Source of the DNA: a virus | IMG/VR virus record: IMGVR_UViG_3300036791_000666 | Span: 1-40,988 of that record | Strand: one strand, 5' to 3' | Length of the DNA stretch: 40,988 nucleotides | Shown: one piece after another, positions 1 to 40,988 of the stretch | How positions within the stretch are numbered: the first letter of the stretch is position 1 | Layout: every line of letters begins with the position of its first letter | Made by a program: the position numbers and the translations under genes | Notes under the pieces: generated by a model | Seen by the model: the letters and a program-made list of their open reading frames with translations, nothing else | Told to the model about the DNA's origin: nothing | Database searches by the model: none

Positions 1-277
1 GATGCGCTGTCGGAGGACTGCCCACCACTAATACCGTTCCCGCCGCAATGCCACTGTCTGCCGCCGCAGTGCCGCTGGCGTCATAGAAGCTGAGTAAGTG
101 CCCCGGTATGACTGGCGTGCCGACAGTGTGCAGTGCTCCGCTGCCACCGCTCCCACTCGTCGTTGCCACACCAGAGGAGACCAGCGCCGCAAACAGGTAA
201 TCAAATTCCGACACCAGAAATCCGCGCGCCATCTCCCAGTCATCGCTCAGGAGTTCACTACGGAAATGGAAATTCAT
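1..277 (-). CDS. N-terminal part of a structural protein gene cut by the window edge
   Basis: The ATG at 277 lies one base after the stop of the beta-propeller gene, as expected inside an operon. The frame stays open to base 1, giving 92 codons plus one base. The protein begins MNFHFRSELLSDDWEMARGF and becomes Ser/Gly/Thr/Ala-rich towards the edge. The leftover base combines with two leading bases at 40988 to continue in frame into the gene at 40381..40988; the joined gene would be 294 residues. No enzymatic motif is seen. The position after the tail gene suggests a virion or tail-associated protein. Confidence 0.75.
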   Translation of the reverse strand, partial: MNFHFRSELLSDDWEMARGFLVSEFDYLFAALVSSGVATTSGSGGSGALHTVGTPVIPGHLLSFYDASGTAAADSGIAAGTVLVVGSPPTAH

Positions 278-278
278 C

Positions 279-2234
279 TCAGACCACAGCCTGATCGCGC
301 GTGTAGTTCACCGTCACCATATCGAGAAGCCAGCGGTTGCTCACTTGGGCCGCATCGCCAATCTGCAACTGGATCGCATACGCCCCCGCCATGCCCGCCG
401 CATCGAAGAGCGCCTGCACGCGCGTCTCCGATCCCACCGGGTTCAAGTACGCCGTCGAGGTGCGACTCTCCTTGCCGAAATCTCGCGTCAGCGTCAACGT
501 GATGGTCACACTGCCCACCCGATAGATCCCCAGCAGCGTCCCTTGCCCCACGGTGCAATACGCGCCCGCTCCGCCGAGAAAATACGGCTTCGTCAACACA
601 AACGCCTGAAAGAGATTCCCCGCATCGTCACTCTTCTGCGGGTCATCGCACTTCCACAGGCTCTTGACCGCCCCGGCATACCCAATATAGGGTTTCAGAT
701 CACGCGAACTGGTCGCGCCAAACGTGTTCGCAAACATCACCGAGCATCGCGCATTGGCACTCTGGTCGCCGTGTCGCGCCCACGCACTGCGCCGCACGTC
801 ATACATCAGTTTGATCGTCGGATCGTTATTGGGCTGAATCGCAAACCAAAACCACACCTGACGTTTGTCGCTGTGATAGACCGTATGCGCGACGACCGTG
901 GTCGAGTTGTAATTGACCGACGCCGTTGGTCCCAGCCACAAATCCTCATTGGGCAGACCGATATACTGCAACCCCGTCGTTCCCAACCGGTACGGTCCGC
1001 GCGCCGACATGAAATAGACGACCGGATTGCCCGCCGCATCCTCGCCCAAATCGATCGAGTTCTGATGAATCGCGCCGACAACCTTAGAGATGGAGTAGAG
1101 CGCGTACGGTTGTGTCGCGTTCCCGGTCGCGATCAGCTTCCAGACCTGCCGATACTTAAACACGTAGAAGGCGCCAAAGACCGGACCAATCAGTCCCGTC
1201 GGCGGACCGCTGTCGTTGTCATCGAGATCCAGATAGTTCCCAATCGGCACGCGCTCGTCATCCGAGGCGTTTGTGCTACCGATCACGCCGGAGAATTCCA
1301 ATCGGTTCTGCGGGTCCGTCGCCGTATACGATCCGAAGCCAATCACGCGGTTCTGATCGATCACCACGAACCGATACGGCCGCTGCAGTCCGTACGTGCC
1401 GGTCGCTGGCGAGACCGGCAGGTTCACGTAATTAGTGGTTAAGGTCGTATCGGTATAAGTCGATCCAATCGGCGTAGTCCCGAGCACGAAAAACGTGACT
1501 TGATCGGTGGATGCCTCAACCTCCCAGTGGGTTTCCCCTTCGCCAGGCGCACCGCCCGTAATGGTCAGCACAATCCCGCTACCGGTACCAGACGGCGTCG
1601 CCGCTCCACTGACCGCCCCTGGTTCACTACGTCGGGTCACAAACCCTGAGACGATCGTGACCGCGCGCACCCGATAGTACCGAGTGACATTCGGATAGGT
1701 CCCAGACCCGGTATTCGCAGCGGTCAGTGTCGGAGTAGGCGTCGCGATCCCAGTTCGGCGAATACTGCCGGTTGTCGGATCCCAACAATGAAAGCGCGGT
1801 TGCCCAGACTGGTAGCAGAGCATGTACTTGCTGCGAATCGAGGCGCCCTGCACATCCCACCCGTTTCCGGTCACCGGATCGGTAATGGTTGGTTTGACCA
1901 GCCCTGGTGAACCGCCCAACTGTTCACGGCAAATATTGGCGTTGGGAAACGCGTCATCCGCCATCCACAATTCCGCCATCGTGTCATCACTGTTGGGCAC
2001 GTGCCGCCCCAGAAACGAGACGGTGCCCGTAATCGGACTCGCGCCTGCCCCTGGCCCCTGTAACACCACCGCGCTGGCGCCCAATCGCTTGTGCGCCACC
2101 GCCGCATCATCCCAATCGACGTTCAGCGCTTCCACACACGTGGTATCGCCCAGCACCGTGGGCGGTTCGGTACCGTTGCGCCCACCGCGCAGATCGCTGA
2201 TGACGAGACGTTTTTCCGTCGCTTCCTGGCCCAT
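279..2234 (-). CDS. Large tail protein with FN3-like insert and beta-propeller-like body
   Basis: This 651-residue protein begins with a stretch typical of phage structural proteins (ISDLRGGRNGTEPP, then VEALNVDWDD). Residues of roughly 165-265 look like a fibronectin type III fold: YYRVRAVT, SEPGA and WEVEASTDQVTF. The following 350 residues have repeated short beta elements around FYVFKYRQVWKL, YFMSARGPYRL and RQVWFWFAI. This resembles the propeller-type proteins that form the nozzle or hub of podovirus tails (P22 gp10 or T7 gp12 type). It starts directly after the adaptor stop (TAAATG), so the two are probably translated together. The assignment rests on fold-like pattern and position, not on a clear motif. 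Confidence 0.6.
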   Translation of the reverse strand: MGQEATEKRLVISDLRGGRNGTEPPTVLGDTTCVEALNVDWDDAAVAHKRLGASAVVLQGPGAGASPITGTVSFLGRHVPNSDDTMAELWMADDAFPNANICREQLGGSPGLVKPTITDPVTGNGWDVQGASIRSKYMLCYQSGQPRFHCWDPTTGSIRRTGIATPTPTLTAANTGSGTYPNVTRYYRVRAVTIVSGFVTRRSEPGAVSGAATPSGTGSGIVLTITGGAPGEGETHWEVEASTDQVTFFVLGTTPIGSTYTDTTLTTNYVNLPVSPATGTYGLQRPYRFVVIDQNRVIGFGSYTATDPQNRLEFSGVIGSTNASDDERVPIGNYLDLDDNDSGPPTGLIGPVFGAFYVFKYRQVWKLIATGNATQPYALYSISKVVGAIHQNSIDLGEDAAGNPVVYFMSARGPYRLGTTGLQYIGLPNEDLWLGPTASVNYNSTTVVAHTVYHSDKRQVWFWFAIQPNNDPTIKLMYDVRRSAWARHGDQSANARCSVMFANTFGATSSRDLKPYIGYAGAVKSLWKCDDPQKSDDAGNLFQAFVLTKPYFLGGAGAYCTVGQGTLLGIYRVGSVTITLTLTRDFGKESRTSTAYLNPVGSETRVQALFDAAGMAGAYAIQLQIGDAAQVSNRWLLDMVTVNYTRDQAVV

Positions 2235-2927
2235 TTACGGACGCCACGCGGGGTACATCCCGCCGAGTCGCGACGGTTGCGGTTCGTTGCCGCCCGCCAT
2301 CGGTTTGTAGTCCGGGGGATTCGCCAACCAGTGCCGCATTTCTTTGAACCCGGTCTCCAGGTCTTGGCGCGCGGTCCCCGCCCGCGAGTCCGCTTTGCGT
2401 AGCCACTCTTCATAGCAAGCGGCTTCCACCAACAACCAGTGATACTCAAAGGGCAGGAGCGGCTCATCAGTCGGCGCCGCTAAATCCACCGCCGTCGTCG
2501 CGCTATCGACCGTGTACGGAATGACACCGCCCGGTGTCGGCCAGAGCTGAATCGTCAGCTGCGGCAAGGGCGGGGTGACCAGCTGCCATGTCACCGGCAC
2601 CCACACTTCCGGAATCCCCTTGGCGGCGAGCTGCGGATCGTTCTCCCGAATCCAACTCCAGGCTTCCATCCGCAACACGGTCGGGGAGAGCGTTTCAAAC
2701 ATTTTCGCCACGCGCCGCACCGACGCGGGCAACGGGTACTGCGCCTGTCCCGCGACCGAATTGAACGTCACCGACACGTCGCGCAGTAGCTCAATGCCTG
2801 GCCGCGCCAGCAAGCGCTGATGCCAGATATTGATCCACTGCAGCATCCGCGTGACGACTTCGTTCGCAGGCGTATCGGCATACCCGGTCCGACGGTACGC
2901 CGCCAGCTGAATATCACTGAGGAGCAC
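2235..2927 (-). CDS. Head-tail adaptor protein (gp4 / tail tubular A-like)
   Basis: This 230-residue protein starts with GTG. It has an N-terminal helical segment with LQWINIWHQRLLARPGIELL, then short beta elements, and a C-terminal helical part with YHWLLVEAACYEEWLRKAD and LETGFKEMRHWLANPPDYKP. Size, composition and position between capsid and nozzle-type protein fit the adaptors that sit under the portal ring in podoviruses. The 113 bases upstream hold no convincing gene, although a 54-codon frame (2914..3078) overlaps this start. Function is inferred mainly from synteny. Confidence 0.55.
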   Translation of the reverse strand: MLLSDIQLAAYRRTGYADTPANEVVTRMLQWINIWHQRLLARPGIELLRDVSVTFNSVAGQAQYPLPASVRRVAKMFETLSPTVLRMEAWSWIRENDPQLAAKGIPEVWVPVTWQLVTPPLPQLTIQLWPTPGGVIPYTVDSATTAVDLAAPTDEPLLPFEYHWLLVEAACYEEWLRKADSRAGTARQDLETGFKEMRHWLANPPDYKPMAGGNEPQPSRLGGMYPAWRP

Positions 2928-3040
2928 AGTTGATTACCGTGTGAACCGGCTCCCGATCCACACGCGCGATCGGACATCTCGTCACGCCGGACACGTGACG
3001 GCCCAGCTCGATCAAGCGCGTGCGGGTCGGGGCGCCGCTG

Positions 3041-3613
3041 TTACGCCACGCGCTGACGTTCGATCTGGCGCACGACATCGCGCAGCCACATCGCCATCGG
3101 CAGCACACCCGCGCGATCCGATTCGTCCCGGTACGGAAACGACAGATCGATCCGTCGCAGCTGTCCCAGGTCGTTGCGAATCTCGCGCACTTTGAACGGC
3201 ACCATCGTGCCATCCGACTTACTGACGAAGTAGTCGCCAGCCACCAGCTGGTTCATTAGCTCCAGCTCTTCGCGTGTGTCAGTCGTCCCGTCGATCGGGA
3301 TGCCGTCAAAGAGCGTGAACTCACATTTCAGCTTCGGGCGCGGATGATCCCGATCCCCCGCCGGATTGAATGCGCTTACCATCGGCGCCGGATCATTCTC
3401 CGGCTTCAGCGCCTTCTTCATCGCGAAGGCGTTAGCTTCCGCCGACCCCTCCATCGCCGTCTTAACCGCCATCGCGACAATGGCAGAGAGCTGATCCATT
3501 GAGAGCGTGAGCGGCTCCGCCGCAGACGACACCGGCGGCGCAGGCGGCTCTTCGGGCAGCGGCTGACCGGTCAGGATGGGCGAGTTATCTGGGATACCAA
3601 AATTCTTTGCCAT
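3041..3613 (-). CDS. Virion-associated protein of unknown function
   Basis: The ATG at 3613 (MAKNFGIPDNSPIL) is preferred because a GGAG lies six bases upstream; the open frame reaches 3661. The product is 190 residues. It has a Pro-rich N-terminus (LPEEPPAPPVSSAAEP), a helical segment (LSMDQLSAIVAMAVKTAM), a beta-rich middle (KCEFTLFDGIPIDG), and a C-terminal part ending in a basic helix (MWLRDVVRQIERQRVA). It sits between the decoration-like protein and the adaptor, so a head or connector role is likely. I do not recognise the family. Confidence 0.7.
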   Translation of the reverse strand: MAKNFGIPDNSPILTGQPLPEEPPAPPVSSAAEPLTLSMDQLSAIVAMAVKTAMEGSAEANAFAMKKALKPENDPAPMVSAFNPAGDRDHPRPKLKCEFTLFDGIPIDGTTDTREELELMNQLVAGDYFVSKSDGTMVPFKVREIRNDLGQLRRIDLSFPYRDESDRAGVLPMAMWLRDVVRQIERQRVA

Positions 3614-3667
3614 TTCCACTCCGCAAGAACGGGATGCGCGCTGAACACGCGCACCCCGCACGGGTTG

Positions 3668-4390
3668 TCAATTGATGCAGAGATTCACCAGACACGCTTT
3701 GCCGGTGACGCCTGCTTGCGCCATGTAGCCGAGCACACGCGAGGTCACTAGATTGGTCGTCGTAATGACATCCACCGACCCAGCCGCTGTGGCCCCGTTA
3801 GTCACAGCGGCGTTGAGACCCGGAGTGCCGTTGACCAGCACCGACGAGAGACCCATGACCTGCACCCAACCGCACTGACCGGCTGGGATGATGTAGCCCG
3901 CGACCCCTACAGCCAGACCAGCCGCCACGGTCGGCATCTGGATGACCCCGTTGTAGGGATTGGCCATCAGGTTCACCTTGAAGGTCCCCGGCAATGCAAC
4001 CTGCAGCGGATCGTCCGCGCGCAGCTGCAACGTGATGACGCCGCCCGAGAGCACTGCCGCATGACCCGCGATGCAGTGCCCATAACCGCCGTCAATGCCC
4101 AGGATGCCTTCGGCGTACTGACCCGCTGTCGCTGCCGCCGCGCCGAGTGTGGCCGACACCACCGTGGCCCCGACCGCCGCTGTCAACGGAGTAAGAGCCA
4201 GATGCAGCGGCTGGACTGTCGGCGACTGCACGACGTTACCCGCCACCAGATCAACCGCCCCCGCCCTGCAGTACCGAAACACCCGTCCGTCCTTGGTTTT
4301 TCCGAGCGCGCCCATTGACTGCGACGGAGTAAGCGATGCAGTGAACCCGTCTTGTCCGATCGAAATCGGATCCTGTGTGAAAGTAGGCAT
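3668..4390 (-). CDS. Probable capsid decoration or minor head protein
   Basis: This 240-residue protein is Ala/Gly/Val-rich and dominated by beta-strand-like segments, such as TVVSATLGAAAATAGQYAEG and GVITLQLRADDPLQVALPG. It is encoded immediately after the major capsid gene with a strong ribosome site (AAGGAGAT). Proteins of this size and makeup next to the capsid gene are often decoration proteins that stabilise the expanded shell. No catalytic motif is seen. Context and composition are the only support for the role. Confidence 0.55.
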   Translation of the reverse strand: MPTFTQDPISIGQDGFTASLTPSQSMGALGKTKDGRVFRYCRAGAVDLVAGNVVQSPTVQPLHLALTPLTAAVGATVVSATLGAAAATAGQYAEGILGIDGGYGHCIAGHAAVLSGGVITLQLRADDPLQVALPGTFKVNLMANPYNGVIQMPTVAAGLAVGVAGYIIPAGQCGWVQVMGLSSVLVNGTPGLNAAVTNGATAAGSVDVITTTNLVTSRVLGYMAQAGVTGKACLVNLCIN

Positions 4391-4404
4391 GACTTATCTC
4401 CTTC

Positions 4405-5379
4405 TCAATTCACCGCCGTCACCACGCCCAGGCGGCGCGGATTCGACGTGTAAAGGTTGGCGATGGTCATGACCGTGAACACTTCGATCGTCTGGTTGGC
4501 AGGCGACACCGCCGGGCGTCCCTTCATCCAGAACCCGCTCTGGTAGCCGAGCTTGATGTACTTGGTGTTCAGGAAGTAGACCGAGCCCGCGAGGAACGCG
4601 GTGCTCTTGTCGTAGGCGATCATGATGTCCTTGAACGCAAGGTTCTCGTTCTTGAACCCGGCATCGCCCTTCTTCTTGTCGGTGTACCGCTCGTTGGCGG
4701 TCAGCAACCCTTCGTAGCCTTCGAACGACGGACGATCCGTCAGCGCGAAGCTGGGATGGGTGTTATCGACACCCGATCCGCACAGGTTGTAACAAGACCG
4801 CATCGCCGCGCGCAGGTTGTCGAACGCGGTCGTGGTCTTGGTGCCGCTGACCTGTTGGTTGCGCCAGAACGAGAAGGTGCCGCGATTGATCCCGCCCGGC
4901 GATCCGACGATCGGATTCGCGGAGACGAGCAGTTGCAGACCGCCGATATCCTTGCTGTTGTTGCCCGTGCCGTCCGACAGCATCCCGTCGTTCAGCTGCT
5001 TTTGCAGCGTGGTTCGGAGGTTGTCCAGTTTGCCTTCCAGGAGATCGAACTTCCGGCCAGAGCCTTGGTTCTTCGCTTCTTCCAGGTACGACATCACGAC
5101 GTTGCCCGCGTACTCTTTCCAGGGGAACGAGTACTCATCGAACACGTCGATGCGGGTTGTGCTGATCGTGTCGGTATCGGTGTAACTCGATACCGTCGTA
5201 TTCAGCGCGTAGTCAATCGGTCCATTGATTGACAACCCACCGTCGAACGACTTGAAGCCTTCCCCTTTCGAGAACTGGTCGAACATCCAGTAATCCTCGA
5301 AAATGTTGTCCTCCGGCTTGCCGCCGACATACGCCACCCAGGCGTTGGCGACGATTTGCCCGAGGTTTGGGACTGCCAT
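4405..5379 (-). CDS. Major capsid protein
   Basis: This 324-residue protein follows the scaffold gene and precedes the decoration-like gene, the standard order in tailed phages. It begins MAVPNLGQIVANAWVAYVGG. It then has a DYWMFDQFSKGEGFKSFDGG segment and a helix with YLEEAKNQGSGRKFDLLEGK that resembles the spine-helix region of HK97-fold capsids. The C-terminal half has strand-rich elements including AFKDIMIAYDKSTAFLAGSV and WMKGRPAVSPANQTIEVFTV. A Shine-Dalgarno site (AGGAGC) lies ten bases before the ATG. The HK97 fold is inferred from family knowledge. Confidence 0.8.
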   Translation of the reverse strand: MAVPNLGQIVANAWVAYVGGKPEDNIFEDYWMFDQFSKGEGFKSFDGGLSINGPIDYALNTTVSSYTDTDTISTTRIDVFDEYSFPWKEYAGNVVMSYLEEAKNQGSGRKFDLLEGKLDNLRTTLQKQLNDGMLSDGTGNNSKDIGGLQLLVSANPIVGSPGGINRGTFSFWRNQQVSGTKTTTAFDNLRAAMRSCYNLCGSGVDNTHPSFALTDRPSFEGYEGLLTANERYTDKKKGDAGFKNENLAFKDIMIAYDKSTAFLAGSVYFLNTKYIKLGYQSGFWMKGRPAVSPANQTIEVFTVMTIANLYTSNPRRLGVVTAVN

Positions 5380-5393
5380 TTACGTGTGCTCCT

Positions 5394-6437
5394 TCACCGC
5401 ACGCCTGCTTTCGCCAGCTCCTTGCGCAAGGCGTCACCCATCGACCGAGGTCGAGAGGTCGGCGCCGAGGCCGCACGGCCGGGATGCTCTGACGAGGCGG
5501 TCGCTTTGGTTTTGAGATTGGCGAGGACAGCGGCTTCGGTTTTCCCCGACAGCCCAGGCAGCACCGTGCGTTTCAGGACCGTGACGTAGGCGTTGTACAG
5601 ATGCAGCTTTTCGCGCTCTTGGGTTTCCCCAGGCGGGAACTTCTGCAGCTCCTCAACAATTTCCGCCGCGTGTTCCTTGAAATGTGGCCAGTCGTTCGCT
5701 TCCTTGGCGGTCCCGACCGCAAAGGTATGGTTCTCATGGTCACGTGCCGCCTGTTCGCGGACCTGACGCCCGCGCGCCAATTCCTGTTCAAGCGGCGCCA
5801 GTCGCTGCTGCCATTTCGCTTCCTGCTGACGGGATTGCCACTGGTACCATGCCGCCTGTTGCTTGGCGGAATAGACCGGTTGACCGGTATCGGTCTGGAT
5901 GTCTGGCTGGGGTTCTGTGTCCGGACGCTGCGCCTGCATCAGTCGCGCAAGCGCGTTGCGGACCTGTGACTGCCGCTCCGGGGGAGCACTAGTCACGATG
6001 TCGTTCAGAAACCCTTCGATGTCGTTGTGCGCCCGCGCGCGCCACCGCACCGAATCCGCGACCACGCGCGGATCGACGCCATCCGCCCAGGACAAACCCG
6101 AGAGTCGGCTTTCGATTTCCTTTAGTCGCGCTTCCGCCGCTTTCTTGGCGGTGTTGACTTCGGAAAATCGGCTGTAGGGCACCGGACCCTCTGTCGCCGC
6201 AGAACCTGCATCGGTGGGCAGCACTGTCGCGGCTGCAGCGTCGGTCTCGCCAGATGCCGGGGTCGAGGATGACGACTCCTCTTTCTCAGCCTGCCGCAAG
6301 GCGTCGCGGAAATTGGCTGGACGTTTTACGTCGGTCGGTGTCGTTGTCGCCGCCGGTGCCGCACTCCCCGACGACGATGAAACGGCGGGTGCCGCTGCAG
6401 GCGTCGAAGGAAGCGATCCGGTACTTTCATCGGCCAT
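5394..6437 (-). CDS. Capsid scaffolding protein
   Basis: The ATG at 6437 is chosen because GAGGG precedes it; the open frame upstream has no gene-like content. The product is 347 residues and highly charged. It has a Ser/Thr/Ala-rich N-terminus, the PVPYSRFSEVN motif common in phage scaffold proteins, a coiled-coil segment just after it, a Gln-rich helical centre (AKQQAAWYQWQSRQQEAKW), and a basic C-terminus ending MGDALRKELAKAGVR, typical of capsid-binding tails. It lies immediately upstream of the capsid gene. Scaffolds guide procapsid assembly and are then removed. Confidence 0.78.
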   Translation of the reverse strand: MADESTGSLPSTPAAAPAVSSSSGSAAPAATTTPTDVKRPANFRDALRQAEKEESSSSTPASGETDAAAATVLPTDAGSAATEGPVPYSRFSEVNTAKKAAEARLKEIESRLSGLSWADGVDPRVVADSVRWRARAHNDIEGFLNDIVTSAPPERQSQVRNALARLMQAQRPDTEPQPDIQTDTGQPVYSAKQQAAWYQWQSRQQEAKWQQRLAPLEQELARGRQVREQAARDHENHTFAVGTAKEANDWPHFKEHAAEIVEELQKFPPGETQEREKLHLYNAYVTVLKRTVLPGLSGKTEAAVLANLKTKATASSEHPGRAASAPTSRPRSMGDALRKELAKAGVR

Positions 6438-6473
6438 GTCGTCCCTCGCTGGCCGTCTCGCCGCCAGCACGCG

Positions 6474-6519
6474 AAAAAAAAGACACGAACACCGGACCTG
6501 CGGGTCCGTTGCACGTGCC
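6474..6519 (-). terminator. Intrinsic terminator-like hairpin upstream of scaffold gene
   Basis: Read on the minus strand, an outer six-pair stem (6514-6519 with 6482-6487, one G-U) encloses a perfect inner six-pair stem (CGGACC 6503-6508 with GGTCCG 6493-6498). It is followed at once by eight T residues (6481-6474). This is a good rho-independent terminator. It stands only 36 bases before the scaffold ATG, inside the late operon, so it probably attenuates or separates expression of the capsid block. Confidence 0.7.
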
Positions 6520-6542
6520 TCATGCGTGCTCGCCAGCTGTTC

Positions 6543-6599
6543 TCGCGTGAGCGCACCCTCTGGCGAAGGTGTTGCGGCAGGCCTGCCTAGCTCACGCGA
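6543..6599 (-). promoter_or_regulatory. Long stem-loop in the leader before scaffold and capsid genes
   Basis: A perfect ten-pair stem joins TCGCGTGAGC (6543-6552) with GCTCACGCGA (6590-6599). Its large loop contains a perfect 12-base palindrome, GGCAGGCCTGCC (6576-6587). The element lies in the longest untranslated stretch of this part of the late operon (6438-6618), just upstream of the terminator-like hairpin. It may be an RNA control or processing structure. I see no promoter in the same stretch. Confidence 0.5.
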
Positions 6600-6618
6600 A
6601 CTTAAAATTCTTTGTCGT

Positions 6619-6747
6619 CTAAGGTCTCTCCACTGGTGCCGGTCGCGGCGGCGGCATCGGCAATCCACAGTTCAAACAGATAATGTCTCCACTCGGCCGC
6701 ACATGAATTTGCGGCGTTTCACAGCTACACGTCGGCACCGTCGTCAT
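6619..6747 (-). CDS. Small zinc-ribbon-like protein, 42 residues
   Basis: The ATG at 6747 overlaps the end of the preceding gene (stop 6744-6746), pointing to coupled translation. The product starts MTTVPTCSCETPQIHV, carries CxC followed about 15 residues later by CLNC, and ends in a Pro/Arg-rich tail. The cysteine pairs suggest a single zinc site. Function is unknown. Confidence 0.6.
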   Translation of the reverse strand: MTTVPTCSCETPQIHVRPSGDIICLNCGLPMPPPRPAPVERP

Positions 6748-7004
6748 TGCAGCTGCACCGTGCATTTCCCCGTCGCAATCGCGAAACTGCGCCGCGCACA
6801 GCCACACTCCAACACGTACTCTGTTTCTGTACTCAGTCCGCGCACCCCATCAGGCATCCCGAGCCGATGACACTTGGTGCAGAACAAGCCGAGACCCTGT
6901 TCGTGCAACACCGCGTCGAGCGCCATCAGCAGTTTGGCGAGTCGCGGGTCATAGAGCTTCTGCACCTGCCGACCGGCAATGCTGCCGTCCGCCTTCACAA
7001 TCAT
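6744..7004 (-). CDS. Small zinc-binding protein, 86 residues
   Basis: The ATG at 7004 overlaps the stop of the 61-residue gene (ATGA), which decides the start over the longer open frame. The first 40 residues form a helical domain (LYDPRLAKLLMALDAVLHEQ). A ribbon follows with FCTKCHRLG, then ECGC about 20 residues on, plus a last Cys near the end. It resembles small phage proteins with one zinc site. Role unknown. Confidence 0.65.
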   Translation of the reverse strand: MIVKADGSIAGRQVQKLYDPRLAKLLMALDAVLHEQGLGLFCTKCHRLGMPDGVRGLSTETEYVLECGCARRSFAIATGKCTVQLQ

Positions 7005-7186
7005 CGAGCGCCGTCCTTCCACCGATCCGGTGCGCACGTGTACCCGCAGATGCCGTCCCGACACGCGGCATCGACCAGTACCCGCACCGGCAAGCCGTCC
7101 TGGCAGATCCGCGTCGGCATCACGCGCAGATGCAGCGCGCACCCGCACGACACACACGCGAGCAGCAACACCACAATCACAGCCAC
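7001..7186 (-). CDS. Small membrane protein or lipoprotein, 61 residues
   Basis: It begins with GTG inside the end of the preceding gene and ends in an ATGA overlap with the next. The first 20 residues are strongly hydrophobic (MAVIVVLLLACVSCGCALHL) and include LLAC, which fits a lipobox, although no basic residue precedes the hydrophobic core. The rest contains four further Cys, including CRDGICGYTC. It could be a lipoprotein of an outer-spanin type or a disulphide-rich periplasmic protein. No spanin partner was recognised. Confidence 0.55.
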   Translation of the reverse strand: MAVIVVLLLACVSCGCALHLRVMPTRICQDGLPVRVLVDAACRDGICGYTCAPDRWKDGAR

Positions 7187-8223
7187 GTGCCATCCACGTT
7201 CATGCCGCCGTTACCATAACCCCACACCTTCGCGTCGGTATGACCCACGTTGTCGATGGTGCAGCACGCGTAATAGCCGCGCTGACTCCCATCATCTTCG
7301 TTGGGGTGTTCTGACCCGGACCCCCACGGGTCTCCCGTGAACTGTTTGATCGCTTGGTCCTCACAGAGCCGGAACTTATGCACCCCGCCCTGCTCACCGA
7401 ACTGTTTCAAGCTGTCCACGATCTTGGCTTGCAGCATCGGCACGTCCCAGCTGGAATCGGCTTGGTAGTTCAGACCGTCACAGTCGGCACCGAGGTCATC
7501 CCAGAATCCGTACCGGCCGCGCGGGTCACCATCGGCAAACCAACTGGTATGTTCCGGATAGAAGTGACACCAGTTACTCACGCCGTAGGGATGCGCGGTC
7601 TGTCCGACCCACTTGACAATGTCGATCGTGGGTGTGCCTGGTACGTTGAAGCTATCCATCTCAAAAGCGGGAATCACTTCGTCCACCACCTTCGCGTCGA
7701 GGAGCGCCATCAACAGCGGCCCGATCCGATCCTGATACTGCTGCGGCGTCATATCGCGCGGGTCGTAGACCTTACTCGCCAACGAGACCACGACGTACGA
7801 CATGCCCAACCGCTTGAGCAATCCGCAGTCGTCCACAAACTTGGGAATCGAGGAATTGCCGCCGATCGGATCCCACAGCGCATTACTCGCCCAGCGGCAC
7901 CAGTGGGTGTACCCACGCGCGCGATGCTGGTTGACCATCTGCGGCCACCAGACATTGCGGTCGTACTTGTAGTCGAGTCCAGTGACCACACGCTCCGGAT
8001 GTTCGCTGCTGCCACCGCTGGGACCACCGGGGACAGCGGGCAATCCCGGACACACGACTGCCCACCAGTCGCCGCGCAAATAGTCGCGCGTATCGGGCGG
8101 TTGCCACGGCAGCACGTGGTCATAGCTCCCCGCTGGCGGCGGGGGAAACGTCCGCACCATCGGCGTGACATCAGACGCCGTGTGGGACCCGCTGCCGAGC
8201 AAAATCACGGAGCCTGCGTTCAC
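7177..8223 (-). CDS. TIM-barrel glycoside-hydrolase-like phage protein
   Basis: The GTG at 8223 (VNAGSVILLGSG) overlaps the upstream stop and follows GGTGGT, giving 348 residues. From about residue 75 the pattern fits an (alpha/beta)8 glycosidase: GLDYKYDRNVWWPQMVNQH, then YVVVSLASKVYDP, then VIPAFEMDSFNVPGTPT, then WCHFYPEHTSWFADGDPRGR and DCDGLNYQAD. The Glu-Met-Asp strand end is a candidate catalytic site. Similar proteins occur in other tailed phages. It may cut a host surface or cell-wall glycan; whether it is in the virion or acts in lysis is open. Confidence 0.55.
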   Translation of the reverse strand: MNAGSVILLGSGSHTASDVTPMVRTFPPPPAGSYDHVLPWQPPDTRDYLRGDWWAVVCPGLPAVPGGPSGGSSEHPERVVTGLDYKYDRNVWWPQMVNQHRARGYTHWCRWASNALWDPIGGNSSIPKFVDDCGLLKRLGMSYVVVSLASKVYDPRDMTPQQYQDRIGPLLMALLDAKVVDEVIPAFEMDSFNVPGTPTIDIVKWVGQTAHPYGVSNWCHFYPEHTSWFADGDPRGRYGFWDDLGADCDGLNYQADSSWDVPMLQAKIVDSLKQFGEQGGVHKFRLCEDQAIKQFTGDPWGSGSEHPNEDDGSQRGYYACCTIDNVGHTDAKVWGYGNGGMNVDGTWL

Positions 8224-8501
8224 TTGACCACCATGCGAAACGCGACAATATGATCCGGTTCGTTCTCGGGGTCGGGTCGATAGACCAGCAGATCCCCGCA
8301 CGGATCGCCCCAGCACCAGGGTGAGTCGGAGTTTTCATCGGGACGCGTGCTGCGAATCTTGCCGCCCGCGCTTTCGGGTTCCACCACCAGCGCGGTCCCG
8401 TCCTCGTTGTAGCAGATCATTTTTCCGGGCTGCGCGACGGAATCCTGATAGCGGCACGCGACCAACTGTGGTTCGTCATCGGTAATCAGAAATCGGTACA
8501 T
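8220..8501 (-). CDS. Hypothetical protein, 93 residues
   Basis: This small acidic protein begins MYRFLITDDEPQLVACRYQD and ends in a strand-like segment (DHIVAFRMVVK). It overlaps its upstream neighbour by one base and its downstream neighbour by a GTGA overlap. It looks like a compact beta domain with two Cys around a WCWGDPCGD loop. I do not recognise it. It is translated with the TIM-barrel-like protein. Confidence 0.65.
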   Translation of the reverse strand: MYRFLITDDEPQLVACRYQDSVAQPGKMICYNEDGTALVVEPESAGGKIRSTRPDENSDSPWCWGDPCGDLLVYRPDPENEPDHIVAFRMVVK

Positions 8502-8911
8502 CAGTCACGCTCCATCTTCACCACGAACCAGCTGTCCAACGTCCGCGCGGTCAACTCGATCGGGAGCGGCTGGGACGCGGGCACCGATCCGCGTTCGGCG
8601 GCGCGCATCGTCAGCACGCGCGCATTCTCCAAAGTGACCGGATCAATCCCGCGACTCCAATCCAGGGTGTGCGGAGACTTGTCCGATCCCTTCGCCGGGA
8701 TATGTCGCACCATCGGCGCCAGATCATGCGCGTCCAAGTGCTTTTTGAGCGCTTCACGACTGCGAAACCGCATCGGCATCGAGGTGCCGTTGTTTTCGAT
8801 GATCAGATCAATCTCGTCACCGATCACGGCGGACCCGGCGCGCCCGTGGGGACAAAACGGCCAGTCGCCAATCTCCACCACGTGTCCACACGCCTCGCAG
8901 CGGTCACTCAT
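8501..8911 (-). CDS. Phage zinc-ribbon protein next to portal
   Basis: The 136-residue product opens with a zinc ribbon (CEACGHVVEIGDWPFCPHG). It continues with AVIGDEIDLIIENNG and RFRSREALKKHLDAHDL, a layout seen in many phage proteins encoded beside portal genes. The C-terminal half is helical with a final strand. It overlaps the portal stop by eight bases. The ribbon could bind nucleic acid or stabilise a small domain; no role is established. Confidence 0.7.
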   Translation of the reverse strand: MSDRCEACGHVVEIGDWPFCPHGRAGSAVIGDEIDLIIENNGTSMPMRFRSREALKKHLDAHDLAPMVRHIPAKGSDKSPHTLDWSRGIDPVTLENARVLTMRAAERGSVPASQPLPIELTARTLDSWFVVKMERD

Positions 8912-11069
8912 TGAGCCCTACGATCCGTTGCGGCAAATTCGGCGCGCCCGAAATGCGGCCGGTGCCCTTGGCGTGTTCATTGACCGTTTCGGTTTTCGGC
9001 ATCACGCCGGGCTGCGGCGGTTGCCCTGGCGGTGGAGGAGGCGGCGGCTGTGCCCCTGGCTGCGGATTGCCCGGTGTCGGCGTGGTCGGTGGCATTCCTG
9101 GCACCCCCGGCGTCGGCGAAATGGGCGGTGCGGGAATGCCGGTCGCCGTCTGAATCAGCGTGTGCGCCTGCTGAATCATGTCAGGTGTAATCGTCACGCC
9201 GCCCTGGATCATCACGGCCACCGCCAGCGGATTGAGCAGATCCTCGCCCTTGAACGAGAACCCCAGCGTCGGCCGATCGGGTTTGGGCGGTGCCGGTTGC
9301 GCTTTGAGGCGCTGCGGGTCCAGGTGGAGCGCAGGCGCCAGCTCTGAAATCAGATAACTGCGATCGACCAGCGGATCCTTGCCGATGAAGTTATAGGTAT
9401 CGAGCGCCTGCTTGCGCACCGTCGCCTCGTCCAGATCCACGCCGCTATCTGGCTTGATGTCGTAGGCGTACCGCCCGGCAATCGTGAGCCGGTTCCACGC
9501 GGCCCATTGCTGCGCGCCATCGGGTCCCACGATCTGAATCGCGCTGGTATCAGTCGCGAAGCGCTGCAGCAAGCTGTCGAATTTGCGCACGCCCGCAAGA
9601 AAGAACTGGATCACGCGATTGCGCTCCGCTTTGAGCCGCATACTCGCGTTGTTCTGCACCAGGGTCAGTTCGGTCGCCGTCCGGTTGGTCGCATCGGTCG
9701 CGCCCGACTGATTGCTATCGAGCGCAAGCGTTTTGGCGAGCTGGCGTTCGATGCGCGCCTGTCCTTCGTAGTTCTCGCGCGGATACTGCGCACGGGCAAT
9801 TTCCACGATCGGCGGCGGCTCCAGACGCCCCTCCGGGATCGGAATGAAGGCGCCGTAATCGCCGCCAGTGATTTTCTTCATCACATCAGGCGTGATCACG
9901 CCTTCATCGACCAAGCGCATCGGAATCGAGGTATCGCGCTGCTTGACCTGCGTCGTCAGAAACTTCGCCAACTGATCGACCAGATCGCGCGTCATCGAGC
10001 TGTCGGATCGAATGTAGGCGCTGTCGGTCTGGTCGCGAATCGTCAGCACGTGGATCGGACTGCCGATCATGGAATCCGCCGTGAGCCGTCCCTGCGGATC
10101 GAGTGACTGATAGGGCGAATCCATGTGCGTCGCCGGTTGATCGCGCATCCTGTCGATCAGCACCAGCTTGCGCAGCATCTCTGGATGAAAGACCGCCTCA
10201 TCCTCCAGCGACGCGCGGTACCAAATCTCCACGCCGGTGACCAGATCGCGCGTCTTACTCGCCGAGCTGCCTTGACCGCTGGCGTCATCGAAAATGTGCG
10301 TGTCCTCGCTGCTGGTCGCTGAAAAATCGTCCGGGAGCTTGAATTTGCGCTTGGCCGAGAGCAGCGGCATCGAAAATTCCATCCCGAGCCATGGCGCCTT
10401 GTCGAACTGGTTGTCGTAGAAATCGTCGGGAACCAGGAGCTTCTTCGGCGAGAAGTGCTCCCAGAACCACTCCTCATAGACCGGCACGTCGATCGTCTGC
10501 TCGATCGGCGGCTGACCGGGAATCGGATGCGGAATCGACTGACTGACCGGCCGCGTGACCGTTTCGTACCCGATCTTGGTCGCGCCCCAGCCTGCCGGGC
10601 AAAGCACGTCGAAGATCGTTTTGTCCATCATCCGCTTGGCATCCACACCGTTGGGTCCCAGCTTGTCGTTGAGGACCGCCTGCTTGATCAGAATGACGTT
10701 TTCCTGCCCCTGACTCAGCGGTTCCTGCGGAATGCAGTGCACTTCGGGCGTCGCGAAGAACAGCTGCGCCTTTTTCTGCTCGACATCGGCAAAATCGGTG
10801 TTGGGGTTCACCCAGTCGGTACTGGGCAGCTGATCGAGCGGCTTGCCTTCGTAGGCGTCGATGTTTTTCTGCCATTCCTGCTCGACCACTTCGCGCCGCG
10901 CGCGACTCGCCTCGACCCGACTCCACCAAACGCCGATCTGATCGAGCGTCATCGGGATCGCGGTGCCCGTGTCGGGATCGCGGTCCGGGGTGAGCGCGGC
11001 GGGGGAGCCGACCATCGTCGGATCGCCGGTCGGCGGTCCGGGCGGTCCTCCGGGCGGCAGGGGCATCAT
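8904..11069 (-). CDS. Portal protein
   Basis: This 721-residue protein follows the large terminase through an ATGA overlap and a ribosome site (AGAGGTG). After a Pro/Gly-rich N-terminus it has helical parts with WSRVEASRARREVVEQEWQK and the segment DFADVEQKKAQLFFATPEVH, then WEHFSPKKLLVPDDFYDNQF. Later come VDQLAKFLTTQVKQRDTSIP and TATELTLVQNNASMRLKAER, the helix typical of portal cores. A long Pro/Gly-rich tail of about 60 residues precedes the end. Portals form the dodecameric vertex through which DNA is packaged and to which the tail attaches. Confidence 0.85.
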   Translation of the reverse strand: MMPLPPGGPPGPPTGDPTMVGSPAALTPDRDPDTGTAIPMTLDQIGVWWSRVEASRARREVVEQEWQKNIDAYEGKPLDQLPSTDWVNPNTDFADVEQKKAQLFFATPEVHCIPQEPLSQGQENVILIKQAVLNDKLGPNGVDAKRMMDKTIFDVLCPAGWGATKIGYETVTRPVSQSIPHPIPGQPPIEQTIDVPVYEEWFWEHFSPKKLLVPDDFYDNQFDKAPWLGMEFSMPLLSAKRKFKLPDDFSATSSEDTHIFDDASGQGSSASKTRDLVTGVEIWYRASLEDEAVFHPEMLRKLVLIDRMRDQPATHMDSPYQSLDPQGRLTADSMIGSPIHVLTIRDQTDSAYIRSDSSMTRDLVDQLAKFLTTQVKQRDTSIPMRLVDEGVITPDVMKKITGGDYGAFIPIPEGRLEPPPIVEIARAQYPRENYEGQARIERQLAKTLALDSNQSGATDATNRTATELTLVQNNASMRLKAERNRVIQFFLAGVRKFDSLLQRFATDTSAIQIVGPDGAQQWAAWNRLTIAGRYAYDIKPDSGVDLDEATVRKQALDTYNFIGKDPLVDRSYLISELAPALHLDPQRLKAQPAPPKPDRPTLGFSFKGEDLLNPLAVAVMIQGGVTITPDMIQQAHTLIQTATGIPAPPISPTPGVPGMPPTTPTPGNPQPGAQPPPPPPPGQPPQPGVMPKTETVNEHAKGTGRISGAPNLPQRIVGLNE

Positions 11070-12697
11070 GGATGCACCTCTTTGGCACTGTGCCGCCCGA
11101 GAATCAGCCGCTCAGGCCCACGCAGCTCCGAGACCAGCGCGCCAATCGATCCGGGCAGGAACGCCATCGGCATCGCGTGTCCATTGAACCGGCGGCGGGA
11201 CATCGCGCCGTAGCGCAGCGCGTCGAGCGCGTGATCGTCGCCAGCGGTGTCCAGGTCCTCTTCGTTCGTCTTGTCACGCACAGCGGCGGGGATCGTGCGC
11301 GTCAGATACCGGCACGAACGGTCCACCTGCAGCCACGGCCGACCATCCGGGGCGTCCCGCAGCATTTCCTGCAGACGCTGCCAGCCGTTCATCCGGTCGT
11401 TGTTCGATTTGGTGACCGGGACGCCCAGGCGCCCGAAGGTTTCCGCAATCGCTTCGCCGACCTGCCCGTGCCGCTGCCAAATCGCGGGATCCGCCCAGAC
11501 CTGTGGCACTTTCTTGATCCCTAGCGCCTTGGTTTTCTCTTTGATCATCCGCGCGACATCACGCACGGGCGTTTCCTTGAATTTCAGCTCATCAACGACC
11601 AAATAGTGCCCATCAGCGGCGGCGACCCACCACAAACACACGCCCGGCGCATTGAAGCCCCAATCCATCGAGCAGAACCATGTCTGCTGCGCCGGGGTGG
11701 GAATGGTCAGGCTCACCACGTGCTTGCGTTCGTCCCAGGCACCAAACATCTGGCCATCGAACACGCGCCAGTTGCCAAAGCGCAGCTGCTGATAGCGCGC
11801 CGGGTCCAACACGGTGAGCGACTGCTCGTACTCCAGATCGCGGTACGGGTTGTCGTCCAAATTCGCCGGAATAAAGCCCCAATCCTCCGGCTTATAGAAG
11901 GGATAGCGCTCCGCATCGACACGATGGTCGATGAAAAAGTCCAAGACCCAGAGCGCACCGACACCGCCTGGATTGCTGCCTGCTTTCACCATCGCGCGCA
12001 GCCCCGGTTTGGAGGTGCGCGCGCGCGTCATGATTTCCAGCGCGATATCCCGCTCAAAGGTCACCAATTCGTCAAAACCGATCGCGTCGTACTCGGTCGA
12101 GAGGTACTTACTGATCGCGCCGTCGTTATCGCAGTGCCCAAACTCCAGCAGCGACCCGTTGGAGAAGCGCACGACGTGTTCGGAGGTCACCAGCACCGCG
12201 CCCAGCTGCGGCGCTTCGCGCGCGGCCTTGCGGATGTGGGTTTTCTCCAGCTCCGGAAAGGTGCGGCGCAGCAAGAGCGCTTCATAGCCCGGTTGCCGGA
12301 GACACCGGATATAGAGATCCCAGCGCAAGGCGTGCGATTTCCCCGGACCAGCGGCGCCGCCGAAAATCGTGTGCTTGGTCGGCGCTTCGTGAAATTCCAC
12401 CTGTCGTGGCGTCGGGACGTACAAGTAGCTGATGACGCCTTTCGCGTTTTTCTGCTGAATCGCCCACTGAATCTGTCGATCGCGGCAGATTTGGGTCGGA
12501 CACAGAAAAATATTCGGGCCTGCGTCTCGCAGCAGCTCGCCACACCAGCAACACTTCGCGCCGTTCGCCAAAAAGGGTCTCCGGACCAACAAAAAAGGGA
12601 TCGACTGTTCGGCGCGGATGACAAACACGCCGTACAGCGATCCCTTTTCGCTGGTCCCGTTATCGAACGCGCACCGGTCAGGATTTCCGGCTGTCAC
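11066..12697 (-). CDS. terL: Terminase large subunit
   Basis: The protein packages DNA by ATP hydrolysis and cuts the concatemer. Walker A is GGAAGPGKS at residues 113-121 and Walker B is YDAIGFDE at about 203-210, followed by a coupling motif (SNPGG). The nuclease domain shows MDWGF (D345), WADPA (D403) and DDHALDALRYG (about 487). An unusual N-terminal extension carries a zinc-ribbon-like CCWCG and CPTQIC. The first start is GTG at 12697 without a clear ribosome site; a GTG at 12628 after AAGGGA is an alternative and keeps the zinc ribbon. Confidence 0.9.
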   Translation of the reverse strand: MTAGNPDRCAFDNGTSEKGSLYGVFVIRAEQSIPFLLVRRPFLANGAKCCWCGELLRDAGPNIFLCPTQICRDRQIQWAIQQKNAKGVISYLYVPTPRQVEFHEAPTKHTIFGGAAGPGKSHALRWDLYIRCLRQPGYEALLLRRTFPELEKTHIRKAAREAPQLGAVLVTSEHVVRFSNGSLLEFGHCDNDGAISKYLSTEYDAIGFDELVTFERDIALEIMTRARTSKPGLRAMVKAGSNPGGVGALWVLDFFIDHRVDAERYPFYKPEDWGFIPANLDDNPYRDLEYEQSLTVLDPARYQQLRFGNWRVFDGQMFGAWDERKHVVSLTIPTPAQQTWFCSMDWGFNAPGVCLWWVAAADGHYLVVDELKFKETPVRDVARMIKEKTKALGIKKVPQVWADPAIWQRHGQVGEAIAETFGRLGVPVTKSNNDRMNGWQRLQEMLRDAPDGRPWLQVDRSCRYLTRTIPAAVRDKTNEEDLDTAGDDHALDALRYGAMSRRRFNGHAMPMAFLPGSIGALVSELRGPERLILGRHSAKEVHP

Positions 12698-12742
12698 GCG
12701 GGGAGCAAACCCGCGTCGAGCGCATTCGGTCGAGTCTTTACG

Positions 12743-12973
12743 TCACAAAATGCCTCTCAGAAACCTCCTGTCCAGATTGAACACGGTATCAATCGGCATC
12801 AACCCCACGTACTCTTCCCACGCACGCACGACCGTTTCACCAGTGATACGCGTGTTGACCGGCATCGCGGGCACCACGATGATCGGCTTGGGTACCCAGA
12901 GCAGCTGCTCGACATCGAGCGTCGCCGCGATGGGGAGCGCCAAGAGTGCGCGCAGCAGATCGCGACGCGTCAC
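12743..12973 (-). CDS. Small protein with twin-arginine-like leader, 76 residues
   Basis: It starts with GTG in a GTGA overlap with the preceding gene. The N-terminus MTRRDLLRALLALPIAATLD resembles a twin-arginine signal, followed by DVEQLLWVPKP, a pattern seen in several phage proteins. The remainder (GETVVRAWEEYVGLMPIDTV) is helical and ends in a hydrophobic stretch. Export of so small a protein is uncertain; the leader may instead be a helix used within the virion. It is encoded just before the large terminase. Confidence 0.6.
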   Translation of the reverse strand: MTRRDLLRALLALPIAATLDVEQLLWVPKPIIVVPAMPVNTRITGETVVRAWEEYVGLMPIDTVFNLDRRFLRGIL

Positions 12974-13206
12974 ACACGACTCGCCTCTGGCATCACCAGA
13001 CTCAAGGTCGCATCATCGAGCTGAAAGGTCGGCAGCGTCTCGAGCAACCCGTGCGCGAGCGCCAGATCGGCCAGACACGCGTCCTGTTTGCTCTGCGCCA
13101 CCTTCAGCTGTTCGTTCACCGCCTGTAACATGACCTGGAGGCGCTGCGTATCACCGCAGATCGCGCGCAGCTTCCAGTACTCCTCCGCGTCGAGGGTCAC
13201 CTTCAC
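12970..13206 (-). CDS. Small coiled-coil protein, 78 residues
   Basis: A GTG start overlaps the stop of the S74 fibre gene. The protein (MKVTLDAEEYWKLRAICGDT) has a long helical segment, QRLQVMLQAVNEQLKVAQSK, with heptad-like spacing, and an acidic C-terminal end. It could be a trimerising or accessory factor of the neighbouring fibre. Function is unknown. Confidence 0.6.
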   Translation of the reverse strand: MKVTLDAEEYWKLRAICGDTQRLQVMLQAVNEQLKVAQSKQDACLADLALAHGLLETLPTFQLDDATLSLVMPEASRV

Positions 13207-14180
13207 AACTCCTCCAGTTGCCGCAGCCGCTTGTCATGCTGCTGCCAGCCCGCGATCAGATCCGCCACGAACTTGGAATAATCCAGCTGCCACACGCGTC
13301 CGTTGTCATCACCGGGCGTGACGGCATAGGGATAGTCGCGCACATCCTGCGCAAAGAGTCCGCGATCGGGGCGCTCGTCCTCTTTCCAGAAAAAATCACG
13401 CACCTTGAGTCGGCGCAGCCGATCGAGATCGCGCGCGGGTCCGCGATCGATCTTCAGGCGCGCATCCGAGGAAGTCCCGTAATTCACCGTGGTCGAGGAC
13501 GACTGCGTGATCGCTCCCGCGATCGCCGTCGCATTGTTGTAGAACGCGGCAAAGATGACATTGCTCGCGCTGGCGTTTTTGATCGTCAGACCCGCTTGCC
13601 CCATCGTCGGATCGGCCTGCACTGAGACCATTCCGCCGCCCACGGGACCAAACGCCCCGCCGCAGCACCACTCGCCGCTACTCATCAGGCGCGCGCGATA
13701 GATGCCATTGGTAAAAAACTTGATATCACTGGCGGACGCCGAAATCGTCAACCCGCCGCTGCCATTCTGCTGCAGGAGCGATCCGTTGCTCATAATCTCG
13801 GAGAGCGCACCGCCCGCCGTCGAGGAATAATTCACCAGCCGCAGCATGCTATTGGCCGCATCGTTCCCCATCTCTAAGAGCGTCTGCGCCAACTGGTTGT
13901 TGCTGAGATTGGTGAAGGTGAACCCAATAGTGCCCCCCACATTGCCCGTGACCGCATTGGTGCCCACGTTGTAGAGCGCCTGAAACTTCCCGGTGACCGC
14001 CAGTCCTCCGCCCAGCGAGAGCGTGCCGGGAAACCCAAACACGCCGGTCGGCGAAATCGTCAGCCCCGAGAGCACCACGCGCTGTGCACAGGCGGCTTGC
14101 AGCGCCGTGGCTTCCTGCGCACTACTGCCGCCCAGCAGCTGCTGGTACATCGCGAGCAACGAACTGGTCGCGTCAGGCAT
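13203..14180 (-). CDS. Tail fibre or spike with S74 intramolecular chaperone
   Basis: The ATG at 14180 (MPDATSSLLAMYQQLLGG) overlaps the preceding stop and is preferred over an upstream in-frame codon, giving 325 residues. The body is Gly/Ser/Asn-rich beta sequence typical of trimeric fibres. From about residue 236 it matches the Peptidase_S74 chaperone: TSSDARLKIDRGP, then LRRLKVRDFFWKED, then GLFAQDV and YAVTPGDD. In this family the domain trimerises the fibre and then cuts itself off at the conserved Ser before the Asp. It is likely a receptor-binding protein. Confidence 0.8.
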   Translation of the reverse strand: MPDATSSLLAMYQQLLGGSSAQEATALQAACAQRVVLSGLTISPTGVFGFPGTLSLGGGLAVTGKFQALYNVGTNAVTGNVGGTIGFTFTNLSNNQLAQTLLEMGNDAANSMLRLVNYSSTAGGALSEIMSNGSLLQQNGSGGLTISASASDIKFFTNGIYRARLMSSGEWCCGGAFGPVGGGMVSVQADPTMGQAGLTIKNASASNVIFAAFYNNATAIAGAITQSSSTTVNYGTSSDARLKIDRGPARDLDRLRRLKVRDFFWKEDERPDRGLFAQDVRDYPYAVTPGDDNGRVWQLDYSKFVADLIAGWQQHDKRLRQLEEL

Positions 14181-14517
14181 CGGTCGGCTCTGACGGCGGC
14201 GGATCAATCGCTTCCAGGTTCGGATCGTGCTCTTCGTTCCCGATCCCGCTGGTGTGCGTCAATCGGTACACCCACGTGCCGTCCCCGAGCTGGTGATTCT
14301 GCTCATGCTGCTGATAACGCCACTGCAGCGTCCGCTCACGCAGCGCCTGCGGCACGTGATAGATCGCCCAGCCATTCTCCAGTCCCGAGGCGTCCTCAAA
14401 TTTGACGCGCCCGACTTCCGCCCGCTCCTGCGGCACGACCTGCACCTGGACCGGCGGGGTTTCCGGCTCCGGCGGATCAATAATCGGTGCCTCGTCTTTC
14501 GCGTGTTTCGTGGTCAT
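14173..14517 (-). CDS. Hypothetical protein beside receptor-binding genes, 114 residues
   Basis: The ATG at 14517 overlaps the stop of the 67-residue gene (ATGA), which fixes the start. The sequence begins MTTKHAKDEAPIIDPPEPE. It has a Pro/Glu-rich linker, a compact middle (VGRVKFEDASGLENGWAIYH), a Gln-rich helix (TLQWRYQQHEQNHQLGDG), and an acidic Pro-rich tail. It may be a fibre accessory or chaperone. No family is recognised. Confidence 0.65.
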   Translation of the reverse strand: MTTKHAKDEAPIIDPPEPETPPVQVQVVPQERAEVGRVKFEDASGLENGWAIYHVPQALRERTLQWRYQQHEQNHQLGDGTWVYRLTHTSGIGNEEHDPNLEAIDPPPSEPTDA

Positions 14518-14717
14518 GGAATCTCCGGATTGGGGCCGGTTATGCCGACCTGAATTTTCTCCACGCCGTAGGGCGCCGTCGTGTTGCCCAGCTGGACGTT
14601 CTCGATCTGCGGGGTGGGCGCGGGGACGGAGGAAGCCACCGCGTTTTCTGTCCCGCAGGGGAGCGCGATCGCGATGTTGTCGTTCCGCACCACGCGCCCG
14701 CGTACTGTTTGCGGCAT
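14514..14717 (-). CDS. Small paralogue of the LamG protein ends, 67 residues
   Basis: The 67-residue product (MPQTVRGRVVRNDNIAIALP) matches the first 45 or so residues of the LamG gene upstream (MPQLIDGRVCRNDNIAVAQV) and shares its last residues (VG, then GPNPEIP). It therefore equals the LamG protein without the LamG domain. It overlaps the next gene by ATGA and starts 16 bases after the LamG stop. It is probably a small virion or fibre-base protein; function unknown. Confidence 0.75.
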   Translation of the reverse strand: MPQTVRGRVVRNDNIAIALPCGTENAVASSVPAPTPQIENVQLGNTTAPYGVEKIQVGITGPNPEIP

Positions 14718-14732
14718 CTGGTTTCGCTTTCT

Positions 14733-15623
14733 TCACGGGATTTCTGGATTGGGTCCCGGCACCCCGACCCGAATATTTTCAGTGACCACCACGCCCGCCT
14801 GATAGTGCGCGAGAATTTGCGCCGGACTCAGCGCCGTGTGGTAGATCGCCACTTCATCGAGGAAGCCGCCAAAAAAATAACCGGCGGTAGGGATGTACAG
14901 AGAACCCAACAACAGATTGCCCGTCAAGGAGTAATCCACTCCCGTGACGCTCCCGGATTGGGTCTGGATTAGGACGCCGTTAATAAACAGACTCATCGTG
15001 TCGGATGTACCCCGCGTGAGCACGCCGACGATGTGTCGCCATTGCCCATCAGCCGGGAGCGGACCTTGGGCGACAAGCGTGGCCCCGCTCGTCACGGGAT
15101 CGCGCATCGTGACACCTAAACTGACCGCATCAGGGCGGAACGCCATAAATCCCGCGTACGTGGGACTACCATTACTTGAAACATCGAGCAGGCGTTCATT
15201 GATCTGTACCACTGTCTCCCGCAGCCAGAACTCGAACGTCAACGGCCCGAGTCCAATTCCGCTCACAGCGGGACCATTGGGGATTGCGATCTGACCATTG
15301 ATGCCGTTGAAGGCCATCGCGGAGTCACCCGCGAGCGCCCCCGGTTGATTGAGCGTCACGCCGCCGCTGATCGTGCCGTTATTTCCCCCGATACTGTCGC
15401 GCGCAGTCAAACCACTAATTTCATCGAGTCGCCAATAGGCCACCGCGCCATCCGCGAGCACCTGATCGGCATATGCACGCAATGGCAGATTTCCCAAATT
15501 CAGCGCTTCGTTTGGCAGCGCCGGTCCCGGCACGCCGCGCGCCACCGCATTCTCAGCGCCGCAGACCTGAGCCACCGCGATATTGTCGTTGCGACACACA
15601 CGCCCATCGATCAGCTGCGGCAC
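14733..15623 (-). CDS. LamG / concanavalin-like domain protein, probable adhesin
   Basis: The GTG at 15623 overlaps the upstream stop (TAGTG). Residues 1-48 form a conserved N-terminal module. From about residue 52 to 275 there is a LamG-like jelly roll: AYWRLDEISG, MAFNGINGQIAIPNG, LTFEFWLRE, GQWRHIVGVLTRG, MSLFINGVLI and GFLDEVAIYHTALSPAQI. These are standard positions of the family, which often binds carbohydrate. The last 15 residues (ENIRVGVPGPNPEIP) match the end of the 67-residue neighbour. A surface-glycan-binding virion protein is the likely role. Confidence 0.8.
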   Translation of the reverse strand: MPQLIDGRVCRNDNIAVAQVCGAENAVARGVPGPALPNEALNLGNLPLRAYADQVLADGAVAYWRLDEISGLTARDSIGGNNGTISGGVTLNQPGALAGDSAMAFNGINGQIAIPNGPAVSGIGLGPLTFEFWLRETVVQINERLLDVSSNGSPTYAGFMAFRPDAVSLGVTMRDPVTSGATLVAQGPLPADGQWRHIVGVLTRGTSDTMSLFINGVLIQTQSGSVTGVDYSLTGNLLLGSLYIPTAGYFFGGFLDEVAIYHTALSPAQILAHYQAGVVVTENIRVGVPGPNPEIP

Positions 15624-15781
15624 TACTCGTCCTCGCGCCGATCGTCGCTGTTCACTTCGTCATCCCAAAGCCGCAGCCGTGTATCGCGCTCCGGATCAGC
15701 CAACGTATCACCCGGATCAATCGGCCCGCCGTCATCGACCACCAGCCCAAAATCCGGGTCGAAGTCGTAGTCATCCCTCAC
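15623..15781 (-). CDS. Very acidic small protein, 52 residues
   Basis: The GTG at 15781 overlaps the stop of the upstream gene (GTGA), which decides the start. The product opens with an Asp-rich stretch (DDYDFDPDFGLVVDDGG) and ends WDDEVNSDDRREDE. It overlaps the LamG start by one base. It looks like a short acidic adapter and has no recognised family. Confidence 0.5.
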   Translation of the reverse strand: MRDDYDFDPDFGLVVDDGGPIDPGDTLADPERDTRLRLWDDEVNSDDRREDE

Positions 15782-16452
15782 GGCAGCGACCCTCCCGTCT
15801 GATCCACCGGTGTTTGTCCGCCCCCGCCCCCACCCGCCGCGCCGCCGCCCTGGCTCGCGAGAAACTGCTGCAGTGACACGAACCGCGCCTGCGTGGGGTC
15901 CCAGATATACCCGGGCGGCGCCGCACTGGGCTGACTCGCCCCCGCCGCCCACGGAATCCCCGCGCCCACCGAGGCCGATCCCCCCGGCGTCGGCGACGCC
16001 ACCACCGCTTCACTCGGGTCCCAAAAGCCGCCGTTCGCATTCCGAGTCGGCTGACCGACACTCGCCTCCGGTGCGTTCCGCCCACTGTTCAGCCACGCCC
16101 CGCGCCCCGGTGTCCCCGTCGGCTGGTCCGTTCCCGTCCCCGCCAAATCCGCCGCCAGCCTGCCGTTCATAATCTCGCTGGGGTTGTCCAACCAATACGC
16201 CCGGTCCGCAAATCCTGAACCCCGACCACTGTCGGTGATCCCCGCCTGCTTATAGAGCGCGTCAATCCGCGCGGCCGGATCACTGCTGGTCAGCCCCGGA
16301 TCAGGTCCCGCTGCCGCCGTACTCACACTGCTACTCGCCCCCGCGTCCGGGGTCACCCCTGTCGGTGCCGCTCCACTCACCGACGGGTCGGTAATCCCCA
16401 CATCGGTGCCCCAGGGCAAGTTATCAATGTTCGGGTTCGCAGTACTCGCCAT
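15778..16452 (-). CDS. Low-complexity virion-type protein, 224 residues
   Basis: The protein is rich in Gly, Ala, Ser, Thr and Pro, with islands of conserved-looking aromatic motifs: LPWGTDVGITDP, FADRAYWLDNPSEIMNGRLA, GGFWDPSEA, then PPGYIWDPTQARFVSLQQFL. A run of glycines precedes the end. Such composition is usual for flexible virion or tail proteins. It starts 28 bases inside the preceding gene and its stop overlaps the next. Function unknown. Confidence 0.65.
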   Translation of the reverse strand: MASTANPNIDNLPWGTDVGITDPSVSGAAPTGVTPDAGASSSVSTAAAGPDPGLTSSDPAARIDALYKQAGITDSGRGSGFADRAYWLDNPSEIMNGRLAADLAGTGTDQPTGTPGRGAWLNSGRNAPEASVGQPTRNANGGFWDPSEAVVASPTPGGSASVGAGIPWAAGASQPSAAPPGYIWDPTQARFVSLQQFLASQGGGAAGGGGGGQTPVDQTGGSLP

Positions 16453-16654
16453 CGTGCCTCACCACCTGACCGTGCCGAATGTAGGGCCACCACTGACGAC
16501 CCCACATATCCACCCGATCCGCATCTCGTTCACCCCACCAACACTCCGCAATCCCATGCTTCAGACTCGTCCCATTGGCCCAGCAGGAGCGATAGCGCTT
16601 ACCCGCAATCTCTTCACACCGCCGCTGCCGCTTCTCACTCAACCGCTGTTTCAT
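16424..16654 (-). CDS. Small basic protein with Cys and Trp, 76 residues
   Basis: The ATG at 16654 (MKQRLSEKRQRRCEEIAGKR) is chosen because the longer open frame upstream is of non-coding character. The product has a basic helix, then CWANGTSLKHGIAECWWGER, and a final segment with paired Trp and His residues. The Cys/His pattern could hold a metal. It is the first gene of the receptor-binding block and overlaps its neighbour by 29 bases. Confidence 0.5.
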   Translation of the reverse strand: MKQRLSEKRQRRCEEIAGKRYRSCWANGTSLKHGIAECWWGERDADRVDMWGRQWWPYIRHGQVVRHDGEYCEPEH

Positions 16655-17004
16655 CGAACTTCGACCATATCGGGTACGCCGGATTTTTTTCCGTGATCCC
16701 CCCCTTGTGCGTTCCTTCAACCGAAAAAAAAGAAGAAGGAAAGAAGAGAACACGAACTCACCAGTAACCAGACTTACTCAACAGTCCGGGTTCACGTCGG
16801 GGAGGAAAAAATCCGGTGAAATCCTGATTCCCCTCTACTGGCTGAGCGGGATCTCACCGCCCTACGTCTCTGCATTCCACAACTTACGTGGCCCAGGTTC
16901 AAGGTCACTCAGCTTTGTATCGCGCCAGTGACTCAGCGCATCAGCTGAAGAGGTCTCCGAAGAGCTTCAGCCTGTACGGACAAAAACGGACGCGGCAAAG
17001 ACAA
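16655..17004. other. 350-base gap upstream of the receptor-binding block
   Basis: No gene is supported here. It contains a perfect seven-pair hairpin (GCTGAAG 16944-16950 with CTTCAGC 16965-16971), A/T-runs at 16683-16735, and a half-operator-like TGTACGGACA at 16973-16982. On the minus strand TTGAAC, 17 bases, TGGAAT (about 16901 to 16873) is a weak promoter candidate for the genes below. I see no tRNA. Confidence 0.4.
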
Positions 17005-17277
17005 TCACCACTCCCACCGCGCTTGCTCTAACTCTGCCTGCTGGTCAATCCGACTGAGCCGATCCCATCGCCGCCGTCGCACCCGGACCCACCGCTGCGT
17101 TCCCCCTAACCCGTAGAGGTCCAGCGGCCACTCCTCAACCCCTCGCTCCACCCATTGCTCAGGTACCTCAACCAGATGCCCGTCCCCCACATCCACCGTG
17201 AACACATTCCCTCGACCCGCTACCGTGATCCGCGTCTCCTCCAACCGATCCTGGTCACCAAACACGGGAAGCTCCAC
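17005..17277 (-). CDS. Hypothetical protein, 90 residues
   Basis: The protein starts MELPVFGDQDRLEETRITVA, shortly after the putative small terminase stop. The first half is strand-like (RITVAGRGNVFTVDVGDGHL) and the second half Trp- and Arg-rich (RWVRVRRRRWDRLSRIDQQA), ending in an acidic helix. It is probably a small nucleic-acid or virion-associated protein. No family is recognised. Confidence 0.55.
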   Translation of the reverse strand: MELPVFGDQDRLEETRITVAGRGNVFTVDVGDGHLVEVPEQWVERGVEEWPLDLYGLGGTQRWVRVRRRRWDRLSRIDQQAELEQARWEW

Positions 17278-17278
17278 C

Positions 17279-17815
17279 TTACGTTTCAGGAGGGAAAATT
17301 CCAGGCGGCTTAGCCGGACGCGGCGCCGGGTCCCTCTCGGGTGTTGCGGCCCCGGCCTTCCCCGCGTGGGACGGTCCTTGTGACGTATCAGTTACGTTGG
17401 CGTCGATTACGACGGATTCATTAGCAATTTCGCGTACATAATCGTTCTCAGATGACGATGGGAGACCCGGCACGCCTGGAGCACCGGCAAAGATGATCGC
17501 GATCGAAGTCTGGCCCTGGAGCTGTACCGGCTCAATCGCCCGGCTGTGCAGCAGGAGGTCCTTCGCCGGACGATGATCGCCTTTCATCGAGGCGATCGGT
17601 ATGGCTTCCATCCAGGCAGCAACAGCGTCCGGCCCGAGCGCCTCCAGCATTGCCTTCGGTGGCGTCTCCAGGAGTTTGACCGTCCGCCGGACCGACGACT
17701 CCGGCATACGTAACAGTCGAGCCAGCTCAGTTGGCGTCAGCTCAGGATGAGACTTTCTCGCGTTCAGGACCGCAATACGGCGCAGCAGCAGATCAGGCGA
17801 TAACGCAGCACCCAT
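17279..17815 (-). CDS. Putative terminase small subunit with N-terminal helix-turn-helix
   Basis: The ATG at 17815 (MGAALSPDLLLRRIAVLNAR) gives 178 residues. Residues 20-50 form a helix-turn-helix (LTPTELARLLRMPESSVRRT). A helical region follows, with KGDHRPAKDLLLHSRAIEPV, a signature seen in small terminases of several phages. It continues to a short strand (TSIAIIFAGAPGVPG) and a Pro-rich tail. Small terminases recognise the pac or cos site and load the large subunit. It is the first gene of the late operon, though distant from terL. An HTH regulator is the alternative. Confidence 0.55.
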   Translation of the reverse strand: MGAALSPDLLLRRIAVLNARKSHPELTPTELARLLRMPESSVRRTVKLLETPPKAMLEALGPDAVAAWMEAIPIASMKGDHRPAKDLLLHSRAIEPVQLQGQTSIAIIFAGAPGVPGLPSSSENDYVREIANESVVIDANVTDTSQGPSHAGKAGAATPERDPAPRPAKPPGIFPPET

Positions 17816-17920
17816 ACGACGCGGGCAGCATAGCGCGCCATCGAATCCCGACCGGTCACCAGGTCGGACAGGTCCGTACACTCAGAGAGCACCCGTCACC
17901 AGGAGCCATGCACTTTCCTC

Positions 17921-17950
17921 TTGACAGCCCTTACACCCCTGACATCTAAT
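17921..17950 (+). promoter_or_regulatory. Sigma70-type promoter for the 18-22 kb operon
   Basis: A perfect -35 (TTGACA, 17921-17926) is separated by 18 bases from TCTAAT (17945-17950). Transcription would start near 17957, inside the operator that follows, so a bound regulator should block it. The leader to the first gene is about 180 bases. Confidence 0.65.
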
Positions 17951-17951
17951 C

Positions 17952-17971
17952 TGTACGGATGTATCCCTACA
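17952..17971. promoter_or_regulatory. Operator-like imperfect palindrome, left control region
   Basis: TGTACGGATGTATCCCTACA is an imperfect palindrome with half-site TGTA(C/G)GGAT. Its right half plus GG (TATCCCTACAGG, 17962-17973) recurs exactly at 28969-28980 in the lysogeny switch. It overlaps the expected start point of the promoter at 17921, so it is likely a repressor site. Confidence 0.6.
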
Positions 17972-18026
17972 GGCTGACAAATGGTTGTAAGGCTGACGAC
18001 TAGCGGATTTTCCTTTGTGGTCAATT

Positions 18027-18035
18027 TGTTAGAAT
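18027..18035 (+). promoter_or_regulatory. Possible second promoter (extended -10)
   Basis: TGTTAGAAT has the TGn extension and a near-consensus -10 (TAGAAT, 18030-18035), but no good -35. It lies beyond the operator and might give operator-independent transcription. Confidence 0.3.
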
Positions 18036-18135
18036 GCTAGAGATTCTCGTAAGATGCCACGGCATACGGCGTGCTACAGAGCAACATGGACCCGGCATGA
18101 TGTCGGGACACCAAGGAACCTGGAGAGGTAACCAG

Positions 18136-18342
18136 ATGTGCAAGAAGCACCAGCTCACCAACGAAGAGTTAACCGCGCTGCTCGATTACGCCACCCGGCA
18201 CGGACGCAATTGGAAGCAGTCGCTTCGCGAGGCCTGGATGGATGCCAGCGAACCCGGCATTCTGCAGCAGCTGCGCAATGCCAGCTATTTTGGCCCGCGC
18301 GGCTTGATCAACTTCGCCGTCGTGCCCAAGGTGAAACGCTAA
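18136..18342 (+). CDS. Small helical protein, 68 residues
   Basis: The ATG at 18136 follows GGAACCTGGAGAGGTAACC, the leader shared by genes in this operon, and is preferred over the longer frame from 18034. The protein (MCKKHQLTNEELTALLDYAT) is mostly helical, with a GRNWKQSLREAWM segment and a LRNASYFGPRGL turn. Its function is unknown. It is first in the operon and overlaps the next gene by one base (TAATG). Confidence 0.7.
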   Translation: MCKKHQLTNEELTALLDYATRHGRNWKQSLREAWMDASEPGILQQLRNASYFGPRGLINFAVVPKVKR

Positions 18343-18686
18343 TGGACGCCCAGACCTTGAAGCGGATCGGCCAGGAGAAAACGATCGTCCGGAAAACGAT
18401 CGCGGCGCTGCAGAATGCCGGGTATCTGTTGAACGTGAACAACGGAGGAGAAGAGAACGAGCTGGCGTACCCGACTGACGGCTATTTCGCAGTCGTTGAC
18501 GCCATGATGCAAGCCGATGACGATCGCCTGTACGTCTACACGAAGGAATCCGCCTTGCGCAATCAGGCGATCGGCTGGATCTGGTTTGTCTACGGTAACG
18601 ACGGCTGGGACGTAGTGTGCGACCACACGACGAACCTGGATCACATCATGGACCCGATCGCGGCCTACACCGATAGCTTGCAGTAG
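18342..18686 (+). CDS. Hypothetical protein, 114 residues
   Basis: It begins at TAATG with the stop of the previous gene. The sequence has a helical start (MDAQTLKRIGQEKTIVRKTI), an acidic loop (NNGGEENELAYPTDG), and a strand-rich centre (WIWFVYGNDGWDVVCDHTTN). This looks like a small alpha/beta domain. No family is recognised. Two hairpins follow its stop. Confidence 0.65.
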   Translation: MDAQTLKRIGQEKTIVRKTIAALQNAGYLLNVNNGGEENELAYPTDGYFAVVDAMMQADDDRLYVYTKESALRNQAIGWIWFVYGNDGWDVVCDHTTNLDHIMDPIAAYTDSLQ

Positions 18687-18699
18687 CGACACGTGCATA

Positions 18700-18745
18700 G
18701 GGCTGGAACCGCTCCAGCCCCTTGCAGGTTTCACTACCTGAAACC
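18700..18745 (+). promoter_or_regulatory. Tandem hairpins in the leader of the gene at 18772
   Basis: Hairpin one pairs GGGCTGGA (18700-18707) with TCCAGCCC (18713-18720). Hairpin two pairs GGTTTCA (18727-18733) with TGAAACC (18739-18745) around the loop CTACC. AGGAACC follows directly, then the ribosome site. The same arrangement recurs at three other leaders of this operon. Confidence 0.6.
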
Positions 18746-18771
18746 AGGAACCGCCAGAGGAGGCGGTAACC

Positions 18772-18966
18772 ATGACCAAGAAGGACTACATCAAATTCGC
18801 CGCCGTACTCGCCGACCAGAAGCCGGACGCCGCCGACCTGCAGTCAGACGCCTATCAGGCGCAGCGCGATCAGTGGATGCAAACGACCGAAGCGATCGCG
18901 GATATCTTCGCCAGCGAAAACGGCCGTTTCGATCGCGAGCGCTTTTATCGCGCGTGCGGCCTGTAA
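18772..18966 (+). CDS. Small phage/mobile-element family protein, 64 residues
   Basis: The sequence MTKKDYIKFAAVLADQKPDA, then IADIFASENGRFDRERFYRACGL, matches the pattern of a small helical protein often found in phages and mobile elements, ending in FDRxRFxxACG. It is preceded by GAGGAGGCGGTAACC. Its function is unknown. Confidence 0.7.
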   Translation: MTKKDYIKFAAVLADQKPDAADLQSDAYQAQRDQWMQTTEAIADIFASENGRFDRERFYRACGL

Positions 18967-18994
18967 CCCCTGGAACCTGGAGAGGTAACCACAC

Positions 18995-19300
18995 ATGAGA
19001 AACTGCCGACCGAATTACGAAGAGGACGATCAGACCTGGAGCGCCGACGCCTACACCGTACGCGGCCACGGAGGCGTCGCCTGGAGAGTGTACGGCTGGG
19101 AGACCGAACCCGACGAGGATACCGAGTGGAGCGGATGCGAGAACCGCACCGGCATGGTGATCTGCGTCATGGTCGGAGACGATCAGCGCTTCACCTTTGA
19201 CCCGGAGGACATCACGCCGATCGATGAGGACACGTACTGCGCCTGCTGTGGGCAAATCGGCTGCAGCTGGGACGGACGCGATCGCAGCGACAGCGAGTAG
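18995..19300 (+). CDS. Acidic protein with C-terminal CxxC motif, 101 residues
   Basis: The ATG follows TGGAACCTGGAGAGGTAACC by four bases. The protein is acidic with many Trp and Asp residues, a strand-rich centre (GGVAWRVYGWE), and a terminal CACCGQIGC cluster that may bind zinc. No known family is recognised. It lies between two hairpin-bearing leaders. Confidence 0.6.
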   Translation: MRNCRPNYEEDDQTWSADAYTVRGHGGVAWRVYGWETEPDEDTEWSGCENRTGMVICVMVGDDQRFTFDPEDITPIDEDTYCACCGQIGCSWDGRDRSDSE

Positions 19301-19313
19301 GTACCGGACGCGG

Positions 19314-19365
19314 CAGTCGCTCAGGTGTCAGGCTTGAGCGACTGACGAGTCTTATACCAAGACTC
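19314..19365 (+). promoter_or_regulatory. Tandem hairpins in the leader of the gene at 19387
   Basis: A perfect ten-pair stem (CAGTCGCTCA 19314-19323 with TGAGCGACTG 19335-19344) is followed by a perfect seven-pair stem (GAGTCTT 19347-19353 with AAGACTC 19359-19365) around the loop ATACC. AGGAACCTGGAGAGGTAACC comes next. Confidence 0.65.
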
Positions 19366-19386
19366 AGGAACCTGGAGAGGTAACCC

Positions 19387-19863
19387 ATGACCCCATTGAC
19401 CAAGACCGACATCATCGCCATGAGAACCGCCGAGCGCGCCTACATTCACATCGACAGCGACAAGAGCACGATCACCTTCTGTAAGCGCTTGCCGCGCGTG
19501 AAGAGCGTCTTTAAGACCGACGACGACAATCGCGATCGGGAGGCGTCGTACGTCCTGGAGGTCGGCGCCTGGATTGGCCAGGACGAGCGCGCGTTTTTTT
19601 CGTGCTGGCGCACCGGGGCGTGGCAGGCGATCGCGCGCATCGTCCGACCAGGAGACACCTTCACGCTCCGCGCGTACCCGAACAATAACCAGTACCTGGA
19701 GCATGCGGGACTCTTCTACGACGAGTGTGTGCTGACGATCAGCCGCATCGACCAGAAAGGACACCGCCGATCGATTGTCGAGGATCTGCTAGTCGGTACG
19801 TCCACCTGCCCGGATAACAGCGCGCGCGCCATTCAGAAGAAGCAGTACACGATCAGCGCCTAG
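19387..19863 (+). CDS. Hypothetical protein, 158 residues
   Basis: The protein begins MTPLTKTDIIAMRTAERAYI and is rich in beta-strand segments: YVLEVGAWIGQDERAFFSCW, DTFTLRAYPNNNQYLEHAGL and ECVLTISRI. It ends in a basic tail. It looks like a compact beta domain. The start is fixed by the leader with GGAGAGGTAACCC. I do not recognise a family. Confidence 0.65.
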   Translation: MTPLTKTDIIAMRTAERAYIHIDSDKSTITFCKRLPRVKSVFKTDDDNRDREASYVLEVGAWIGQDERAFFSCWRTGAWQAIARIVRPGDTFTLRAYPNNNQYLEHAGLFYDECVLTISRIDQKGHRRSIVEDLLVGTSTCPDNSARAIQKKQYTISA

Positions 19864-19877
19864 TGTGCGTCGCGCGG

Positions 19878-19926
19878 AGGGCTGCAGAGGGCTGCAGCCT
19901 TTCGCGGGAACCCATACCGGGAACCC
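19878..19926 (+). promoter_or_regulatory. Tandem hairpins in the leader of the gene at 19949
   Basis: AGGGCTGCA (19878-19886) pairs with TGCAGCCTT (19893-19901), one wobble. The second hairpin is GGG-AA-CCC, loop ATACC, GGG-AA-CCC (19906-19926), with an AA/AA internal loop. AGGAACT and GGAGGAG follow. Confidence 0.55.
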
Positions 19927-19948
19927 AGGAACTCCAGGAGGAGTAACC

Positions 19949-20290
19949 ATGTTCAGAACCATCAGCGCGAAGTATCCCGGCATTTGCCGACGCTGCAACG
20001 GATCGATCTCTGTCGGCGACAAAATGCGGTACGGCGGACCCGGACGCCTGTACCATCTCGCGAAGGATTGCCCGGCGAGCAGTGAGCAGAGCAGCAGCAG
20101 CGACACGCGCGCGGACATCGCCGCCGCCGACCTGGATCACTTGGACGACAGCACCGCCGCCGCCGTCTACAGCAGCAGCCGACGCGATCGGTACGGCTCA
20201 CGGTACACACGCTTCAGCAGCGGTGCCGAGTCGTACACCAACGCGCGCGGCCGATGCGAGGACGCGCCGTGCTGTGGGTGCTGCTCATGA
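19949..20290 (+). CDS. Zinc-finger-like protein, 113 residues
   Basis: The ATG follows AGGAGGAGTAACC. The N-terminal 40 residues look like a treble-clef or PARP-type zinc site: ISAKYPGICRRCNGSISVGD, then YHLAKDC. A Ser/Asp-rich linker follows, then a Cys-rich end (CEDAPCCGCCS). Proteins of this pattern occur in phages and are presumed to bind zinc. Its stop overlaps the next start (ATGA). Confidence 0.65.
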   Translation: MFRTISAKYPGICRRCNGSISVGDKMRYGGPGRLYHLAKDCPASSEQSSSSDTRADIAAADLDHLDDSTAAAVYSSSRRDRYGSRYTRFSSGAESYTNARGRCEDAPCCGCCS

Positions 20291-20508
20291 TCCCCGGAGG
20301 CGATCGCTATCTCATCGTCGCGGCCTACTATCTGGTCGCGTCCGAACATCACAGCGGCCAATGGTCGAAAGGGTACGCGAAGCTGTCGCAGTGTTGCCGG
20401 ATGCAATTCCGGCCCGGACTCGGCAACCTGAGAGACGACGAACAAGTACGCGAACACGCCGCCGCACTCCTGTGGAAACGCCGCCGCGAAATTAGAAGGA
20501 GCTGGTAA
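20287..20508 (+). CDS. Hypothetical protein, 73 residues
   Basis: The ATG at 20287 overlaps the preceding stop (ATGA); a GTG at 20254 in frame is the alternative. The product starts MIPGGDRYLIVAAYYLVASE. It has a helical, moderately hydrophobic N-terminal half and a basic C-terminal helix (AALLWKRRREIRRSW). No family is recognised. Confidence 0.55.
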   Translation: MIPGGDRYLIVAAYYLVASEHHSGQWSKGYAKLSQCCRMQFRPGLGNLRDDEQVREHAAALLWKRRREIRRSW

Positions 20509-20512
20509 CCGT

Positions 20513-20695
20513 ATGGAATTCACGATGACGATCACCGCCGACAATGCCGCCTTCGGAGACAGCGACGCCGAGTGCTGTGCCGAGCTGGCCAGGATCCTCC
20601 GGGAGACGGCCGACAAGCTGGAGTTAGGCCAGGACACTGGCCGACTCCGCGACTACAACGGCAACACCGTAGGCCGCTACTCCGTCGAATCGTAG
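20513..20695 (+). CDS. Small conserved phage-type protein, 60 residues
   Basis: It is preceded by AGAAGGAGCTGGTAACC. The protein has a helix (ECCAELARILRETADKLELG) and the ending LRDYNGNTVGRYSVES. This pattern is familiar from small proteins in phages and integrative elements. Its role is unknown. Confidence 0.7.
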   Translation: MEFTMTITADNAAFGDSDAECCAELARILRETADKLELGQDTGRLRDYNGNTVGRYSVES

Positions 20696-20705
20696 TATGC
20701 GCATC

Positions 20706-20734
20706 AGCCCGGAGGCGGTCAGCGCTTCCGGGCT
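20706..20734 (+). terminator. Intrinsic terminator within the plus operon
   Basis: AGCCCGGA (20706-20713) pairs with TCCGGGCT (20727-20734), with a further GCG/CGC inside, and TTTT ends the stem (20734-20737). A weaker second hairpin (20740-20759) and AGGAACC follow, so this element is also the fourth copy of the tandem-hairpin leader. Confidence 0.6.
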
Positions 20735-20788
20735 TTTGTGGATGCTACGAACGGCATTCAACCAGGAACCCACAGGAGGGTACCCACG

Positions 20789-21262
20789 ATGACACGCAAA
20801 GAAGCGATCCGACAGACGCATCAGGCCGACGTACTGCGCGGTCTCGGCTTCACCGCCGACGAGGCGGAACAGCTGCGCCGCATCTCGATCCGCTTGCACC
20901 ACTGGCACGAACGGGAGTGTGGTGACGGCCATGGCTGTATCGAACGCGACGAGACCACAAACAAAACGTACTGGCTCAATGCCATGACCAGCCGGAGATA
21001 TCCGATCCGCGACCTGGAGACAGGTGCGCGCACGCGACTGGCGCGAATCATTACCGCGCGTAATCAGCGGGCAGTGAGTGCCGCACCGAAACCCGACACC
21101 AGTGCCGCCTACGCGGATGCTGTCACCGCCGCGTACGTGAACGTCGCCGCGTTTGTGCAGACCGATCCGCGCGGTGCTGCACTCTACATCCTCCGGCCCG
21201 GTGATGTGCCGACCGGTGCCGACCCGTCCGCGTACTACAACCGTGGGATCTGCGTTTACTGA
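20789..21262 (+). CDS. Conserved phage/mobile-element protein, 157 residues
   Basis: The ATG at 20789 follows ACAGGAGGGTACCCACG. The protein shows LRGLGFTADEAEQLRRISIR, then LHHWHERECGDG, and a C-terminal AAFVQTDPRGAALYILRPGD with YYNRGICVY at the end. I recognise this pattern from an uncharacterised family carried by phages and genomic islands. The His/Glu/Cys cluster might bind a metal. No function is established. Confidence 0.75.
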   Translation: MTRKEAIRQTHQADVLRGLGFTADEAEQLRRISIRLHHWHERECGDGHGCIERDETTNKTYWLNAMTSRRYPIRDLETGARTRLARIITARNQRAVSAAPKPDTSAAYADAVTAAYVNVAAFVQTDPRGAALYILRPGDVPTGADPSAYYNRGICVY

Positions 21263-21271
21263 GGTGAAGCT

Positions 21272-21472
21272 ATGAGCGCCTGGAAGAACATCAACCCGTA
21301 CCTGCCGAAATTCTGGCTGAAGAACATCCCCGAACAGGTGTGGGAGGACGCCAAGGCGAGAGCGATCGCCGAGTCCCACGACGGTAACCCCCGCATGAAC
21401 GCACTACTGATACACTTGTTGCGCGGATATGTCCGTTACGGACGACCCGCGCTGCCACCGGAGGAGCGATGA
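21272..21472 (+). CDS. Ribbon-helix-helix-like DNA-binding protein, 66 residues
   Basis: The protein has a strand-like start (KFWLKNIPEQVWEDAKARAI) and a second helix (NALLIHLLRGYVRYG). This fits a ribbon-helix-helix repressor, with the strand FWLKNIP in place of the usual DNA-reading ribbon. It may regulate its own operon. The stop overlaps the next gene start by ATGA. Confidence 0.55.
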   Translation: MSAWKNINPYLPKFWLKNIPEQVWEDAKARAIAESHDGNPRMNALLIHLLRGYVRYGRPALPPEER

Positions 21473-21690
21473 CGAACCCACTGGGAGAGATGTTCGCCGG
21501 ACTGCAACAGTCCGCTGCGGGACTGGAACAAGCAACGGAAGGCATCATCCATGCGAACGAAGGACTGCAGCACGCCCTGAAAGCCGCCATCCAGGCACAG
21601 ACCGAGTACGAGGACCTGCGCACGACCGTGCATCGTCTCGAAAATCTCGTCCTGGATCTGATCCATCGACTCCCGCCGACCAACCCGTGA
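21469..21690 (+). CDS. Small coiled-coil protein, 73 residues
   Basis: It is almost wholly helical (MFAGLQQSAAGLEQATEGII, then TVHRLENLVLDLIHRLPP), with heptad-like Leu/Ile/Val spacing. It starts in an ATGA overlap with the ribbon-helix-helix gene and precedes a membrane coiled-coil gene, so the two may interact. No enzymatic motif is seen. Confidence 0.6.
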   Translation: MTNPLGEMFAGLQQSAAGLEQATEGIIHANEGLQHALKAAIQAQTEYEDLRTTVHRLENLVLDLIHRLPPTNP

Positions 21691-21710
21691 CCGACTGGAA
21701 GGAGTAAATC

Positions 21711-21917
21711 ATGGCGCTACGCATGGGCGCGCTATACGATGCGCTGATTCTGGCGAAGGTGCCCGCCGCCGAAGCACAGCGCGCCGCTGAGGAAGTGGCG
21801 ACTTACGAACAGGGCATGAACACCATCAAAGCGGAATTTGCGATCGTGAAGTGGATGCTGGGGACCGTCCTGGTCGTCGTCCTGGCGATTCTGGGACGGC
21901 TGTTGTTCATTCACTGA
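21711..21917 (+). CDS. Membrane-anchored coiled-coil protein, 68 residues
   Basis: Residues 1-48 are helical and charged (VPAAEAQRAAEEVATYEQGM). A single C-terminal membrane segment follows (WMLGTVLVVVLAILGRLLFI). This resembles short coiled-coil proteins with a tail anchor found in phages and bacteria. A strong ribosome site (GAAGGAG) precedes the ATG. Confidence 0.65.
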   Translation: MALRMGALYDALILAKVPAAEAQRAAEEVATYEQGMNTIKAEFAIVKWMLGTVLVVVLAILGRLLFIH

Positions 21918-21927
21918 CACACCCGAC

Positions 21928-21959
21928 CGGACAGGTCCGCACCCGTCGCGGACCTGTCC
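21928..21959 (+). repeat. Perfect 12-base inverted repeat built from CGGACAGGTCCG
   Basis: GGACAGGTCCGC (21929-21940) and GCGGACCTGTCC (21948-21959) form a perfect 12-pair stem with a seven-base loop. No T-run follows, so it is not a classical terminator. Each arm carries the motif also seen at 17865-17876 and 30892-30902. Confidence 0.6.
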
Positions 21960-21988
21960 CCCCACCTGTGCTATTCTTCCCGCTGAAC

Positions 21989-22240
21989 ATGTCTCTGATT
22001 TTCGTGATCCAGAACGACGGCACCGGGTCCAACGAGTGCAGCAACTACGACTGGCGCGTCCTGGTCAACACGTACGAAATTGCCAGCGGCAACGTACGCG
22101 GCCACCGCCGGACTGACGGCTGGCAAGCGCTGATCAAGAAAGCGCTCGACTCCTGCCCATTCGAACCGCGTACGGTGTCGCGCCGCATCGCGCTGCAGAC
22201 GATGCGGCCCCTCTATTCCAACCCCGATCAGGCCCGGTAA
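21989..22240 (+). CDS. Hypothetical protein, 83 residues
   Basis: The ATG at 21989 is chosen because the longer open frame upstream crosses the inverted repeat. The protein (MSLIFVIQNDGTGSNECSNY) has a strand-like start with VLVNTYEIASGNVRGHRR and a helix (GWQALIKKAL). It is the last gene of the plus operon and overlaps the convergent tailspike gene tail-to-tail by 13 bases. The ribosome site is weak. Confidence 0.5.
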   Translation: MSLIFVIQNDGTGSNECSNYDWRVLVNTYEIASGNVRGHRRTDGWQALIKKALDSCPFEPRTVSRRIALQTMRPLYSNPDQAR

Positions 22241-23547
22241 GGCTCCCGGCCAGGAGCGGGCGGCAGGTGCTGCGCGCCCTGGTCCTGGTCGGTAATCGCA
22301 ATCACCGCGTCGGGCATGTACGCCTGCAGCGCCGCCAAGCCTGACCCGCCATCGTTGATCTTGTACGGGTATTCAGACGGCGCCCCCGTCACGTTGAAGT
22401 CTCGCAGCGTGAGTCCGACCGCTGGATCGACCACATAGACGATCGACTGCACACTTGGCCCTTGTGCCGTGAGACGTTCGATGGTGACGTGCTGCGGCGC
22501 ATGGTTCAGGAATACCACCCAGCCCGAGCCGCCATAGCTCGCCGGATTGATATCCTCGACACTGACATCCCGAATGACGACGTTCACCAGCGGCCCACTC
22601 GGATTCGTATCGTCGCGTCCGAGCAGCGAGATCCCCGCACCACCGGTGATGCAGCGGCAGCGTTCGATGAGCACACCGTCGATGCAGCTCCACGGCGCCG
22701 CGCCGTCCTGGTTGCGCGGCGTCAGCACGATCAGGTACCCGCTCTGTCCGCCCGAGGTGCCAGACCACTGCAGCACGCAATCAGTCATCACAAAGCCGAC
22801 GCAGCACTTGAGTTCCAGACTGGTTTTGACATCAAACTTCCCGTACCAGTCGGGGTTCTTCCCCAGGTGACAGCGCTCGACCGTGATCCGTGTGGGCATT
22901 CGCTCTGGGCTGGTACTGTCCGCGCCGCCAAACATCAGCGACTGCGCCGCACCGCCCAGGTACGAGTCCGTGATGAGCAGATCGCGCGTCCCGTCCCAGC
23001 CACAGATCGCCTGCCCGTCGCGCCCCGGCAAGCCGCAGTCATCGACGAACAGATTGACGTACACGCCGTCTTGTCCGTGCGCCAGGATGCCCCTATGCTG
23101 TCCATTGACGACATCGCCCAGGACCAGCAGCCGGTCCAGCTGTGTGCCGATGCCCAGGTCAGTGATCAGCGTGGCCTGCGGGTTGGTGTTGCGCACCGTC
23201 AGCCCGAGCAGCCGCGCACGATCCGATCCGCTCAGGGTGATCGTGGTGTCGCTGGTGTCGGTGATGGTGACCGGATTCCACGCGGGATCGCGTGTGCCGG
23301 TGGGAACGGGCACAGACGGCCGCAAGGTGACCGGCCGCGCCCCGATCGCGAGGTGCCCGGCATACACGCCCGGCTCAATCAGAATCGTCGCGTCTGCCGC
23401 CGCGTTATCGATAGCCGCTTGGATGGACTGACCCGGCGACACCGTAATCTGGCTGGGCGGCAGGGGCGTCAGCCCCGACTCCAGCACCGCTTCCGCTTCG
23501 TGGAGGAGATCGAGCACATGCAGAATTTGCGGATCGTGCAGGGACAT
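22228..23547 (-). CDS. Right-handed beta-helix tailspike or depolymerase-like protein
   Basis: This 439-residue protein has a pectin-lyase-type start at about residue 33 (ITVSPGQSIQAAIDNAAADA, then ILIEPGVYAGHLAI). Repeated beta-helix rungs follow (ITLSGSDRARLLGLTVRNTN, VYVNLFVDDCGL, DLLITDSYLGG, VVIRDVSVEDI). This is the fold of phage tailspikes that cleave surface polysaccharide, and of pectate lyases. Scattered Asp residues could be catalytic but I cannot assign them. It lies at the far end of the early operon, away from the other structural genes, after GAGGGGGTGTT. Confidence 0.7.
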   Translation of the reverse strand: MSLHDPQILHVLDLLHEAEAVLESGLTPLPPSQITVSPGQSIQAAIDNAAADATILIEPGVYAGHLAIGARPVTLRPSVPVPTGTRDPAWNPVTITDTSDTTITLSGSDRARLLGLTVRNTNPQATLITDLGIGTQLDRLLVLGDVVNGQHRGILAHGQDGVYVNLFVDDCGLPGRDGQAICGWDGTRDLLITDSYLGGAAQSLMFGGADSTSPERMPTRITVERCHLGKNPDWYGKFDVKTSLELKCCVGFVMTDCVLQWSGTSGGQSGYLIVLTPRNQDGAAPWSCIDGVLIERCRCITGGAGISLLGRDDTNPSGPLVNVVIRDVSVEDINPASYGGSGWVVFLNHAPQHVTIERLTAQGPSVQSIVYVVDPAVGLTLRDFNVTGAPSEYPYKINDGGSGLAALQAYMPDAVIAITDQDQGAQHLPPAPGREPYRA

Positions 23548-23556
23548 AACACCCCC

Positions 23557-23694
23557 TCAGCGCAGCGGGATACTCTGTAGTAGCCCGAGGATGATGACCA
23601 GGAGCACGGCCACCCAGAGCGGCGCGCGCCCCATCGCGGAGAGAATCGTGATGATGAACGCCGAGAGCAGCAGCAGGACAGCAATGGTCAACAT
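23557..23694 (-). CDS. Two-helix membrane peptide, 45 residues
   Basis: The peptide has two hydrophobic segments: LTIAVLLLLSAFIITILSAM and APLWVAVLLVIILGLLQSI, joined by a short basic turn. It overlaps the end of the nuclease gene by seven bases. Size and topology fit a small holin or other membrane accessory. Similar peptides of unknown role occur in other phages. No endolysin is encoded next to it. Confidence 0.6.
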   Translation of the reverse strand: MLTIAVLLLLSAFIITILSAMGRAPLWVAVLLVIILGLLQSIPLR

Positions 23695-23930
23695 AGGCCC
23701 AACACTTTCAGCGCATCGTCAGGCGTGATGACGTAGCGCAGTGGCCAGCCCCGGAGGATCAAATCCTTCTGTCGCTCCGTAGGCACGCCCGCCGGGGTCT
23801 TACAATCGAGCATGTAGAGTCGCCCGCGATGGAGCACCAACACATCGAAGGGATCGAGCAACACGTAGTCCGCCCCGACCTGTCGCAGCGTGCGCAGAAT
23901 CGCCTGCTCAGTGGCGTCGCGTTTCCTCAC
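23688..23930 (-). CDS. Small PD-(D/E)xK nuclease (VRR-NUC-like)
   Basis: This 80-residue protein shows the nuclease core: Glu8 in the first helix (DATEQAILRTL), Asp29 (DVLVLHRG), and Asp42-Cys-Lys44 (YMLDCKTPAG), followed by a helix with Gln. The spacing fits compact VRR-NUC or resolvase-like enzymes that cut branched DNA. It has an ATGA overlap with the upstream gene. The assigned fold is well supported; the substrate is not. Confidence 0.7.
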   Translation of the reverse strand: MRKRDATEQAILRTLRQVGADYVLLDPFDVLVLHRGRLYMLDCKTPAGVPTERQKDLILRGWPLRYVITPDDALKVLGLC

Positions 23931-24142
23931 CAGTCCTCAGCTTCCACCGTGACGCGTAGCGGCGTCTCGACCGTGCGGTCCGGGTTCCCAATCCACACGC
24001 GAACGATCGATTGATTCGTCCGCCGGATGAACACCCACACCGAGCCGTTCACCTGCTGGATGTCTACCTCTGCGACGTTGGTGACCGACAGCCCATCAAA
24101 CGGAACTTGTTCCTGCACTGCTGCGTTTTTGCTTTTCGCCAT
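23927..24142 (-). CDS. Hypothetical protein, 71 residues
   Basis: The ATG at 24142 (MAKSKNAAVQEQVPFDGLSV) has GAGAGG nine bases upstream; a second ATG at 24148 is too close to that site. The sequence is strand-rich (VNGSVWVFIRRTNQSIVRVW), resembling a small beta domain. It may act with the nuclease gene it overlaps (ATGA). Unknown family. Confidence 0.6.
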   Translation of the reverse strand: MAKSKNAAVQEQVPFDGLSVTNVAEVDIQQVNGSVWVFIRRTNQSIVRVWIGNPDRTVETPLRVTVEAEDW

Positions 24143-24326
24143 GTGCATGTGCCTCTCGTATCGCCTTGACGGCGTGTTCCCACGGACCGCCGCACACCGG
24201 CGTGTGTGCGCAGGTCTCGGCAATTTCCTGCTGCCACCGCGCGATCGCCTCTGCGCTCCAGTCCTTCGGTCCGGCGATCGGGGTCTCCAGGTAGTGCCCG
24301 CAGGTCGGGCAGTAGGTCAGCTGCAC
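24096..24326 (-). CDS. Zinc-ribbon protein, 76 residues
   Basis: It starts MQLTYCPTCGHYLETPIAGP. A CPTC pair is followed about 30 residues later by CAHTPVC, so one zinc site is likely. The rest is helical and Lys/His-rich. It begins two bases after the methyltransferase stop and runs 47 bases into the next gene. Role unknown. Confidence 0.55.
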   Translation of the reverse strand: MQLTYCPTCGHYLETPIAGPKDWSAEAIARWQQEIAETCAHTPVCGGPWEHAVKAIREAHAHGEKQKRSSAGTSSV

Positions 24327-24328
24327 GG

Positions 24329-24859
24329 CTAGAGCACTGCGTCAAAGAGTTTTCCTTGACGCTGAAATCGCTCCCACTCGCAACCGACCACGCCGGTTCC
24401 AGGATAAATATCCGTCAACGTGTCATTCACCTGAAGCCCCATCAGATTAAATAGCCACCAACAAAAGACCGGCGGCTTCGCGCCAGTTAGACCTTTTCTC
24501 AGTGTGATCTCCGCACTTACCCAATCGCGTACCGTCGGTTCTTCACGGCTACGGTTTTTACGCCCACCACGCCAGATGACAGGCTCCCAGGCATAAGCTG
24601 GATTGACATTTGGCTTGAACACTGCGAACGGCTTCACCCATGCCGACACGCGAACATCCTCTGGGCAATAGCGAAGAATTTGCTGAAGTGATACCGAGCT
24701 TGCGGAGAGCGCCCAGCCGTCTGGGAATTCAAGGTCCAGACGGGCAATGAGATTAGCATGCGTCTGCGGCCAGTCCCAACACTCAGCGCTCTCGCCGTGT
24801 TCGTGCTTGTAAAGCGAGCAGCAGCCGAGATAGGGCGGATCGGCATAGGCAATATCCAT
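24329..24859 (-). CDS. DNA N6-adenine methyltransferase (DPPY type)
   Basis: The 176-residue product carries the catalytic DPPY (residues 7-10, AYADPPYLGCC) at its N-terminus and the cofactor-binding motif near its C-terminus (TDIYPGTGVVGCEWERF). This permuted order is typical of short phage and beta-class adenine methylases. The start at 24859 follows the upstream stop by five bases; a GTG at 24862 is possible. No restriction gene is near, so it may protect phage DNA. Target sequence unknown. Confidence 0.75.
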   Translation of the reverse strand: MDIAYADPPYLGCCSLYKHEHGESAECWDWPQTHANLIARLDLEFPDGWALSASSVSLQQILRYCPEDVRVSAWVKPFAVFKPNVNPAYAWEPVIWRGGRKNRSREEPTVRDWVSAEITLRKGLTGAKPPVFCWWLFNLMGLQVNDTLTDIYPGTGVVGCEWERFQRQGKLFDAVL

Positions 24860-24864
24860 CACGC

Positions 24865-25149
24865 TTACGGCACGCGCCGCCACTTCAGATCGTTGGTCTC
24901 ATCACACCAGTTCTGCCGGTACAGGAAACAGCCGCCCGCCGGGTTCTCCCGCAGCCATGCGGTCTCGCGTTCCGCCGCGACGATGCCGAAGTAATCGGCA
25001 TCGACCACGCTCAGACCATCGGTGCCAGCCTCTGCCGCTGCGACGACTTCTTCCCAGGGGCGATCGGTGTACGCCGCCAGCTGCGCGCGCGGCACTTCCA
25101 CGAAACGCAGTAGCCGGAACGGCGGCGGTTTCTTTTTCGGCATCGTCAT
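24865..25149 (-). CDS. Hypothetical protein, 94 residues
   Basis: The ATG at 25149 (MTMPKKKPPPFRLLRF) overlaps the stop of the Trp/Arg-rich gene and follows GGAG by five bases. The protein has a basic N-terminus, a helical central part (WEEVVAAAEAGTDGL), and a C-terminal strand region with Cys (GGCFLYRQNWCDET). It lies just upstream of the methyltransferase. No family is recognised. Confidence 0.65.
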   Translation of the reverse strand: MTMPKKKPPPFRLLRFVEVPRAQLAAYTDRPWEEVVAAAEAGTDGLSVVDADYFGIVAAERETAWLRENPAGGCFLYRQNWCDETNDLKWRRVP

Positions 25150-25274
25150 GCGCGTCTCCAGACCTTTCTCCACCAGCGCCGCCACCACCGCTCAGGACGC
25201 GACGACGGGTCGAGCAACCAACGCAGGAGGTCAAGCCTCGCCGGTACTGATTTCCGCCGTCGCGTCCATCGCAC
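25146..25274 (-). CDS. Trp/Arg-rich basic peptide, 42 residues
   Basis: The GTG at 25274 directly follows the upstream stop (TGAGTG), and the stop overlaps the next ATG (ATGA), so coupled translation is likely. The peptide has thirteen Arg, two Lys and seven Trp, and its second half reads RPERWWRRWWRKVWRRA. Its composition is that of an amphipathic, membrane- or nucleic-acid-active peptide. No family is recognised. Confidence 0.5.
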   Translation of the reverse strand: MRWTRRRKSVPARLDLLRWLLDPSSRPERWWRRWWRKVWRRA

Positions 25275-25490
25275 TCACCCGAGCCCCAGCGTGGACGAGG
25301 TGTAGCTCTTCCCGCCCGGCTTGGCTGGCACGTACTGACTAGACGGGAACATGTCCGCGACGTGCTGCGCCGCACTGTTGAACTGCTGCCACGACTCCGG
25401 CAACGGAGCGCTGCGCACATCGCGTGCGCGCAGGACCTGCGTGACCGCTTCTGCGCGCTCTTGCTCCCCGGATCGCTGCACCGGGGTCAC
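25275..25490 (-). CDS. Hypothetical protein, 71 residues
   Basis: It starts with GTG in a GTGA overlap with the previous stop. The sequence (VTPVQRSGEQERAEAVTQVL when read literally) has a helical first half and a Pro/Ser/Tyr-rich second half (FPSSQYVPAKPGGKSYTSST). It is followed directly by the Trp/Arg-rich gene. Unknown function. Confidence 0.55.
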   Translation of the reverse strand: MTPVQRSGEQERAEAVTQVLRARDVRSAPLPESWQQFNSAAQHVADMFPSSQYVPAKPGGKSYTSSTLGLG

Positions 25491-25708
25491 ACAAAAGGGC
25501 GGACCAGGATCGTCATGCGCGAGCGATCGACTTCGATGGTGTGATCGTCGTCGCGCTGGTCGAGTACCGCGCTGACCGCTGCCGCCTGTTCATCACGCGC
25601 CACGACGGCACGCGGACCAAACACCAGCTTTTCGCTCGCGCCATCTTCCTTCTCATTTTTCGTCGGTAGTTCCAGAATCGCGACTTCGAAGAGAGGCATG
25701 GTTGTCAT
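25487..25708 (-). CDS. Conserved small phage protein, 73 residues
   Basis: The protein runs from MPLFEVAILELPTKNEKEDG through FGPRAVVARDEQAAAVSAVL to RMTILVRPFV. This layout is familiar from many phage early regions and looks like a small ferredoxin-like alpha/beta domain. The start may be ATG 25708 or an in-frame ATG at 25699. It overlaps the KGG gene by 56 bases. Function is unknown. Confidence 0.7.
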   Translation of the reverse strand: MTTMPLFEVAILELPTKNEKEDGASEKLVFGPRAVVARDEQAAAVSAVLDQRDDDHTIEVDRSRMTILVRPFV

Positions 25709-25889
25709 CCGCCTTTCGTTTTCGTGTGATGCCTGACGCCTTGCCGCCCAACTGCCCGGCCTTGCGCGCCGTGCGCGCGTTCCACTCGTACCCGTGTCCG
25801 GACTTGTGCGACGCCAATCCGCCCTGGCGCGAGATCTCCGCGAGCCGCTCCGGCGAGAGCGACGCGAAGCCCCGATCGTGAATACTCAT
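25653..25889 (-). CDS. KGG-repeat-type protein, 78 residues
   Basis: The ATG at 25889 (MSIHDRGFASLSPERLAEIS) overlaps the upstream stop (ATGA). The sequence carries the KGG pattern of general-stress proteins: RGFASLSPERL, then RQGGLASHKSG, then ARKAGQLGGKAS. A basic tail follows (ITRKRKAD). Bacterial homologues are stress-induced and of unknown mechanism; its role in a phage is unknown. Confidence 0.65.
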   Translation of the reverse strand: MSIHDRGFASLSPERLAEISRQGGLASHKSGHGYEWNARTARKAGQLGGKASGITRKRKADDNHASLRSRDSGTTDEK

Positions 25890-26257
25890 CGCGCAACCTC
25901 TGTCGCTAACATCCACACAATCCCCATCCGTCCGCTCTTCAACATGCGCCGCTGCCCGCTATCGACAATCAGGCCGACCTTGCACAGATCGCAGCGTCGC
26001 TTACGAGGCGAGGACTCCGCCGTGTGGCCAAAGGTGAGTTTGTAGATTCGCAGCAGTTCTTCGTCGGTGAGACCACGGCGCTTGTGCTCCAGGTGGATGC
26101 CGTAGACGCGTGCTTGCACCACCGTGACATCGAGGCTTTCCGCCGCTGCGTGCGAGGTCTCCGGGTCCGAGGTGCGCGCGTTTTCATGCGGTGTGTACGG
26201 CGCAAGTAATTCGTCCGCATCGTCCCCGTCATCCGGCGGCAGTAGGCTGTCTTGCAT
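25886..26257 (-). CDS. Winged-helix-like phage protein, 123 residues
   Basis: The ATG at 26257 (MQDSLLPPDDGDDADELLAP) is preferred because the longer frame upstream lies in the next gene. The core is familiar: SDPETSHAAAESLDV, then GLTDEELLRIYKLTFG, then RCDLCKVGLIVDSGQRRMLK. This is the shape of a winged helix with an added Cys pair, common in phages. It may bind DNA. It overlaps the KGG gene start by ATGA. Confidence 0.7.
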   Translation of the reverse strand: MQDSLLPPDDGDDADELLAPYTPHENARTSDPETSHAAAESLDVTVVQARVYGIHLEHKRRGLTDEELLRIYKLTFGHTAESSPRKRRCDLCKVGLIVDSGQRRMLKSGRMGIVWMLATEVAR

Positions 26258-26265
26258 GGCGACCC

Positions 26266-26622
26266 TCACGACAGCTGCGCGTCCCAGCCCGGCCCAAGCC
26301 ACTGCACACGCGCGGCCTTGAACAGCAAGTGCTCCGGCGCCAGCGCTTCGTACTGCTCGCGCAACGTGGAGAGGCTCTCGATAAATCGCTCGTTGAACAC
26401 CAATTCACGCTCCAGCGCCTCAAAGAGATCCCGGCCGACGATGATCCGATACGGCGGTGAATGGTGAGCCTGCACGAACGCCAGATACTGCCCACGCAGG
26501 TATTCGCAGGCGAGCCGTCGCCCTGGTCGCGTCGAGCTGAGCACCCAGCCGGGCGCGTGGAGCACCGCCGCCGTGCCCACGACCCCGCCTGCCAGCAGCT
26601 GGAGGAATCGGCGGCGCTTCAT
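26266..26622 (-). CDS. Protein with twin-arginine-type leader, 118 residues
   Basis: The ATG at 26622 gives MKRRRFLQLLAGGVVGTAAV, a classic twin-arginine pattern followed by a hydrophobic stretch and a short Pro/Gly part. The mature part is helical (CEYLRGQYLAFVQAH, then GRDLFEALERELVFNERFIE). It overlaps its upstream neighbour by ATGA. Its early-operon position makes an exported folded protein plausible. A virion protein with a coincidental leader is an alternative. Confidence 0.65.
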   Translation of the reverse strand: MKRRRFLQLLAGGVVGTAAVLHAPGWVLSSTRPGRRLACEYLRGQYLAFVQAHHSPPYRIIVGRDLFEALERELVFNERFIESLSTLREQYEALAPEHLLFKAARVQWLGPGWDAQLS

Positions 26623-26810
26623 GGTCGCACGCCCTGCGCTGCGAGAATGACGCGCGCGAACACCCTCAAGTTGAACGCCACCGTATCCTGCGTCGTCCAG
26701 AGGCGATCGTCTGCCGCCCACTGCTCGACGGCGCGTTCCTGCTCCGGGTTCAAGCGGATCGGTCCACGCTGCAGATCGAGTTCAGGCAGAGAATTGGTTT
26801 GTCTAAACAC
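26619..26810 (-). CDS. Hypothetical protein, 63 residues
   Basis: The GTG at 26810 follows GGGGGTGG by a few bases and overlaps the exonuclease stop. The protein (FRQTNSLPELDLQRGPIRLN) has a strand-like start, then helices (EQERAVEQWAADDRLW). It might be a ribbon-helix-helix-type DNA-binding protein. It lies between the exonuclease and the twin-arginine gene. Confidence 0.55.
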   Translation of the reverse strand: MFRQTNSLPELDLQRGPIRLNPEQERAVEQWAADDRLWTTQDTVAFNLRVFARVILAAQGVRP

Positions 26811-27471
26811 GTACCACCCCCACGCGCCGCGCCAGCGCCACGATCTTTTGCACATCAGTCTCGCAGTGCTTCATCACTTCCGGCCATGCGCCAATCGCCA
26901 CCAGCGCGGGCACCGCCGATCCCTTAATGTCCTCATCGAACGGCCCGAGGTGAAAGCGCCGCACGTAGAAATCCAAGGTGTGGAACTTTTCCGCGCCGTG
27001 AAAACTCAATTCGTCCATCAGGTCGATCACGCCCGGATGCCGGTACTTGTCAATCAGCACCGCCGGTGTTCTCACGTCGAGATAGAGCGATCGTCGCAGC
27101 AGCACGCGCAGGTCGTAGCCGAGAATGCCAAATCCCACCAGCGGCGCCTGGTCCGGTCCATCACCGACCAGTCGCCAAAAATCGGTGAGCAGCGTGCGCT
27201 CGTCCTCTTCATCCTTCGCCACCAGCACAATCTGCCGGTCCGTCGTCTGTAAGCCCAGGCAGACGATCCGCGCCAGATCCGGGTCGAGCGCCGCGCGCAG
27301 AATCAGCTCCTGAAACTTCTCATCGATGTAGACCTGGATCTTCTCCGGGTCCTTGTAGTTCGCCGGTGCCGCAGGCAGGTCGATGTACTGGCGCGCGTCA
27401 TCGATGCCGCACGTCTCGATATCAAAGACGATCGGCGGGCGGTACGTCGAGCCGAAGCCGCTGCTGCTCAT
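26803..27471 (-). CDS. DEDD-family 3'-5' exonuclease
   Basis: The protein has the exonuclease motifs: FDIET (residues 16-20), then a GFGILGYDLRVLLRR segment matching motif II, and near the end HCETDVQKIVALA for motif III. The arrangement fits DnaQ or family-B polymerase proofreading domains, here free-standing. Such an enzyme could trim recombination or replication ends. The start at 27471 (MSSSGFGSTYRPP) or 27498 is open; neither has a strong ribosome site. Confidence 0.75.
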   Translation of the reverse strand: MSSSGFGSTYRPPIVFDIETCGIDDARQYIDLPAAPANYKDPEKIQVYIDEKFQELILRAALDPDLARIVCLGLQTTDRQIVLVAKDEEDERTLLTDFWRLVGDGPDQAPLVGFGILGYDLRVLLRRSLYLDVRTPAVLIDKYRHPGVIDLMDELSFHGAEKFHTLDFYVRRFHLGPFDEDIKGSAVPALVAIGAWPEVMKHCETDVQKIVALARRVGVVRV

Positions 27472-27478
27472 CGTGGTT

Positions 27479-27910
27479 TCAGAACGGGATATCGTCATCG
27501 GTCAGCTCAGGTCCGCTGGCGAACTGATCCGCTACCGGCAGAAACGGCGCGGGCGGGGACGGCGGCGGCGGGGGAGCCTGACGCGCAGGCGAGGCGCCGC
27601 CTGTGGTATCCGGCGGGTCCACGCGGATTCCGTCCATGCGCTTGCCTTGGTACTCGACCTTGGCGACGTAGAGCGTAATCGCGCGTCCGCGCCAGTCGTT
27701 GGTCTCCGGCCCGTACAGCTCTTTGATCGAATTCGCATTCGTCACGTTCAAGACCAGCCCCTTGTCGGTGCCGCTGAAGTACAGGACCGGCTTTTTGTCG
27801 TCGCCGACCTCTTCCACCTTCACAGCAGCCATCGTGACAGTGACGCGCCGCCCGCGCAGATCGGGCGCCTTGATCCAGTTGGACGGGAACAGATCCGTGA
27901 TATTCGCCAT
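27479..27910 (-). CDS. OB-fold single-stranded-DNA-binding-like protein
   Basis: The ATG at 27910 follows GGAGGTGAAAAGCTG, a strong ribosome site, giving 143 residues. The core belongs to a common phage early family: MANITDLFPSNWIKAPDLRG, then PVLYFSGTDKGLVLNVTNAN, then DWRGRAITLYVAKVEYQGKR. A Pro-rich linker follows, then the acidic tip DDDIPF, identical to the tail by which bacterial SSB recruits replication and repair proteins. It probably coats single-stranded phage DNA. Confidence 0.72.
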   Translation of the reverse strand: MANITDLFPSNWIKAPDLRGRRVTVTMAAVKVEEVGDDKKPVLYFSGTDKGLVLNVTNANSIKELYGPETNDWRGRAITLYVAKVEYQGKRMDGIRVDPPDTTGGASPARQAPPPPPSPPAPFLPVADQFASGPELTDDDIPF

Positions 27911-28260
27911 CAGCTTTTCACCTCCGCTTTCATCAGCCACACGCGCAGGGCATCGACCGTATCGAACACCGGCAACCCGAGCTGATGCGCGCGCGCGACT
28001 TCATCACGCGCGCCGAGCGAGCGGTGCCAGTCGTCGGTGAGCACAACGCCATCACAGCGCGACATCAGCTCCACCGTTCCGTCCAACCAAAATTGCTCCG
28101 TCATCGTCCCGTGGAAAAACCGCGTGTTCGTGTGCGGACAGAGCGGCATCGCCCCGAGCTGCGCCACCTCGAAGGCGAGCGCTTCCGCGTGCCGCACGTG
28201 CTGCTCGACATCCCAAGGCGTCGCGCCGCGAAACGGCCCCGCGATGTAGATGACTGTCAT
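27910..28260 (-). CDS. Nucleoside 2-deoxyribosyltransferase-like protein
   Basis: It is 116 residues, beginning MTVIYIAGPFRGATPWDVEQ. It continues with AMPLCPHTNTRFFHGTMTEQ, then DGTVELMSRCDGVVLTDDWH and GARDEVARAHQLGLPVF. These are conserved positions of the deoxyribosyltransferase-like family (DUF4406 or DUF1937 type) that occurs in phages. It may act on nucleosides or NAD-like nucleotides. Its stop overlaps the SSB-like start. Confidence 0.7.
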   Translation of the reverse strand: MTVIYIAGPFRGATPWDVEQHVRHAEALAFEVAQLGAMPLCPHTNTRFFHGTMTEQFWLDGTVELMSRCDGVVLTDDWHRSLGARDEVARAHQLGLPVFDTVDALRVWLMKAEVKS

Positions 28261-28502
28261 GCGATGGGCAACTCATTGGCCGGTCCAGTCAGATTCTTGG
28301 CTGTGCCGCGCGGCCGATAGCCGACCGGACGTGACCAGACGCGCACCAGATCCGTCTTGAGGAACAGCCGACGCTTCCCGCGCTGCAAATGTGGAATGCG
28401 CCAGCGGTGCACCGCCTTCATGAAGCCCGCGAGCGTCTCGTAGCGCAGGAAGCGCTGCGCTTCGGCGCTGGTCAGATACGGGGACTCGCTGATCGGGTCC
28501 AT
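28257..28502 (-). CDS. Excisionase-like helix-turn-helix protein, 81 residues
   Basis: The ATG at 28502 follows GAGGGAACC, and the product begins MDPISESPYLTSAEAQRFLR. It has the MerR/excisionase winged-helix pattern: LTSAEAQRFLRYETLAGFMK, then WRIPHLQRGKRRLFLKTDLV. Such proteins bend DNA at attachment sites or regulate early genes. It overlaps the HTH gene by 31 bases. Its place beside the divergent integrase operon supports an excision role. Confidence 0.6.
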   Translation of the reverse strand: MDPISESPYLTSAEAQRFLRYETLAGFMKAVHRWRIPHLQRGKRRLFLKTDLVRVWSRPVGYRPRGTAKNLTGPANELPIA

Positions 28503-28777
28503 TGGTTCCCTCGTTTCCTCTTCTGTCGGCTGGGAATCTCCGAGACCGGGAACAGCTCGCCGATTGTGACGTTCATCAGTCCGGCATCGCACAGTGCCTG
28601 AAAGATGTGCATCGACTTTTCGTGACTCGGCTGGTGATTGCGCCCGTTCTCCAGGTCGCTGATCGTCGCCGTCGTACAGTCTGCGGCCTCCGCCAGCTGC
28701 TGCTGCGTCCACCCGACCGCACGCCGTGCTTTTCGTAGAGCTTCCCGTGGTGTTGCTGGTTTTGACAGGGTAGGCAT
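28472..28777 (-). CDS. XRE-family HTH regulator (Cro-like position)
   Basis: The 101-residue protein carries a lambda-type helix-turn-helix at residues 12-45: ALRKARRAVGWTQQQLAEAA, then CTTATISDLENGRNHQP. A short C-terminal helical part follows with a basic end. It is the first gene of the minus early operon and lies opposite the XRE/integrase operon. It is probably the lytic-side repressor. The start is ATG at 28777 with no strong ribosome site. Confidence 0.72.
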   Translation of the reverse strand: MPTLSKPATPREALRKARRAVGWTQQQLAEAADCTTATISDLENGRNHQPSHEKSMHIFQALCDAGLMNVTIGELFPVSEIPSRQKRKRGNQWTRSASPRI

Positions 28778-28838
28778 AAGTACTTTGTTCAGTAGCTTTT
28801 GTGCCAGCCTTCAGGCATAACACGCGGTTAGTCTGCCG

Positions 28839-28867
28839 ACTATGAACCCGCTGTAAACGGCCGTCAA
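28839..28867 (-). promoter_or_regulatory. Minus promoter of the early lytic operon
   Basis: TTGACG (28867-28862) and CATAGT (28844-28839) are separated by 17 bases, giving a leader of about 55 bases to the HTH gene. The inverted repeat at 28887-28903 lies about 20 bases upstream of the -35. Confidence 0.5.
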
Positions 28868-28886
28868 GGGTCGGAACTCTGATATA

Positions 28887-28903
28887 TCCGTACAACGTAC
28901 GGA
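28887..28903. promoter_or_regulatory. Inverted repeat, candidate operator
   Basis: TCCGTAC (28887-28893) and GTACGGA (28897-28903) form a perfect seven-base inverted repeat with a three-base spacer. Its half-sites match those of the operator at 17952, in opposite order. It lies between the two divergent promoters. Confidence 0.6.
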
Positions 28904-28956
28904 AAGCTCCTACCTATAAGGGTTTATGTCGAGCAAAAATATTTTCTCCAGAGACG

Positions 28957-28986
28957 TTGACACGGACATATCCCTACAGGTAGACT
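28957..28986 (+). promoter_or_regulatory. Sigma70-type promoter of the XRE/integrase operon
   Basis: TTGACA (28957-28962), 18 bases, then TAGACT (28981-28986). The expected start is near 28993, only three bases before the ATG at 28996, so the transcript should be leaderless or nearly so. Confidence 0.65.
28959..28978. promoter_or_regulatory. Operator overlapping the XRE promoter spacer
   Basis: GACACGGACATATCCCTACA aligns with the left operator at 17952-17971, and its right half with GG is identical (TATCCCTACAGG, 28969-28980). It overlaps the -35 and spacer, so binding should affect transcription of the regulator itself. Confidence 0.6.
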
Positions 28987-28995
28987 CAGCCCTTC

Positions 28996-29430
28996 ATGTA
29001 CACTCCGCCCCAGACATCGTTTTCCGCCGCTATGCGGCTGGCGCGCTACGAGCGCGGCCTGACGCAACGTCAACTGGCTGAACTCACGAAGATGGATAAG
29101 GAGACCATCAACCGCGTCGAAAACGGCGCGAATACCAGCACCGACACGCTGGCGAAAATTCGTGAAGCACTCCCCAACCTCATCATGAGCAGCGAACCGT
29201 ACGTCAACGGCTCATACGCCAAGAGCACACGCGTTTCGGGCCGAGAGAACATCGAGGTGATCGAACTGCGGCAGCGCATCAGCCATCTGGTGCTCGCCGT
29301 GATGTCTGTCAAACACCTGCGCCGTATCGAGACGCAGGTTCTGCACGCGCTGGTTACCCCCGACCGGCACGTTCGAAAACCCGTCACGCGGAAACGTCAG
29401 ACCGCGAAGAAACGGAAGGTCCGCCGCTAA
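28996..29430 (+). CDS. XRE-family HTH regulator, probable lysogeny repressor
   Basis: The 144-residue protein has a lambda-type helix-turn-helix at residues 13-47: MRLARYERGLTQRQLAELTK, then DKETINRVENGANTSTDTLA. A strand-poor central part and a very basic C-terminus follow (KRQTAKKRKVRR). It lacks the peptidase domain of LexA-type repressors. It is co-transcribed with the integrase (TAATG overlap), which fits a lysogeny-side repressor. The ATG is within a few bases of the predicted transcript start. Confidence 0.72.
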   Translation: MYTPPQTSFSAAMRLARYERGLTQRQLAELTKMDKETINRVENGANTSTDTLAKIREALPNLIMSSEPYVNGSYAKSTRVSGRENIEVIELRQRISHLVLAVMSVKHLRRIETQVLHALVTPDRHVRKPVTRKRQTAKKRKVRR

Positions 29431-30581
29431 TGGGGATTTATCAGCGCACCGACAGTCCGTACTGGTGGAAAAAGTACGACATCGACCCGGAGACCAAGCG
29501 CGCGCCGCGCAAGCCGACCTCGACCCGCATCTTCGTAGACGCGCCGACTAAAGAACAACGGGCGACGAACCGGCGCGATGCGGAGATTCAGTATCAGCAG
29601 GATTGCATCGACATCCGCGCGGGTGTGAACGCGCCGGTCACAAATTCCTCCATCACGTTTCGTGAGTTTGCACGATGGTACCTGGAGCACGTCACCGCCA
29701 ATGTGCGCGGCAAGCAGCAGGAAACCTCTACCATCGATCTCCTGATAAAAGACTTTGGGCACTACGCACTGAAGGACATCACGATTCCCCTGGTCCGCGA
29801 ATGGCGCACCACACGAATTAAGACGGTCATCGCGTCCACCGTCAATCAGAACGTCTCCGTACTCCAGAAAATGCTGACGAAAGCGATCCCGGAACACCTC
29901 GCGCATAATCCGCTCGCGGCACGCAAACCCGGCACCCATAAGGCACAACTAGAACGTCTGGACGAAGATGAATTTGAAGCCCGAGCATTCACGGTCGCAG
30001 AATTTGACCGCTTCGTCGCCGTGTTGGCCTCGCATGACGACATTAACGAGATCCCGAAACATGAAGGGCTGGCGCTCGCCTATAGCGCGATCGAAATTCT
30101 TGTCCGTCGCAAAAGTCTGTTGAAATTGACGTGGGCGGACTATCGCGACACGCACTTCGTGACAAAAAACACCAAGGTGTCACGCGGGCGTCAGCGAGCA
30201 CCCAAAACCAAACCCGTGACGGCGAACATGCGCAGGTACCTCGATTGCCTGCCGCGTGAGACGCCCCAGCGCTTGATCTTCTCCAGTTTTTACAAGCACA
30301 AGTCTGGATTTTCTGCGCCGGTCTGGCGCTGGTTCAATCGCGTGTGCGAACTGGCTGCAATTCCCTACGGTCGCGAGAACGACGGCGTGACGTTTCACAG
30401 CTTCCGGCACACAGGGGCGACGTGGTACCTCAAGGCGGGTTATTCCGTCAAAGCCGTGATGCAACTCGGCGGCTGGACCAATGCACAGCTGTTCCTCGAC
30501 ACCTACGTCCATGTGAGCGAAGAAGAAATTGCGGATATGGCAAATAGTGGATTCAGCACAAAGCCAGAGAGTCATTCGTGA
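29430..30581 (+). CDS. int: Tyrosine recombinase integrase
   Basis: The 383-residue protein carries an N-terminal arm-binding-like region, a SAM-like core-binding helix bundle (residues 75-165), and the catalytic domain. Candidate catalytic residues are Arg226 or 227 (EILVRRKSLLKLTW), a Lys near 249-259, His323-x-x-Arg326 (HSFRHTG), Trp349 (GGWTN) and Tyr359 (DTYVHV). It catalyses phage integration and, with the excisionase, release. The GTG/ATG context is TAATG with the XRE stop. No attachment core could be identified. Confidence 0.88.
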   Translation: MGIYQRTDSPYWWKKYDIDPETKRAPRKPTSTRIFVDAPTKEQRATNRRDAEIQYQQDCIDIRAGVNAPVTNSSITFREFARWYLEHVTANVRGKQQETSTIDLLIKDFGHYALKDITIPLVREWRTTRIKTVIASTVNQNVSVLQKMLTKAIPEHLAHNPLAARKPGTHKAQLERLDEDEFEARAFTVAEFDRFVAVLASHDDINEIPKHEGLALAYSAIEILVRRKSLLKLTWADYRDTHFVTKNTKVSRGRQRAPKTKPVTANMRRYLDCLPRETPQRLIFSSFYKHKSGFSAPVWRWFNRVCELAAIPYGRENDGVTFHSFRHTGATWYLKAGYSVKAVMQLGGWTNAQLFLDTYVHVSEEEIADMANSGFSTKPESHS

Positions 30582-30853
30582 TGAAAAAACGCGGGGTGGA
30601 ACCACCCGCCGATATTCCAGAGGCAATGGAGATCGGCATTGCCAGACTGTTCGGACTGGCATGGATATCCTACCTAGGAGACATGAGCTTCGCGACGGCT
30701 CAAAAGAAGTACGGAAACATTAACCCGAGCAGTTACTGGGTCGAGATAGCCACACAGGTAGTAGCCGACTTTAGGGCTGGCCGTTTCGGCCCTGATGCCG
30801 CAATGGAAACATCTCTCGCGTCGATGCCAGACGACGACGAGACGAAGCACTAA
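30581..30853 (+). CDS. Hypothetical protein, 90 residues
   Basis: The ATG at 30581 overlaps the integrase stop (TGATG); a GTG at 30578 is the alternative. The protein begins MKKRGVEPPADIPEAMEIGI, with helical and hydrophobic parts (ARLFGLAWISYLGDMSFATA) and an acidic tail (MPDDDETKH). It has no recognised family. Confidence 0.55.
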   Translation: MKKRGVEPPADIPEAMEIGIARLFGLAWISYLGDMSFATAQKKYGNINPSSYWVEIATQVVADFRAGRFGPDAAMETSLASMPDDDETKH

Positions 30854-30922
30854 CGACCCTTGACCCCGTACACCGTTGTGCGGCAGCATGTCGGACCTGT
30901 CCATTAACCAAAGGATGACACC

Positions 30923-31345
30923 GTGAGTCCAGATGACGAACGCCACTCGCTGGTAGACCCGGAGGCCCATCAGAAGATTGTCGGGAGCACCTTTGCCAGA
31001 GCTGAGCACAAGGCGATCGTGACCATCGGCAAGCGTTCGTGGTCGAAATGGGATCTGGGACGCATTGGCTGTCCGCACCCGAGCGCCGCCGTCCGCGTGC
31101 AGCGCTTGATCACGGCGCTCGACATTCGCACCCCGGCGCAATTCCTAGAACGGGCGCACGAATTCGGGAAATTCAAGGACCTCGGCGTCGTCTCTTACTG
31201 GACCGTCCTCGCGCTAGCGCGCGACCTAGGCGGCGACATCGAGGAGGTGCATGGTGAGGATGTCTCCTTCCACGCCATCCACAACCGCGCGCTCAAGGCG
31301 CAACGGGACGGGGCCAACAGCAAACGCAAGCGCAAACGCGCGTAA
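30923..31345 (+). CDS. Hypothetical protein with basic tail, 140 residues
   Basis: It starts with GTG after AAAGGATGACACC. The protein has a WSKWDLGRIGCPHPSAAVRV segment, then a helical middle (LITALDIRTPAQFLERAHEF, YWTVLALARDLGGDIEE). It ends in Lys/Arg repeats (KRKRKRA). A helix-turn-helix is possible but not clear. It is preceded by the CGGACCTGTCC motif at 30892. Confidence 0.6.
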   Translation: MSPDDERHSLVDPEAHQKIVGSTFARAEHKAIVTIGKRSWSKWDLGRIGCPHPSAAVRVQRLITALDIRTPAQFLERAHEFGKFKDLGVVSYWTVLALARDLGGDIEEVHGEDVSFHAIHNRALKAQRDGANSKRKRKRA

Positions 31346-31424
31346 AACGATGTATCCTGCCCAGCAGGCGAAGCACGACCTTTATATCGGGGTCGGCGCA
31401 TCCGTCTCACTGAGGTAGTAGGTT

Positions 31425-32216
31425 ATGAAGAAAGCCGACCTTGCGGAGCTGGCGCGGTTAGGCGTGCGAACGAAGCTGGAAGCCATCCAGGCGTATCTCG
31501 TTGACGTATTCGATGACTTTCCGGAGCAGTTCAGTGGCGACCACCCGCCCGTGTTTCTGCGTCCCCAGGAAAAGCCGGGCGGTAATTCCTGGCCCTCCGA
31601 TGCGCACACCGTGATCAACAGCAACGGCACCGGCGCCGATGCCGTGCTCGTCAAACCAACCTGGCAGAAACTTACCTGGACCCCGGAGCGTCGAGCGGCA
31701 CAGGCGCAACGTGCCAAACGTCAGAGCGCGGAGAAACGACGTACCGGCAAGTGGGGTGAGCTAGGCTGGCAGCGCGTCCACGATCTGCTCAAAAAAGCGC
31801 CGGACCGCACGCTCCCGCAATCCGTCATCGCCAAGCAGCTGAAAATGCCCGAGACCTCCGTCCGCAGTGCATTCGACTCGCATGAGGACGTGTTCAAAAG
31901 AGTGGGACGGGGACTGTACCAGCTCACGCACGTCATCAACAAACCGCTCACAAAGAAAGCTCCGGCCGTGCGCAAGGGGCACAAGAAAAAGGCCGCACCG
32001 AAGCGGTGGGGCATCTTTGGTTGGCAGCGCATCTACGACTACATTGACAAGCAGGACAACCGGACCGCCGCGCTCTCGGCCATTATGAAAGCGGCGAAAG
32101 TCAACAGTGCGGCCAGCGCAATCACCTGCATGGACAGTCACGACGACCTGTTCAAGCGCGTCGGTCCTGGCCTCTATGCGCTCACGAAAGAACTCACCGA
32201 TGAGCAGCGCCAATGA
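31425..32216 (+). CDS. Tandem winged-helix repeat protein, 263 residues
   Basis: Two similar domains of about 60 residues occur at residues 110-168 and 195-254. Both start WGxxGWQRxxDxx and end DxFKRVGxGLYxLT, the wing pattern of HARE-HTH-like winged helices. They are joined by a Lys-rich linker. The first 105 residues are different (MKKADLAELARLGVRTKLEA, then a Gly/Pro loop and a basic segment). It is probably a DNA-binding protein. The start follows TGAGGTAGTAGGTT. Confidence 0.75.
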   Translation: MKKADLAELARLGVRTKLEAIQAYLVDVFDDFPEQFSGDHPPVFLRPQEKPGGNSWPSDAHTVINSNGTGADAVLVKPTWQKLTWTPERRAAQAQRAKRQSAEKRRTGKWGELGWQRVHDLLKKAPDRTLPQSVIAKQLKMPETSVRSAFDSHEDVFKRVGRGLYQLTHVINKPLTKKAPAVRKGHKKKAAPKRWGIFGWQRIYDYIDKQDNRTAALSAIMKAAKVNSAASAITCMDSHDDLFKRVGPGLYALTKELTDEQRQ

Positions 32217-32529
32217 AATCGAACGACTGAGCCAGCTCACACGCGCGGACGCCTACGTGCAACGTCTGGCGGCATTCATCAAGGAGAATCCGCCAGACGA
32301 CCCCATTATTCTCAGCCTTGCTCTGACCCTGATGACCGCTGAGACCGTGTTCCAGCCGCCGATCACGCCGCGCAAACTCTCCAGCTTGCTGCGCTATGCG
32401 CTCGACTTCTATGAGGCGGCCCTTGAGCATCAGGACAAATCCATTCGCGACGCCGTGCTCCGCATCATGCGCGAAGCGGCCATCTCGCACCAGGACGACG
32501 ACGATGATGATGACAAAGCTCCGTCCTGA
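32200..32529 (+). CDS. Hypothetical helical protein, 109 residues
   Basis: The ATG at 32200 lies inside the end of the winged-helix gene. The product (MSSANEIERLSQLTRADAYV) is mostly helical with a strongly acidic run (HQDDDDDDDKAPS) at the C-terminus. It overlaps the next gene start. No family is recognised. Confidence 0.6.
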   Translation: MSSANEIERLSQLTRADAYVQRLAAFIKENPPDDPIILSLALTLMTAETVFQPPITPRKLSSLLRYALDFYEAALEHQDKSIRDAVLRIMREAAISHQDDDDDDDKAPS

Positions 32530-32830
32530 GTACATCTTTCGCGTCTCGCAAATCATGCTAGGCGTCAGCGTCCTGCTAGGCGTATTCAATACGGTGATCT
32601 GTCTGCTCGCCCACGACTGGATGCGCGCCGTACTGGCCAGCGGGTTGGTGACGGCGTTCCTATTCAGCAGCTGGTACCTCCCGCACTTGTACGCCCTGGC
32701 GCAAGTGAACATCGACACGGCACGCACGCATCAGGCGGTCGCGCAGGAGTTACTCAAACGCGTGGAGTCGTCGCAATTCGCGCTGGACGCCTTCATCAAA
32801 TCGCTCGACACCACCACCACGAAGCACTGA
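32504..32830 (+). CDS. Two-helix membrane protein with coiled-coil tail, 108 residues
   Basis: Two membrane segments lie at about residues 16-35 (QIMLGVSVLLGVFNTVICLL) and 40-60 (AVLASGLVTAFLFSSWYLPH), followed by a charged helix. Start is ATG 32504 or one of the two in-frame ATGs just after it. A holin-like or membrane-anchor role is possible. It sits between an acidic gene and a zinc-ribbon gene. Confidence 0.6.
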   Translation: MMMTKLRPEYIFRVSQIMLGVSVLLGVFNTVICLLAHDWMRAVLASGLVTAFLFSSWYLPHLYALAQVNIDTARTHQAVAQELLKRVESSQFALDAFIKSLDTTTTKH

Positions 32831-32833
32831 ACC

Positions 32834-33001
32834 ATGACACGTTTCATCACAGCAGCGGTGTGTGACGACTGCTGGAAGGAAATCGAACCAGATCGCGCGC
32901 CTGTCCGCCTCAAAGATCCCGCGCCGGAAATCTGTTACCGCTGCGATCGGCTCACGATGTCGGGGATCTATGTGCGGACTGCGAAGGAAACCAAACACTA
33001 A
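32834..33001 (+). CDS. Zinc-ribbon protein, 55 residues
   Basis: The gene starts three bases after the previous stop and ends in a TAATG overlap. It encodes MTRFITAAVCDDCWKEIEPD, then CYRC about 30 residues after CDDC, and a C-terminal YVRTAKE strand. One zinc site is likely. The role is unknown. Confidence 0.65.
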   Translation: MTRFITAAVCDDCWKEIEPDRAPVRLKDPAPEICYRCDRLTMSGIYVRTAKETKH

Positions 33002-33204
33002 TGGCCTATCCCGACACTAAGCCTGACGACAGAACCATTGCGCTGTACCGGTCGCTGCCGGACGGTGCGCTGATGCTCCTGCGCACCGCATTTGAACACG
33101 ACGCCACCCGTCTGATTACGGCGCTGGCGCGAGAATTTATCACCGGACGCATCGCACTGATTGACTCCATCATCGATGAGCGGATTCGTTATGACTGCTC
33201 CTAA
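33001..33204 (+). CDS. Hypothetical protein, 67 residues
   Basis: It starts TAATG with the previous gene. The product is helical (TIALYRSLPDGALMLLRTAF, then RLITALAREFITGRIALIDS), without known motifs. Its end overlaps the next gene. A small helical bundle is likely. Confidence 0.6.
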   Translation: MAYPDTKPDDRTIALYRSLPDGALMLLRTAFEHDATRLITALAREFITGRIALIDSIIDERIRYDCS

Positions 33205-33394
33205 GCAACCATGTACCGACTTCCGGCCCGATCACAATGGTGAGTGCTTGAACTGTGACGAGCCAGCGAGCGAGCACGCCGGATTGTCCGATGCTGTCGT
33301 TGACGCCTTCCTGACCGCAGCTCAGGAACCTGACCCGGAACGCGTCGATCGGATTCGCAAGCTGTACGAAAAGAAGAAAGCCGAGCAGGACTGA
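33191..33394 (+). CDS. Small Cys/His protein, 67 residues
   Basis: The ATG at 33191 (MTAPKQPCTDFRPDHNGECL) lies inside the previous gene. The N-terminal part carries C, then CLNC and EH, a pattern seen in short phage zinc-binding proteins. A helical, charged C-terminus follows. Unknown function. Confidence 0.6.
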   Translation: MTAPKQPCTDFRPDHNGECLNCDEPASEHAGLSDAVVDAFLTAAQEPDPERVDRIRKLYEKKKAEQD

Positions 33395-33447
33395 ACCCCC
33401 ACCATTCCACGTCCCACACAAAATTTCCGGGAGAATATACTGTTATC

Positions 33448-33789
33448 GTGGAAGGCAATCCAGAGATTCGATGGTGTTCTCGTTGCCTGATTCGACCGGT
33501 CCGGCAGTGCGGGACACAACGACAGTCATGGTGTCAGCTATGTCATTCACGCCGAGCACGCGAGACACGACCCAAGTACCGCGATCTGCCTGCCGACCAA
33601 CGACAGCGCGCAAATTGTCGCGCCTATACCAAAGTGCTGCAATCGCGCGGGACACTTCCGAAAGGCCCGTGTGAAGGCTGTGGCGCAGCAGACGCCGAAA
33701 ATCATCACCCCAACTATGCGAAGCCACGCTGGTATTTCCGACTCTGTACGGTCTGCCATAGCTTTGCCTCACCCGGTGTCTTACCGTGA
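33448..33789 (+). CDS. HNH-like zinc protein, 113 residues
   Basis: It starts with GTG. Cys pairs occur in WCSRCLIRP and SWCQLCHSRR, then again as CEGCGAADAENHHPNYAKPR and FRLCTVCHSFAS. The latter resembles the HNH-like phage pattern CxxC, HHxxYxKP, LCxxCH. A nuclease or nucleic-acid-binding role is plausible, but catalytic residues are incomplete. A TATACT at 33436-33441 might be a -10 for this gene, without a -35. Confidence 0.6.
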   Translation: MEGNPEIRWCSRCLIRPVRQCGTQRQSWCQLCHSRRARETRPKYRDLPADQRQRANCRAYTKVLQSRGTLPKGPCEGCGAADAENHHPNYAKPRWYFRLCTVCHSFASPGVLP

Positions 33790-33949
33790 CGGCGTTGGTG
33801 TCCTGCGCTGTGAGCGCTGTCTCGGTACGGTGCCCGGCTGCAAGTGCTCCCGCAAGTACTGGTGCGCACGCTGCTGGCGCACGAATCGCCGACTCTTTCG
33901 CGCCGACCAGCTGCGACTGTGTGTGAGGTGCCGTCATGTTCTTCAATGA
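33776..33949 (+). CDS. Cys-rich protein, about 57 residues, start uncertain
   Basis: In a different frame from the HNH-like gene, the sequence CERCLGTVPGCKCSRKYWCA, then RC and CVRC, gives four Cys pairs, typical of a double zinc site. The start is unclear: GTG at 33776 overlaps the previous stop, and other starts lie upstream inside the HNH-like gene. Its stop overlaps the next start. Confidence 0.45.
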   Translation: MSYRDGVGVLRCERCLGTVPGCKCSRKYWCARCWRTNRRLFRADQLRLCVRCRHVLQ

Positions 33950-34283
33950 GCACTGGCCCGGTCGCTACATCCTGGACGACGACGGTGAACCAGTACTATG
34001 CCCCAACATCATCGAGTGGGCAGCGTGGATGGAGACCGCCGACCGCATCATCCTGCGAGACACGATCGGCGACAGCGACATCTCCACCGTATTCTTAGGA
34101 CTGGACCACAGCTTTGGCCATCACGGTCCGCCCATCCTTTTCGAGACGATGATTTTCGGCGGACCTTGCAACGATGAGTGCTGGCGGTACACGACCAAGC
34201 TGGAGGCGCTGGAGGGGCACGCCGCCGCGATGCGGCAGGTCGAGGAGACGATCGAGACGATCAACCAGGAACGCAAAACATGA
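33936..34283 (+). CDS. Conserved phage protein of unknown function, 115 residues
   Basis: The sequence MFFNEHWPGRYILDDDGEPV, then WAAWMETADR, then STVFLGLDHSFGHHGPPILF, ETMIFGG and a C-terminal YTTKLEALEGHAAAM helix matches a family often found in phage genomes. No function is known. It overlaps its neighbours by 14 and four bases, as expected in a compact operon. Confidence 0.75.
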   Translation: MFFNEHWPGRYILDDDGEPVLCPNIIEWAAWMETADRIILRDTIGDSDISTVFLGLDHSFGHHGPPILFETMIFGGPCNDECWRYTTKLEALEGHAAAMRQVEETIETINQERKT

Positions 34284-34414
34284 ATACGCACCAGCGCGCC
34301 GCTCTGACGTATCACTGCCGTCTCGCCGTCGAAACGACGCACCCGCGCTTCCGGCGCTTCGTGCGCGGCGGTCTCTACTCCGTCGTCCTGACGGTCAACA
34401 GCGGCTACGAGTGA
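34280..34414 (+). CDS. Hypothetical protein, 44 residues
   Basis: The start is fixed by an ATGA overlap at 34280. The short product (MNTHQRAALTYHCRLAVETT) has a basic centre (RFRRFVRGG) and a strand end (LYSVVLTVNSG). No family is recognised. Confidence 0.5.
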   Translation: MNTHQRAALTYHCRLAVETTHPRFRRFVRGGLYSVVLTVNSGYE

Positions 34415-34438
34415 CTGGAGTCACATTTTGGCGGACCC

Positions 34439-34729
34439 GTGTGGCACGCCTCAATCCACGCACACATGACCGTCCCTCTCGCTGCCGCCTGGGCACTGGC
34501 TGAACAACAGCTGCACGGCGTCGGAGACGCCACGCTGGGTGAATGGCGCGAGCATGGTGGCATCGCCGTTCACCTGCGGCGCCGGTTGACTGTCGCCGAG
34601 ATGAAGCAAGGGAACATCGAGGGCGTGCGCGATGTACGGGGAACGCCGGAACACGCCATCCGCATCAGTCGCCTACGGCCACACATGCCTGCGGCGCTGC
34701 AACATCTGCCCCTTGAGGATCTGCTGTGA
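34439..34729 (+). CDS. Hypothetical protein, 96 residues, start uncertain
   Basis: The GTG at 34439 follows GGCGGACCC; an ATG at 34466 (MTVPLAAAWALAEQQLHGVG) is an alternative. The protein has a helical first half and a basic strand (GIAVHLRRRLTVAEMKQGNI), ending in a GTGA overlap with the next gene. Unknown function. Confidence 0.5.
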   Translation: MWHASIHAHMTVPLAAAWALAEQQLHGVGDATLGEWREHGGIAVHLRRRLTVAEMKQGNIEGVRDVRGTPEHAIRISRLRPHMPAALQHLPLEDLL

Positions 34730-34992
34730 AGAAACCTGAAGCCCCACCATTCGATCAGCGCACGCGAGACCTGCTGTACGACATCCTGACCACATTGCAG
34801 ACGCAGCTGCTGCACTCAGACACGGTGATACCCGCGCGAGCCACACATCGGTTGCGATGCTCAACCTGCGGCAAGTCTGTCTCCAGCGAATTTTATCCGG
34901 TGCCGACCGACACCCCAGACCGAGGGCTGATCGTACGGGCGTTCGTGCAGTGCCCAGAGTGCCTCGAAAAAGGCACCACGCCAGTTACGTGA
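34726..34992 (+). CDS. Zinc-ribbon protein, 88 residues
   Basis: It starts with GTG in a GTGA overlap. Helical N-terminus (RDLLYDILTTLQTQLL) is followed by CSTCGKSVSSEFYPV and later CPECLEKG, a single zinc ribbon. It is the last gene of the plus operon before the AT-rich gap. Confidence 0.6.
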   Translation: MKKPEAPPFDQRTRDLLYDILTTLQTQLLHSDTVIPARATHRLRCSTCGKSVSSEFYPVPTDTPDRGLIVRAFVQCPECLEKGTTPVT

Positions 34993-35205
34993 CAGTTACG
35001 AAATCCAAAAACACGCGATTTTATTAAGGAATACGCTCACATTAACGTCATTAGAGAACAAGTTACGGGTTTTCTTGATCCGCACAAAAACCTCGATTTT
35101 CTTCACTTTTCCTCAGTAAAACCATCGAATCTCCACCATTCGTCAGTATCCTGAAATCGCCGTAAGTGATCGGAAATATCCCACTTTTTACACGTCTCAG
35201 TTACG
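34983..35205. repeat. AT-rich convergent gap with CAGTTACG repeats
   Basis: The gap between the convergent operons (34993-35200) is clearly more AT-rich than its surroundings. AGTTACG occurs at 34983-34989, 34994-35000, 35061-35067 and 35199-35205, three of these as CAGTTACG, all in the same orientation. No gene is seen. Weak hairpin elements (such as GGTTTT with AAAACC near 35070-35090) might serve as terminators. An origin of replication is the more interesting reading. Confidence 0.45.
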
Positions 35206-35416
35206 CTCCGGTCACGCGGCTGGTGGGGCGCAGCAGCTGCTGTTTTCCGTCATGGTTCAGCAGTTTCAGGTGTTCGATGAGCGCGCTGCGCCGTTGCGAT
35301 CCTAAACCATAATGCGGGTTGGCTTCGGGCGGCGCGGGCGGCTTGGGCGGTTGCTGCATCAGCGCGGCCATGCCCGCACCGGGCATCGCGGGCATGGCGA
35401 GTTTGGGATTGAACAT
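35201..35416 (-). CDS. Small virion-type protein, 71 residues
   Basis: The ATG at 35416 has AGGAG five bases upstream, which decides the start over GTG 35422. The protein (MFNPKLAMPAMPGAGMAALM) is rich in Met, Pro and Ala, followed by a basic helix (RRSALIEHLKLLNH). It is the last gene of the late operon. Unknown function. Confidence 0.6.
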   Translation of the reverse strand: MFNPKLAMPAMPGAGMAALMQQPPKPPAPPEANPHYGLGSQRRSALIEHLKLLNHDGKQQLLRPTSRVTGA

Positions 35417-35418
35417 AG

Positions 35419-38310
35419 TCACTCCTGTTTTCCGTCCTGATTGAGTTGGTTCACCAGCGCTTGACGCAGCGCTCCAGCCCCGGCCGCGCCTGTCGCAGCG
35501 TAGACCGGACGCCCCAATGTGCGCGCCAGCGTGATCATGAACGCGCGCGTTTTCGGATCACTCGGCTTGCCGTCTGCCCGGTAGTCGATGTGGTTGCGAA
35601 TCTCATCATCGGTCGCCCCCGAATCGATCATGTCCTGCAGCTTGGCTTGGATGCGCGCGTGATGTTTGCTGGGCATCATGCCGCTGGTGTGGCCGGTCTG
35701 CCCGCTCTCGACCGCTGGCGCTTCGTCCTGCACTTCGGTGCGCTTCATCCCACGCTCGCTCGCCGTCTGCGCAGACCCCACCTCAGCCCGTTCTTTGGTC
35801 AGCGCATCACGGTCCTGCGGCTCATCGAACATGCCCGGCCCTTGCGCTTCGCGCGCCGCGCGTTCTTCATCCAACGCCTTCTGCGCGTTCGTGCGGTCAT
35901 CGAGGCTGAAGGTCTCGTCGCTGGCTTGCGCAGGTGCCTTGAACGTCACGTCCGCCTTGCCGACCTTCGTCGCCTCTTCCGTGTTCGGCAGTCGTCCCTG
36001 CGGTTCACCAAATTCGTTCGGGTCGAAGGTAACATCCTCACCGCCCTGGCGCACCTTGTCCACGATGCCACCGAGGAACCGATCCTTATCAGCCAACTCC
36101 TGCTGCAGCGCCTCTTCATCGATGGGCACACCAGTGTCCGCCGCGTGCGCGCGCACCTGTTCAATGATCATGTCGCGCAGTGACTGGCCTGTCGGTTGTG
36201 CGTTACGCAGTGTCGGCGGCGGTTCCCCACGCGCCTCGCGCGCCGTCCGCTCCAGTGGTGTCTCGTAGTAATCACCGGCATCCGGCGGCAAACCTGGAGG
36301 TCGCCCACCGCCCGCCAATCGGTTTCGAGCGGTTTCGAGTACGGCCTTGGTGTTGACGGACGGCTTGCCGGTGCCGTCAATCACGTTCTCGATCGCGCCG
36401 CGAATTTCCCGATAGCCCGCGCCGTAGCCCCCAGCGTCTTTGATGTCCTGCAACGATTCCGCGCCGCCAGACCCCGGCACAATTTCCATGTCGCCGCCGC
36501 GCCGGTTCTGCTCGACAAAGGTGTGCTTGCCCCCTGGTAGCGATTCGTTCTCTGCTGCCATCTGCCGCAGCTCGCGAATCTCATCCGGTGTCGCCCCGTG
36601 CGGGTTCGGCGGTGCTTCAGGCGGCGCCGGTTGCGCACGGTAAATTTCGCCGGTCCCACGGTTCAGTCCCAGATTCGGCTCATCAGCCAGCCCGCTCGAC
36701 TGCGGGAGGTTTGAGAGGATCGAGCTAAGGTCTGGACCAGCAGGCGCTTGCGGCGTACCAACATCTGGTGTGGGGGGAACAGGGGGTTCATCGCCCACAC
36801 TCACGGGGGTTTCTGGTGCAGCAGCTGTCGGCGGCATCGGACGCGTGCGCAGAAAACCGGGCTTGCCCAGCAGTGTGGTTGGGCCGGTCTCTTCTCCCAG
36901 GTTCTGCGCGCGTGGTTCCGGTACACGTGGCAGCTCCGGTGCTTCGCCGGTTGTCGGGAGCTGTTCCATTTGCCGGTAGAGCGGTAGCTCGTTGAACGGC
37001 GTCTGCGGTAGCGGCGGCGGTGCGGCGGCGCGCTCAGACGACACACCGCCAGTCTCTGGCAGCTGATCCATCTGCTGCTGCAGCGGCAACTCATGGAACG
37101 GTGTCGGCGGTTCCGGTTGCGGGATGATCGGCGGTGTCGGTACGCGCGAGGATGCTTCGCCGCCGGTTGTCGGCAGCTGGTTCATTTGCTGTTGCAGTGG
37201 CAACTCGTTGAACGGCGTCGGCGTCGGCACCTCATTCCCGAGGTTCTGAATCGGCGGCTGCGCCCCGCGTGGCAGCTCCGGCGCGGGCGTCTCCGGTAAC
37301 TGATCCATCTGCGCCGCCAGCGGCTTCTGACTGAACGGGGTCTGTTCCTGCGGAATGATCGGCGTGACGGGCGTTCGTGTTTTGAGCACACCGCCGCCGG
37401 TTTCTTCCGGCAAGTGCGCCATCTGCGACGCCAGCGGCATCTCGTTGAACTGCGCTTGCGGAATTGGCGGACGCGCACGCGGTGTCGGTGTCGGCGGCGG
37501 ATTCGCGGCCAGATCCGCTGCGCGCGCCGCGTCGGCGGCGGCTTGTCGCGTGCGCAACACATCAGCCGAAATCGGCGGCTTCGTGATCAGTCGCCCAGGT
37601 CCGCCGCGCGGCGGCGCTTCGGGTAGTCCTGCCTCTTGCACTTTGCCGATGCGTGCCGCGATCTGTTCTGGGGTGAGGCCACCAGCCTGCACGGGCTTTG
37701 CGATATCAAGCGCGGAGCCGGGCGGCGGAAAATCTTCCATCACCGGCGTCGGTGTCGGCGGCTTCGGCAGGTCTGGCAGCAGCGCCCCGAGTTTGCGAAT
37801 CGAGGCGGGCATCGCATCGCCAAAATGCTCTGACGCCATGCGCAGCGTCTGGATCGGACTCTTCACCGATTCGACCAACCCCGGTATCAGCGCGTGCGCG
37901 GTCCCGGCAATCGCGGTGTCCGTCGCGATGTTCTTCGCCTTCTGCGCCATCGAGGTCGGCGCGTCGAATCCGGTCGCTTGTCCAATCACATCACGAACAC
38001 CGCGCCCAATGCCGGTGCCCAGCGCGACGCCGGGGATGGTGCCCGCGCCCAGCGTCTCTGGTGTGCTCACGATGCCGCCGACGAGACCGCCGATCCCAGG
38101 CAGTGTATCGAGTGCAGCCTTGGCGAGCGGATGCAGCGCCGCGCCCCAGGTCGATCCTTCCTGCGCGCGCTTCTGTGCAGCTGCCGCATCACGATCACCG
38201 ACCGTACGCGAAACAATCAGCCCGGCCTTTTTCGGATCAAAGCCTGCCGGAAATTCATGCTCGTCTCCGTGACGATCGACGATGACGACGGGTTCCTGAT
38301 CGTCGCTCAT
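35419..38310 (-). CDS. Large internal virion-type protein, 963 residues, with Pro-rich repeats
   Basis: The N-terminal 150 residues include a Gly/Ala-rich, weakly hydrophobic stretch (PGIGGLVGGIVSTPETLGAG). Residues 288-455 carry five repeats of the form FNELPLQQQMNQLPTTGG spaced by Pro-rich segments. The C-terminal half is helical and charged, and the end is again Ala/Gly-rich (AATGAAGAGALRQALVNQLN). No catalytic motif is seen. Long, low-complexity proteins at this position are usually ejected internal virion proteins in podoviruses. It overlaps the upstream gene by ATGA. Confidence 0.65.
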   Translation of the reverse strand: MSDDQEPVVIVDRHGDEHEFPAGFDPKKAGLIVSRTVGDRDAAAAQKRAQEGSTWGAALHPLAKAALDTLPGIGGLVGGIVSTPETLGAGTIPGVALGTGIGRGVRDVIGQATGFDAPTSMAQKAKNIATDTAIAGTAHALIPGLVESVKSPIQTLRMASEHFGDAMPASIRKLGALLPDLPKPPTPTPVMEDFPPPGSALDIAKPVQAGGLTPEQIAARIGKVQEAGLPEAPPRGGPGRLITKPPISADVLRTRQAAADAARAADLAANPPPTPTPRARPPIPQAQFNEMPLASQMAHLPEETGGGVLKTRTPVTPIIPQEQTPFSQKPLAAQMDQLPETPAPELPRGAQPPIQNLGNEVPTPTPFNELPLQQQMNQLPTTGGEASSRVPTPPIIPQPEPPTPFHELPLQQQMDQLPETGGVSSERAAAPPPLPQTPFNELPLYRQMEQLPTTGEAPELPRVPEPRAQNLGEETGPTTLLGKPGFLRTRPMPPTAAAPETPVSVGDEPPVPPTPDVGTPQAPAGPDLSSILSNLPQSSGLADEPNLGLNRGTGEIYRAQPAPPEAPPNPHGATPDEIRELRQMAAENESLPGGKHTFVEQNRRGGDMEIVPGSGGAESLQDIKDAGGYGAGYREIRGAIENVIDGTGKPSVNTKAVLETARNRLAGGGRPPGLPPDAGDYYETPLERTAREARGEPPPTLRNAQPTGQSLRDMIIEQVRAHAADTGVPIDEEALQQELADKDRFLGGIVDKVRQGGEDVTFDPNEFGEPQGRLPNTEEATKVGKADVTFKAPAQASDETFSLDDRTNAQKALDEERAAREAQGPGMFDEPQDRDALTKERAEVGSAQTASERGMKRTEVQDEAPAVESGQTGHTSGMMPSKHHARIQAKLQDMIDSGATDDEIRNHIDYRADGKPSDPKTRAFMITLARTLGRPVYAATGAAGAGALRQALVNQLNQDGKQE
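36949..37449 (-). repeat. Five coding repeats of F-N-E-L-P-L-x-x-Q-M
   Basis: Within the 963-residue protein, five copies occur: FNEMPLASQMAHLP, FSQKPLAAQMDQLP, FNELPLQQQMNQLP, FHELPLQQQMDQLP and FNELPLYRQMEQLP. They are separated by Pro-rich spacers. The first begins at residue 288 and the last at about 439. Confidence 0.7.
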
Positions 38311-39503
38311 GGGTTCGGCTTATTCGGGATGATGTTCCCTTGTTCGTCGTACACCGTTCGTGGTTTCCCGCCACCGCCAGCACCAGGACCACTCACACCA
38401 GCACCGCCGACGACTTCACGCATCGCCTCGACCGCACTCTTTAATCCTTCCGGCGTGATGTTGTTGGCCAGCAGGTTGTCCCATTGCTTCATCAGGTACG
38501 GACTCGCAGCAGCGCGCCGACTGCCCATTAAGCCGTCGATCTTCATCTTCGCGGCTTTCATGAACACACCCAGCCGCTGAATCTTCGGATCCTGATTGCC
38601 GATCATTTGTTCGATGTTGCTGACGCGTCCCTCTCCAGGGCCGATCATGGACGAGGCGTCATCGATCGACTTATCCAGCAAATTCAGCGTGCGCGTGGCT
38701 TCCGTCTGATCTGCAGCCCTGGTATTGAGTTCCGCTTGCCCCGGCGCCGTCTTGGTCGCAGTCGGACCCGCGCCTCCAGGCTGTGTCCATTGATTCGTTC
38801 GGCGATCCACCGAAAAATACCGGCCGGTCGGTTTCCCTTGGGTATCCAATTCCGCGACGGGCGCCGTAAAGCTCTCGGGCGGTCCGGCGTCCGCCTTCTG
38901 CTGCGCAATCGCCGCCAGCCAATTCCGCGTGTCCGCACTGGTGTTGGCGGCATCGATCAAGCGCTGATTCGTCGCCGCGTCCTGTTGCTGTTTCGCCGTC
39001 GCGGTTTTAAGAAACCCTGCAGGCTTTCCCGTACCCGGTACCGTCGGACGATCAGCTTGCCCTGGTTCCAGCGGTCCCACCATCGGCTGATCGGGCGTCG
39101 CCGCTTGTGGAGTAAACACATCGGTGCGTCCCGTACGTTGCGCATACTGCACGTTCGGATTGTCAGCCGTGTAGAACCCGCCAGGCGCCGCTTGTTCCGC
39201 AAATTTATCAAACTGTGTCCCCGCCTGATTCGCCGCCGCCTCACGATCCTTACGTGCAGCCTCAGCCGCCGTGTCCTGATGCCACTGGTTAATCGCCTGC
39301 GTGTTGGCGGTACGAGCCGCTTCATCGGCCATGTGCGCGCGCGTGGTCTCAGCCAGCTGCGCCTGCGCCTGCGCGGTACGCGCCTGATTCTCCTGCACCT
39401 GATTGGCGACCTGCGCCTGCCGCAAGCGCTGTTCGATGATGCCCGAGACGGCATCGGCCATGCCGCCCGCTGCGCCGCCGAGTGCGCCGAGAGGGGCGTC
39501 CAT
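38307..39503 (-). CDS. Coiled-coil internal virion-type protein, 398 residues
   Basis: The start may be ATG 39503 or GTG 39506. The N-terminal 110 residues are Ala/Gln-rich helix (LRQAQVANQVQENQARTAQA), a long coiled coil. A middle part follows with Gly/Pro loops, then a helical C-terminal region with LDKSIDDASSMIGPGEGRVS and IQRLGVFMKAAKMKIDGL. It overlaps its downstream neighbour by ATGA. Probably part of the virion core or ejection apparatus. Confidence 0.65.
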   Translation of the reverse strand: MDAPLGALGGAAGGMADAVSGIIEQRLRQAQVANQVQENQARTAQAQAQLAETTRAHMADEAARTANTQAINQWHQDTAAEAARKDREAAANQAGTQFDKFAEQAAPGGFYTADNPNVQYAQRTGRTDVFTPQAATPDQPMVGPLEPGQADRPTVPGTGKPAGFLKTATAKQQQDAATNQRLIDAANTSADTRNWLAAIAQQKADAGPPESFTAPVAELDTQGKPTGRYFSVDRRTNQWTQPGGAGPTATKTAPGQAELNTRAADQTEATRTLNLLDKSIDDASSMIGPGEGRVSNIEQMIGNQDPKIQRLGVFMKAAKMKIDGLMGSRRAAASPYLMKQWDNLLANNITPEGLKSAVEAMREVVGGAGVSGPGAGGGGKPRTVYDEQGNIIPNKPNP

Positions 39504-40378
39504 CACTGGCCCCCACTATTTGACGGTGACCAATCGGTAGGAATCCAGCTGCTGGAATCATCACCATAGGGCAACGGTTGTCCCGTGGTGGGATCAATCG
39601 CCTGCCCAGAGGTCTCACCTGTCGCGCTCGCGCCCTCCGTGACCCCTGACTGACCCGACAGACCCGGCGGCAGCGGTTGAGACAGCGGAAAATCTGGATT
39701 GCCATAGACCAACGGATTCGTGTCCATTGTGGTACCGTCCCCGCCGCCAAACAGTTTTTTCAGCGCGCTCGCGGCCTTACTCAAATCGCCGCCGCCGCCA
39801 CTCCCACCACCCGCACGTGCCAACGCGCCCAGGATGCCTGACGCGATCGAGGTCGCGCCTCCGGCGTTTTCCCAGAATCCCGCTGTCGGCTCCGGACTCA
39901 GCGCAGGCGCCTGCAAAAATGACTGCCCACCCACACCGCTCCCCGGCGTCGAGGTCAGCGCGCCGGAGGGATTATCGAGCAGCGACGTGCCGTGCTTGGC
40001 GAGCGCCGCGCCCGCTGCCCGCGTCTCCGGCGTGAAGCTCGCCGGTGTCGTCCCGCCCGAAAACGACATCCGCGTCATGTGGCTGGTCCCCGGATCAAGT
40101 GTCGCCGGTTGCGCATTCTCAATCAGCGCGCCGCGCACCGCTTCATTCGCTCCGACGCCCGCCAGACTGTTGCGGTACTTGTCCGTGTTCAGGTTTTGAT
40201 TCGCTGCCTGCGTGCGCGCCGTCTGCGCGATATCGTACAGGCGCGCCGCCAACGCATCGCGCTGGTTGAGGTACTGGCCTTGTGCCGCACGCCCGCTGGC
40301 GGCGCCTTGCGTCGCCTTCCCCGTCAACTGGGACAGGTCATCCCAGAAACTGGAGTCAGCCGGATTCGTGACCGCCAT
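39503..40378 (-). CDS. Structural or internal virion protein, 291 residues
   Basis: It begins MAVTNPADSSFWDDLSQLTG. It has a helical Gln/Ala region (YLNQRDALAARLYDIAQTAR), a Gly-rich central part (ARAGGGSGGGGDLSKAASAL), and a Pro/Ser/Gly-rich C-terminus ending in Trp motifs. Its start is near the stop of the gene at 40381. A virion role is suggested by composition and position only. Confidence 0.6.
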   Translation of the reverse strand: MAVTNPADSSFWDDLSQLTGKATQGAASGRAAQGQYLNQRDALAARLYDIAQTARTQAANQNLNTDKYRNSLAGVGANEAVRGALIENAQPATLDPGTSHMTRMSFSGGTTPASFTPETRAAGAALAKHGTSLLDNPSGALTSTPGSGVGGQSFLQAPALSPEPTAGFWENAGGATSIASGILGALARAGGGSGGGGDLSKAASALKKLFGGGDGTTMDTNPLVYGNPDFPLSQPLPPGLSGQSGVTEGASATGETSGQAIDPTTGQPLPYGDDSSSWIPTDWSPSNSGGQ

Positions 40379-40380
40379 GA

Positions 40381-40988
40381 TCAGCCCCCTTGCGCGTCGA
40401 GTACCGCTTGCCGGTTCATCAGCGCTTGGAATTCCGCCGCGCTCAGGCCCAGCTGATCGTTGAACTGCTGGTTCTGATTCGTGATGCCCTGCTGCCGCAG
40501 GAACGCATCCAGGTCCGCGATCTTGCCCTGCAGCTGACGCGACTGATCGGCATTCATCACGCCAGCACCGGTCTGCAGCAGATTGACCAACTCCTGACGG
40601 CGCGACTGCGCTTGCTGCATCACCGCATTGCCGGAGAACTGCGACTCACCAGTCGTCGCCCGCTCGCGCGCGGCTTGCATCTGCGTATCGAGCGCACCGC
40701 TATTGGCTGCACCCTGCGCGTTCATCCGCTCCGCAATCTGATTGCGTTCATCGGCCAATCCCCGCTCCGTCGCCACACGATTCGCCGCAATCGCCGGAGC
40801 AATGGTCGGATCGTCGGCGCTCACTGGCCCTTGCCCTAGCTCTTTGAGCAGCGCATCGCGAATCGATTGAGAGAACGCATCGGTCCCAACATTCGCGGTT
40901 GGATCGTTCACCTGCGGAGGCGTCGGCGGCGGTGTCGCTGTCGGTACCGGTGCCGGTGTTCCCGTCTGCGCACTCCCCGCTGGAGCCG
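40381..40988 (-). CDS. C-terminal part of the structural protein that continues at 277
   Basis: The frame is open from the window edge to the stop at 40381. It starts with a Pro/Thr/Ala-rich linker (APAGSAQTGTPAPVPTATPP) and continues into a helical, Gln-rich region with TERGLADERNQIAERMNAQG and SGNAVMQQAQSRRQELVNLL. An internal GTG at 40911 exists but the linker in the same frame argues for a start upstream. Joining to bases 1..277 gives one gene of 295 codons in the same frame. Confidence 0.7.
   Translation of the reverse strand, partial: APAGSAQTGTPAPVPTATPPPTPPQVNDPTANVGTDAFSQSIRDALLKELGQGPVSADDPTIAPAIAANRVATERGLADERNQIAERMNAQGAANSGALDTQMQAARERATTGESQFSGNAVMQQAQSRRQELVNLLQTGAGVMNADQSRQLQGKIADLDAFLRQQGITNQNQQFNDQLGLSAAEFQALMNRQAVLDAQGG

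Follow-up and report, generated by a model that had tools for sequence, protein, structure and literature searches.

The window analysed here is the whole of virus record IMGVR_UViG_3300036791_000666, 40,988 bases in length. Because a terminase large subunit, a major head protein, a tyrosine integrase and a repressor-like protein are encoded in it, its source is a tailed and probably temperate phage. A plus-strand operon begins near 18.0 kb, and the ORF of a divergent minus-strand gene begins at 17881. The genes of the operon are short and without known function; they are called early from their position only and are probably early genes. The palindrome GGATGTATCC upstream of the operon is a putative operator-like site, and the same 10-mer occurs four times in the closest large relative of the phage (G002), around its rightward genes. 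A TerL profile search against bacterial genomes found no prophage relative. No promoter-like site was detected within 17800-22300, and the leaders of the operon genes are therefore read as segments of longer transcripts.

Directly before the ATG of six plus-strand genes, 18136, 18772, 18995, 19387, 19949 and 20789, all of which lie outside the structural block, is a short predicted hairpin (H3) with the layout GGA-AC-stem-[loop with Shine-Dalgarno GGA(G)]-stem'-GT-AACC-ATG. The initial annotation had reported a linear string at this place, consisting of AGGAAC, a purine-rich ribosome site and GTAACC. The string is complete before 18136, 18772, 19387 and 19949, with TGGAAC at 18995 and a GTACCC ending at 20789, but it is actually a third hairpin that had been missed. 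The H3 core is ACCT(GGAG)AGGT before 18136, 18995 and 19387 (three exact 19-bp copies), ACCGCC(AGAGGA)GGCGGT before 18772, ACTCC(AGGA)GGAGT before 19949 and ACCC(ACAGGA)GGGT before 20789, giving the four perfectly paired stem forms ACCT/AGGT, ACCGCC/GGCGGT, ACTCC/GGAGT and ACCC/GGGT. H3 is flanked by GGA on the left and AACC (ACCC at 20789) on the right, and the outer GG/CC could also pair, leaving a small internal loop of A on one side and AA on the other. These unpaired flanks (GGA-A and AA-CC) are conserved as much as the stem outline. H3 is contained in both the minimum-energy fold and the centroid of the whole leaders. GGA is found in the H3 loop in 6/6 copies, and the Shine-Dalgarno sequence runs on into the 3' arm. 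The hairpin and Shine-Dalgarno strengths of the four forms are -4.2/-7.1, -6.6/-10.3, -7.8/-10.8 and -11.4/-11.0 kcal/mol, so that stem strength ranks with Shine-Dalgarno strength, a weak relationship given four forms and two measures that share letters. Separately, GGAACCTG and AGGTAACC show identity to the 16S rRNA 3' end, with a p of about 5e-5 for a comparison chosen post hoc.

H3 is carried by the first gene of the operon and by those located after gaps of 85, 28, 86, 85 and 93 nt. The H3-less genes 18342, 20254, 20513, 21272, 21469 and 21711 either overlap their upstream neighbour or begin no more than 20 nt behind it, gene 20513 starting 4 nt past its neighbour.

Table 1 Positions of the phage genes and of the leader hairpins of the plus operon. 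Hairpins are written as 5' arm(loop)3' arm or 5' arm/3' arm.
Feature	Position	Strand	Details
Terminase large subunit	11069-12697	minus	
Palindrome GGATGTATCC	17957..17966	.	Upstream of plus operon
H2 of gene 18136	18091..18107	+	CCCGGCA(TGA)TGTCGGG, 7 pairs including one G-U
H3 of gene 18136	18115..18133	+	GGAACCT(GGAG)AGGTAACC, -4.2 kcal/mol
Gene 18136	18136..18342	+	68 aa, no family match
Gene 18342	18342..18686	+	114 aa, phrog_4158; overlaps preceding gene, no leader
H1 of gene 18772	18700..18720	+	GGGCTGGA/TCCAGCCC; leader z -6.0
H2 of gene 18772	18727..18745	+	GGTTTCA(CTACC)TGAAACC, 7 pairs
H3 of gene 18772	18747..18771	+	GGAACCGCC(AGAGGA)GGCGGTAACC, 6 pairs, -11.4 kcal/mol
Gene 18772	18772..18966	+	64 aa, no function assigned
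H3 of gene 18995	18972..18990	+	GGAACCT(GGAG)AGGTAACC; 28-nt gap, no H1/H2
Gene 18995	18995..19300	+	101 aa; orthologues in nine other viral contigs
H1 of gene 19387	19314..19344	+	13 pairs
H2 of gene 19387	19347..19365	+	GAGTCTT(ATACC)AAGACTC, 7 pairs
H3 of gene 19387	19367..19385	+	GGAACCT(GGAG)AGGTAACC
Gene 19387	19387..19863	+	158 aa, phrog_27970
H1 of gene 19949	19871..19906	+	About 15 pairs
Weak second hairpin of gene 19949	19911..19921	+	CCC(ATACC)GGG, 3 pairs only, from folding
H3 of gene 19949	19928..19948	+	GGAACTCC(AGGA)GGAGTAACC, 5 pairs, -6.6 kcal/mol
Gene 19949	19949..20290	+	113 aa, phrog_5664
GGTAACC before gene 20513	20504..20510	+	No hairpin; inside end of gene 20254
H1 of gene 20789	20706..20734	+	GCCCGGAGGCG/CGCTTCCGGGC, then TTTGT; weakly terminator-like
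H2 of gene 20789	20739..20760	+	TGGATGC/GCATTCA, 7 pairs including one G-U, loop TACGAACG
H3 of gene 20789	20765..20785	+	GGAACCC(ACAGGA)GGGTACCC, -7.8 kcal/mol
Gene 20789	20789..21262	+	157 aa; orthologues in L011-L014
Repressor-like protein	at 28996		
Tyrosine integrase	at 29430		

Upstream of H3, two consecutive hairpins (H1 and H2) had been annotated before genes 18772, 19387, 19949 and 20789. The whole leaders of these genes have fold z-scores of -6.0, -4.2, -4.0 and -4.4, respectively, against dinucleotide shuffles, and those of 18136, 18995 and 20513 are not outstanding by the same measure. Folding supports the tandem arrangement at all four genes, but at 19949 the second hairpin has only 3 pairs. 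H2 has 7 pairs and a different sequence each time at 18136, 18772, 19387 and 20789. The (A/C)TACC loop reported for three leaders was recovered, although its copy at 19949 sits on a very weak stem. The annotation had also described shared leader parts at three further genes, and these are indeed present: gene 18136 has a 7-pair H2 (CCCGGCA/TGTCGGG), gene 18995 has the 3' part only, and gene 20513 retains GGTAACC only. The statement that stems differ while pairing is kept holds best for H3, with its four paired forms and the arm swaps described below. The stems of H1 and H2 differ as well, but their sequences are unrelated and are not aligned homologous positions, so that H1/H2 show hairpins recurring from gene to gene and not covariation. 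Pairing of the H2 UACC loop with the GGUA of H3 was also considered and discarded as too short (4 bp in two leaders and 3 in one).

The concentration of H3 at the six starts was evaluated with a fixed descriptor, which required at least 4 Watson-Crick pairs, GGA or AGG within a loop of 4-7, and an end of the hairpin 2-13 nt upstream of the start. Of the 12 starts of the operon region, 6 have H3, compared with a mean of 0.36 and a maximum of 4 in 2000 dinucleotide-shuffled versions of the 40-base stretches examined, and H3 was found at none of the phage's 32 other gene starts. When the letters between the fixed AC/GT were shuffled, the four forms gave p = 0.035, 0.002, 0.011 and 0.058 (product 6e-8), and arms drawn from the genome composition gave a product p of 4e-7 for the four forms. 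Moreover, no combination of an arm with the opposite arm of another form retains all of its pairs. The pairing tests consist of these arm swaps and the descriptor scan, MAFFT giving no alignment of stems of unequal length. The outer AC/GT pairs are invariant and therefore uninformative on pairing either way, and the number of independent forms is four, since one of them occurs in three identical copies. A genome-wide scan for an H2+H3 composite returned four operon genes and one spurious ORF. Shuffled windows gave 0-4, so that this count is not beyond chance by itself; the significance lies in the concentration at true starts of one operon. Because the H3 sequences differ between copies yet still pair, the fold of H3, rather than its letters, seems to have been kept.

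The exact 19-mer of H3 has no match in IMG/VR. A looser pattern, GGAAC..GGAG..GTAACCATG, gave 65 matches there, mostly one recurring coding stretch, and these were rejected as chance matches since 58 of the 65 carried only the fixed AC/GT pairs. In G002, whose TerL shows 83% identity over the best segment, the flanks are syntenic, but the plus operon is without H3. A k-mer search for repeated leaders among relatives found via TerL and gene 20789 detected nothing comparable. All nine orthologues of gene 18995 (59-73% identity) lack the H3 leader and the four orthologues of gene 20789 have other leaders, indicating that the leader does not travel with the genes; for genes 18342 and 19387 no relatives were found. 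Within the searched records, which may leave out records very near this phage, the H3 element thus appears to be private to it. In addition, no Rfam family matched the window at the gathering score, and a lax threshold returned a chance microRNA match only (E 0.83).

For the function of these leaders, we give an even chance to a structured ribosome-binding site that acts mainly by itself on translation initiation of the probably early genes. The leaders would then be copies of a repeated translation-initiation module, whose operative part would be H3, with its 4-6 pairs directly before the start codon. The loop of H3 would expose GGA(G), with the remaining Shine-Dalgarno sequence held in the 3' arm, and the 30S subunit may nucleate on the loop and then open the stem to finish pairing. 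Since the stem must be opened by the 30S subunit, its strength would set the initiation rate, and the strength ranking over the four H3 forms is as expected of a tuned site. H1 and H2, in the gaps of 85-93 nt, would stop the RNA of the upstream cistron from refolding onto the ribosome site, and may also mark cleavage or pausing points. Such insulation, cleavage or pausing would give each gene its own translation set-point inside one transcript. We infer that H3 forms in the cell and governs translation, and that H1 and H2 play the part described.

The conserved unpaired flanks are needless for a purely structural device, which points to recognition by something, and their invariance would be compatible with one protein binding to every one of the six leaders. 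H3 could in that case be a common translational operator: a single RNA-binding protein, of phage or host origin, would recognise the invariant internal loop (GGA-A / AA-CC) together with the GGA loop and switch all six genes at once, in the manner of T4 RegA on its mRNAs or of CsrA on GGA loops. This is a possible but rather doubtful explanation. It would account for invariant flanks around a varying stem, for GGA in every loop and for an element common to several genes of one operon, and there is a precedent in T4 RegA, which binds at or adjoining the AUG of about 30 mRNAs (PMC3014915). No candidate binder was identified, however, the operon genes are without known function, and a search for the CsrA family gave no match in the phage, although matches were obtained in control genomes. 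The H3 loops appear to lack the full CsrA consensus: compared with an ACANGGA-type loop, GGAG, AGAGGA, AGGA and ACAGGA contain GGA only. A DUF3310 search also gave no phage match, its control being uninformative. Alternatively, the presence of GGAG in 6/6 leaders is consistent with a RegB-like endoribonuclease that cuts the loop GGAG and silences the mRNAs later in infection. We regard such cleavage as very unlikely: the strong-site consensus GGAGRAYARAA is absent, sites in secondary structure are as a rule protected against RegB (PMC3014915), and a search for RegB (PF10715) gave no match in the phage, though none in control genomes either.

The two other explanations place selection outside H3 or outside RNA. 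If H1 and H2 were the selected features, serving in inter-cistron RNA processing, stabilisation or attenuation, H3 would be a by-product of duplicated leaders. The strong hairpins, with leader z-scores of -4 to -6, and the T-rich sequence after H1 of gene 20789 agree with this, but a terminator scan did not flag H1 or H2. In addition, H3 is present without H1/H2 at gene 18995 and its pairing survives sequence changes, both of which argue against a by-product, and we consider this explanation unlikely. The three exact 19-bp copies and the occurrence of one element per gene boundary might instead reflect repeats acting as DNA, either as sites for a DNA-binding protein or as recombination boundaries between gene cassettes. 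Sites of this kind would hardly be expected to differ in their stems between copies, to contain G-U pairs in H1/H2, to be locked in position to the start codon, or to be missing from orthologous genes elsewhere, making a DNA-level role highly improbable.

Control of many mRNAs through their initiation regions is known for T4 RegA/RegB and CsrA/RsmA, with GGA or GGAG being key for RegB and CsrA; H3 appears to lack the binding consensus sequences, and no RegB or CsrA relative was found in the phage, the RegB search having given no match in control genomes either. The closest known element to H3 is the Start-Associated Sequence (SAS) of cluster K and cluster EF phages, which H3 resembles in placement, gene choice and geometry without being a member by sequence. 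Cluster K mycobacteriophages contain 11-19 copies of the 13-bp SAS GGGATAGGAGCCC at the ribosome sites of right-arm genes (PMC3203893), and Microbacterium phages of cluster EF carry their SAS, GGGAAAGGACCCC, in the same position (PMC7302621). The authors of the cluster K study noted the symmetry GGGNNNNNNNCCC, observed that positions outside the Shine-Dalgarno sequence are conserved with no reason in 16S pairing, and discussed and doubted mRNA hairpins for ESAS repeats (PMC3203893); the role of SAS was still termed ill-defined in 2024-2025 (PMC11373665, PMC12699233). The cluster K SAS and H3 are both repeated in one orientation, next to ATG, at the ribosome sites of some of the non-structural genes. 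The cluster K SAS genes have mostly ATG starts and mostly larger upstream gaps, and as with H3 the conserved flanks extend beyond the Shine-Dalgarno sequence. With respect to the SAS gap of >50 bp, four H3 genes lie at 85, 86, 85 and 93 nt, one is a first gene and gene 18995 lies at 28 nt. In contrast, the consensus GGGATAGGAGCCC, allowing up to 2 mismatches, is found in 0/6 leaders, whose core is GGAAC-stem-[SD]-stem'-GTAACC, and SAS copies in cluster K are nearly invariant whereas the H3 stems vary. The Extended SAS (ESAS), in which a SigA-like promoter upstream of the SAS lies between 17-bp inverted repeats, was not seen, there being no promoter-like site within 17800-22300, and the H1/H2 sequences are unrelated in each copy.

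The cluster K SAS consensus could itself fold as GGG(ATAGGAG)CCC, although marginally (-1.9 kcal/mol), and the cluster EF SAS could form the same 3-pair stem with a 7-nt Shine-Dalgarno loop (GGG-[7 nt with SD]-CCC). The latter belongs to an unrelated phage, its sequence is unlike that of H3, and its stem is invariant but for one change. Some cluster EF copies follow an intergenic hairpin, and several copies in the cluster K phage Aminay also lie behind strong intergenic hairpins. The descriptor scan, given no SAS sequences as input, recovered the Aminay SAS as CGGG(ATAGGAG)CCCG, and one Aminay site has a rebuilt 6-pair stem, TCGGCC(ATAGGAG)GGCCGA. Across 11 cluster K genomes, wherever both members of the outermost pair have changed and the remaining stem is intact, the change is compensatory; this applies to about three independent sites, with CGG/CCG in Pixie and in Thyatira and OkiRoe, and TGG/CCA in Kratio and Collard. 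Single uncompensated changes of this pair are nevertheless commoner than compensatory ones in the same genomes, and positions adjoining the cluster K SAS do not pair above chance (14/118 versus 19.3 expected). Stem pairing in the cluster K SAS is therefore no more than suggested.

We tentatively propose that the SAS-type elements of three unrelated phage lineages, namely the present phage, cluster K and cluster EF, may form one convergent class, a short hairpin with the Shine-Dalgarno sequence in its loop, in which the conservation of SAS outside the Shine-Dalgarno sequence would reflect the stem. The present phage is the informative case for such a class because its stems vary. Knowledge of SAS dates from 2011, and the phages that carry it are in wide use as tools; what H3 would add is a start-associated ribosome-site repeat that keeps its fold and not its letters. 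The H3 copies represent a natural, graded series of ribosome-site hairpins of a single design, whose varying stems with kept pairing allow a direct test of stem versus letters in translation.

The palindrome GGATGTATCC (or GGACATATCC) lies upstream of the plus operon of short genes and again near the gene for the repressor-like protein at 28996, and four copies are present in G002, the closest large relative. It is likely a repressor operator common to the two phages.

Within the repeated leader, GGAACCTG and AGGTAACC exactly match two pieces of the 16S rRNA 3' end in the helix 45 region (E. coli 16S as reference). Two 8-mers came up jointly in 5e-5 of shuffles, for a comparison picked after the fact. 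The leader of gene 20513 contains GGTAACCGTA, a 10-base match. L011, a relative carrying an orthologue of gene 20789, has two copies of a separate leader of its own, in which a hairpin with variable stems (GGCG/CGCC vs GCCCC/GGGGC) is followed immediately by AGAGAGCAGGA and then the start codon.

In relatives L004 and L007, the 439-aa gene adjoins the homologue of window 7177-8316, whereas in the window it is distant from that place, reflecting either a moved gene or a rearranged record.

Coordinates of features in the window and other phages
Feature	Location	Remark
Palindrome	17957-17966	upstream of plus operon
Palindrome	28964-28973	near repressor gene
Palindrome	L015, near 10414, 11349, 11363, 12165	
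Leader stretches in 16S match	18115-18133, 18972-18990, 19367-19385, 20504-20513	
L011 leader	9560-9580, 9985-10003	
Gene 20513	20513-20692	
439-aa gene	22228-23547	minus
439-aa gene counterparts	L004 5589-6872; L007 4601-5881	
Aminay sites	L082, near 6346, 7586, 8980, 9764, 10042	

The end of gene 19949, encoding a Cys-rich motif (window 20239-20290), shows 88% identity over this short stretch to genes of several Mycobacterium phages. Homologues of gene 20513 occur in Gordonia, Brevundimonas and Ruegeria phages, and as gene 83 of Mycobacterium phage Aminay, a gene that has a copy of the Start-Associated Sequence (SAS), the ribosome-site repeat of cluster K mycobacteriophages. Several SAS copies in Aminay have a 5' hairpin with the loop AATCCC, which is complementary to GGGAT, SAS bases 1-5; the loop could pair with the SAS.
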